From an uncultured Lachnospiraceae bacterium (lineage in GTDB: Bacteria > Bacillota > Clostridia > Lachnospirales > Lachnospiraceae): a stretch of DNA of 35,481 bases. Below the pieces are notes generated by a model. That model did not search any database. It worked only from the letters and a program-made list of their open reading frames with translations, and was not told where the DNA came from. This document shows positions 1 through 35,481 of this stretch, one piece after another (position 1 is the first letter of the stretch; each line of letters begins with the position of its first letter). The stretch is taken from positions 1-35,481 of the forward strand of contig CACZBW010000026.1 in the NCBI GenBank assembly GCA_902779575.1. The letters are read 5' to 3'. Both the position numbers and the translations under genes were made by a program.

Positions 1-2
1 CA

Positions 3-695
3 GAAGAAGAAGCGGAAAATGTAGAGTTTCGCAGCAAAAAACAGCTGCACGGCACGATCCGGGTGGTCAGGATTCCGGGAGCCGACGTCTGTGCCTGCTG
101 CGGCACGCATGTGCTGAGAACCGGCGCGGTCGGCTCCATCCGCATTATATCCCATGTCCGCTTCAAGGGCGGAGTGCGCATGGAACTGATGTGCGGCAGA
201 TGGGCATATAATTACATGACCGGCATCTTTCTCCAGAATCATGAGGTCTCCATGGCCCTGAGCGCGAAAATGACAGAGACAGGGAAGGCGGCGGCAAAGC
301 TTCTTGAGGAGGATGCAGCCCTGAAATTCCGGATCACGCAGCTGCGTTACAGCGTGATTGACCGCAAAGCCAGGGAACTCAGGGGAACAGGAGACGTTCT
401 GCTTTTCGCGGATGATTTCAGCCCGCTGCTGGTACAGAAACTGACGGCGAAGGTGATGGAAGAATGCGGCGGAAGCTGTTTCTCATTCTCGGGGACGGAC
501 GAAGAGGGATACCGCTACGCTGTCGGAGAGACGGGCGGCGATCTGAAAGAGCTTGTCAGGAAGATGAATCAGCAGCTGAACGGGAGAGGGGGAGGAAAAC
601 CATTCTTCCTGCAGGGATCCGTCTCAGCGTCAAGGGAAGAAATTGAGCGTTTCCTGTCAGGAGCAAAAGCCGGCCTTCAGATCGTTGATCTGTGA
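3..695 (+). CDS. AlaX-type alanyl-tRNA editing protein, 3' part (5' end outside window)
   Basis: This is the C-terminal 230 residues or so of a trans-acting editing protein that hydrolyses mischarged Ser- or Gly-tRNA(Ala) in the cytoplasm. The reading frame is open from the first complete codon at position 3, so the GTG at 63 is an internal valine, not a start. A CCGTH motif just after the window start fits the CxxxH half of the zinc site of the tRNA-SAD domain. The paired HxxxH half would lie upstream of the window. The remaining residues, with a GGVRMELMCG stretch followed by a helical segment and a glycine-rich end, fit the DHHA1-type C-terminus of long AlaX proteins. AlaRS itself is less likely because the distance from CxxxH to the C-terminus is short and the helical linker is AlaX-like. 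A strong terminator follows directly. Confidence 0.8.
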   Translation, partial: EEEAENVEFRSKKQLHGTIRVVRIPGADVCACCGTHVLRTGAVGSIRIISHVRFKGGVRMELMCGRWAYNYMTGIFLQNHEVSMALSAKMTETGKAAAKLLEEDAALKFRITQLRYSVIDRKARELRGTGDVLLFADDFSPLLVQKLTAKVMEECGGSCFSFSGTDEEGYRYAVGETGGDLKELVRKMNQQLNGRGGGKPFFLQGSVSASREEIERFLSGAKAGLQIVDL

Positions 696-702
696 CGGGC
701 TG

Positions 703-739
703 AAAAAAGAGGTTGGCCGGGGAGGTCAACCTCTTTTTT
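703..739 (+). terminator. Rho-independent terminator after the AlaX gene
   Basis: A 13-bp perfect stem (703-715 with 727-739) is extended inward by three pairs (716-718 with 724-726, one of them G-U) around a five-base loop. The right arm ends in six T. The left arm begins with six A, so it can also act on minus-strand transcripts coming from rfbC. Confidence 0.9.
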
Positions 740-894
740 GAAGCAAATAATAATATTGCATACGCACATGAATCTGCATCAACTCATGCGCTCCAGCCCT
801 GGTGTTTTTGAATCAGAGTATCTCCGGCGTGCAGGGCGGGCTCTGCGGATGTCGTGCCGGATTCTTTTATCAGCAGTTTCCGGCAGACCGCGAA

Positions 895-1497
895 TCAGAA
901 ATGGAAAGTCCCCGAAAGTACGTCCCATCTGGTATCTTTTTCTGACAGGTTCAGCGGCGTACCGTCATCCAGACAGTAGTTACCGGCAGCCGCAGTGCCG
1001 TCATAAGTCCCGGTCAGGTGAGGCCATTCGATCCCGATCGACGGATCATTCCAGGCCAGTCCGCCTTCATCGTTCGGATGATAAAAATCTGTACACTTGT
1101 AGCAGAATTCGGCTATATCCGAGAGCACCAGGAACCCATGCGCAAATCCTTCGGAGATATAAAACTGCTTATTGTTCTCTTCCGTCAGCTCGACGCCGAA
1201 CCATTTACCGAAAGTCGCGCTTCCCTGACGAAGATCCACCGCAACGTCAAAAACGGAACCGCGGATGACGCGGACAAGCTTGCCCTGCGGGTGTTCCTTC
1301 TGAAAATGAAGGCCGCGCAGCACTCCTTTTACGGAAGAGGACTGGTTGTCCTGGACAAATACCATGTCCAGGCCGGCTTCTCTCATATCATTCTGATTGT
1401 AGGTTTCCATAAAATAGCCGCGCTTGTCTCCGTGCACTGTCGGCTCTATGACATAGAGACCTTCAATCGGCGCCTTAGTAACTTTAATCTGTCCCAT
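895..1497 (-). CDS. rfbC: dTDP-4-dehydrorhamnose 3,5-epimerase RfbC/RmlC
   Basis: This is the third enzyme of dTDP-L-rhamnose synthesis. It epimerises C3 and C5 of dTDP-4-keto-6-deoxyglucose in the cytoplasm. The 200-residue protein has the family's cupin fold signatures: RGYFMETYN near residue 26, RGLHFQ with the catalytic His at about residue 64, a basic residue in QGKLVRV, and FCYKC with the expected catalytic Tyr near 133. GFAHGF near 117-122 is also typical. The start is set by a GAAGGAGG ribosome binding site just upstream. It is the last gene of the rfbA-rfbB-rfbD-rfbC operon but is separated from rfbD by 181 bp, unlike the tighter spacing elsewhere. The product feeds rhamnose-containing surface polysaccharide. 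Confidence 0.95.
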   Translation of the reverse strand: MGQIKVTKAPIEGLYVIEPTVHGDKRGYFMETYNQNDMREAGLDMVFVQDNQSSSVKGVLRGLHFQKEHPQGKLVRVIRGSVFDVAVDLRQGSATFGKWFGVELTEENNKQFYISEGFAHGFLVLSDIAEFCYKCTDFYHPNDEGGLAWNDPSIGIEWPHLTGTYDGTAAAGNYCLDDGTPLNLSEKDTRWDVLSGTFHF

Positions 1498-1678
1498 GCG
1501 GGGTTTTCCTCCTTCTCAGACATCCCGGAACTGAATCATCCGCCGGCTCTGACGGCCTGCTACTATAATGATTTTTTCGTCATCGGATTCGACGATCTGT
1601 TTTTGCCTGTTGATTCTCCGGTATATCAAAATCTGTCATGATCTGAATTTCTTTCGTGTCAGAACGCCTCCTGGGATT

Positions 1679-2665
1679 TCAGATCTCTATCTCCTTCAGA
1701 TACCGTCTCAAAGCATCCTGCCAGTCCGGCAGCGGCCGGAATTCGTTTTTCTCCAGTTTCGCTTTATCAAGGCGGCTGTTGTAAGGCCTTTTCGCCTTGG
1801 AGAGACCGTACTCTTCTGTAGTGACGGGAACCAGCTTCAGATTCTGCTCCTCATATTCCGGATGGCCCAGTGCAGCCGCCTGGCGGAAGATCTCCTTTGA
1901 GAAATCGTACCAGCTGATATAGCCTGTTTTTGTGCCTTCCTGTGTATATTCGCCCTGGTCCACAGGCAATTCCGCGTTCGTCGCGTGATAATATCCGTAT
2001 CGGTCAGTTTCGATCATGTCGACCAGAAGGCGGGCCAGGTCAAAGGTATAGGTAGGCGTCCCGATTTGATCGCAGACGATACGAAGCTGATCATGGTTTT
2101 TTCCGAGATTCAGCATGGTTTTGATATAGTTCTTTCCATTAAGGCCAAAGACCCATGCAATCCGGACGATATAATATTTCTCAAGAATCCGGGATACCGC
2201 CAGTTCCCCCTCCAGTTTTGTCTGTCCGTAGACATTCAGGGGACTGTAGCCCTTGAAATCCGGATCCCATGGCGTGCTGCCCTGACCGTCAAAAACATAG
2301 TCTGTTGAGAGATAAACCATACCGGCATCGCATTCTTTCGAAGCGAGAGCGATATTTTCCGTGCCTCCGGCGTTGATGGATCGCACTTTATCAATCTTAT
2401 CAGCATCTTCCGCAAGATCGACAGCCGTCCATGCCGCGCAGTGCACGACCATGTCAGGATGCAGCTCCGTGAGCGTCCTGCGGACTGCCTCCCGGTCCGT
2501 AATATCCAGCGAAACATAGGCGGCAGAGGTGACCGGGCTGCCGTCCTGGATTCCGGCATAGGCAGGAGCAAGGTCTGATCCGATGCCTTCATGCCCCCTT
2601 AAGGCAAGTTCATTCATCACGTCATGTCCGAGCTGACCGGCAACGCCTGTTACAAATACTCTCAT
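1679..2665 (-). CDS. rfbD: dTDP-4-dehydrorhamnose reductase RfbD/RmlD
   Basis: This NAD(P)H-dependent reductase makes dTDP-L-rhamnose from the epimerised 4-keto sugar, the last step of the pathway. The protein (328 residues) has the extended SDR layout: an N-terminal TGVAGQLG nucleotide-binding loop, a YLSTDYVFDG segment typical of RmlD, and a YGQTK catalytic Tyr/Lys pair. Two ATG codons lie in tandem. The second (codon ending at 2665) is chosen because GGAGG sits six bases before it but only three before the first (2668). The C-terminal RPYNSRLDKAKL segment is also typical of the family. It follows rfbB by 66 bp. Confidence 0.94.
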   Translation of the reverse strand: MRVFVTGVAGQLGHDVMNELALRGHEGIGSDLAPAYAGIQDGSPVTSAAYVSLDITDREAVRRTLTELHPDMVVHCAAWTAVDLAEDADKIDKVRSINAGGTENIALASKECDAGMVYLSTDYVFDGQGSTPWDPDFKGYSPLNVYGQTKLEGELAVSRILEKYYIVRIAWVFGLNGKNYIKTMLNLGKNHDQLRIVCDQIGTPTYTFDLARLLVDMIETDRYGYYHATNAELPVDQGEYTQEGTKTGYISWYDFSKEIFRQAAALGHPEYEEQNLKLVPVTTEEYGLSKAKRPYNSRLDKAKLEKNEFRPLPDWQDALRRYLKEIEI

Positions 2666-2695
2666 CATATTCCTCCAATTGCTTCTGCCGCGGAT

Positions 2696-2711
2696 CTGTC
2701 TGCGCAGACAG
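2696..2711. repeat. 16-bp perfect palindrome between rfbB and rfbD
   Basis: CTGTCTGCGCAGACAG reads the same on both strands. It lies in the 66-bp gap between two operon genes. It has no T-run, so it is not a terminator. It may be an RNA hairpin or processing site in the polycistronic mRNA, or chance. Confidence 0.5.
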
Positions 2712-2734
2712 TTATTCTGCGGTCAGCCTCTGTC

Positions 2735-3763
2735 TCAGACTTCCTTCCTGCCGCCGTACATGTTCTGGTAATAGTTCTGATACTCCCCTGAAATAATCGG
2801 CTGCCACCATTCTTCATGGTCCAGATACCACTGGATCGTCAGCGCGATGCCGTCTTTGAACTTTGTTTCCGGCAGCCAGCCCAGTTCTTCATGGATCTTG
2901 GTCGGGTCGATCGCGTAGCGCATATCATGGCCCTTCCGGTCTTCCACATGTCTGATGAGAGAGTGGGGTTTGCCCAGGGCGTCGCAGATCATGGTAACAA
3001 TATCGATATTGCGCATTTCATTGTGACCGCCCACATTGTAGACTTCCCCGACGCGGCCTTTATGGATGATCAGGTCGATGGCCCTGCAGTGATCCTCGAC
3101 ATAGAGCCAGTCACGCACATTTTCACCCGCTCCGTATACAGGAAGCGGCTCGTCATGCAGCGCATTGATGATCATGAGCGGAATCAGCTTCTCCGGAAAA
3201 TGGTAAGGTCCGTAATTGTTGGAGCACCTGGAGATGCTGACAGGGAGTCCGTAGGTACGGTGGTAGGCAAGCACAAAAAGGTCAGCGGACGCCTTCGAGG
3301 AACTGTAGGGGCTGGACGTATGGATCGGCGTCTCTTCGGTAAAGAAGAGATCCGGGCGGTCCAGCGGCAGATCCCCGTAGACTTCATCTGTGGATACCTG
3401 ATGATAGCGTTTGATCCCATATTTGCGGCAGGCGTCCATCAGGACAGTAGTGCCGCGGATATTTGTTTCAAGGAAAATGTCCGGATTGACAATCGAGCGG
3501 TCGACGTGGCTTTCCGCGGCAAAGTTGACCACGATATCCGGATGTTCTTCTTCAAAGAGTCTGTAGACGGCCTCACGGTCTGTGATGGACTCTTTTACAA
3601 AACGGAAATTCGGATTGTCCATAATCGGAGCCAGAGTGCTCAGATTGCCCGCGTAGGTCAGGCAGTCCAGGCAGATGATCCGGTCCTCCGGATAGTTCTT
3701 CAGCATATGAAAGATAAAGTTGCTTCCGATAAAGCCGGCTCCGCCGGTAACAATAATATTCAT
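2735..3763 (-). CDS. rfbB: dTDP-glucose 4,6-dehydratase RfbB/RmlB
   Basis: This enzyme converts dTDP-glucose to dTDP-4-keto-6-deoxyglucose with a tightly bound NAD+, the second step of the rhamnose pathway. At 342 residues it has the family's usual length. The N-terminus carries GGAGFIGSN (residues 7-15), followed by NFAAESHVDRSI, the STDEVYGDL segment that holds the active-site Asp/Glu pair, and YSSSKASAD with the catalytic Tyr/Lys. NYGPYHFPEKLIP and VRDWLYVEDH are further RmlB hallmarks. It is co-oriented with rfbA upstream and rfbD downstream. Confidence 0.96.
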   Translation of the reverse strand: MNIIVTGGAGFIGSNFIFHMLKNYPEDRIICLDCLTYAGNLSTLAPIMDNPNFRFVKESITDREAVYRLFEEEHPDIVVNFAAESHVDRSIVNPDIFLETNIRGTTVLMDACRKYGIKRYHQVSTDEVYGDLPLDRPDLFFTEETPIHTSSPYSSSKASADLFVLAYHRTYGLPVSISRCSNNYGPYHFPEKLIPLMIINALHDEPLPVYGAGENVRDWLYVEDHCRAIDLIIHKGRVGEVYNVGGHNEMRNIDIVTMICDALGKPHSLIRHVEDRKGHDMRYAIDPTKIHEELGWLPETKFKDGIALTIQWYLDHEEWWQPIISGEYQNYYQNMYGGRKEV

Positions 3764-3823
3764 AAAAGTCTGCCCTTTCTGAAAATATATATTCCGAAAA
3801 AGATATCTGCTTAAGCCGCAGAT

Positions 3824-4717
3824 TTACATTTTATCAATGAATTTACCGTCCAGAACGTCCTTGAGATACTGCCCGTACTGATTCTTTTTCAGTACTTCAT
3901 AGACATCCAGGACCTCTTCCCTCGTGATCCATCCGTTCCGGTAAGCGATCTCTTCGAGGCAGGCGATTTTACGGTGTTCATGCTGCTCGATGGTTTTGAC
4001 AAAATTCGTCGCGTCGACCAGAGATTCATGCGTCCCTGTGTCAAGCCAGGTGAATCCCTGCCCGAGCAGTTCTACATTCAGCTCTCCCTTTTCCAGGTAG
4101 ATCCGGTTCAGATCCGTGATTTCGAGTTCCCCGCGGGCGGAGGGCTTCAGGTTTTTTGCGTATTCAACTACGCGGTTATCGTAGAAATATAAGCCGGTGA
4201 CACAGTAATTGCTCTTCGGGTGAACAGGCTTTTCCTCGATGGTTTCCGCCTTCCCCTCCTGGTTGAAAGAGACGATACCGAAACGTTCCGGATCATCAAC
4301 GTAGTAACCGAAAATCGTGGCCCCATCGCCGTTCTCCGCATTCTGCACCGCGTCTTTGAGCCTTTTTCCAAGACCATGTCCGAAGAAAATATTATCTCCG
4401 AGGATCATGCACACCGTGTCCGAGCCGATAAAGTCAGCACCGATGATAAAGGCCTGGGCAAGTCCGTCAGGGCTGGGCTGGACAGCATAGGTGAGCTGCA
4501 CGCCAAACTGATGTCCGTCCCCGAGAAGCTCCTCAAAACGGGGCGTATCCTGAGGGGTGGAGATGATCAGAATATCACGTATACCGGCTCTCATAAGAAC
4601 AGACATGGGATAATAGATCATCGGCTTGTCATAGATTGGCAGAAGCTGCTTGGAAGTGACCATCGTAAGCGGATAAAGCCTTGTTCCGCTTCCACCTGCG
4701 AGTATGATTCCTTTCAT
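3824..4717 (-). CDS. rfbA: Glucose-1-phosphate thymidylyltransferase RfbA/RmlA
   Basis: This enzyme activates glucose-1-phosphate with dTTP to dTDP-glucose, the first committed step of the rhamnose pathway, and in many bacteria is feedback-inhibited by dTDP-rhamnose. The 297-residue protein begins with the nucleotidyltransferase loop [11 protein letters not shown] (8-18) and continues with [16 protein letters not shown] and LGDNIFFG, both diagnostic for Rml[11 protein letters not shown] and [10 protein letters not shown] lie in the C-terminal half. It is first in the operon. A promoter-like pair lies about 80 bp upstream, and an AAAGGA ribosome binding site precedes the ATG. Confidence 0.96.
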
Positions 4718-4799
4718 TGGCTTAATCCTTTCCTGAAAGAATGCATCTGGATCCGCTGAAGATCCGGATTTCCGAATTGTTTTCTGACTCTTATTTTAC

Positions 4800-4828
4800 T
4801 ATAAAAGATTACGTTACGTAACCTTCAA
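4800..4828 (-). promoter_or_regulatory. Predicted sigma-A promoter of the rfb operon with embedded palindrome
   Basis: On the minus strand a TTGAAG -35 (4823-4828) and a TTTATA -10 (4800-4805) are 17 bp apart. The spacer holds a perfect 10-bp palindrome, GTTACGTAAC (4813-4822), well placed for a repressor. The match to consensus is moderate and the binding protein is unknown. Confidence 0.5.
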
Positions 4829-5042
4829 TAAGACAAAACAGATTCATAAAAATTCAGGACAGGAGAGGAAAGAAACGAAAAATATATATAACAATGGAGA
4901 GAGAATGGACAGAATTATAGCAAGAAGGGAGAAATACTGAATAAACTGCAGATGGGCAGCTTTGAAGATCCCCGTTTCGCCTTTTTTCCAGAATGCCGGT
5001 CTCAGGAGTTCAACATGGTATTGTCCGGAACGATCAGGAAGA
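4829..5042. other. Intergenic stretch with no recognised gene
   Basis: The full gene-free interval is 4718-5068. It holds the rfb promoter at its left and a hairpin at its right. In between is A-rich DNA in which I see only very short or shadow frames and no convincing RNA gene. Confidence 0.6.
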
Positions 5043-5069
5043 ATCCGCAGGAGCGCAGCGCCTGCGGAT
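5043..5069 (-). terminator. Hairpin at the end of the C_GCAxxG_C_C gene
   Basis: The 9-bp perfect arms ATCCGCAGG and CCTGCGGAT enclose a nine-base loop and abut the stop codon. The minus-strand sequence after the stem is only moderately T-rich (TTCTTCCT), so termination may be weak. Confidence 0.55.
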
Positions 5070-5581
5070 CATTCCGAAGACGCGGCAGGCGCGGGGAGAG
5101 AGGCTGTGGGAATGTTCGTCTGACTTGCGCCCTGCATAGACTCCTTCAGCATCTCATCCACGATCTGCGCCGCTTCGCTGATGAGCCGCGCACAGGGTCT
5201 TGACGCATAAAATTCCGGGGTCCGGGGCTCCGGGGTGTTTCCGGGTTTTGCATTGGAATCTTTCAGCAGTTCCCGGCAGATGATTGTCCCGTTCTTTTCC
5301 CGGAAGCGGCGGGCAAATTCCTGGACAAGCTGATAGTGCGAGACTTTCGCTTCGTAATCCTTCGGATCGTCGTATCCGCGCAGGATCCCCAGGATGAGGA
5401 GCCCGCCGCTCACGGCGCCGCAGACTTCCCGGAGCCGTCCCATGCCGCCGCCAAAGGAGGAGGAGAGGCGCGCCGACGTTTTTATATCGATCCCGGTCAC
5501 ATCCTCAAAGGCGCAGACAACTGCCTGGGAGCAATTGTAACCTTCATAGAATAATGCCCTGGCTTTTTCTGAATGGTCCAT
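5069..5581 (-). CDS. C_GCAxxG_C_C family cysteine-motif protein
   Basis: This small cytoplasmic protein belongs to a family named only for its cysteine pattern. Its role is unknown, though it is commonly suspected to be redox- or metal-linked. The pattern is complete: Cys17 and Cys23 in GYNCSQAVVC, a glycine-rich SSFGGGMGRL, Cys54 in VCGAVSGG, then Cys102 (IICREL) and Cys130 (RPCARLI). At 170 residues it is longer than many relatives, because of a Ser/Ala/Pro-rich tail of about 25 residues after the last helix. It lies just downstream of the terminator of the GGGtGRT gene, with little space for its own promoter, so it may depend on readthrough or an internal promoter. No signal peptide or membrane segment is visible. 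Confidence 0.85.
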   Translation of the reverse strand: MDHSEKARALFYEGYNCSQAVVCAFEDVTGIDIKTSARLSSSFGGGMGRLREVCGAVSGGLLILGILRGYDDPKDYEAKVSHYQLVQEFARRFREKNGTIICRELLKDSNAKPGNTPEPRTPEFYASRPCARLISEAAQIVDEMLKESMQGASQTNIPTASLPAPAASSE

Positions 5582-5601
5582 AAGACAATGTCCCTTTCTG
5601 T

Positions 5602-5634
5602 AAAAAGGCTCCCGAAGACATCTCCGGGAGCCTT
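5602..5634 (-). terminator. Rho-independent terminator after the GGGtGRT gene
   Basis: The 10-bp perfect arms (5605-5614 with 5625-5634) enclose a ten-base loop. On the minus strand the stem is followed by TTTTT. It separates the scaffold/GGGtGRT transcript from the C_GCAxxG_C_C gene. Confidence 0.85.
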
Positions 5635-5714
5635 ATATACCTGTTAATCCGCCTGAATCACCAGAGACTGTCTCTTCTGATTCCGTTCAATTACAGGATG
5701 CTGTTTCTTCTGAT

Positions 5715-6731
5715 TCAGTTCATCGCCTGCTGTACAGCAACCGCGACTGCAACGGTCATGCCGACCATCGGGTTGTTGCCGGCGCCCAGGAAGCCCATCA
5801 TCTCGACGTGCGCGGGAACAGAAGAGGAACCTGCGAACTGTGCGTCGGAATGCATACGGCCGAGCGTATCGGTCATACCGTAGGAAGCAGGGCCTGCCGC
5901 CATATTATCGGGATGCAGGGTACGGCCTGTGCCGCCGCCGGACGCAACCGAGAAATACTTCTTGCCGGCTTCCCAGCGTTCCTTCTTATAGGTTCCTGCA
6001 ACCGGATGCTGGAAACGGGTCGGGTTGGTGGAGTTACCGGTGATGGAGACATCCGCGCCTTCATGCCACATGATCGCAACGCCTTCACGGACATCGTCTG
6101 CGCCGTAGCAGTTGACCGCTGCACGGGGACCATCGGAATAAGGAGTCTTGCTGACGATCGTCAGAGCGTGGTCTTCCTTGACATCTGCGGACAGATAGTC
6201 ATATTTGGTCTGGACATAAGTGAAACCATTGATACGGCTGATGATCATGGCCGCATCCTTGCCGAGGCCGTTCAGGATAACGCGGAGCGGTTTCTGACGG
6301 ACTTTGTTGGCGTTCAGAGCGATCTTGATCGCGCCTTCAGCTGCCGCGAATGACTCGTGGCCTGCCAGGAACGCGAAACATTCGGTCTCTTCATCCAGAA
6401 GCATGGCGCCCAGATTGCCATGGCCGATACCGACCTGGCGCTGGTCTGCTACGGAACCGGGAATGCAGAAAGCCTGGAGGCCGACGCCGATCCATTTTGC
6501 CGCCTCAGCAGCGGTCTTCGCGTTTTCCTTCATCGCGATGGCTGCGCCAAGTTCATAGGCCCACTTGACATTCTCAAAGCAGATCGGCTGTGTGCTCTCT
6601 ACGATACTGTAAGCATCAACGCCTTTGCCGTTGGTAAAAGCCTTAACATCTTCAAAGCTGCTGAATCCGTACTTGTCAAGAACGGGCTGCAGCTGCGGCA
6701 TACGTCCTTCATAGTTTTCAAATAAAGCCAT
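5715..6731 (-). CDS. GGGtGRT protein (conserved, function unknown)
   Basis: This 338-residue protein belongs to a family named for its signature, seen here as SGGGTGRTLHPD at about residues 264-275. To my knowledge it has no assigned reaction. Other conserved-looking stretches are STQPICFENVKWAYELG (46-62), VADQRQVGIGHGNLGAMLLD (94-113) and TGNSTNPTRFQHPVAGTY (231-248). The C-terminus is rich in Gly, Ala and Val. No signal peptide is present. It starts 17 bp after the NifU-like scaffold gene with a good GGGAGG site, so the two are co-expressed. This suggests, by context only, that it is an Fe-S client or needs a dedicated scaffold. A 33-bp-period near-duplication starts just past its stop codon. 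Confidence 0.85.
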   Translation of the reverse strand: MALFENYEGRMPQLQPVLDKYGFSSFEDVKAFTNGKGVDAYSIVESTQPICFENVKWAYELGAAIAMKENAKTAAEAAKWIGVGLQAFCIPGSVADQRQVGIGHGNLGAMLLDEETECFAFLAGHESFAAAEGAIKIALNANKVRQKPLRVILNGLGKDAAMIISRINGFTYVQTKYDYLSADVKEDHALTIVSKTPYSDGPRAAVNCYGADDVREGVAIMWHEGADVSITGNSTNPTRFQHPVAGTYKKERWEAGKKYFSVASGGGTGRTLHPDNMAAGPASYGMTDTLGRMHSDAQFAGSSSVPAHVEMMGFLGAGNNPMVGMTVAVAVAVQQAMN

Positions 6732-6748
6732 TTAACTGCACCTCCCTT

Positions 6749-7450
6749 TTACTCTTTGCGCGGATCGATCCACTTGACAGCGCCGTCTTCAGCTTTGAAG
6801 CGGCCATAGGTTCCAAGGTTCTTCTCATAAGCTTCGTTCGGTGACATGCCGTTCTTGATCGCATCCATCATCTTGCCGAGGCTTAAGAACTGGTATCCGC
6901 AGACCTGATCGTCTTTATCAAGCGCCATCTTGACTACGTAACCTTCCGTCATCTCCAGATAACGTGTGCCCTTTTCCAGTGTTCCGTACATCGTACCGAC
7001 CATGGAACGGAGACCTTTGCCAAGGTCCTCGAGGCCGGCGCCGATCCGAAGACCGTCATCCGAGAACGCGGACTGCGTACGGCCATAGACAATCTGCAGG
7101 AACAGCTCTCTCATGGCAGTGTTGATAGCGTCACATACAAGGTCGGTATTCAGGGCTTCCAGGATTGTCTTGCCGGGAAGGATCTCACTGGCCATAGCAG
7201 CGGAATGGGTCATTCCGGAGCAGCCGATCGTTTCTACCAGCGCTTCCTGAATAACGCCGTCCTTGACGTTCAGACTCAGCTTGCAGGTACCCTGCTGCGG
7301 AGCACACCAGCCAACACCGTGTGTGTAGCCGGAGATATCCTTGATCTCTTTTGCCTGAACCCATTTTCCCTCTTCAGGAATCGGTGCAGGACCATGGTTT
7401 GGGCCTTTTGCGACGCAAGTCATTTCTTCTACTTCTTTTGTATATTGCAT
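6749..7450 (-). CDS. NifU/IscU-like iron-sulfur cluster scaffold protein
   Basis: This 233-residue protein resembles the NifU N-terminal (IscU) fold, on which [Fe-S] clusters are assembled before transfer. Candidate cluster ligands are Cys49 and Cys56 (WCAPQQGTC), Cys77 in ETIGCSGMTHSAAMAS, which mirrors the GCGSAIAS element of IscU, and Cys106 in LVCDAI. It differs from housekeeping IscU or SufU in having an N-terminal extension and a long C-terminal part (residues about 140-233), so it is probably a specialised scaffold. No cysteine desulfurase is adjacent. It forms an operon with the GGGtGRT gene, and a promoter-like sequence lies upstream. The AGGAGG site sets the start. Confidence 0.82.
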   Translation of the reverse strand: MQYTKEVEEMTCVAKGPNHGPAPIPEEGKWVQAKEIKDISGYTHGVGWCAPQQGTCKLSLNVKDGVIQEALVETIGCSGMTHSAAMASEILPGKTILEALNTDLVCDAINTAMRELFLQIVYGRTQSAFSDDGLRIGAGLEDLGKGLRSMVGTMYGTLEKGTRYLEMTEGYVVKMALDKDDQVCGYQFLSLGKMMDAIKNGMSPNEAYEKNLGTYGRFKAEDGAVKWIDPRKE

Positions 7451-7500
7451 ATGACTCAGTTCCTCCTGTTAATGTATTTACGGTGGTAAATCGTATCATC

Positions 7501-7529
7501 ATTTTAGCATAATGTCCGCCTGCTTACAA
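7501..7529 (-). promoter_or_regulatory. Predicted promoter of the scaffold/GGGtGRT operon
   Basis: On the minus strand TTGTAA (7524-7529) and TAAAAT (7501-7506) are separated by exactly 17 bp. A short inverted repeat, TTTAC-GGTG-GTAAA (7477-7490), lies in the 5' untranslated region and could be an operator. Confidence 0.6.
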
Positions 7530-7612
7530 CCTCATTATAGATGCATTCCGGAACGTTTTCATGAGATTTTCCGTGCATCAGAGGTCTGATCCGGCGCTCA
7601 AATATAACTCTT

Positions 7613-8608
7613 TCAGGCCTGCGCCTGAACCGCGGTGATGGAAACCGTATTTACGATATCCTCGACTGAACACCCGCGTGAGAGGTCATTACAGGGTTTT
7701 GCCAGCCCCTGCAGTACGGCGAATGCTTCTGCCCCGGCAAGTCTCTGCACCAGCTTATAGCCGATATTCCCGGCCTGCAGGTCCGGGAAGATCAGTACGT
7801 TAGCGGCGCCTGCAACCGGACTGTCTTTGGCCTTCAGGGCCGCGACTTCGGGTGCCAGTGCTGCATCAAGCTGAAGCTCCCCGTCCAGAAGAAGATCCGG
7901 AGCGAGAGAGTGAGCGATTTCCGCAGCCTGCCTGACCTTGGTCACCAGCTCGTGCGAGGCGCTTCCTTTCGTAGAGAAGGACAGAAGGGCAACTTTCGGG
8001 ACTTCAATCCCGCAGAGAGTGTGAGCGGTGTCGGCGGCGGACACTGCAATGTGCGCCAGCTCCTCGGCAGTCGGGCAGGGGACGACGACACAGTCGGAGA
8101 AGATCAGAAGGCCGTTCTGGCCGACATCCTTCTTCGGACATTCTACCAGGAAGCTCGAAGAAACCAGTTTGGTCCCTGCTTTTGTTTTAATAATCTGCAG
8201 AGCGGGGCGCAGCATGTCGCCGGTCGTATGTGCGGCGCCGGAAACAAGACCGTCCGCATCGCCGCATTTTACCATCAGGACAGCATAGTACATGGGATCC
8301 GCGGTAAGAGTACCGGCATTTTCCAAGGTCATCCCCTTGCCACGGCGCAGCTCATACAGCAGCTGAGTATAGCGCGGAAAGTCCGGGCTGTCCGGCGGAT
8401 TGATAATCGTGATCTCTCTCAGATCCATGCCGCAGGTGCGGGCGGTGGAAAGGATTTTTTCGGGATCTCCAAGCAGGATCGGAAATGCAAGTTCCTCATC
8501 CCGCAGCTTTGCGGCTGCCCGGATGGTGCGGGGCTCATCGCCTTCCGGAAGCACGATCCGCTTTATGGAAGCGTGCGCCTTCTTTTTGATCTCATCTATG
8601 ATACTCAT
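7613..8608 (-). CDS. pta: Phosphate acetyltransferase (Pta-type phosphotransacylase)
   Basis: This enzyme swaps CoA for phosphate on an acyl group (acetyl-CoA + Pi to acetyl phosphate + CoA) in the cytoplasm. The 331-residue length matches single-domain Pta. Family hallmarks include RIVLPEGDEPR at the N-terminus, DGLVSGAAHTTGDMLRPALQIIK near residue 118, SFSTKGSA near 213, and AANVLIFPDLQAGNIGYKLVQRL near 263. It resembles Pta rather than the shorter phosphotransbutyrylase. It lies 20 bp downstream of butyrate kinase in the same operon, which raises the question of whether it also accepts propionyl- or butyryl-CoA. The GGAAGG site fixes the start. Confidence 0.9.
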   Translation of the reverse strand: MSIIDEIKKKAHASIKRIVLPEGDEPRTIRAAAKLRDEELAFPILLGDPEKILSTARTCGMDLREITIINPPDSPDFPRYTQLLYELRRGKGMTLENAGTLTADPMYYAVLMVKCGDADGLVSGAAHTTGDMLRPALQIIKTKAGTKLVSSSFLVECPKKDVGQNGLLIFSDCVVVPCPTAEELAHIAVSAADTAHTLCGIEVPKVALLSFSTKGSASHELVTKVRQAAEIAHSLAPDLLLDGELQLDAALAPEVAALKAKDSPVAGAANVLIFPDLQAGNIGYKLVQRLAGAEAFAVLQGLAKPCNDLSRGCSVEDIVNTVSITAVQAQA

Positions 8609-8628
8609 GTTCTTTCCTTCCCTGCTGA

Positions 8629-9753
8629 TTAATCGAAAGTAATCCCCGGAAAACCGTTCCAGATGGGTTTTCCGGTATAGGCGCGCGCTTCAGCCTGGCC
8701 GCGCAGGACCTTCAGAGCAGAGAGGGCCAGGGCTTTCTGTTCCATCTCTCCGGGATAGATCGAAATCGGAGCGATCCAGCCGCAGTGCATCCGGATCCCT
8801 TCGGCGACATCCGCAAAGCGCAGGAGACCTCCGGTCAGGAGGATGGCGTCCACTTTTCCGCACAGGACCGCGCTCATCTCGCCGATCATTTTGCTGACCT
8901 GATAGATCATTGTATTCCAGACCAGGCTGGCCTTGGGGTCACCCTTGGCGACGTGGTCGTGGATGATATCAGAATTCGAGGTTCCGAAGAGGCTGACAAA
9001 GCCGCCGGAACGCGCGCACATCAGCCGGACTTCGTCCGCGGAATGCTGATCAATGTAATCCAGAAGAGCCAGGACCGGTACGCTGCCGATCCGGGTCGGG
9101 GTAAATGCGCCTTCCCCGTCCGCTCCCATATTCCCGTCGATCATCCGCCCGTGATCATGGGCGCTCACCGTGATGCCGCCATCGATATGGGCAACAATAA
9201 AATTATAATCTTCATAGCGGCCGCCCAGCGTATCCGCATGGTATTCCGCGACCGCCTTCTGGTTCAGAACATGCGAGTGGGAAGCGCGGTATACGCCTTT
9301 GATACCGGTCAGCCTTGCATAGTCACAGTATTCATCCACATTCGTCGGATTGAGCGTATAGGCCGGTTTTCCGAACTGCTGCGCGAATTTCCAGGCAAGC
9401 ATGACGCCGAGCTTGGCAGGGTGGTCACTGCCTCCTACGGCAGCCTTTGTATCATCGTAAAGCTGCTGGTCGATCGCGATCACGCCGCCCTTCTGTGAAT
9501 ATGCGCTTCCGCCGCGCCCCACAAAAGCGTCAATTGTATGCGGCTGGATCTGTTCATCCTTCAGCACCTTCATAACAATTTCATAGCGGAACGGAAGCTG
9601 GTCATTCACCTGCGGATAACGCAGCAGAACCGGGGCATCATGAAAAATACTCTTCTCAAAGAGTTCTTTCTCATCATCGAAGATGCTCACTTTGGTAGAA
9701 GTGGAACCCGGATTGATTACCAGAAGCCTGTAAGTATTCTTATTCTCAGACAT
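8629..9753 (-). CDS. buk: Butyrate kinase
   Basis: This acyl kinase makes ATP from butyryl phosphate (or a related short-chain acyl phosphate) in the last step of acid formation. The 374-residue protein shows the ASKHA fold motifs: VINPGSTSTKVSIF (12-25), GRGGSAYSQKGG, AHIDGGITVSAHDHGR followed by MGADGEGAFTPTRIGSVP, and LLTGGLLRFADV near the C-terminus. These match Buk better than acetate kinase. It is slightly longer than common Buk proteins (about 355 residues). It is the first gene of a two-gene operon with pta and is divergent from the LacI-type regulator, sharing a 260-bp control region. Confidence 0.92.
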   Translation of the reverse strand: MSENKNTYRLLVINPGSTSTKVSIFDDEKELFEKSIFHDAPVLLRYPQVNDQLPFRYEIVMKVLKDEQIQPHTIDAFVGRGGSAYSQKGGVIAIDQQLYDDTKAAVGGSDHPAKLGVMLAWKFAQQFGKPAYTLNPTNVDEYCDYARLTGIKGVYRASHSHVLNQKAVAEYHADTLGGRYEDYNFIVAHIDGGITVSAHDHGRMIDGNMGADGEGAFTPTRIGSVPVLALLDYIDQHSADEVRLMCARSGGFVSLFGTSNSDIIHDHVAKGDPKASLVWNTMIYQVSKMIGEMSAVLCGKVDAILLTGGLLRFADVAEGIRMHCGWIAPISIYPGEMEQKALALSALKVLRGQAEARAYTGKPIWNGFPGITFD

Positions 9754-9799
9754 AACGATTTCCTTCTGTTTCTGAATTGAAGCTGTTCTGACTGAAATA

Positions 9800-9827
9800 A
9801 ATATAAATCCAATTCAGAGAAAGTCAA
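9800..9827 (-). promoter_or_regulatory. Predicted promoter of buk-pta
   Basis: On the minus strand a TTGACT -35 (9822-9827) and a TATATT -10 (9800-9805) lie 16 bp apart. The buk start is about 47 bp further on. A short inverted repeat (CTCCT...AGGAG, 9837-9852) is just upstream. Confidence 0.55.
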
Positions 9828-9883
9828 TAAGATTTGCTCCTGCATGGAGGAGAATATTAATTCGTGATTTTTAGAAAAAGTAA

Positions 9884-9912
9884 TTGACAAAGCGCATGAG
9901 CTGATCAATAAT
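9884..9912 (+). promoter_or_regulatory. Predicted promoter of the LacI-family regulator gene
   Basis: TTGACA (9884-9889) and AATAAT (9907-9912) are separated by 17 bp, close to the sigma-A consensus. The expected transcription start falls at the left edge of the 9919-9938 palindrome. Confidence 0.7.
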
Positions 9913-9918
9913 GTGAAC

Positions 9919-9938
9919 AAAGCGAAACGTTTCGCTTT
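9919..9938. promoter_or_regulatory. 20-bp perfect palindrome, likely LacI-family operator
   Basis: AAAGCGAAACGTTTCGCTTT is fully self-complementary with a central CG, the hallmark of LacI/GalR-family operators. It lies six bases past the -10 element of the regulator's own promoter, where a bound repressor would block transcription. The natural reading is autorepression by the gene at 10014. Confidence 0.75.
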
Positions 9939-10013
9939 TGCGGCTTTTGTTGAAAATAGAATAGGCAGACTGTTTCTCTGACTACGCTTGACATCATGGT
10001 AAGGAGGGCTGCT

Positions 10014-11060
10014 TTGGCTGCCACAATCAAGGACATAAAAGAATTAACGGGTTTATCGCTTGCGACGATATCCAAATATCTGAACGGCGGCAATCTGCGC
10101 CCGGAAAACAGAGCGAAGATAGAGAAAGCAATCAGCGAACTGCATTATGAAGTAAATGAGATGGCAAGGGGGCTTGTGACCAGCAGGAGCAAAGTGATCG
10201 GCGTGGTGGTATTTGATATCGCAAACGTTTTCACCTGTACGCTGCTCAAGTATCTTGGGGAAAATTTCCGCAGAGCCGGATACGCCCCGATGATCTGCGA
10301 CTCTCAGAATGACCCGGAGCTTGAAACGGAGAATGTGCGTTTCCTGCTCAGCAAAAAAGTTGACGGGATGATTGTGATTCCGGCGGGTCAGACGGCCGCT
10401 TTCCTGCAACCTGCGCGGAACGCCGGAATCCCGCTTGTTCTGATGGACCGCTCCCTGAAAGGTTCCGGGATCGACTGTGTAAAGGTTAACAACACGGCAT
10501 CCAGTTATCAGGCGGTTGAAAAGCTGTATGATTACGGCCACCGCAGAATCGCCATCATTGGTTCCGATCTGGAGATCACAGGTAAGGAACGTCTGGACGG
10601 ATATCTGAAACTGCTGGAAGAGAAAAAGATCAGCGTTCCGCCGCAGTACATAAAGCTTGGGCATCACAGCATCGAGCATGGCTATAAAAGCATGCAGGAG
10701 CTGCTGAAGCTGGAAGAGCCCCCGACAGCGGTTTTCATGGGCAATTTTGAGATTATTCTCGGCGCGGTGATGGCGCTGAATGAATCTCCGTTCGAGTGTC
10801 CGTCGGATGTTTCTCTGATCGGTTTCGACGATCTGATCATCTCGAACCTCTCCAATCCCCGGCTTACGCTGGTGGTACAGCCGCTGAGAGAACTGGCGGA
10901 CAGCGCGGCGGAGCTTCTTCTAAAGAAGCTGGAAAAAGGGGAGAGCCAGGACAATGGAAAAAATGGCTTTTCCGGGGAAGAGTCTTCTGCGGAACTGCCG
11001 GAGGGAGAACGGATTCTGCCTGCCCGGATTGTGGAAGGGGAGTCCATTGCAAGAGTATAG
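10014..11060 (+). CDS. LacI/GalR-family transcriptional regulator
   Basis: This sugar-responsive DNA-binding repressor probably controls the fucose locus and its own gene. The N-terminal helix-turn-helix reads TIKDIKELTGLSLATISKYL, and the hinge is NEMARGL. It is followed by a periplasmic-binding-protein-like effector domain (SKVIGVVVFDIANVFTCTLL, VDGMIVIPAG, and a C-terminal PSDVSLIGFDD typical of the family). The start is taken as TTG at 10014, because AAGGAGG (10001-10007) lies six bases before it. The in-frame ATG at 9996 precedes that site and would place it inside the gene. The TTG start gives 348 residues beginning MAATIKDI, as expected. The last 30 residues or so are a variable Gly/Ser/Glu-rich tail. 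Confidence 0.9.
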   Translation: MAATIKDIKELTGLSLATISKYLNGGNLRPENRAKIEKAISELHYEVNEMARGLVTSRSKVIGVVVFDIANVFTCTLLKYLGENFRRAGYAPMICDSQNDPELETENVRFLLSKKVDGMIVIPAGQTAAFLQPARNAGIPLVLMDRSLKGSGIDCVKVNNTASSYQAVEKLYDYGHRRIAIIGSDLEITGKERLDGYLKLLEEKKISVPPQYIKLGHHSIEHGYKSMQELLKLEEPPTAVFMGNFEIILGAVMALNESPFECPSDVSLIGFDDLIISNLSNPRLTLVVQPLRELADSAAELLLKKLEKGESQDNGKNGFSGEESSAELPEGERILPARIVEGESIARV

Positions 11061-11217
11061 AACGGAGTTTGCCGGCCGGGAACTGAGAAGAGATTTCATT
11101 TTCAGAATTGTTAAGGTATGACAGGCGGCAGGATGAGCGGAATTTAACGAGAGCCGAACATGGATGACAGGCTGAAATCTGATACGAAATGTCTGAAGAT
11201 ATAAAGGAGGATGCATA

Positions 11218-12222
11218 ATGACAGATCCGAAAACAGTACCGGTGATGCAGCTGGGCGACGGAGGCACAATCCCCTGCCTGGGGATGGGGACCTTTGGCTC
11301 TGACAGAGTCAGTCCCGATGAAGTGGCGGAGGCGGTAGCGGGCGGGATCCGGGCCGGATACAGGCTGTTCGACTGCGCTGCCTGTTACGGTAATGAAGAA
11401 CAGATCGGAAAGGTATTCCGCGCAGCTTTTGATGAAGGCATAGTGAAGCGGGAAGATCTTTTCATTATGACGAAAGTATGGAATGACATGCACCGGGATG
11501 TGGAGAAGTCCTGCCTGAAGAGCATAGCGGATCTTAACTGCGATTATCTGGATATGCTCTTTATCCACTGGCCCTTCCCGAATTATCATGCTCCGTTCTG
11601 TGATGTGAATTCAAGAAATCCGGATTCCAGGCCGTTTTCGGCCGCGGAATTCCTGGATACCTACCGTCAGATCGAGGCGCTGGTTGACAAAGGACTTGTC
11701 CGTCATATCGGAATTTCCAACATGACGATCCCGAAACTGAATGCTGTTCTGGATCAGCTGCGCATCAGGCCGGCCGCCTGCGAGTCGGAGATGCATCCCT
11801 GCTTCCAGCAGCAGGATCTGCTTGAATACCTGAATGCGCACAGCATCCTCCCGATCGGTTATATGCCGCTGGGTTCACCGAGGCGCCCGGAGCGTGATAT
11901 TGAGCCGGATGACATTGCGGATATGCAGATGCCCGAATTACAGGAGATTGCCCGGGCACACGGGGTACATCCCGCGATTATCTGCCTGAAATGGGCGCTG
12001 GGCCGCGGCGTACTGCCGATTCCTTTCTCCATTCACAATTATGAGGCGAATCTGCAGGCTGCCGTCACGGAAAAGCTGACGGATGAGGAGATGGCAGTGA
12101 TCGCGACGCTGGAGCGGGGCAACCGGCTGGTGAAAGGACAGGTCTTCCTGTGGGAAGGCGCCAGAGACTGGCATGACCTGTGGGATGAGGACGGCGTAAT
12201 TGTGGACTGTACAGACTGCTGA
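11218..12222 (+). CDS. Aldo/keto reductase
   Basis: This NAD(P)H-dependent oxidoreductase has the AKR barrel fold. The catalytic tetrad can be read: Asp52 and Tyr57 (FDCAACYGNEEQIG), Lys86 (IMTKVWND) and His117 (LFIHWPFP). GISNM near residue 164 and GYMPLGSP follow the family pattern. At 334 residues it is a little longer than usual because of a C-terminal extension rich in Trp and Asp. A good AAGGAGG site precedes the ATG. As it lies at the head of the fucose cluster, reduction of L-lactaldehyde to 1,2-propanediol is an attractive role, since no FucO is present. Action on the sugar itself is also possible. Substrate is not deducible from sequence. Confidence 0.85.
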   Translation: MTDPKTVPVMQLGDGGTIPCLGMGTFGSDRVSPDEVAEAVAGGIRAGYRLFDCAACYGNEEQIGKVFRAAFDEGIVKREDLFIMTKVWNDMHRDVEKSCLKSIADLNCDYLDMLFIHWPFPNYHAPFCDVNSRNPDSRPFSAAEFLDTYRQIEALVDKGLVRHIGISNMTIPKLNAVLDQLRIRPAACESEMHPCFQQQDLLEYLNAHSILPIGYMPLGSPRRPERDIEPDDIADMQMPELQEIARAHGVHPAIICLKWALGRGVLPIPFSIHNYEANLQAAVTEKLTDEEMAVIATLERGNRLVKGQVFLWEGARDWHDLWDEDGVIVDCTDC

Positions 12223-12399
12223 ATATTCTGGCAGCGAAGTCATCGTCAGAGCAGAGGCTGACAGCTGTTTCTCCGTCAGCTGCCTGATCACGGTACTTGC
12301 TAATAACCCTAGAAAATGCTCCCGCAATAGGGGAGAAAAAAGAGATAAAAAGAGAGAATCAGGAACCACTTAATATATGAATGAAAGAAGGAGGACAAT

Positions 12400-13479
12400 A
12401 TGGCGGATTTCAAGAAAATTATCCCGAAGAGCATGATCGGAGCTACGCTTCCGGGAAACAGCACCGTGGAAATGAAGGAATTTGAGGTGCCGACGCCGGG
12501 CTTCGGCCAGGTGCTTGTACAGACGAAGGCAAGTACGATCTGCGGTTCCGATATCCGTGCGATCTACAGAGAGCATACCGGAAAAGGCGCGGAAGGTTAT
12601 ATCCCCGGCATGGTTGCCGGCCACGAGCCCTGCGGCGTGATCGTACAGGAAGGTCCGGGCCTGAAGGAATTCAAGACAGGCGACCGTGTCATCGTCTACC
12701 ACATCTCCGGCTGCGGCGTCTGCTACAACTGCCGTATGGGCTACATGATCGCGTGCTCCAATCCGAAATTCAGACAGGCTTACGGCTGGCAGCGAAACGG
12801 CGGCATGGCTCCCTACATTCTTTGCGATGAGAAGGATCTGATCCATCTGCCGGACGAGCTGACCTACAAGGACGGCGCCCAGGTTGCCTGCGGCTTCGGT
12901 ACGGTATATGAAGCTCTGGAGAAAATCGGCGTGAGCGGCAATGACGCCGTACTCGTGACCGGTCTCGGCCCGGTCGGCCTTGCGACTCTGATGCTGGCGA
13001 AAGCGATGGGCGCCGACAAGCTGATCGGCGTTGAGATGAATGACTACCGGATCGATCTGGCAAAGAAGCTTGGCCTGGTCGATTATGTGTTCAAACCGAG
13101 TGATCACACCGTACAGGATATTCTCGACGTGACGGGAGGAAAGGGCGTTGAGCGCGCCATCGACTGTTCCGCAAGCGATCCGGGACGCCAGACCTGCGTA
13201 AGAGCTTCCAAAGAGTGGGCGAAGATTGCCCTTGTAGGTGAAGGAAATACCATGACCCTCAATCCGAGCCCGGATATGATGCATTCCCAGAAGACGATCT
13301 ACGGTTCCTGGGTGACATCCACTTGGAAGATGATGGATCTGGTGGACAAGCTGGTCCGCTGGGGTATCCATCCCGGCGACCTGATCACTGATGAGTTCCC
13401 GATCGAAAAAGCAGATGAAGCGTACGCCCTGATGGCCAGCGGCAAATGCGGAAAAGTGGCGGTGGTATATCCGGACTGA
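12400..13479 (+). CDS. Zinc-dependent alcohol/polyol dehydrogenase (MDR family)
   Basis: This cytoplasmic NAD(P)-linked dehydrogenase has 359 residues. Catalytic zinc ligands are Cys48 (TICGSD), His75 and Glu76 (AGHEPCG). The structural zinc site is complete at Cys105, Cys108, Cys111 and Cys119. The Rossmann loop reads VTGLGPVGLA (186-195). The family includes sorbitol, threonine and sugar dehydrogenases, so a sugar or polyol is a likely substrate. It lies between the aldo/keto reductase and the ABC importer, 177 bp after the former, with an AGGAGG site. It may oxidise fucose or a fucose-derived alcohol or aldehyde, but this rests on context only. Confidence 0.87.
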   Translation: MADFKKIIPKSMIGATLPGNSTVEMKEFEVPTPGFGQVLVQTKASTICGSDIRAIYREHTGKGAEGYIPGMVAGHEPCGVIVQEGPGLKEFKTGDRVIVYHISGCGVCYNCRMGYMIACSNPKFRQAYGWQRNGGMAPYILCDEKDLIHLPDELTYKDGAQVACGFGTVYEALEKIGVSGNDAVLVTGLGPVGLATLMLAKAMGADKLIGVEMNDYRIDLAKKLGLVDYVFKPSDHTVQDILDVTGGKGVERAIDCSASDPGRQTCVRASKEWAKIALVGEGNTMTLNPSPDMMHSQKTIYGSWVTSTWKMMDLVDKLVRWGIHPGDLITDEFPIEKADEAYALMASGKCGKVAVVYPD

Positions 13480-13599
13480 GAGAGAACTGGAATTTTAACA
13501 GATTCGATTCTGGCGGCAGACGCCGGAATTCAATTCTGAGGCCGGACATTTCCGGACGCGGCCCGGGAACACAGCAGCAGCTAACAGGAGGGATGTCAG

Positions 13600-14577
13600 T
13601 TGGAAAAGATCAAGAACAATCCGATCGTTAAAAAACTGGGATTTAACCGGATTATCCTATTTTTGATTCTGCTTTTAATGTATGGGGCTTTTTCTGTTAT
13701 CATTCCCGGTTTCGCGAGCATGGCCCGGATTATGAGCATCCTGAACTATGTTTATTTCCTCGGCTTCCTCGCGCTGGGCGTTACATTTGTGATTGCAACA
13801 GGGGGAATAGACTTTTCCATCGGGCCGGTGATGTTCTGCTGCGCTCTGATGTCCGGCTACTCCCTCAATACCTTCGGCGTGCCCGTTGTCGTGGCGCTTC
13901 TGATGAGCATCGTGATCGGCATGCTTTTCGGGTGCTTTAACGGTTACCTCGTCGCCTTTGTCGGCGTCCCGCCCTTTATTGTATCCATGGCGACCATGAA
14001 TATCGCCAAAGGGCTTGGATCTGTGTTTACCAAGACACAGTCCGTCAGCTGGCCCCAGAGCAATGATCCTTCGGGAAACGGCTGGTTCCGGAACCTCGTC
14101 AAGGTAGATGGAATTCCGGTTGGACTGATCATATTCGGCATTGCCATTGTTATTCTGTTCATCGTCATGAATAACACCAGAGCCGGGCGATATATTCTCT
14201 GCCTGGGCAGCAATAAGGAAGCAGTCCGCCTTTCGGGCGTCAATGTACGTAAATGGCAGATGCTGGCCTATGTGATCTGCGGAACCATGGCGGGAATTGC
14301 GGCGATCTTCTTTGTCAGCGCTTATACAACCGTTCAGCCGGGACTTGGCGATACCTACAACAACGAGGCAATTGCGTCCTGCGTTATGGGAGGAACCTCC
14401 ATGGGAGGCGGACTTGCGTCCATCGGCGGTACCGTAATCGGCGTGTTTGTCATCTCTCTTCTGCAGGAGGGGATCATGGCCATGCGCATGACGAAGGAAG
14501 TGCAGATGATCATTACCGGACTGATCGTCATTGTATTCGTCTATGCGGACGTTTCCGCGAGACGGCGCAGGAACTGA
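13600..14577 (+). CDS. Sugar ABC transporter permease (RbsC-like), first of two
   Basis: This is an integral membrane subunit of a CUT2-type monosaccharide importer. The 325-residue protein shows eight or more hydrophobic segments, the conserved loop ATGGIDFSIGPVMF, and the Gly-rich MGGTSMGGGLASIGGTVIG before the last helices. LGSNKEAVRLSGVNV is the typical cytoplasmic coupling region. It begins with TTG at 13600, seven bases after AGGAGGG. An ATG at 13593 is out of frame and soon stops. A 19-bp gap leads to the ATPase gene. Having two distinct permeases implies a heterodimeric channel rather than the RbsC homodimer. Confidence 0.92.
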   Translation: MEKIKNNPIVKKLGFNRIILFLILLLMYGAFSVIIPGFASMARIMSILNYVYFLGFLALGVTFVIATGGIDFSIGPVMFCCALMSGYSLNTFGVPVVVALLMSIVIGMLFGCFNGYLVAFVGVPPFIVSMATMNIAKGLGSVFTKTQSVSWPQSNDPSGNGWFRNLVKVDGIPVGLIIFGIAIVILFIVMNNTRAGRYILCLGSNKEAVRLSGVNVRKWQMLAYVICGTMAGIAAIFFVSAYTTVQPGLGDTYNNEAIASCVMGGTSMGGGLASIGGTVIGVFVISLLQEGIMAMRMTKEVQMIITGLIVIVFVYADVSARRRRN

Positions 14578-14596
14578 CAGAAAGGAGAAGGAGAAG

Positions 14597-16093
14597 ATGG
14601 GCGAAGTGATTTTAACAATGAGCGGCATCGACAAATCCTTCCCCGGTGTCCATGCGCTGGATCATGTGGATTTTGAACTCCGGCGGGGCGAGGTCCATGC
14701 GCTGATGGGTGAGAACGGCGCGGGAAAATCGACGCTTATGAAGGTGCTGACCGGGATCTACAGCAAGGATTCGGGCACCATCACTTTTGAAGGAAAAGAA
14801 GTAGAGTACCACAATACACATGATGCCCAGGAAGCGGGTATCGTCATCGTTCACCAGGAACTGAACATGGTGGGAGACCTGACCGTGGCGCAGAATATCT
14901 TTATCGGCCGCGAGTTCAGGAAAGGCTTCATGATCGATGACCGCAGGATGATTGAAGAGTCGAAAAAACTGTTTGACGAGCTGCACATCAATATCGATCC
15001 GAGAGCTAAGATGAGTGATCTGACAGTAGGCAAACAGCAGATGTGCGAGATCGCGAAGGCCATTTCCCACAAGGCGAAGGTGATCATCTTTGACGAGCCT
15101 TCCGCGGCGCTGACCGAGAAGGAAATCGACGACCTGTTCGCGATCATCCGGGATCTTCGCAGCCAGAACCTTGGAATCATTTACATCTCTCACCGCATGG
15201 ACGAGATCAAAGTCATCACGGACCGCGTGACTGTCATGCGGGACGGAACTTATGTGGGGACACTGATCACCGACGAATGCACCAAGGAAGATATCATCAA
15301 CATGATGGTGGGCCGCGTGATCTATGAAGAACCCAAGACACACAGCATGGTTCCGGCGGATGCGCCGGTGGTACTGAAGGTGGACCATCTCAACGCGGGA
15401 AAGATGGTGCAGGATGTGAGCTTTGAACTCCGGAAAGGAGAGATCCTGGGCTTTTCGGGACTGATGGGCGCCGGAAGGACGGAAACAGCCAGAGCTTTGT
15501 TCGGAGCGGATCCGAAGCAGAGCGGCGACATATATATTAATGGAGAAAAGGTGACGATCAATTCTCCGGAAGATGCGGTAAAACACGGTATCGGATATCT
15601 GTCTGAGGACCGCAAGCGTTACGGGATCGCCGTTCAGAAGACGATCACGGAAAATTCCACGCTGGCAACCCTGAAAGAGTATATGGCGGGCCTGTTTATC
15701 AATAAGAGCACGGAGAGAGCGGTCACCCTGCAGTATATCAAAGAGCTGGATACCAAGACGCCCGGCCCGGATCAGCTGGTCGTCAACCTCTCCGGCGGAA
15801 ATCAGCAGAAGGTGGTTATCGCGAAATGGCTGGTGCGCAACTGCGACATCCTGATCTTTGACGAACCGACCAGGGGTATCGACGTAGGAGCGAAAAATGA
15901 GATCTACAAACTGATGAACCGGCTTGCCGCAGAGGGGAAATCCATTATCATGATCTCCTCGGAAATGACGGAGATCCTCCGGATGAGCGACAGGATCATC
16001 GTCATGTGTGAAGGGAAAAAGACAGGCGAGATCCCCATTGAGGAAGCCACACAGGAAGCAATTATGGACAAGGCGACGCGTGATATCAGATGA
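14597..16093 (+). CDS. Sugar ABC transporter ATP-binding protein (RbsA/MglA-like)
   Basis: This is a tandem two-domain ATPase that powers monosaccharide import. In 498 residues the first domain has Walker A GENGAGKST (38-46), the signature LTVGKQQ and Walker B VIIFDEPSAAL. The second has the degenerate Walker A typical of MglA/RbsA (GLMGAGRTETARALFG) but an intact LSGGNQQKVVIAKWL and LIFDEPTRGIDVG. The start is the ATG at 14597, behind AAGGAGAAGGAG; the frame's earlier ATG at 14531 lies inside the preceding gene. It sits between its two permease partners, 19 bp after the first and 13 bp before the second. Confidence 0.95.
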   Translation: MGEVILTMSGIDKSFPGVHALDHVDFELRRGEVHALMGENGAGKSTLMKVLTGIYSKDSGTITFEGKEVEYHNTHDAQEAGIVIVHQELNMVGDLTVAQNIFIGREFRKGFMIDDRRMIEESKKLFDELHINIDPRAKMSDLTVGKQQMCEIAKAISHKAKVIIFDEPSAALTEKEIDDLFAIIRDLRSQNLGIIYISHRMDEIKVITDRVTVMRDGTYVGTLITDECTKEDIINMMVGRVIYEEPKTHSMVPADAPVVLKVDHLNAGKMVQDVSFELRKGEILGFSGLMGAGRTETARALFGADPKQSGDIYINGEKVTINSPEDAVKHGIGYLSEDRKRYGIAVQKTITENSTLATLKEYMAGLFINKSTERAVTLQYIKELDTKTPGPDQLVVNLSGGNQQKVVIAKWLVRNCDILIFDEPTRGIDVGAKNEIYKLMNRLAAEGKSIIMISSEMTEILRMSDRIIVMCEGKKTGEIPIEEATQEAIMDKATRDIR

Positions 16094-16106
16094 GGGAGGA
16101 GAGAAA

Positions 16107-17075
16107 ATGACCAAGAAAAAAACCATATTTTCCCAGGAAGTCATCGTCGCGATCGTCCTTGTCGCTCTTTACCTGATCTTCCGGACGATCAGTTCCGATT
16201 TCGGGAAATACACCACTTTCCTGAGCATGATGGACATTTCCTATTATTACGTTCTGATGGCAATCGGCGTGGCGTTTCCGCTGATTACGGGCGGCGTGGA
16301 TCTTTCCATCGGCACCGGAATGATCTGCTATGCGCTGGCCGGCGGTTTTCTTATCCGGAACTACAATGTTCCGACAGGCCTCGCAATCCTCGTATCCATC
16401 CTTTTCGGAGCTGCGATTGGTCTGTGCAACGGCGTGCTGATCTCCATTCTCGGACTTCCGCCTTTTCTGGCGACCCTGTGCAACTGCATGATCACCAGAG
16501 GTCTGGGCTCTGTTGTGACAGGATCCTTCGCGGTCCCGTGGCCGACCGCCAAGCAGGATAATGGCTGGTTCCATTCGATCTTCAAGATCACGACCGCGAA
16601 CAAGACCAAGATTCCGCTGGGGCTGGTCTGGATTATCCTGCTGATGCTGCTCATGCAGTTTATCCTGGCGCATACCAGGTTCGGAAGGTATACGATCGCC
16701 ATCGGCTCCAATAAGGAAGCTGCCATGCTGTCCGGCATTAATGTACGCTTCTATCACGTGATGGTCTATGTGGTGAGCGGACTGTTCGCCGGCCTGGCAT
16801 CCATCGCCTACGCGGCGGTCATCAAGACCGTCCAGCCGGGTACGGGCGCCGGCATGGAACTGGACGCGATCGGCGGCGCCATCGTGGGGGGCGTATCCGC
16901 TTCCGGCGGATACGGGACCATCTACGGTACGGTGATCGGCGCGTATGTCATCATTTTCCTGAAACAGGGACTTCCCTATATCGGCTTTAACGCGAACATG
17001 CAGCAGATCATTACGGGTCTTGTGCTGATCGGCGCTGTATGTATCGATATCATCAAGAGAAAAGTGATCAAGTGA
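16107..17075 (+). CDS. Sugar ABC transporter permease (RbsC-like), second
   Basis: This is the second membrane subunit of the importer, 322 residues, about 8-10 hydrophobic segments, with the conserved ITGGVDLSIGTGM loop and IGSNKEAAMLSGINV. It is clearly related to the first permease but not identical, so the pair probably forms a heterodimer. The start is the ATG at 16107, eight bases after GGGAGG. An upstream in-frame ATG at 16008 overlaps the ATPase gene and lacks a site. A 152-bp gap with a hairpin follows before the binding-protein gene. Confidence 0.93.
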   Translation: MTKKKTIFSQEVIVAIVLVALYLIFRTISSDFGKYTTFLSMMDISYYYVLMAIGVAFPLITGGVDLSIGTGMICYALAGGFLIRNYNVPTGLAILVSILFGAAIGLCNGVLISILGLPPFLATLCNCMITRGLGSVVTGSFAVPWPTAKQDNGWFHSIFKITTANKTKIPLGLVWIILLMLLMQFILAHTRFGRYTIAIGSNKEAAMLSGINVRFYHVMVYVVSGLFAGLASIAYAAVIKTVQPGTGAGMELDAIGGAIVGGVSASGGYGTIYGTVIGAYVIIFLKQGLPYIGFNANMQQIITGLVLIGAVCIDIIKRKVIK

Positions 17076-17171
17076 TTGGACTGCCAGACATTTATACAGC
17101 GTGTAGGAAGACATTTGGCACTGTGATCTTCAAGAGATGAAAATCACCTCTCTTATGGGGGGATTAAATCT

Positions 17172-17207
17172 GAACCGCAGATGAGGGCGGTTCTGCAACA
17201 TTTTTTT
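17172..17207 (+). promoter_or_regulatory. Hairpin with T-run between permease and binding-protein genes
   Basis: GAACCGC (17172-17178) pairs with GCGGTTC (17187-17193) over an eight-base loop. A run of seven T (17201-17207) follows seven bases later. It may be a leaky terminator or a 5'-end stabiliser that sets the level of the binding-protein mRNA relative to the permease. Confidence 0.45.
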
Positions 17208-17227
17208 CTGCAAAGGAGGAAATAAAG

Positions 17228-18331
17228 ATGAAGAAAAAAGCGTTGGCAATCCTGATGGGTGCAGTTCTGGCTGCAAGTACTGTTATTCCGGCTTTCGCAG
17301 CCGAGAACCTTTCCGATACCACGGAAGGGACCGCGCAGTTCGAGGGACTGGCGGCAAATGAAGCTTATGACTTCCAGATCGTTGTAAAATCCTTCCAGTC
17401 CACCTACTGGCAGGCAGCTCTGAAAGGAATGGATCAGGCGGCAGAAGAGCTGGGCGTTACCTATTCCGCTCAGGGACCCGCTTCCGAATCCGATATCGCT
17501 GACCAGGTGAACATGCTCAACAGCGCGATCAACGGCGCTCCTGCCGGCGTAGGCCTTGCGGCATGCGATACTTCTTCTGTTTTAGAGTCCCTGCAGGCAG
17601 CTGTTGACGCAGGCGTTCCGATCGTCGCGTTCGATACCGGTATTGCCGATGCGCCCGATGGTTCTATTGTCTGCACAGTCGTGACGGACAATACCGCTGC
17701 CGGTGAAGTCGCAGCTGTTAATCTGTATGAAGCTGTCAAGGATCAGATCGGCGACGGCCCGGTCCGTATCGGTGAGATCAACCAGGATAACTACGCTCTG
17801 AACATCCAGCAGCGCGGTCTCGGCTTTATCAACAAGCTGATCGAGCTGGCAGCCGCTGACGGATATACGGTAGCCATGGAAGGAAATGAGTTCTATGTAA
17901 ATGAAGCGGTAGGCGCAGTGGAAGGCGACGCCGACATCATCCTTGAAGTCCGCGTTCCGGCGCAGACCACTGTTGACCTCTGCTCCACAGAAGCAGGCAC
18001 CATCCTTGATAAGGAAGACACCATCGCTGTATTCGGATCCAACCAGACCGCAGCCGAAGGTCTCCTTGTTGCCAACGATAACCGTGAAGTTCTCGGTGAT
18101 ACCGTTGTCGGCGTAGGTTTCGACGCCGGTACCTCCATCAAGGCCGCTGTTGAAGACGGAACCTTCCTCGGCGCTGTGACCCAGTCCCCGCTGATGATGG
18201 GTTACTACTGCATCTATGCTCTGACTGCCGCGGCAAACGGCCAGGAGCTGATCGATGTACCGACCGATGGTTACTGGTACAATGCAGAGAATATGACCGA
18301 CGAGAGCATTGCCCCGAACCTGTATGACTAA
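17228..18331 (+). CDS. Sugar ABC transporter substrate-binding protein (Peripla_BP_4 type), secreted without lipobox
   Basis: This is the extracellular sugar receptor of the importer, 367 residues. A classical signal peptide is visible: KKK, then a hydrophobic core, ending AFA-AE near residue 24. There is no cysteine in the first 40 residues, so the lipid anchor usual for Gram-positive binding proteins is missing. The mature part has two lobes of the ribose/galactose-binding type: FQSTYWQAALKGMDQAAEELG, VGLAACDTSSVLESLQAAVDAGVPIVAFDTG, and VVGVGFDAG near the C-terminus. It is strongly acidic. An AAAGGAGG site and A/T-rich spacing favour high expression. It is the last transporter gene and is followed by two hairpins and fucI. 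L-fucose is the likely ligand from context. Confidence 0.92.
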   Translation: MKKKALAILMGAVLAASTVIPAFAAENLSDTTEGTAQFEGLAANEAYDFQIVVKSFQSTYWQAALKGMDQAAEELGVTYSAQGPASESDIADQVNMLNSAINGAPAGVGLAACDTSSVLESLQAAVDAGVPIVAFDTGIADAPDGSIVCTVVTDNTAAGEVAAVNLYEAVKDQIGDGPVRIGEINQDNYALNIQQRGLGFINKLIELAAADGYTVAMEGNEFYVNEAVGAVEGDADIILEVRVPAQTTVDLCSTEAGTILDKEDTIAVFGSNQTAAEGLLVANDNREVLGDTVVGVGFDAGTSIKAAVEDGTFLGAVTQSPLMMGYYCIYALTAAANGQELIDVPTDGYWYNAENMTDESIAPNLYD

Positions 18332-18374
18332 TCAGACTGCTGCTTGTTGATCGGATCAATCAGAAAAAGTACAG

Positions 18375-18421
18375 GGAAACGCTGATTCTTTGTTTTTAAA
18401 AGTTTTCGGATCGGCGTTTCC
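18375..18421 (+). promoter_or_regulatory. Long stem-loop after the binding-protein gene
   Basis: The arms 18375-18388 and 18408-18421 form 14 pairs (two of them G-U) around a T-rich loop. No T-run follows, so it is more likely an mRNA 3' stabiliser or processing site than a terminator. A 13-bp palindrome, TTGATC-G-GATCAA, lies just upstream (18347-18359). Confidence 0.55.
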
Positions 18422-18442
18422 TCAGGCAGATGATCGGACAGG

Positions 18443-18479
18443 GGGTGCTCTGCGCGGTTTTAAACCGTGCGGGGCATCC
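18443..18479 (+). promoter_or_regulatory. Long stem-loop in the fucI leader
   Basis: Positions 18443-18460 pair with 18462-18479 along their whole length, including four G-U pairs. In RNA the innermost A-U pairs would open to make the loop, leaving about 15 pairs. It ends about 35 bases before the fucI start and its GGAGGG site. It may protect or process the fucI transcript or regulate its translation. Confidence 0.6.
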
Positions 18480-18513
18480 TGTGCTTTCCAAAAACAGAGC
18501 TGGAGGGAAAAGA

Positions 18514-20325
18514 ATGGCTGATACAAGAAAACTGATCGGAGGACGCCCCGTGATCGGCATCCGCCCTGTCATTGACGGACGCAAAGGCCCGCTGGATGTG
18601 CGCGGCTCCCTGGAAGAACAGACCATGGGAATGGCATGGAAGGCCAAAAAACTGTATGAAGAAAATCTGCGCTATTCGGACGGTACTCCTGTGAAGGTCG
18701 TGATCGCTGATTCAACGATCGGACGCGTCCGTGAAAGCGCGGCCTGCGCTGAAAAATTCAAGAAAGAAGGCGTGGATATCACCCTGACGGTTACGCCCTG
18801 CTGGTGCTACGGCTCCGAGACCATGGATATGGATCCCGCCACAATCAAAGGCGTCTGGGGCCTGAACGCCACCGAGCGCCCGGGCGCGGTCTACCTTGCT
18901 TCTGTGCTGGCAACCCATGCGCAGAAGGGCCTTCCGGCTTTCGGCATGTACGGGCATGAAGTGCAGGAAGCGGACGCGGAAGAGATCCCCGACGATGTGA
19001 CTGAGATGCTGCTTCGATTCGGCCGCGCTGCAGTGGCGGTGGCCTCGCTGAGAGGAACTTCCTATCTGCAGATCGGATCGGTCACCATGGGAATCGGCGG
19101 TTCCATCATCGACCAGGATTTCATCGAGGCGTACCTCGGCATGCGCGTCGAATCCGTAGATGAGGTGGAAATCATCCGCCGCATGAGTGAGGGAATCTAC
19201 GACGAAGAAGAGTATCAGAGAGCCCTCGCCTGGACCAAAGAAAAATGCAGGGAATGCTTTGACAAGAATCCCGACTGGATCCAGAAATCCCGCGAGGTGA
19301 AGGACGAGCAGTGGGAGTTCACGGTCAAAATGTACGTGATCATCAAAGACCTGATGCGCGGCAATGAGAAGCTGGCTGAGAAATTCCCCGAAGAAGCGCT
19401 GGGACATAATGCGATCGCCGGCGGCTTCCAGGGACAGCGCCAGTGGACGGATTTCTATCCCAACTGCGACTATCCGGAAGCCTTCCTCGCCACTTCCTTT
19501 GACTATGACGGAGCGCGGGAACCCTACGTCCTTGCCACCGAAAATGATGTGCTGAATGGCCTCTGCATGCTGTTCCAGAAGCAGCTGACAGGAAGGGCCC
19601 CGATGTTCTCGGACGTCCGCACCTACTGGAGCGGGGAGTCTGTTAAAAGGGTGACCGGTTATGAGATTGAAGGACACGCCAGAGACGCGGACGGTTTTAT
19701 CCATCTGATCAACTCCGGTGCTTCCGCCCTGGATTTCTCCGGCGTCTGCACAGACGAAGAGGGCAATGCATGCTGCAGGAAATGGTGGGAAGTGACCGAT
19801 GAAGATATTGACAAAATGGCGAAAGCCACCGAGTGGGCGCCGGCCGACAATGGATATTTCCGCGGCGGCGGATATTCTTCCCGTTTTGTCACAAAGGCGG
19901 AGATGCCGGTTACCATGATGCGCCTGAACCTGGTGAAGGGACTCGGGCCGGTGCTGCAGATCGCGGAAGGCTGGACGGTCGCGCTCCCGGATGAAGTGAC
20001 GGATACACTGTGGAAACGTACGGATTATACCTGGCCCTGCACCTGGTTCGCTCCGCGCTGCGATCATAAGGAAGGCAGTCCCTTCCGGAGCGCTTATGAC
20101 ATGATGCGGGCCTGGGGCGCAAACCACGGATCCTCCGTGTACGGGCATGTCGGCGCCGACCTGATCACCATGGCATCCATGCTACGGATCCCGGTGTGCA
20201 TGCACAATGTCCCGGACGAGAAGATCTACCGTCCCGCCGCCTGGGGCGCGTTCGGCATGGACAAAGAAGGCGCCGATTACCGCGCCTGCAGCAATTTCGG
20301 ACCCTTGTATAAAGCTTATAAATGA
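18514..20325 (+). CDS. fucI: L-fucose isomerase
   Basis: This metal-dependent ketol isomerase converts L-fucose to L-fuculose in the cytoplasm. The 603-residue protein is near the family length (about 590). Family features include GRPVIGIRPVIDGRKGPLDV at the N-terminus, CWCYGSETMDMDP, GHNAIAGGFQGQRQWTDFYP in the middle, TENDVLNGL, and NHGSSVYGHVGADLI near the C-terminus, which supplies a conserved metal-site His. The start is the ATG at 18514 after GGAGGG. The frame's earlier ATG at 18430 would run through the leader hairpin and lacks a site. The stop codon sits 14 bp before fucU, so the two are tightly coupled. Confidence 0.95.
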   Translation: MADTRKLIGGRPVIGIRPVIDGRKGPLDVRGSLEEQTMGMAWKAKKLYEENLRYSDGTPVKVVIADSTIGRVRESAACAEKFKKEGVDITLTVTPCWCYGSETMDMDPATIKGVWGLNATERPGAVYLASVLATHAQKGLPAFGMYGHEVQEADAEEIPDDVTEMLLRFGRAAVAVASLRGTSYLQIGSVTMGIGGSIIDQDFIEAYLGMRVESVDEVEIIRRMSEGIYDEEEYQRALAWTKEKCRECFDKNPDWIQKSREVKDEQWEFTVKMYVIIKDLMRGNEKLAEKFPEEALGHNAIAGGFQGQRQWTDFYPNCDYPEAFLATSFDYDGAREPYVLATENDVLNGLCMLFQKQLTGRAPMFSDVRTYWSGESVKRVTGYEIEGHARDADGFIHLINSGASALDFSGVCTDEEGNACCRKWWEVTDEDIDKMAKATEWAPADNGYFRGGGYSSRFVTKAEMPVTMMRLNLVKGLGPVLQIAEGWTVALPDEVTDTLWKRTDYTWPCTWFAPRCDHKEGSPFRSAYDMMRAWGANHGSSVYGHVGADLITMASMLRIPVCMHNVPDEKIYRPAAWGAFGMDKEGADYRACSNFGPLYKAYK

Positions 20326-20339
20326 CAGGAGACAAAACT

Positions 20340-20786
20340 ATGTTAAAGAATATTCCTCCGATTATTTCCCCGGAACTTTTATCTGTCCTGGATGAGATGG
20401 GCCACGGCGACCGGATCTGCATCGGGGACGGCAACTTCCCCGGATCTTCCGTAGCCGAGGCGGAGGGCGCCATCCTGCTCCGCGCGGACGGGCACGGCGT
20501 CCCCGCGCTTCTGGACGCCATCCTTCAGCTGATCCCGCTGGATGAATACGTTGACAGTCCGGCGATGGTGATGGAAGTCACTCCGCAGGACGCCGGACTG
20601 AAAGTGCCGATCATTGAAGAGTATAAGGAGATCGTGGCGAAATATGATAACCGCGGCGCAGCTGCATTTGGCTCTTATGAGCGCTTTGAATTCTACGAGC
20701 AGGCAAAGAAATGCTACTGTATCCTTCAGACCGGGGAGACCGCGATCTACGCGAATATCATTCTGCAGAAGGGCGTTGTGAAATAG
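20340..20786 (+). CDS. fucU: L-fucose mutarotase (RbsD/FucU family)
   Basis: This small cytoplasmic enzyme interconverts alpha and beta anomers of L-fucose, so that imported sugar is in the form FucI uses. The 148 residues show MGHGDRICIGDGNFP with His22 and Asp30 at the places expected for FucU/RbsD catalysis, and a YERFEFYEQAKKCYCILQTG segment typical of FucU. The ATG at 20340 is chosen because AGGAG lies eight bases upstream. An ATG at 20322 overlaps the fucI stop and has no site. It lies between fucI and fucA. Confidence 0.93.
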   Translation: MLKNIPPIISPELLSVLDEMGHGDRICIGDGNFPGSSVAEAEGAILLRADGHGVPALLDAILQLIPLDEYVDSPAMVMEVTPQDAGLKVPIIEEYKEIVAKYDNRGAAAFGSYERFEFYEQAKKCYCILQTGETAIYANIILQKGVVK

Positions 20787-20799
20787 GAGAGAAACGGTT

Positions 20800-21483
20800 A
20801 TGTTGATGAAAACGGCCAGAGAACAGATTGTATCGTACGGAAACCGGCTGATCGAGGATGGGCTTACTGTCGGGACGGCGGGAAATATAAGTGTTTATGA
20901 TCCTGAAAGCGGATATATGGCGATCAGTCCGTCCGGAATTCCATACGCGGACACTTTGCCGGAAGATATTGTGATCATGGATCTGCATGGAAATATCCTG
21001 GAAGGCGACAGAAAACCTTCCAGCGAGTCAGCGCTCCACAGCGCCTTTTACCTGGCTGACATAGGAGCGCAGGCGGTCGTGCACGCGCATTCCATGTACT
21101 GCACGACCCTTGCCTGTATGGGAGAACCGCTGCGCTCCGTACATTACGCCATTGCGGAAGCAGGGACCGACATCCTTCCTCTGGTGCCTTATCATACCTT
21201 CGGGACGCCGGAGCTTGCCCGGGCAGCCAGCGAAGCACTGAAGGGCGGCGCGAGGGGCGTGATTCTGGCAAACCACGGTATGTGCGCCAGCGGCAGTTCT
21301 CTAAAGAGTGCCTACGGTCTTGCCCTGACCATGGAGTGGTGCGCTGAGGTGCAGTGGCGCTGCATGTGCGCGGGCAAAATGAATGTGCTCACCAAAAAAG
21401 AGATGGATACCGCACTGGAACACTACAAAACTTACGGACAGGGAAAGAGCGATGGGAGCTCTGTATCCGGATATAATGGTTAA
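20800..21483 (+). CDS. fucA: L-fuculose-1-phosphate aldolase (class II)
   Basis: This zinc aldolase splits L-fuculose-1-phosphate into dihydroxyacetone phosphate and L-lactaldehyde. At 227 residues it fits the family. Zinc ligands and catalytic Glu are visible: Glu76 (KPSSESALH), His95 and His97 (VVHAHSMY) and His159 (ANHGM). TAGNISV near 26-32 is the phosphate-binding loop. The related ribulose-5-phosphate epimerase (AraD) and rhamnulose-phosphate aldolase are alternatives, but fucI and fucU next to it make FucA the best call. A 13-bp gap separates it from fucU, and it is followed 12 bp later by the kinase gene. Confidence 0.93.
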   Translation: MLMKTAREQIVSYGNRLIEDGLTVGTAGNISVYDPESGYMAISPSGIPYADTLPEDIVIMDLHGNILEGDRKPSSESALHSAFYLADIGAQAVVHAHSMYCTTLACMGEPLRSVHYAIAEAGTDILPLVPYHTFGTPELARAASEALKGGARGVILANHGMCASGSSLKSAYGLALTMEWCAEVQWRCMCAGKMNVLTKKEMDTALEHYKTYGQGKSDGSSVSGYNG

Positions 21484-21495
21484 AGGAAGAAAAAC

Positions 21496-22842
21496 ATGGG
21501 AAACTACTATCTGGCTGTTGACCTGGGCGCTTCCGGCGGCAGGCTGATCGGCGGCTGCATGAAAGACGGGCATCTGGCTCTGGACGAGATTCATCGATTT
21601 GAAAATGGCATGATCAGGGTCGATGGATCTCTGTGCTGGGATTATCAGCATATCTTTTCCGAGATTCTGACCGGGCTTAAAAAGTGTTCGGAAATGGGAT
21701 TGAAGCCTTTCAGCATTGGAATCGACACCTGGGGCGTAGACTATGTGCTGACGGACGGCGATGGAAAGGTACTGGGAAAGACTTACGGATACCGTGACAG
21801 CAGAACAGAGGGGATGGACCGGAAACTGGAAGAGTTTCTTTCTCCGGAAGAACTCTACGAAAGAACCGGAATCATGAAGGCACCGTTCAACACGATCTAC
21901 CAGCTGATGGCAGATAAGACTTTTCAGCCGGATATCCTGTCGCGTGCTCAGAATATGCTCATGGTCCCGGATTACCTGAACTATCTTCTGACAGGCGTGA
22001 TGAAATGCGAGTATTCGGAAGCCTCCACCACACAGCTGCTCATGAAAGGGAAAAAAGAGTGGGACACGGAACTGATCCGCCTGCTCGGTTTTCCGGAGCG
22101 CATTTTCCTGCCCATCGTCTCTCCGGGTACTTATGTCGGAGAACTGAAGGATGAGATTGTCAGGGAAACCGGCTGCAGTCCGAAAGTGATCGCGGCGGCA
22201 TCTCATGATACGGCGTCGGCTATCGCGGCCATACCGCAGCAGGAGAACAGCATCTATCTCAGCTCCGGCACCTGGTCCCTGATGGGGACCCTGCTGGACG
22301 AACCCATCTGTACGGAAGAGAGCAGGCTTGCAAACTTTACAAATGAAGCCGGGTATATGGACAAAATCTGTTTCCACAAGAATCTGGCAGGAATGTATAT
22401 GATCCAGTGCATCCGGAAAGAAGACGGCAATAAACCGAATTATGGAAAGATCTGCAGACTGGCGGAGGAATGCGGCGATTTTCCGTCCAGAGTAGATGTC
22501 AATCATCCCCGCTTCCTTGCACCGGAAAACATGACGGAGGAGATCCGCAGCTGCTGCAGGGAGAGCGGGCAGCAGGTTCCGGAAAGTCTGGGCGAACTTG
22601 CCAGTGTCGTTTACCACAGCCTGGCCGGCAGTTATGCACAAACAGTGCAGGAGCTCGAAAAACTGACCGGAAAGAACTATGACAGAATCATGATTGTCGG
22701 CGGCGGATCCAGCGCGGAATATCTGAACCGGCTGACGCAGGAGACAACGAACAAAAAAGTTGTTTCCGGCTTAAAAGAAGCGACAGCGATCGGGAATCTG
22801 ATGGTTCAGATGGCCGCGGCAGGAGAGAAGGCGGATCTGTAA
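21496..22842 (+). CDS. RhaB-type FGGY sugar kinase, probable L-fuculokinase
   Basis: This ATP-dependent kinase phosphorylates a ketose at C1. Its 448 residues show FGGY features: VDLGASGGR (8-16), GIDTWGVDYVL, GYRDSRTEGMD, AASHDTASAIAAIP and YLSSGTWSLMG. These patterns are those of rhamnulokinase (RhaB) rather than E. coli FucK. No rhamnose isomerase is present in the window, and the gene is packed 12 bp behind fucA. So it most likely phosphorylates L-fuculose here, possibly also L-rhamnulose. It is the last gene of the catabolic operon. Confidence 0.87.
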   Translation: MGNYYLAVDLGASGGRLIGGCMKDGHLALDEIHRFENGMIRVDGSLCWDYQHIFSEILTGLKKCSEMGLKPFSIGIDTWGVDYVLTDGDGKVLGKTYGYRDSRTEGMDRKLEEFLSPEELYERTGIMKAPFNTIYQLMADKTFQPDILSRAQNMLMVPDYLNYLLTGVMKCEYSEASTTQLLMKGKKEWDTELIRLLGFPERIFLPIVSPGTYVGELKDEIVRETGCSPKVIAAASHDTASAIAAIPQQENSIYLSSGTWSLMGTLLDEPICTEESRLANFTNEAGYMDKICFHKNLAGMYMIQCIRKEDGNKPNYGKICRLAEECGDFPSRVDVNHPRFLAPENMTEEIRSCCRESGQQVPESLGELASVVYHSLAGSYAQTVQELEKLTGKNYDRIMIVGGGSSAEYLNRLTQETTNKKVVSGLKEATAIGNLMVQMAAAGEKADL

Positions 22843-22932
22843 CGAAAGTACTTTTAGGCCGGAAGCGGAGACTATTGAACGGTCGTCTCTTTCCAGGCAT
22901 GTATCAGATGAGGAAATATTTACTGCATCGCC

Positions 22933-22961
22933 TTGTCAGTACAATAACTGTAAGATATAAT
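22933..22961 (+). promoter_or_regulatory. Predicted promoter for the MATE gene
   Basis: TTGTCA (22933-22938) and a perfect TATAAT (22956-22961) are separated by 17 bp. The gap between the kinase and MATE genes (22843-23195, 353 bp) holds this promoter, a weak GAGAC/GTCTC hairpin (22868-22889) and no convincing gene. The predicted leader before MATE would be about 230 bases. Confidence 0.7.
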
Positions 22962-23195
22962 TTCAGCCAGTGCGCATATCGGAATTTCAGGTCCGGTGTG
23001 CCGCTGGCTTATTTGTGCGCCTGGAATATATCCGAGTACGGTGGAATAAACAGAGCTTCCGGATTTTTTAAATGTGCAGGGTTGTACCCGAACATGCGCG
23101 AAGCAGTGCGGAAAAGAAAAACAATGGGGCGTTTCAGATGTTTGTGCGATGTTTTTAGACGTGGAAGGGTATGACGATACGAAAAGGTAAATGAA

Positions 23196-24605
23196 ATGAC
23201 TGAGAAAAAAACGGAAAATACTTCCCTGCGGCAGCTGATCGCCATGATTGCTGTGATTGCGCTCCCTGTCGCATTGCAGAATCTGCTGACGACGACCGGA
23301 AGTATGGTCGATACGATGATGATCGCTTCCCTCGGCGAGAAGAGCGTAGGAGCGGTCGGCCTCTGCGCCCAGTTCTCCAGCCTGATGTTCTCAGGCTACT
23401 GGGGCTTTGTGGGCGGCGGTATGCTGTTTTTCGCGCAGTACTGGGGTGCGGGAAACCATGACGGAATCCGCAGCTCTTACGGACTTACCCTTTGCTTTAT
23501 GATGATTAGCGGACTGGGCTGCGGACTTATGGCAATCCTCCGGCCGGATCTGGTCATGCGTCTGTATACGGACAGTCCGGAGATCCAGAGAATCGGCATC
23601 CAGTATCTGCGCATCGTAGGCTTTTCCTATCCGCTGCAGGTCATTGTCACCGCCATGGCGTCTCTGCTCCGTTCGGTCGAGCGCGTCAAGATTCCTCTGA
23701 TCGGCGGTATCGCGGGCGTTGTGACCAACTGTGTCTGCAACTATATACTTATTTTCGGAAGGCTGGGACTTCCGGCCCTGGGAGTCCGGGGCGCCGCGAT
23801 CAGCACGGTGATATCGGGCTTTGTCAATATCGCGGTAGTCGTATTCCTGGTCTGGAAAAAAAGACTTCCCTACGTCCTGGAGATCAGCGGACATTTTCGC
23901 TGGACCGGGGCGCTGGTATCAGAATACCTGCGCAAATGTTTCCCGATCCTTGCAAATGAGCTGCTGATTGGCGTAGGGAATATGATGATCAATATCGTTT
24001 TGGGACATCAGGTGGATGAGGCAATCGCTGCCACCGCGGTACTGCGTACGCTGGAGGGCCTGGTCATCGGCTTCTTCGCCGGATTTTCCAGCGCGGCCAC
24101 CGTCCTGGTCGGAAAGGAAGTCGGAGCCGGGAATCACGAGGAAGCTTATTCCAGAGCCTGGAGGCTGATCTATCTGTGCAGCGGCATGATCGCCGTTGTC
24201 GGAGCCGTTCTGTTCGCGGTGCACAGGCCTCTGCTGCATGCCATGGGAATGAGCGGCGAATCTTTCAGGATCGCGAGAGGCATGATGATCATATACTGCC
24301 TGGTTGCCCTGATCCGTATGCAGAACTGGTGCATGAATGACACCTTCCGTTCCGCCGGGGATTCCGCTTTCGGTTCCATCATGGAGATCGCCTTTATGTT
24401 TCTGATGGTACAGCCGGTGATCCATCTGGCAAATGATTATTTCCACGCGCCCTTCCTGCTCGTGTTCCTTCTCTGCTATGTGGACGAGCCGATCCGCTAT
24501 ATCATTATGCAGAGGCACATGTATTCAGGAAAATGGATCAAACCTGTGTCCGACACCGGCAAGGCCACGATCGGGGAATTTCGGAAGAAGCACCATATCA
24601 AATGA
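23196..24605 (+). CDS. MATE family multidrug/toxin exporter
   Basis: This integral membrane transporter exports small, often cationic or aromatic, molecules using a Na+ or H+ gradient. The 469 residues show about 12 hydrophobic segments in two related halves. MATE hallmarks are PVALQNLLTTTGSMVDTMMI at the N-terminus, with Asp in helix 1, GMLFFAQYWGAGNHDGI, and the second-half counterpart AATVLVGKEVGAGNHEEAY. It has its own promoter, so it is probably not part of the fucose operon. Its substrate is unknown. Confidence 0.92.
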   Translation: MTEKKTENTSLRQLIAMIAVIALPVALQNLLTTTGSMVDTMMIASLGEKSVGAVGLCAQFSSLMFSGYWGFVGGGMLFFAQYWGAGNHDGIRSSYGLTLCFMMISGLGCGLMAILRPDLVMRLYTDSPEIQRIGIQYLRIVGFSYPLQVIVTAMASLLRSVERVKIPLIGGIAGVVTNCVCNYILIFGRLGLPALGVRGAAISTVISGFVNIAVVVFLVWKKRLPYVLEISGHFRWTGALVSEYLRKCFPILANELLIGVGNMMINIVLGHQVDEAIAATAVLRTLEGLVIGFFAGFSSAATVLVGKEVGAGNHEEAYSRAWRLIYLCSGMIAVVGAVLFAVHRPLLHAMGMSGESFRIARGMMIIYCLVALIRMQNWCMNDTFRSAGDSAFGSIMEIAFMFLMVQPVIHLANDYFHAPFLLVFLLCYVDEPIRYIIMQRHMYSGKWIKPVSDTGKATIGEFRKKHHIK

Positions 24606-24694
24606 AATCTCTGTACGAAATCTTCGGAAATCGTTCTATCGTGTTAACAACGGCCATCCCGATGTATAATCTGTGTTTTTGCTGATAATATTAA

Positions 24695-24753
24695 GGCGGG
24701 AATTCACTTTTTTCGCATCAGGTTCTGTGGGATGCTGTCAGTGAATTCCCGCC
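24695..24753. terminator. Long hairpin between convergent MATE and GH67 genes
   Basis: The arms 24695-24708 and 24740-24753 are perfectly complementary over 14 bp. The 31-base loop begins with T6 and contains a second small hairpin (GCATC...GATGC). It sits between two converging genes and probably serves both, although T-runs outside the stem are short. Confidence 0.7.
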
Positions 24754-24768
24754 GTTTCTATCTCAGCC

Positions 24769-26658
24769 TTACCAGATTTTCCGTCCGTGCTCATCTTTTA
24801 CGCCGCTCAGCCTGCAGAAGAAGGTATTGACGACGTCGCACCATTCCCTGGCGTCGAGGCGCTGTTTCTCCATGCGCTCTTCGACTTCTTTCCGGTCTTC
24901 TTCAGGAAGGTTCAGGTTTTGCAGGGTCTTCTGCATTTCCAGCACTTCTTCGTATCCTTCAAAATGATCGTCATAGATGCGCTGAATCAGCGTCCGGCCG
25001 TCTTTCATGCGGAAGCTGTAGGGCAGCCTGTGGAAGAAGAGAAGCAGCCTGTCGGGGCAGCTTTCCCTGTCTTCATAGAGGCGGCAGAGCTCTTCCGGAT
25101 ACTGCCGTGTAAAGCCGGTGCCGTTTACTGTGCGGTCGATCCCGACACTCTCGCGGTCAGCCCGGTTATAGGTGCCCCAGACCGAGAATTCATATCCCCA
25201 GGGATCCACGCCGTAATGGGTGGAAGGAGCTACCATCCAGCACAGACCGAGAGGGGCAGTGTATTTTTCATAAACATCGCGGCTCTTTAAAAGCAGTTCT
25301 GTAAGCTGATCTTCCCCGGAAGGAGAAAGAGCGAAACTCAGACGGACCCATTCCCGGGTAAGCTTCTCCGGATCCGTCTCCGGATCCCACCCGAAGCGGC
25401 CGAAAGCATACAGGTTGAAAGCAGCGAAGGGATGTCCGGTCCAGCAGTCGTCGCGTCCAAGATTGCTCACCGCGGCGATCGCCTGTACGTTATTCTTTCC
25501 CATCTGACCGAAGATTTCACTCCACATCGGAGCCATGGCAAAGATATCGATCTGCTGCCCGGTGTATTCCTGAGCAAGCTGCAGCTCTATCGCTTTTGCA
25601 GTATCCGGCATGTCGAGCAGAAGCGGGGAGAGCGGCTCCCGGACCTGGAAGTCATATGGTCCGTATTTAATCTGCAGAATGACATTTTCATCAAAACTGC
25701 CGTTCATCGGATGGTAAAGATCATATGCCGCGCAGGGACGGTCTGTCGCCGTATCCCGCCAGTCCTGCATGCAGTTATAGACAAATGCGCGCCAGACCAG
25801 TTTTCCGCCGTGGGGCGCGATGGCGCGTGCAAGCATATTGGCTCCTTCCGCGTGCGAGCGTCCATATGTGGCCGGGCCGGGACGATGTTCACTGTCCGCC
25901 TTGACAAGGAAACCGGCAAAGTCAGGAATTGCGCTCCAGATCCGGTCCGCGCAGTTCTTCCACCATTCCTTTACATCTTTATCAAGAGGATCGGCGCTGG
26001 AAAGGCCGTCCCGAATGGGAGCGGAAAAATCGATGGAGACCATCAGGCGGACGCCGAAGGGACGGAGCAGATCCGCAAACGCGGCTGTCTCCGGCAGCAG
26101 GCTGCCGATCAGTTCCTGAGCGGGTTCAAATACGTTGACATTGTTGATGGTAAGGACATTGATGCCGGCACTGGCCAGCATCCTGCCCAGCTGGCGGATC
26201 CTTTCCGGGTCATAAGAGAAAGCATTGTTCTCAAACCAGATGGAGCGTCCGGCGTAACCGCGTTCGATATCTCCTGACATATTATCCCAGGCATTCAGCA
26301 TGCGGAGCGGGTAACAGGGGGAATAAACTTTTTCCGGTTCAAGATCCGCAGCGAAGGGAATACCTGCTGTTTCTTTTTCAGACGTTCCGGAAGCGGCAAG
26401 AGAGAGAAGCAGGGTATAAGTTCCATAGAGAATCCCTGTTTCTCCGCCTTTGATCCTAAAACCATCTTCTATTCGGCTGAAAGACCAGGCTTCCCCCATT
26501 ATCTTATCTGTTTCGAATGTAACGCGTGTTTTCTCACCGCGGGAGACAAAGAAATGATCCGCCTCGAAAACAGCAGTCTCAAGAGGTGTTTTCAAATCCT
26601 CAGGCAGCGGCGTCGACAGAGCTCTCAGCCAGGCGCGGCGATTTTTCCAGTTTCCCAT
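24769..26658 (-). CDS. GH67 alpha-glucuronidase
   Basis: This enzyme removes (4-O-methyl-)glucuronic acid from the non-reducing end of glucuronoxylan oligosaccharides. The GH67 signatures are unmistakable: LNAWDNMSGDIERGYAGRSI near 121-140, LVKADSEHRPGPATYGR, and IKYGPYDFQVREP. The catalytic acid Glu257 and the bases Asp336 and Glu364 are present with the same mutual spacing as E285, D364 and E392 of the Geobacillus enzyme. At 629 residues it is shorter than usual (about 680-700). There is no signal peptide, so it should act in the cytoplasm on imported oligosaccharides. It lies 140 bp downstream of the GH2 gene on the same strand, probably in one operon. Confidence 0.95.
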   Translation of the reverse strand: MGNWKNRRAWLRALSTPLPEDLKTPLETAVFEADHFFVSRGEKTRVTFETDKIMGEAWSFSRIEDGFRIKGGETGILYGTYTLLLSLAASGTSEKETAGIPFAADLEPEKVYSPCYPLRMLNAWDNMSGDIERGYAGRSIWFENNAFSYDPERIRQLGRMLASAGINVLTINNVNVFEPAQELIGSLLPETAAFADLLRPFGVRLMVSIDFSAPIRDGLSSADPLDKDVKEWWKNCADRIWSAIPDFAGFLVKADSEHRPGPATYGRSHAEGANMLARAIAPHGGKLVWRAFVYNCMQDWRDTATDRPCAAYDLYHPMNGSFDENVILQIKYGPYDFQVREPLSPLLLDMPDTAKAIELQLAQEYTGQQIDIFAMAPMWSEIFGQMGKNNVQAIAAVSNLGRDDCWTGHPFAAFNLYAFGRFGWDPETDPEKLTREWVRLSFALSPSGEDQLTELLLKSRDVYEKYTAPLGLCWMVAPSTHYGVDPWGYEFSVWGTYNRADRESVGIDRTVNGTGFTRQYPEELCRLYEDRESCPDRLLLFFHRLPYSFRMKDGRTLIQRIYDDHFEGYEEVLEMQKTLQNLNLPEEDRKEVEERMEKQRLDAREWCDVVNTFFCRLSGVKDEHGRKIW

Positions 26659-26798
26659 ATTTTTATACCCTTCTTTCTCAATAAAGGCCGAAACGACCTG
26701 TTTTTGTTTGCCTCTATAAAATCAATCATAGCAGTTCGTATTGAAAAATCATACATCATTCCTGCGCCATTCTTCCGAAAAAGAGCTTTTGAACATGC

Positions 26799-29700
26799 TC
26801 ATTCTCCTGAAATCATTTTATCCATGAGCTGGAATCCATGAAAATCAAAACAGCTTCCAGGCAGGAAAACAAAGGAGATGCTGCAGAGCCCCTCAGGGAC
26901 TGATAATGGAAATTCTTGGTTTTCCGGAGTTTGCTGGTTTTGGCTTTCACTGGTCTGCGGGAAATTGCACATGCTGACCATCTCCGTACCATCTTCGGAA
27001 TGTATGCGGACTGTAACAGCCTGCGTCTCGAGCGGCGTTGCCCCGTCGATTCTGATGAGCAGCTTTCCAGCTCTATCAAAACGGATTCCCTCAAAAATCA
27101 GTGTGACATTATTGCCGATTTCCAAAACGGACCTTCCTTCCTTTCGGAAACTGTCTCCGTAGATCCGGTCGGCGTCCGCTGCAAAATGATAGCGGAAAGC
27201 GGCTGACTGTTTTTCGAAGAGGAAGCCTTTCAGATGAATTTTCTTTTCCAGTGAAAACCAGAGATTATGAACTCCCCTGAGAGGGCGGGGAAGCGTCCAG
27301 CTCTCTTCCTGGTAACAGTTCCAGATCGATGGCTTATGATATGTCAGCTCTGCAATGAGTTCTCCTCCTTTATGCGGCGCATTCTCCCAGAGGCGGATCA
27401 GCGCGGGATCATTGTCAAGATTAAATACAGGCAGTGTCAGTTTATCGGATCCCTCCGGACCAAAGTCGATTCCCCTGAAGCCGATGGCGCTGAACCCATC
27501 TCTTGAAAAGGCTGCACCATGGTCATTGCCCGGTGTAATCTCTCCCTCTTCTTCGTCGTGGAGAGCAGCGGAGATAAAGTGATAGGGATCCAGCCTCGTC
27601 GGCGCAAAACCCTCTGCATAAAGCTCGATTGTGGACAGAATCACAGGATGGTCAGCCCCATTGGATACGGAGGCGCGCAGATAGACGCTGCCGTTCGCTG
27701 ATGCAGTGACGGTGATATTCTGAGCAGAATTTTTGTACACAGGACAATTCCGGAGGTCGGAGATGTTATTCGTAATAGCCTGCCTGCACTCTGTTTGCGG
27801 TTCCTGATATGGATCTCCTGAAGCGCAGATTTCAAATCCAGGCGCGTCCACGCCTTTGGCGTTCAGAACACGGAAGCTGATTTTCTGTTCCGGCGTATCC
27901 TCCGGCAGCAGTCTGACTGAGAAAGAAACAGAAGGATTCTCCGGTGTCAGATGCCTGGAAGAGAGCGCATGAAGGTCAATGCGGCGGACCTCCGGCTTAA
28001 TGGATGCAAAGTAAATATTTGCATACGCAGACTTAACTTCCTGTTTTGATGCGGCGATAATTTTGCCCGATTGTCCTGTCGCAGTTCTTATATCAGCTAC
28101 CTGTCCTGTCTCAAGTGTTATGTCATCTGCGTGTCCCGCTACAGGCCTTAAATCAGCTGTCTGTCCTGCCGCAAGCCTTATATCAACTGATTGCCTGGCT
28201 ACAGACTCTGCATCAACTGACTGCTCTGCGGCAGCCCTTTTATCGGTCTGTCCTTCTACAGGCGTTATATGAACTGCCGGTTGTACTGCCGGGGACATAT
28301 CGACAGCTTCCCGAACTTCAGAATCAATATCGACAAATCGATATTCGTCGGATTCTGAAGAATCGGAAGAAGTAAATATGTGCTGAGCCGGCTCTTCTTC
28401 ACATTCAAAACGATGAAACTTTTGTGTAAGGGGCGCTTGTTTTCCGGAGATTACAGGAAGATCCAAACTGGCTTTTTCCAGATACGGGCTGCTAACTTCC
28501 ACGTGGATGAGTCCTTCCTGTTCTCCGGCTTCGATGATGAGAAGCAGTTTTCCGGAAAAGAGCTTACGACTGCTGCAATGAAATACTTTGCCTTCGATTT
28601 CTTCAATACAGAAATCTTGATAACTGTCCGCCTCGGTGCTGTCGCCATTGTCGGTTCCTGCCAGCCTGCCGGAGCCTGATACAAGGATTTGGACACGGTC
28701 GATGGCATTTTCTACAAGATTTTCATCTTCGTCCAGAACCTGTACCATGAGGAAAGCCAGATCATTCCTGCCTGCGATTAACGCTGGGACTGGTGCAGTA
28801 TTCTTCACAGGATCATCGCGGCTTGCGATCAAATCAGGAATCGTGAGCAGCAGCTTCCGGGGATCTTTGAAGGAAGATCTGCGGTCTGAACATATAACAT
28901 TTCCCTTCTCATCATAAGCCATCGCCTCGAGGATGCCAGGCTCATAAGGGACAGACCAGATATTCAAAAAACGGCCGGGATCCGTCCGGTCAACCGGCTT
29001 TTTTCCGAGAGACCGGCCATTCAGTAACAGCTCGGCGGAGGCCCCGTTGGTCATAACCGGAATATCGATAAGCTGACCTTCATTCCAGTCCCAGATGACT
29101 CCAATGTGGATCATGGGTTTTTCTGTCCACATGGCCTGATAGAGATAGTAGGAATCCTTCGGGAAGCAAGCGGTATCTGCCTGACCGAAATAGCTGTTTT
29201 TCGTGTGATAGGGAGTAGGTTCCCCGATATAGTCGATCCCTGACCAGATGAACTGTCCAAGCGTAAATGGACTGTTCTGGTCATCGCAGAGCATTTTAAC
29301 AGGATCCTGTGTGCCCCAGCTTGTTTTGCTGTTGAGAAGAGCAGAGCATTGAAGATCCTCATCGGAGAGGATATTTTCCTGCATTGGAAAATGATAGATT
29401 CCGCGGCTCTGCACCATGGATCCGGTTTCACTGCCATAAATGATCCAGTCCGGATGCAGGGTATGATGCTCCTCATAATATTTTTCCGCGTAATTGTAGC
29501 CGGGGATCTTAACGACATCCGCACAGCTCTGCCCACCTGCCCAGGGCATATAATTGCTGCCGAAGGTGACCGGCGCCTGCCAGCTGTCGTGTCTGCGGAC
29601 TTCTTCCATGAGCTTTTTCGTCCAGAACAGACCGCGCTCCGAAACATGCATATCCGGGATTTCATTTCCAATTGACCATAGAATCACGCAGGGATGGCAG

Positions 29701-31031
29701 CGGTCACGGCGAATCCAGGATGCCACGTCTTCCTGCCAGGTCATGGAGAAGAAACGTGCGTTGTCATACTCTGTCTTGGGAAGCTCCCACATGTCATACA
29801 GCTCATCGATCACGAGAAGGCCGAGCCTGTCGCACAGATCCAGAAAACGGGACGCAGGAGGATTATGTGAAGTGCGGATGGCATTTGCACCCATTGTTTT
29901 CATCAGGCGAAGCTGCCGCTCCGCCGCTTTTTCATGAAAGGCGGAACCGAGCGCACCGAGGTCGTGATGGAGGCAGACGCCTCGAAGTTTCAGATGTTTC
30001 CCATTCAGGAAGAAACCCTGGTCCGGAGTAAATTCGGTCTCACGTAATCCCACTTTGAGGGAAAGCATCTGAACAGGCGTCTTTTCAGCTTCACCTTCTT
30101 CATTGGGATATTCTGCAGTATCCGGATTTATTATCGGATCTCCGAGAAGTTCAATCCGCAGGGTATAGAGAACGGGATCCTCTATTGACCAGGGGTGGAT
30201 GCCAGGCGCGGATAGAGAACAGCAAAAATGACCGGATAAGTTATCGCTGCCGGAAATTTTTTTCCCAGGAACAAATGTCATGGGCAGTCTGGCCAGGCAT
30301 TCGCCGTCTGTCCCTATAAGACACGCCTGGGCTGCGGGAATTGATTCCTTCTCCTTGTGACCCTCTGCCTGCTCAGTAAAGACATGCCAGTCATTGTCAG
30401 ACTCTAGCTGTTTAGGAAAAGCATGGCAGTCTGTGCAAGACTCTTTCTGTTCAAGGAAGATCTGGAGTTCCGCTGCTGATTCCGCATGCTCACTGAGGGT
30501 CTGGAATTCCATGGATGATTCTGCCTCAGCTTCCACATCCAGGCTCCATTGACCTTCCTTTTCGGCAGTTCGAATCCGGATCCCGTCGGGAATCAGATGG
30601 AAAGGCGGAAGAATCATAAGTTTTACATCCCGATAGATACCGGCACCTGAATACCAGCGGGAATTCGGACTTTTATGACGGACATGTACGGCGATTTGAT
30701 GGAGAGAAGAGGAGAGATAACCTGTCAGGTCCACTGAAAATGATGTATATCCATTTCTGTGAACAGATATTACTCGTCCGTCCAGCAGGATTTCTGCATC
30801 CATATATACTCCATCAAAACAAAGTAGCACTGTATTTCCCTGCATCTCAGGCTTGACCGGAAAAGTATGGAAATACCAGCCATCTACTGAATCATAAAGA
30901 TGGTCAGGACTTCCGATCAGCATATCGTGGGGCAGATGTACAGGACGGGCGTCCTCAGGTTTTATCTGATCATAACTGCTGTCATACTGGGCCTTAAGGA
31001 AGCTCCATCCATCATTGAGTTGATAAGTCAT
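26799..31031 (-). CDS. Large multidomain GH2 glycosidase with CBM6-like C-terminus and two repeat inserts
   Basis: This is a 1410-residue GH2 enzyme of the beta-galactosidase/beta-glucuronidase clan. Order: an N-terminal jelly-roll (about 1-170, with SRWYSGAGIYRDV); a repeat insert (about 173-224); an Ig-like domain; a TIM barrel with acid/base Glu457 in ILWSIGNE and nucleophile Glu535 in IYGSETGSM; a DUF4982-like domain; an Ig-like domain; a second repeat linker (about 909-997); and two CBM6-like modules near the C-terminus (RGVHNLWFSLEK). The start is the ATG at 31031 with AGGAG. An earlier in-frame ATG lies in the promoter. There is no signal peptide, which is odd for an enzyme with carbohydrate-binding modules. 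Its substrate is unknown; linkage to GH67 suggests glucuronoxylan-type oligosaccharides. A weak GAGC/GCTC hairpin with T5 overlaps the stop. Confidence 0.9.
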   Translation of the reverse strand: MTYQLNDGWSFLKAQYDSSYDQIKPEDARPVHLPHDMLIGSPDHLYDSVDGWYFHTFPVKPEMQGNTVLLCFDGVYMDAEILLDGRVISVHRNGYTSFSVDLTGYLSSSLHQIAVHVRHKSPNSRWYSGAGIYRDVKLMILPPFHLIPDGIRIRTAEKEGQWSLDVEAEAESSMEFQTLSEHAESAAELQIFLEQKESCTDCHAFPKQLESDNDWHVFTEQAEGHKEKESIPAAQACLIGTDGECLARLPMTFVPGKKISGSDNLSGHFCCSLSAPGIHPWSIEDPVLYTLRIELLGDPIINPDTAEYPNEEGEAEKTPVQMLSLKVGLRETEFTPDQGFFLNGKHLKLRGVCLHHDLGALGSAFHEKAAERQLRLMKTMGANAIRTSHNPPASRFLDLCDRLGLLVIDELYDMWELPKTEYDNARFFSMTWQEDVASWIRRDRCHPCVILWSIGNEIPDMHVSERGLFWTKKLMEEVRRHDSWQAPVTFGSNYMPWAGGQSCADVVKIPGYNYAEKYYEEHHTLHPDWIIYGSETGSMVQSRGIYHFPMQENILSDEDLQCSALLNSKTSWGTQDPVKMLCDDQNSPFTLGQFIWSGIDYIGEPTPYHTKNSYFGQADTACFPKDSYYLYQAMWTEKPMIHIGVIWDWNEGQLIDIPVMTNGASAELLLNGRSLGKKPVDRTDPGRFLNIWSVPYEPGILEAMAYDEKGNVICSDRRSSFKDPRKLLLTIPDLIASRDDPVKNTAPVPALIAGRNDLAFLMVQVLDEDENLVENAIDRVQILVSGSGRLAGTDNGDSTEADSYQDFCIEEIEGKVFHCSSRKLFSGKLLLIIEAGEQEGLIHVEVSSPYLEKASLDLPVISGKQAPLTQKFHRFECEEEPAQHIFTSSDSSESDEYRFVDIDSEVREAVDMSPAVQPAVHITPVEGQTDKRAAAEQSVDAESVARQSVDIRLAAGQTADLRPVAGHADDITLETGQVADIRTATGQSGKIIAASKQEVKSAYANIYFASIKPEVRRIDLHALSSRHLTPENPSVSFSVRLLPEDTPEQKISFRVLNAKGVDAPGFEICASGDPYQEPQTECRQAITNNISDLRNCPVYKNSAQNITVTASANGSVYLRASVSNGADHPVILSTIELYAEGFAPTRLDPYHFISAALHDEEEGEITPGNDHGAAFSRDGFSAIGFRGIDFGPEGSDKLTLPVFNLDNDPALIRLWENAPHKGGELIAELTYHKPSIWNCYQEESWTLPRPLRGVHNLWFSLEKKIHLKGFLFEKQSAAFRYHFAADADRIYGDSFRKEGRSVLEIGNNVTLIFEGIRFDRAGKLLIRIDGATPLETQAVTVRIHSEDGTEMVSMCNFPQTSESQNQQTPENQEFPLSVPEGLCSISFVFLPGSCFDFHGFQLMDKMISGE
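28041..28307 (-). repeat. In-frame 30-bp minisatellite within the GH2 gene
   Basis: Eight or nine diverged 30-bp units run in tandem, for example 28071-28100, 28101-28130, 28131-28160 and 28161-28190. One unit (28221-28247) is 27 bp. Each encodes ten residues of the pattern xDIRxxxGQx (VDIRLAAGQT, ADLRPVAGHA, DDITLETGQV, ADIRTATGQS). All length changes keep the reading frame. Confidence 0.9.
30361..30516 (-). repeat. In-frame 39-bp repeat within the GH2 gene
   Basis: Four 39-bp units (30361-30399, 30400-30438, 30439-30477 and 30478-30516) encode 13-residue repeats rich in Glu, Gln and aromatic residues: AAELQIFLEQKES, CTDCHAFPKQLES, DNDWHVFTEQAEG and a diverged fourth. The segment lies between the sugar-binding and Ig-like domains, where GH2 enzymes normally have only a short loop. 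Confidence 0.85.
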
Positions 31032-31068
31032 GGCATTTCTCCTGTCTGGATAATTCTCTGTCTGTTTG

Positions 31069-31097
31069 ATTATACAGCGGTAAAAAAAGATGATCAA
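31069..31097 (-). promoter_or_regulatory. Predicted promoter of the GH2-GH67 operon
   Basis: On the minus strand TTGATC (31092-31097) and a perfect TATAAT (31069-31074) are 17 bp apart. An inverted repeat ATATTGC/GCAATAT (31117-31123 with 31132-31138) lies just upstream of the -35 and could bind a regulator. Confidence 0.7.
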
Positions 31098-31163
31098 TTT
31101 TCTGGAGCATTTTTCAATATTGCTATCTATTGCAATATGTGGCAGTATGTATGCAAATAATAG

Positions 31164-31460
31164 TCTGCGGAATTCCTGAATGCTGTGGCAGATCTAAAGC
31201 TGGAGTATACAGAGGCTGAGACAACGGAGGAAATTGATATGTGTAAGGGGATGGAAAAATATACTTTGAGAATAAGAGCAGAGGGAAAAGCAGAAGGAAG
31301 GGCAGAAGGAAAAGCAGAGGGGAAGAAAGAAGGTATCGATAAAGCCTGCTTAGAAAACATCAGGACAGTAATGAGGAAAGCAAACTATACTGTTGCACAG
31401 GCAATGGAGTTTCTGGATATTCCTGCAGATGACCGCCAAAGATATATGTCTATGATATAA
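31164..31460 (+). pseudogene. C-terminal remnant of an Rpn/PD-(D/E)XK transposase-like nuclease
   Basis: The open frame follows a TAG at 31161 and has no proper ribosome binding site; a GTG at 31185 would give 91 residues. It contains a run of EGKAEGRAEGKAEGKKEG and then a helical end (NYTVAQAMEFLDIPADDRQRY). This is the standard tail of Rpn-family recombination-promoting nucleases of Clostridia. The nuclease domain, which should hold the PD-(D/E)XK motif, is missing, so this is a decayed fragment. It marks the start of the accessory region. Confidence 0.75.
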
Positions 31461-31473
31461 CGTGCAGGGTATG

Positions 31474-31499
31474 AAAAGGCGGCCGAAATTCCGGCCGCC
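31474..31499 (-). terminator. Terminator of the SH3 peptide gene
   Basis: GGCGGCCG (31478-31485) pairs with CGGCCGCC (31492-31499) over a six-base loop. On the minus strand TTTT follows the stem. The sequence could also end the remnant transcript on the other strand, though without a T-run there. Confidence 0.75.
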
Positions 31500-31506
31500 G
31501 GTAGAA

Positions 31507-31524
31507 AGCCTGTCGGAACAGGCT
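31507..31524 (-). terminator. Second hairpin downstream of the SH3 peptide gene
   Basis: AGCCTGT (31507-31513) pairs with ACAGGCT (31518-31524) over a four-base loop, followed on the minus strand by TTTC. It stands between the stop codon and the main terminator and may be an auxiliary terminator or a stabiliser. Confidence 0.45.
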
Positions 31525-31559
31525 CTGCAATATCTGTCTAAAACAATCAGACGCTCTTA

Positions 31560-31871
31560 TTATCTCAGGAAAGAAGCATTCGCATATCCCCAGATTCCGT
31601 TGAAGCATACATATCTGTAATAGCATGCAACTCCGTTGATTCCGGTTCCCTGTACGATCGTGCCATTGGTAAAAACACTGTAGCCGGGATAAAGCTGTGC
31701 GATCTCGTTATACGGGCTGTAGCTTGTTCCGGATCTGAGTGCGAGGTATGTGCCGTTGCAGTCGCCAACCGTCATGTAGAAACCATTCTGGTAGCCATAT
31801 CCGCCGGCTGCATTCTCAAGTTCCTGTGCGTCAATGCTCTGCTTTTCGATGTTCTTGTTCTCTTCTGCCAT
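31560..31871 (-). CDS. Small SH3-type peptide with double-glycine leader (bacteriocin-like precursor)
   Basis: This 103-residue protein has two parts. Residues 1-24 match the double-glycine leader used by peptidase-containing ABC exporters: Ile at -12, Glu at -8, Leu at -7, Ala at -4, Gly-Gly at -2/-1 (QELENAAGG). The predicted mature 79 residues resemble a bacterial SH3 domain (YLALRSGTSYSPYNEIAQLYPGY near the middle, then a GIWGYANASFL end), rich in Gly, Tyr and Asn with three Cys. It has a good GGGAGA ribosome site, its own promoter and terminator. No exporter, immunity gene or modification enzyme is in view. Function is unknown: a secreted cell-wall-targeting peptide, signal or toxin are all possible. 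I do not recognise a named family. Confidence 0.8.
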   Translation of the reverse strand: MAEENKNIEKQSIDAQELENAAGGYGYQNGFYMTVGDCNGTYLALRSGTSYSPYNEIAQLYPGYSVFTNGTIVQGTGINGVACYYRYVCFNGIWGYANASFLR

Positions 31872-31983
31872 GATCTTTTCTCCCTTGTTAATTATTTCAT
31901 ACTAAATGCTTCTGAAATCTGGGTGGTTGCCAACTACTGATATTAACACCCCGGAGAACTGATTTTTTTCTCCGTTCTGGTTT

Positions 31984-32013
31984 ATTATACGATATATTCC
32001 GTGGGAGAGCCAA
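31984..32013 (-). promoter_or_regulatory. Predicted promoter and structured leader of the SH3 peptide gene
   Basis: On the minus strand TTGGCT (32008-32013) and a perfect TATAAT (31984-31989) are 18 bp apart. The leader of about 105 bases contains a CGGAGAA/TTCTCCG hairpin (31952-31974) near the start of the RNA. Confidence 0.65.
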
Positions 32014-32094
32014 TCTTTTTTTGATAATTTAGAACCTGTTTTCATACGGTATTGCCTGAGATAATTATGGTAGAATTGATGCAGAGAGTAAAAT

Positions 32095-32191
32095 TGTTAG
32101 GGTCGGGTGAAATCAGCCACCCACAGTCGCTTTGATTTAGCCATTTCGGGTCGGAAAGAAATAGCCAAAATGAGTCAGTTAAAAATCGCCA
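32095..32191 (+). repeat. Left end of IS21 element: four 20-bp repeats at 24-bp period
   Basis: Units lie at 32100-32119, 32124-32143, 32148-32167 and 32172-32191. They share the pattern GGGTCGGnnAGAAATAGCCA, for example GGGTCGGAAAGAAATAGCCA. The exact 24-bp period suggests a row of IstA binding sites. Confidence 0.85.
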
Positions 32192-32232
32192 ACTGCATCC
32201 TGTCTGGCGGATGACATAGGAGCGGGAGCAGA

Positions 32233-32455
32233 GTCAAGGGTTTGCCCGCGGAGCGGGATGCGGTTTATGTTCACGCCGAAGGCGGGAAGGATAAATAGCA
32301 CCCTTGACGCAGCGACACGGAATACCCTCTTGTAAAGGAAAGGAATACCTTCCTTTCCTGCCACCCGGCGAGGGCGGGTTCGGGCAGAGCCCGAAATTAA
32401 GTTTAGGCCAGGGGATGCCTCAGCGGCGGGGATGCCCTTTTCAAAGGGCGTCCCC
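32233..32455. other. Multi-hairpin noncoding block inside the IS21 element
   Basis: An outer 8-bp pairing (GTCAAGGG at 32233-32240 with CCCTTGAC at 32301-32308) encloses two hairpins (CCCGC...GCGGG at 32245-32257 and CGCC...GGCG at 32274-32284). Three more hairpins follow: 32336-32345 with 32350-32359, 32379-32385 with 32389-32395, and 32428-32440 with 32443-32455 (13 bp with one G-U). The direct repeat GGGGATGCC occurs twice. A minus-strand open frame (32179-32475) covers it but has no recognisable domain or ribosome site. It may be a structured RNA, leader or attenuator; orientation is not known. Confidence 0.5.
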
Positions 32456-32560
32456 AAGAGCGTTATCGCCATCAATACGTACCAGGCTTATCAAAAAAGT
32501 CATTGCATCTTCCAACAAGCTGTTTAAACTGATGTTTGCCAATGCATCAGCTAAACCATC

Positions 32561-33874
32561 ATGAAGGAAAACGACAATGACTTAACTGAGATTTTAACAC
32601 AAGTATTAAACGAGATGAAGGAGGAACTTGGTGACAAGTTCAACCTTGAAACCATTAACCTTGCAGAAGTTGAGCGGCGTACAGGTCTTAGCCGCGCGAA
32701 ACTGCGCCTTATAAAGAAGAACAACTTTGTAGTCAAACCGCATGGATTAACCGGACGGCATGCTCCTGTCACCCTTCTCAGCGGGTTTACGGGGATCATT
32801 GACTCGCTTCTGAGGAAGGGTGTCACGAATTCTTCTGTTGTTTTTGAGCGGCTCAAAGATAACGGTTTCAGTGGCGGGAAAACAATCGTTAAAGATTATA
32901 TTTCCGCCCACAAAGAGCTTGTTCCGGCAAAACGTCAGGTTGTTGCGCCGCAGGGAAACCGCGGTAGGCGGTATCAGACACCGCCCGGCGAATCCTATCA
33001 GATGGACTGGGGATTCGTGGAAGTTGAAACAGAAAATGGCAAATCTTATAAGGTTGCTTGTTTTGCCATGATCTGCCATTGCTGCGGACACCGTTACGTT
33101 GAGTTTTTTCCCAACGCCCGCCAGGAGAACCTGTTCATCGGCATGATTCATGCCTTCCTCTACATGGGTATTCCTGAATATATCCTTACGGACAACATGA
33201 AAAGTGTTGTGATCCGTAGGGATGATGAAGGCCGTCCCATCTGGCAGAAGGATTATGAACTGTTCATGGGCAACCTGGGATTTGAAACAAGGCTGTGTAA
33301 ACCCCGTCATCCTTTTACAAAGGGCGCTGTCGAGCGGCTGGTTCGCTTTGTAAAAGAAAATTTTCTGCCGGGACGTATTTTTACCGAGCTTACCGACCTG
33401 AATTATGAGGCTATCCGGTGGTGCGATACACAGAACAGCGTTTATCATCGGGCAGTAGACTGTATACCCGTTCAGAAGCATGCCGCCTTGTGCATGCAGC
33501 ACGCATCCGTTCTCGAGGAAACGGTAGAACTTTCGTACTATCTGTGTCCGGAAAGGAGGATTTCTTTCGACGGCTTTGTAAACTATGAAGGACGCCGTTT
33601 TGGTGTTCCTTACTGGTATGAGCAGAAAACCTGCCGTGTTAAACGGGATGGTTATATCCTCTATATTTATGATACGGCGATGACGAAAGTTCTTACCACG
33701 CACGATGTTACCTGGAGCCGCAGGGACAGCTTCTGCAAAGAGCAGTATGCAGTCAATCAGCCGGAGGAACATCCGACAGCTCCCGTCAAAGCACATATCC
33801 AGCAGCTGGATCCGAAGGAATATGATCCTGGTTTCAGCCGGTTTGATTTTGAGGGGGTAGCACAGTATGAGTGA
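32561..33874 (+). CDS. istA: IS21-family transposase IstA
   Basis: This DDE-type recombinase cuts and joins the IS ends. In 437 residues there is an N-terminal DNA-binding region with an AEVERRTGLSRAKLRL helix-turn-helix and an rve-type catalytic core. Catalytic Asp149 (YQMDWGFVEVE), Asp211 (YILTDNMKSV) and Glu258 (TKGAVERLVRFVKENF) are all present. The C-terminal beta-rich domain is intact. It overlaps istB by eight bases, so translation is coupled. The ATG at 32561 has only a weak ribosome site, which would keep expression low. Confidence 0.93.
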   Translation: MKENDNDLTEILTQVLNEMKEELGDKFNLETINLAEVERRTGLSRAKLRLIKKNNFVVKPHGLTGRHAPVTLLSGFTGIIDSLLRKGVTNSSVVFERLKDNGFSGGKTIVKDYISAHKELVPAKRQVVAPQGNRGRRYQTPPGESYQMDWGFVEVETENGKSYKVACFAMICHCCGHRYVEFFPNARQENLFIGMIHAFLYMGIPEYILTDNMKSVVIRRDDEGRPIWQKDYELFMGNLGFETRLCKPRHPFTKGAVERLVRFVKENFLPGRIFTELTDLNYEAIRWCDTQNSVYHRAVDCIPVQKHAALCMQHASVLEETVELSYYLCPERRISFDGFVNYEGRRFGVPYWYEQKTCRVKRDGYILYIYDTAMTKVLTTHDVTWSRRDSFCKEQYAVNQPEEHPTAPVKAHIQQLDPKEYDPGFSRFDFEGVAQYE

Positions 33875-34664
33875 AACCCTCTATGATCAGATCTGCAGCC
33901 ATGCCGCCTACCTGAACCTGGATCTTGGACTTCAGGAACTGGCAAAATTTGTTTTTGACCATCAGTTCGATGATGGCCAGATCAAAGCTGTCAGCAGCCT
34001 CCTGGAGCATCTTGCCAGCAATAAACGCGACAACATCGTAGCAACACTCTTGAAGATGAGCCGTCTCCCCCTCAAGGAGCCGAAAACCTTCGACAACTTC
34101 GATTACAGCAGACTTCACGGCAAGAATATCGAAGCCCTTAAGGAACTGTCCAATCTGTCAGCTTTATACGCCCGTAAAAACCTGGCGTTCATAGGACCAC
34201 CCGGTGTAGGTAAGACACATCTTGCTATGGCATACGGCCGCCTTTGCTGTGAAAAGGGATTGAAAGCCTACTTTCTGAAAGCAACAGAGCTTAACCAGAA
34301 GTTACTGGATGCAAGAAAGTATGGTAGGGAAGCAAACGTTATCAACGGCCTTGTCAAGCCTTCATGCCTGATCATAGACGAAGTAGGACGCTGTGTCTTT
34401 GACAAAGAGAACACCAGGATGTTTTTTGACATCATAGACCGTCGCTATAACAAGGAGCTTCCCAACACGTTGATCCTGACAAGCAACAAAAGTCCTGATA
34501 AATGGAGTGAATTCTTCAGTGAAGATTCTTCTCTGCTGTGTGCTTTGAACAGGATCTTTGATGCGGCGACAGTATTTATGATTAAAGGGAATACATACCG
34601 TGGCCGCAAATGTGAAACAGTAGCATTATCAACCAGGGATGTGGCAGCACTCCCTAAACCGTAA
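33867..34664 (+). CDS. istB: IS21-family ATPase helper IstB
   Basis: This AAA+ ATPase related to DnaC assembles on target DNA and activates IstA. The 265 residues have Walker A GPPGVGKTH (110-118), Walker B CLIIDEVG (167-174) and a sensor-like LILTSNKSPDKWSEFF. The length is typical. The start ATG overlaps the end of istA, preceded by a GAGGGGG sequence that can act as its ribosome site. No frameshift or stop is seen. Confidence 0.94.
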   Translation: MSETLYDQICSHAAYLNLDLGLQELAKFVFDHQFDDGQIKAVSSLLEHLASNKRDNIVATLLKMSRLPLKEPKTFDNFDYSRLHGKNIEALKELSNLSALYARKNLAFIGPPGVGKTHLAMAYGRLCCEKGLKAYFLKATELNQKLLDARKYGREANVINGLVKPSCLIIDEVGRCVFDKENTRMFFDIIDRRYNKELPNTLILTSNKSPDKWSEFFSEDSSLLCALNRIFDAATVFMIKGNTYRGRKCETVALSTRDVAALPKP

Positions 34665-34688
34665 ACAGGAAGGAGGAAGCAGATGCAT

Positions 34689-34761
34689 TGGCGATTTCTA
34701 TCCGGCCAGAATTGGCTGTTTCTCTCCGACCCGGAGTGGCTGTTTCAACCCGGCGCTAACA
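34689..34761 (-). repeat. Right end of IS21 element: three 20-bp repeats at 24-bp period
   Basis: Read on the minus strand, units lie at 34737-34756, 34713-34732 and 34689-34708. They have the same pattern and period as the left end (for example GGGTCGGAGAGAAACAGCCA). The right end has one unit fewer than the left. Confidence 0.85.
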
Positions 34762-35481
34762 GGGCATTATATTTACTATTACTCTGATACGATGCAGATT
34801 AAGAACTGGCCTCTGGAGGGACTGATTGTTGAGAAACAGGTCGATAGTGATGATTCGACGGATAAAGATCAGTATTATACGTTCAGGATTTCGATTTTGA
34901 ATGATAATGGGGAGGTTAATACAGAGTATAACGAAGAGAATGGAGATGATCAGTTTGAAGATGGCGTTGTCGAATTCGAACTGAAAGACAGAGAACAGAA
35001 AATGTTCTGGGGCTTTGAAAAAGGAACCAGGTATAAGGTCGAGGAGACATTTGAGGGTGAAGAGGGCAACAAGTTTACCACAACGGTCGGCTATAATGTT
35101 TATGACGAAGATGGAAATATAACAGAGTATAAGACAGAAACAAAGACTTATCATGCAGGTACACTGACACAGGAAGATGAAGTGGTTGTCTTCACAAATA
35201 TGAAAGTTGCCAGTGAAGGCGAGGTGAAGGTACAGAAGGTACTGGAAGGCCGTGACTGGACGACAGACGACAGTTTTGAGTTCACGATCACGCCGGTAGG
35301 AGATGCGCCTGCATTCGAGCCGAACACAGTGAACGTGACGAAGGACTCCGTGGATTACACGGAGAGCTTCGGCAAGGTAACATTTACCAAGGCGGGAACT
35401 TATGAGTGGACGATAAGTGAGACTCATAAGGGAGAGACGATCGACGGTGTAGCGTATGACTCTGCTGACAAGACCGTGACC
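34762..35481 (+). CDS. Pilin/adhesin with Spy0128-type isopeptide domains, 5' end lost at the IS, 3' end outside window
   Basis: The frame is open from the IS boundary to the window end (240 codons). The first half resembles the Cna-B-like repeat domains of clostridial surface proteins (LIVEKQVDSDDSTDKDQYYT, ending VVVFTNMK). The second half matches the FctA/Spy0128 pilin domain (EVKVQKVLEGRDWTTDDSFEF, then GTYEWTISETHKG), which normally forms an internal Lys-Asn bond with help from Glu. No signal peptide or start with a ribosome site is present; the first ATG (34792) has none. The frame also stays open leftwards into the IS end. It is probably the remaining part of a wall-anchored protein. 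The LPXTG end, if any, is beyond the window. Confidence 0.82.

What the first reader, a model, noticed from the sequence alone, without database searches (positions are those of the whole stretch)
31560..31871. SH3-domain peptide behind a textbook double-glycine leader
Seen: the leader has hydrophobic residues at -12, -7 and -4, Glu at -8 and Gly-Gly at -2/-1. The 79-residue core is SH3-like, Gly/Tyr/Asn-rich, with three Cys. The gene has its own promoter, a structured leader and two downstream hairpins. Known: such leaders are cut and exported by peptidase-containing ABC transporters, mostly for short bacteriocins and pheromones. Bacterial SH3 domains often bind peptidoglycan. Inference: this could be a class of exported wall-binding effector or antimicrobial that is not a classical bacteriocin, using an exporter elsewhere in the genome.
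Basis: partly seen in the sequence, partly recalled or inferred. Interest (0 to 1): 0.7.

Follow-up and report, generated by a model that had tools for sequence, protein, structure and literature searches.

The report
Scattered export-tagged SH3 protein genes
A gut-type bacterium (Lachnospiraceae) carries scattered genes for small SH3-domain proteins behind a peptide-export tag, and shared promoter signatures tie these orphan genes to two sigma factors, so the cell probably makes and secretes them as a coordinated set, most likely to act on its wall.

Summary
Observation confirmed, with one correction: the gene is on the minus strand (ATG at 31871). It encodes a double-glycine leader and a 79-aa core that is a bacterial SH3 (SH3_3) domain, supported by relatives, one confident AlphaFold model and Foldseek. 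The own genome has two C39 NHLM-type exporter pairs, unlinked to the gene. The gene belongs to a dispersed family centred on one Lachnospiraceae genus (four members in this genome, in two subfamilies), under purifying selection. No candidate immunity gene was seen to recur beside it.

The main new result is regulatory. These unlinked genes share ECF-sigma-type promoters. Class 1 (T[TA][AG]GC[CT]-N16-CGTAT, window 31987-32013) precedes this gene and most relatives in the genus. Class 2 (TGGAT-N14/15-CGTAT) precedes several others, other GG peptides and proteins with Sec-like signals. Each class matches one ECF sigma factor: class 1 by co-occurrence, class 2 by hit counts per genome, and both by a site before the sigma operon or its partner gene. 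Each sigma has a small partner protein ending in a leader-like helix with Ala-Ala instead of Gly-Gly; relatives lie beside NHLM exporters. I infer that the partner couples sigma activity to export. Export, wall binding and coupling are untested.

The parts
31560..31871 (-). CDS, 103 aa: double-glycine leader plus SH3 core (stop codon 31560-31562)
31800..31871 (-). Double-glycine leader, residues 1-24 (Ile-12, Glu-8, Leu-7, Ala-4, Gly-2, Gly-1)
   Evidence: leader profile hit at G000:C26:31800-31871, E 2.4e-6; this leader is one of the 18 rows of that profile
31563..31799 (-). Predicted mature protein, 79 aa, SH3_3-type beta barrel; Cys38 and Cys83 both present in 22 of 24 aligned members (possible disulfide, inferred)
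31987..32013 (-). Class-1 ECF-sigma-type promoter TTGGCT-N16-CGTAT, starting 142 nt before the ATG; shared with unlinked GG-SH3 genes; similar sites precede the sigma-B operon
31872..31986 (-). 5' untranslated region with GGGAG ribosome-binding site; largely conserved in the G001 orthologue, only weakly structured
31478..31499 (-). Intrinsic terminator (9-bp stem, 8 G-C, TTTT); may also serve the + strand fragment ending at 31460

Best explanation
The gene makes a small secreted SH3-domain protein. Step 1 (comparative evidence): transcription starts at an ECF-type promoter read by sigma-B, an ECF sigma factor (match at G000:C5:4055-4504). The same promoter type stands before unlinked sibling genes and before sigma-B's own operon, so the dispersed genes form one regulon. 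A second ECF factor, sigma-A (match at C21:10819-11328), reads the class-2 promoter of other GG-SH3 genes, other GG peptides and some proteins with Sec-like signals. Step 2 (inferred from leader anatomy and exporter co-occurrence): the leader docks on the C39 domain of an NHLM-type ABC exporter (pairs at C9 and C22), is cut after Gly24, and the 79-residue core is exported and folds outside. Step 3 (inferred): the SH3 barrel binds a cell-wall or surface ligand, as SH3b domains of autolysins do, and acts as a wall-associated or matrix protein rather than a bacteriocin. Step 4 (hypothesis): the small protein encoded with each sigma factor ends in a copy of the leader-recognition helix without the Gly-Gly and couples sigma activity to exporter occupancy.
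For: SH3: SH3_3 hits among members; another GG-leader gene in this genome (C4, 85 aa, found through its class-2 promoter) matches SH3_3 at 32.1 bits against the 27-bit cut-off; AlphaFold core pLDDT about 90-95 with six strands; Foldseek PDB hits include the phage phiSM101 endolysin (4krt, probability 1.00, E 0.045) and CPE1231(468-535) of C. perfringens (2kt8, probability 1.00, E 0.062, target TM 0.63). Leader: Glu-8 and GG invariant in 18 leaders I chose (wider set under evidence against). Exporter: both own C39 proteins exceed the TIGR03796 cut-off (897.1 and 896.7 against 853.3 bits). All 13 genus genomes with GG-SH3 have C39 against 3 of 6 without (Fisher p 0.021); outside the genus 6 of 8 against 16 of 78 (p 0.003). 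Linkage: a GG-SH3 gene lies next to NHLM ABC2 in G010:C97 (with the C39 subunit behind it), in Ruminococcaceae RUG12832 and in Oscillospiraceae SIG461. Regulon: 13 of 13 exact class-1 sites in 1.19 Mb of held DNA lie 92-142 nt before GG-SH3 starts; 18 of 21 genus Cys-type genes have it within one mismatch, against 2 of 536 other genes. Sigma-B: in 8 of 9 genomes with class-1 GG-SH3 promoters and 0 of 10 others (p 1.2e-4); a class-1-like site precedes the sigma-B operon in 8 of 8, six exact but with N17 and two with N16 and one mismatch, against 1 exact and 6 within one mismatch of 529 control genes under the same N16/17 rule. Sigma-A: class-2 counts 8-20 per genome in 6 sigma-A genomes, 0-6 in 13 others (p 3.7e-5).
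Against: No wet-lab evidence of cleavage, export or binding. Four of five AlphaFold models had mean pLDDT 46-50 and no PDB or BFVD match reaches E 0.001. Leader conservation is looser in the full set: in the 29-row alignment only the last Gly is invariant; Glu-8 is missing in L027, L041 and L043, L010 and L041 read Ala-Gly, and L040 has lost the leader. Raw genus-wide counts of the class-1 pattern are not enriched (43 against 80 for the reversed pattern). Outside the genus the promoter is not recognisable at L016, L106, L109 and L123; L114 has one mismatch. G028 has a GG-SH3 gene but no C39 hit. The nine exporter-operon starts I checked have neither motif within one mismatch. A radical SAM/SPASM gene follows the GG-SH3 gene at four orthologous loci. 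Genomes of one genus are not independent, so the p-values overstate the evidence; sigma-B is defined here as the 35-39% identity group, and G003 has a 31% relative.
Confidence: 0.74

Rival explanations
1. It is a bacteriocin (large class II type) that kills relatives, with immunity supplied elsewhere.
For: Double-glycine leader, C39 exporter, 7 of 29 members match the Bacteriocin_IIc model; cores vary between species, and two of the four own copies (C27, C14) differ from this one by more than a quarter.
Against: No immunity-like small gene recurs at non-orthologous loci among 34 loci compared (components printed); copies C26 and C11 have nearly identical cores, unlike a toxin set; SH3 domains are binding modules (general knowledge).
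Confidence: 0.12
2. The leader is the docking site for a modifying enzyme and the SH3 core is a modified peptide (RiPP).
For: A radical SAM/SPASM gene directly follows the GG-SH3 gene at four orthologous loci, G008:C24, G009:C7, G014:C14, G016:C140 (two of the four proteins scanned); radical SAM genes also lie in L111 and L114; NHLM exporters often serve RiPPs (Haft 2010, passages read).
Against: No such gene recurs at the other genus loci; the core is a conserved folded domain; the two radical SAM proteins scanned against NCBIfam score far below every curated cut-off shown.
Confidence: 0.08
3. It is a secreted signal (pheromone-like) that reports envelope state to kin.
For: Promoter type shared with its sigma operon; two near-identical cores.
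Against: Large folded domain; no receptor-like gene recurs beside it in the components printed.
Confidence: 0.06
4. The class-1 and class-2 sites are ordinary sigma-70 promoters or sites of another regulator, and the match to the ECF factors is shared ancestry.
For: In this window TATAAT overlaps the site; genomes are related; class-1 counts are not enriched genome-wide.
Against: Near-fixed spacing; two classes, each matching a different ECF factor and each found before that factor's operon or partner gene; the leaderless copy L040 has lost the site too.
Confidence: 0.1

Closest known systems
PCAT/AMS double-glycine substrates; LahT protease of Lachnospiraceae C6A11 (PMC6363468; abstract and passages read)
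   Same: Same leader chemistry: hydrophobic -12, -7, -4, Glu -8, small -2/-1; same bacterial family; protease tolerant of many cores.
   Different: Lah precursors sit in one gene cluster with the transporter; here the cargo is a folded SH3 domain encoded away from the exporter.
NHLM/NHLP export cluster TIGR03794/03796/03797 (Haft 2010, PMC2887384; passages read)
   Same: Own exporters are this type: ABC1 with C39 over cut-off, ABC2 just under cut-off (707.6 and 701.8 against 709.4), plus a small HlyD-like gene upstream (its TIGR family was not tested).
   Different: No NHLP or Nif11 match for this cargo; neither 'SH3' nor 'sigma factor' occurs in that paper's main text.
Cyanobacterial EbfG1-4 / PteB (PMC4997328; abstract and section list seen)
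   Same: Small GG-motif proteins exported by a C39 transporter with a non-bacteriocin role (biofilm).
   Different: Different organism; the abstract mentions no SH3 domain and no ECF regulon.
Microcin V exporter carrying foreign small proteins (PMC10231218; passages read)
   Same: Shows that a C39 exporter can release small proteins such as EGF and eglin C with the expected mass after leader cleavage.
   Different: Engineered fusions in Gram-negative bacteria.
FlgM/FliA flagellar anti-sigma export (recalled, no call)
   Same: Idea that a sigma regulator reports export capacity.
   Different: Type III machinery; here only proposed, through a leader-like helix.

Membership tests
Bacterial SH3 domain (SH3_3, PF08239) | Profile match of the protein itself | tested here: not met
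   No Pfam family at E<=10 for P0002
Bacterial SH3 domain (SH3_3, PF08239) | Profile match of homologues | tested here: met
   7 of 29 aligned members match at E<=1, best E 2.4e-4; homologous repeats in proteins with Sec-like signals
Bacterial SH3 domain (SH3_3, PF08239) | SH3 beta-barrel fold | tested here: met
   Six strands, core pLDDT about 90-95 in the best of five models; Foldseek probability 1.00 to 4krt and 2kt8 at E 0.045-0.062; moderate, because four models had low confidence
Bacterial SH3 domain (SH3_3, PF08239) | Wall or ligand binding | not testable with these tools
   Needs binding assay
Double-glycine leader substrate of a C39 exporter | Leader with -12, -8, -7, -4, GG residues, conserved among homologues | tested here: met
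   exceptions L010, L027, L040, L041, L043
Double-glycine leader substrate of a C39 exporter | C39 exporter in the genome | tested here: met
   Two in own genome
Double-glycine leader substrate of a C39 exporter | Cleavage after GG | not testable with these tools
   Needs protease assay or peptidomics
Class II bacteriocin | Adjacent immunity gene | tested here: not met
   No immunity-like small gene recurs at non-orthologous loci among 34 loci (printed components, ORFs of 40 codons or more within 3 kb)
Class II bacteriocin | Killing activity | not testable with these tools
   Needs inhibition assay
NHLP/Nif11 precursor family | NCBIfam NHLP or Nif11 leader match | tested here: not met
   No NCBIfam family at E<=10
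ECF sigma regulon | Shared two-block promoter, sigma presence, site before the sigma operon | tested here: met
   class-1 raw counts not enriched genome-wide
ECF sigma regulon | Transcription depends on the sigma factor | not testable with these tools
   Needs RNA-seq or reporter

The most novel reading that the evidence does not exclude
Export-coupled gene control: each ECF sigma factor is paired with a small protein that ends in a decoy of the double-glycine leader (L-12, E-8, L-7, V-4, but Ala-Ala where cargo has Gly-Gly). The decoy competes with cargo for the C39 domain of the NHLM exporter, so when exporters are free the decoy is held there and the sigma factor is released to transcribe dispersed cargo, including GG-leader SH3 proteins. 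One relative of the decoy (L275) has a genuine Gly-Gly, and in G392 (L271) the order is ABC2, decoy, sigma, then two GG cargo genes. This would be a peptide-exporter counterpart of flagellar FlgM.
Probability: 0.3. Interest if true: 0.9.

Novelty: new variant of a known kind. Interest (0 to 1): 0.72.

Why it matters
Some GG peptides are orphans without a nearby or co-regulated exporter, and assigning them is named as a need in the pneumococcal PCAT paper (PMC7018657; passages read). Here the promoter does part of the assigning: it gathers unlinked GG cargo, sigma factors and a leader-like partner protein into one testable regulon. It also suggests that double-glycine export is used natively for a folded wall-type domain which relatives carry in proteins with Sec-like signals, so calling every GG-leader gene a bacteriocin is unsafe. 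The partner protein family is found in 11 genera of Lachnospiraceae (13 of 397 genomes), with an ECF sigma hit within the 3-kb locus at 11 of 17 places (one weak) and an NHLM ABC2-like hit at 4 of 17; relatives also occur in records titled Ruminococcaceae and Oscillospiraceae.

Tried and rejected
Plasmids and phages: no tblastn match to P0002; viral contigs: 30 pattern stretches, none a relative. Rfam: nothing above chance. RNA leader structure: z -1.62, not pursued. Tree of SH3 cores: two GG subfamilies, one on the side of the SH3 domains from proteins with Sec-like signals; one or two origins not resolved (2 changes; 11 of 26 forks open). RiPP maturation by radical SAM kept only as a rival. 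Leader-likeness of the sigma partner: 11 of 12 score in the top 0.9-5.5% of 329 small control ORFs, but the own-genome sigma-B partner does not (score -0.2, 38%), and the top controls include GG peptides and partner relatives that my filter left in. In all 12 the best window lies directly before Ala-Ala. The VIA-align library was not available. The NAR 2021 ECF reclassification paper is not held, so ECF group membership was not checked. That I found no earlier description rests on searches in an open-access library only. Corrections: an earlier count said 44 class-1 hits; the recount is 43.

Full report
What is there. The finding is a 103-aa ORF on the minus strand, 31871 to 31560. The window is a whole contig, G000:C26, of a 3.55-Mb, 75-contig genome. 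Named relatives in GTDB contigs are uncultured Lachnospiraceae and other Clostridia, several with rumen-type isolate names (24 loci).

Family. In 98 genomes searched with the protein, 17 match; by sequence, 14 of these carry GG-type SH3 genes and three (G003, G004, G006) match only through larger proteins without a GG leader. The own genome has four matches at unlinked places: C26 itself, C11 (89% identical over the match), C27 (73%) and C14 (46%). A family profile matched 5 of 397 genomes drawn evenly from the bacterial family at E<=1e-8, so the family is rare outside the genus. C26 against C11 has 28.5 synonymous and 3.5 non-synonymous changes in the core. In an alignment of 24 members (of 25 available from the window and the genome-contig scan; L112, cut at its start, was left out), Cys38 and Cys83 are both present in 22.

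Fold. P0002 has no Pfam match, but 7 of 29 members match SH3_3. Proteins of the same genus, with Sec-like signal sequences by eye, carry one to four copies of the same GYLALR...NEIGKLY...GYVN domain. The model has a disordered leader and a confident barrel from about residue 30 on, but only one of five models was confident. Foldseek finds the phiSM101 endolysin, NlpC proteins and CPE1231 in the PDB at E 0.04-0.12 and phage SH3 or endolysin proteins at E 0.004-0.02 in BFVD.

Leader and exporter. LahT, a C39 protease of another Lachnospiraceae, binds leader residues -4, -7 and -12 in a hydrophobic groove and tolerates very different cores (PMC6363468, abstract and passages); the leader here fits, with a small residue at -4. 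Conservation is strong but not absolute: exceptions are L010, L027, L040, L041 and L043. Both own C39 proteins are NHLM ABC1 with an ABC2 partner and a small HlyD-like gene upstream. All 13 genus genomes with GG-SH3 genes have C39; of the six without, three have it and three do not. Of eight genomes outside the genus with GG-SH3, six have C39; the two misses are G028 and G452, and G452 has an NHLM ABC2 gene at the start of the contig, just upstream of the GG-SH3 cluster. These two comparisons used different E cut-offs (1e-10 and 1e-5). GG-SH3 genes lie next to NHLM ABC2 in G010:C97, RUG12832 and SIG461. Among 34 loci compared, the widest-shared neighbour families are an aldo/keto-reductase-like protein (8 loci, partly orthologous) and ABC transporters (5 loci: G010:C97, RUG12832, RUI297, RUI563, SIG461); a radical SAM/SPASM gene follows at four orthologous loci (the reductase named by eye). 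Of 33 exporter loci scanned with a leader pattern, 13 with short flanks, I read only five as carrying a GG peptide beside the exporter (L131, L133, L146, L157, L160; L131 and L160 are the same gene).

Regulon. Upstream regions of unlinked copies share two promoter types. The exact class-1 pattern occurs 13 times in 1.19 Mb of held DNA (overlaps counted) and every hit lies 92-142 nt before a GG-SH3 start; that DNA had been fetched around such genes or exporters, but not by this motif. Among 21 genus Cys-type genes with enough upstream DNA, 18 have class 1 within one mismatch. The three exceptions are L026 (two mismatches), C27 (exact class 2) and L040, the copy that lost its leader. Four of six Cys-less genus genes have exact class 2; of the other two, the own C14 copy stands behind two GG-peptide genes of which the first has exact class 2, and L031 has neither. 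L014 and L025 had too little upstream DNA, and L015 and L044, which have exact sites, were missed by the script. Among 536 control genes none has exact class 1, two are within one mismatch and four have exact class 2; all four encode proteins with Sec-like signals by eye. Genus-wide, the class-1 pattern gives 43 hits against 80 for its reversed control, so counts alone show nothing. In the 30 loci examined, hits outside ORFs include GG-SH3 genes, a GG peptide of the own genome (C4, 61 aa), a GG protein with a second SH3 lineage (G002:C123), two kinds of Sec-type gene and a few without a clear target. Class 2 in the own genome gives 19 hits against 2 in the control: by my reading 5 GG-leader genes, 6 Sec-type genes, 1 sigma partner, 5 inside or across other ORFs and 2 unclear.

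Sigma factors. A search with the ECF factor found beside the G005 exporter (L147) gave two main groups. Sigma-A (73-100% identity) is in G000, G001 (with one in-frame TGA), G005, G010, G011 and G018. Sigma-B (35-39%) is in G000, G001, G002, G008, G009, G012, G014 and G015. More distant ECF factors (20-31%) occur in several genomes and were not counted. Class-2 counts are 19, 9, 20, 16, 8 and 12 in the six sigma-A genomes and 0-6 in the other 13 (exact Mann-Whitney p 3.7e-5). Class-1 GG-SH3 promoters occur in nine genomes, eight with sigma-B; the ninth, G016, is 72% complete. Counting the 31% factor of G003 as sigma-B raises p from 1.2e-4 to 0.0011. A class-1-like site stands before the sigma-B operon in 8 of 8 genomes, and exact class 2 before the sigma-A partner gene in G000 and G001. 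Beside the exporter and sigma-A of G005 lie a SpoIIE-type phosphatase, a STAS protein and an HATPase_c_2 protein, a partner-switching set.

Partner protein. Each of the eight sigma-B genes is preceded by a 68-89-aa protein, and sigma-A in G000 and G001 faces a related one. Its most conserved part reads about LSxxELxYVNAAGxPE, the leader-recognition pattern with Ala-Ala at the cleavage place. Relatives occur in 13 of 397 genomes of the family, at 17 places (some weak, and L281 looks like a GG peptide instead). An ECF sigma hit lies within the 3-kb locus at 11 of 17 places (L267 weak) and an NHLM ABC2-like hit at 4 of 17 (L268, L271, L274, L280). In L271 two GG cargo genes follow; in L275 the relative has a real GG. 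No Pfam or NCBIfam name fits the ones scanned (a CsgA hit at E 0.0015 is below its cut-off). That it is an anti-sigma or export-coupling protein is my inference.

Verdict. The protein is best read as exported SH3 cargo of an NHLM peptide exporter under an ECF regulon. Rough confidence by step (my judgement): SH3 fold 0.95; functional leader 0.9; regulon 0.9; sigma-B as its factor 0.85; NHLM export 0.85; wall binding 0.55; export coupling 0.3.

Noticed in passing
window 32561-34664 (+): Two adjacent ORFs (437 and 265 aa) that look like the istA/istB pair of an IS21-type element, about 700 bp upstream of the GG-SH3 gene; identified by eye, not by a family search.
   Followed up: no
window 31185-31460 (+): 91-aa ORF with KAEG/RAEG repeats that looks like the tail of an Rpn-type transposase/nuclease, convergent with the gene; by eye.
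   Followed up: no
L133 1129-1416 (+); L275 1267-1479 (+); L111 2433-2789 (+): GG-leader proteins whose core looks like a zinc ribbon (Cys-x-x-Cys pairs), one directly upstream of a C39 exporter; GG leaders on small folded domains are not limited to SH3.
   Followed up: partly
L192 (G002:C123) and L046 3920 (-) (G018:C23): GG leaders on a second, different SH3_3 lineage; with the own-genome C4 gene (L193) this suggests more than one joining of GG leader and SH3 domain.
   Followed up: partly
L043 4557-5897 (+), L049 8306-9670 (+): Radical SAM/SPASM genes directly downstream of the GG-SH3 gene, at four orthologous loci in the genus; possible maturase or chance neighbour.
   Followed up: partly
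L109 2037-2420 (+): In RUG12832 the sigma partner is fused to sigma region 4 only; in L111 the two are separate overlapping genes. Deletion or assembly error not resolved.
   Followed up: no
L217 (G001:C99:8198-8701, -): Sigma-A copy of the sister genome reads with one in-frame TGA.
   Followed up: no
L040 568-855 (+) (G001:C143): A family copy that has lost both the GG leader and the class-1 promoter, a natural contrast to its relatives.
   Followed up: yes
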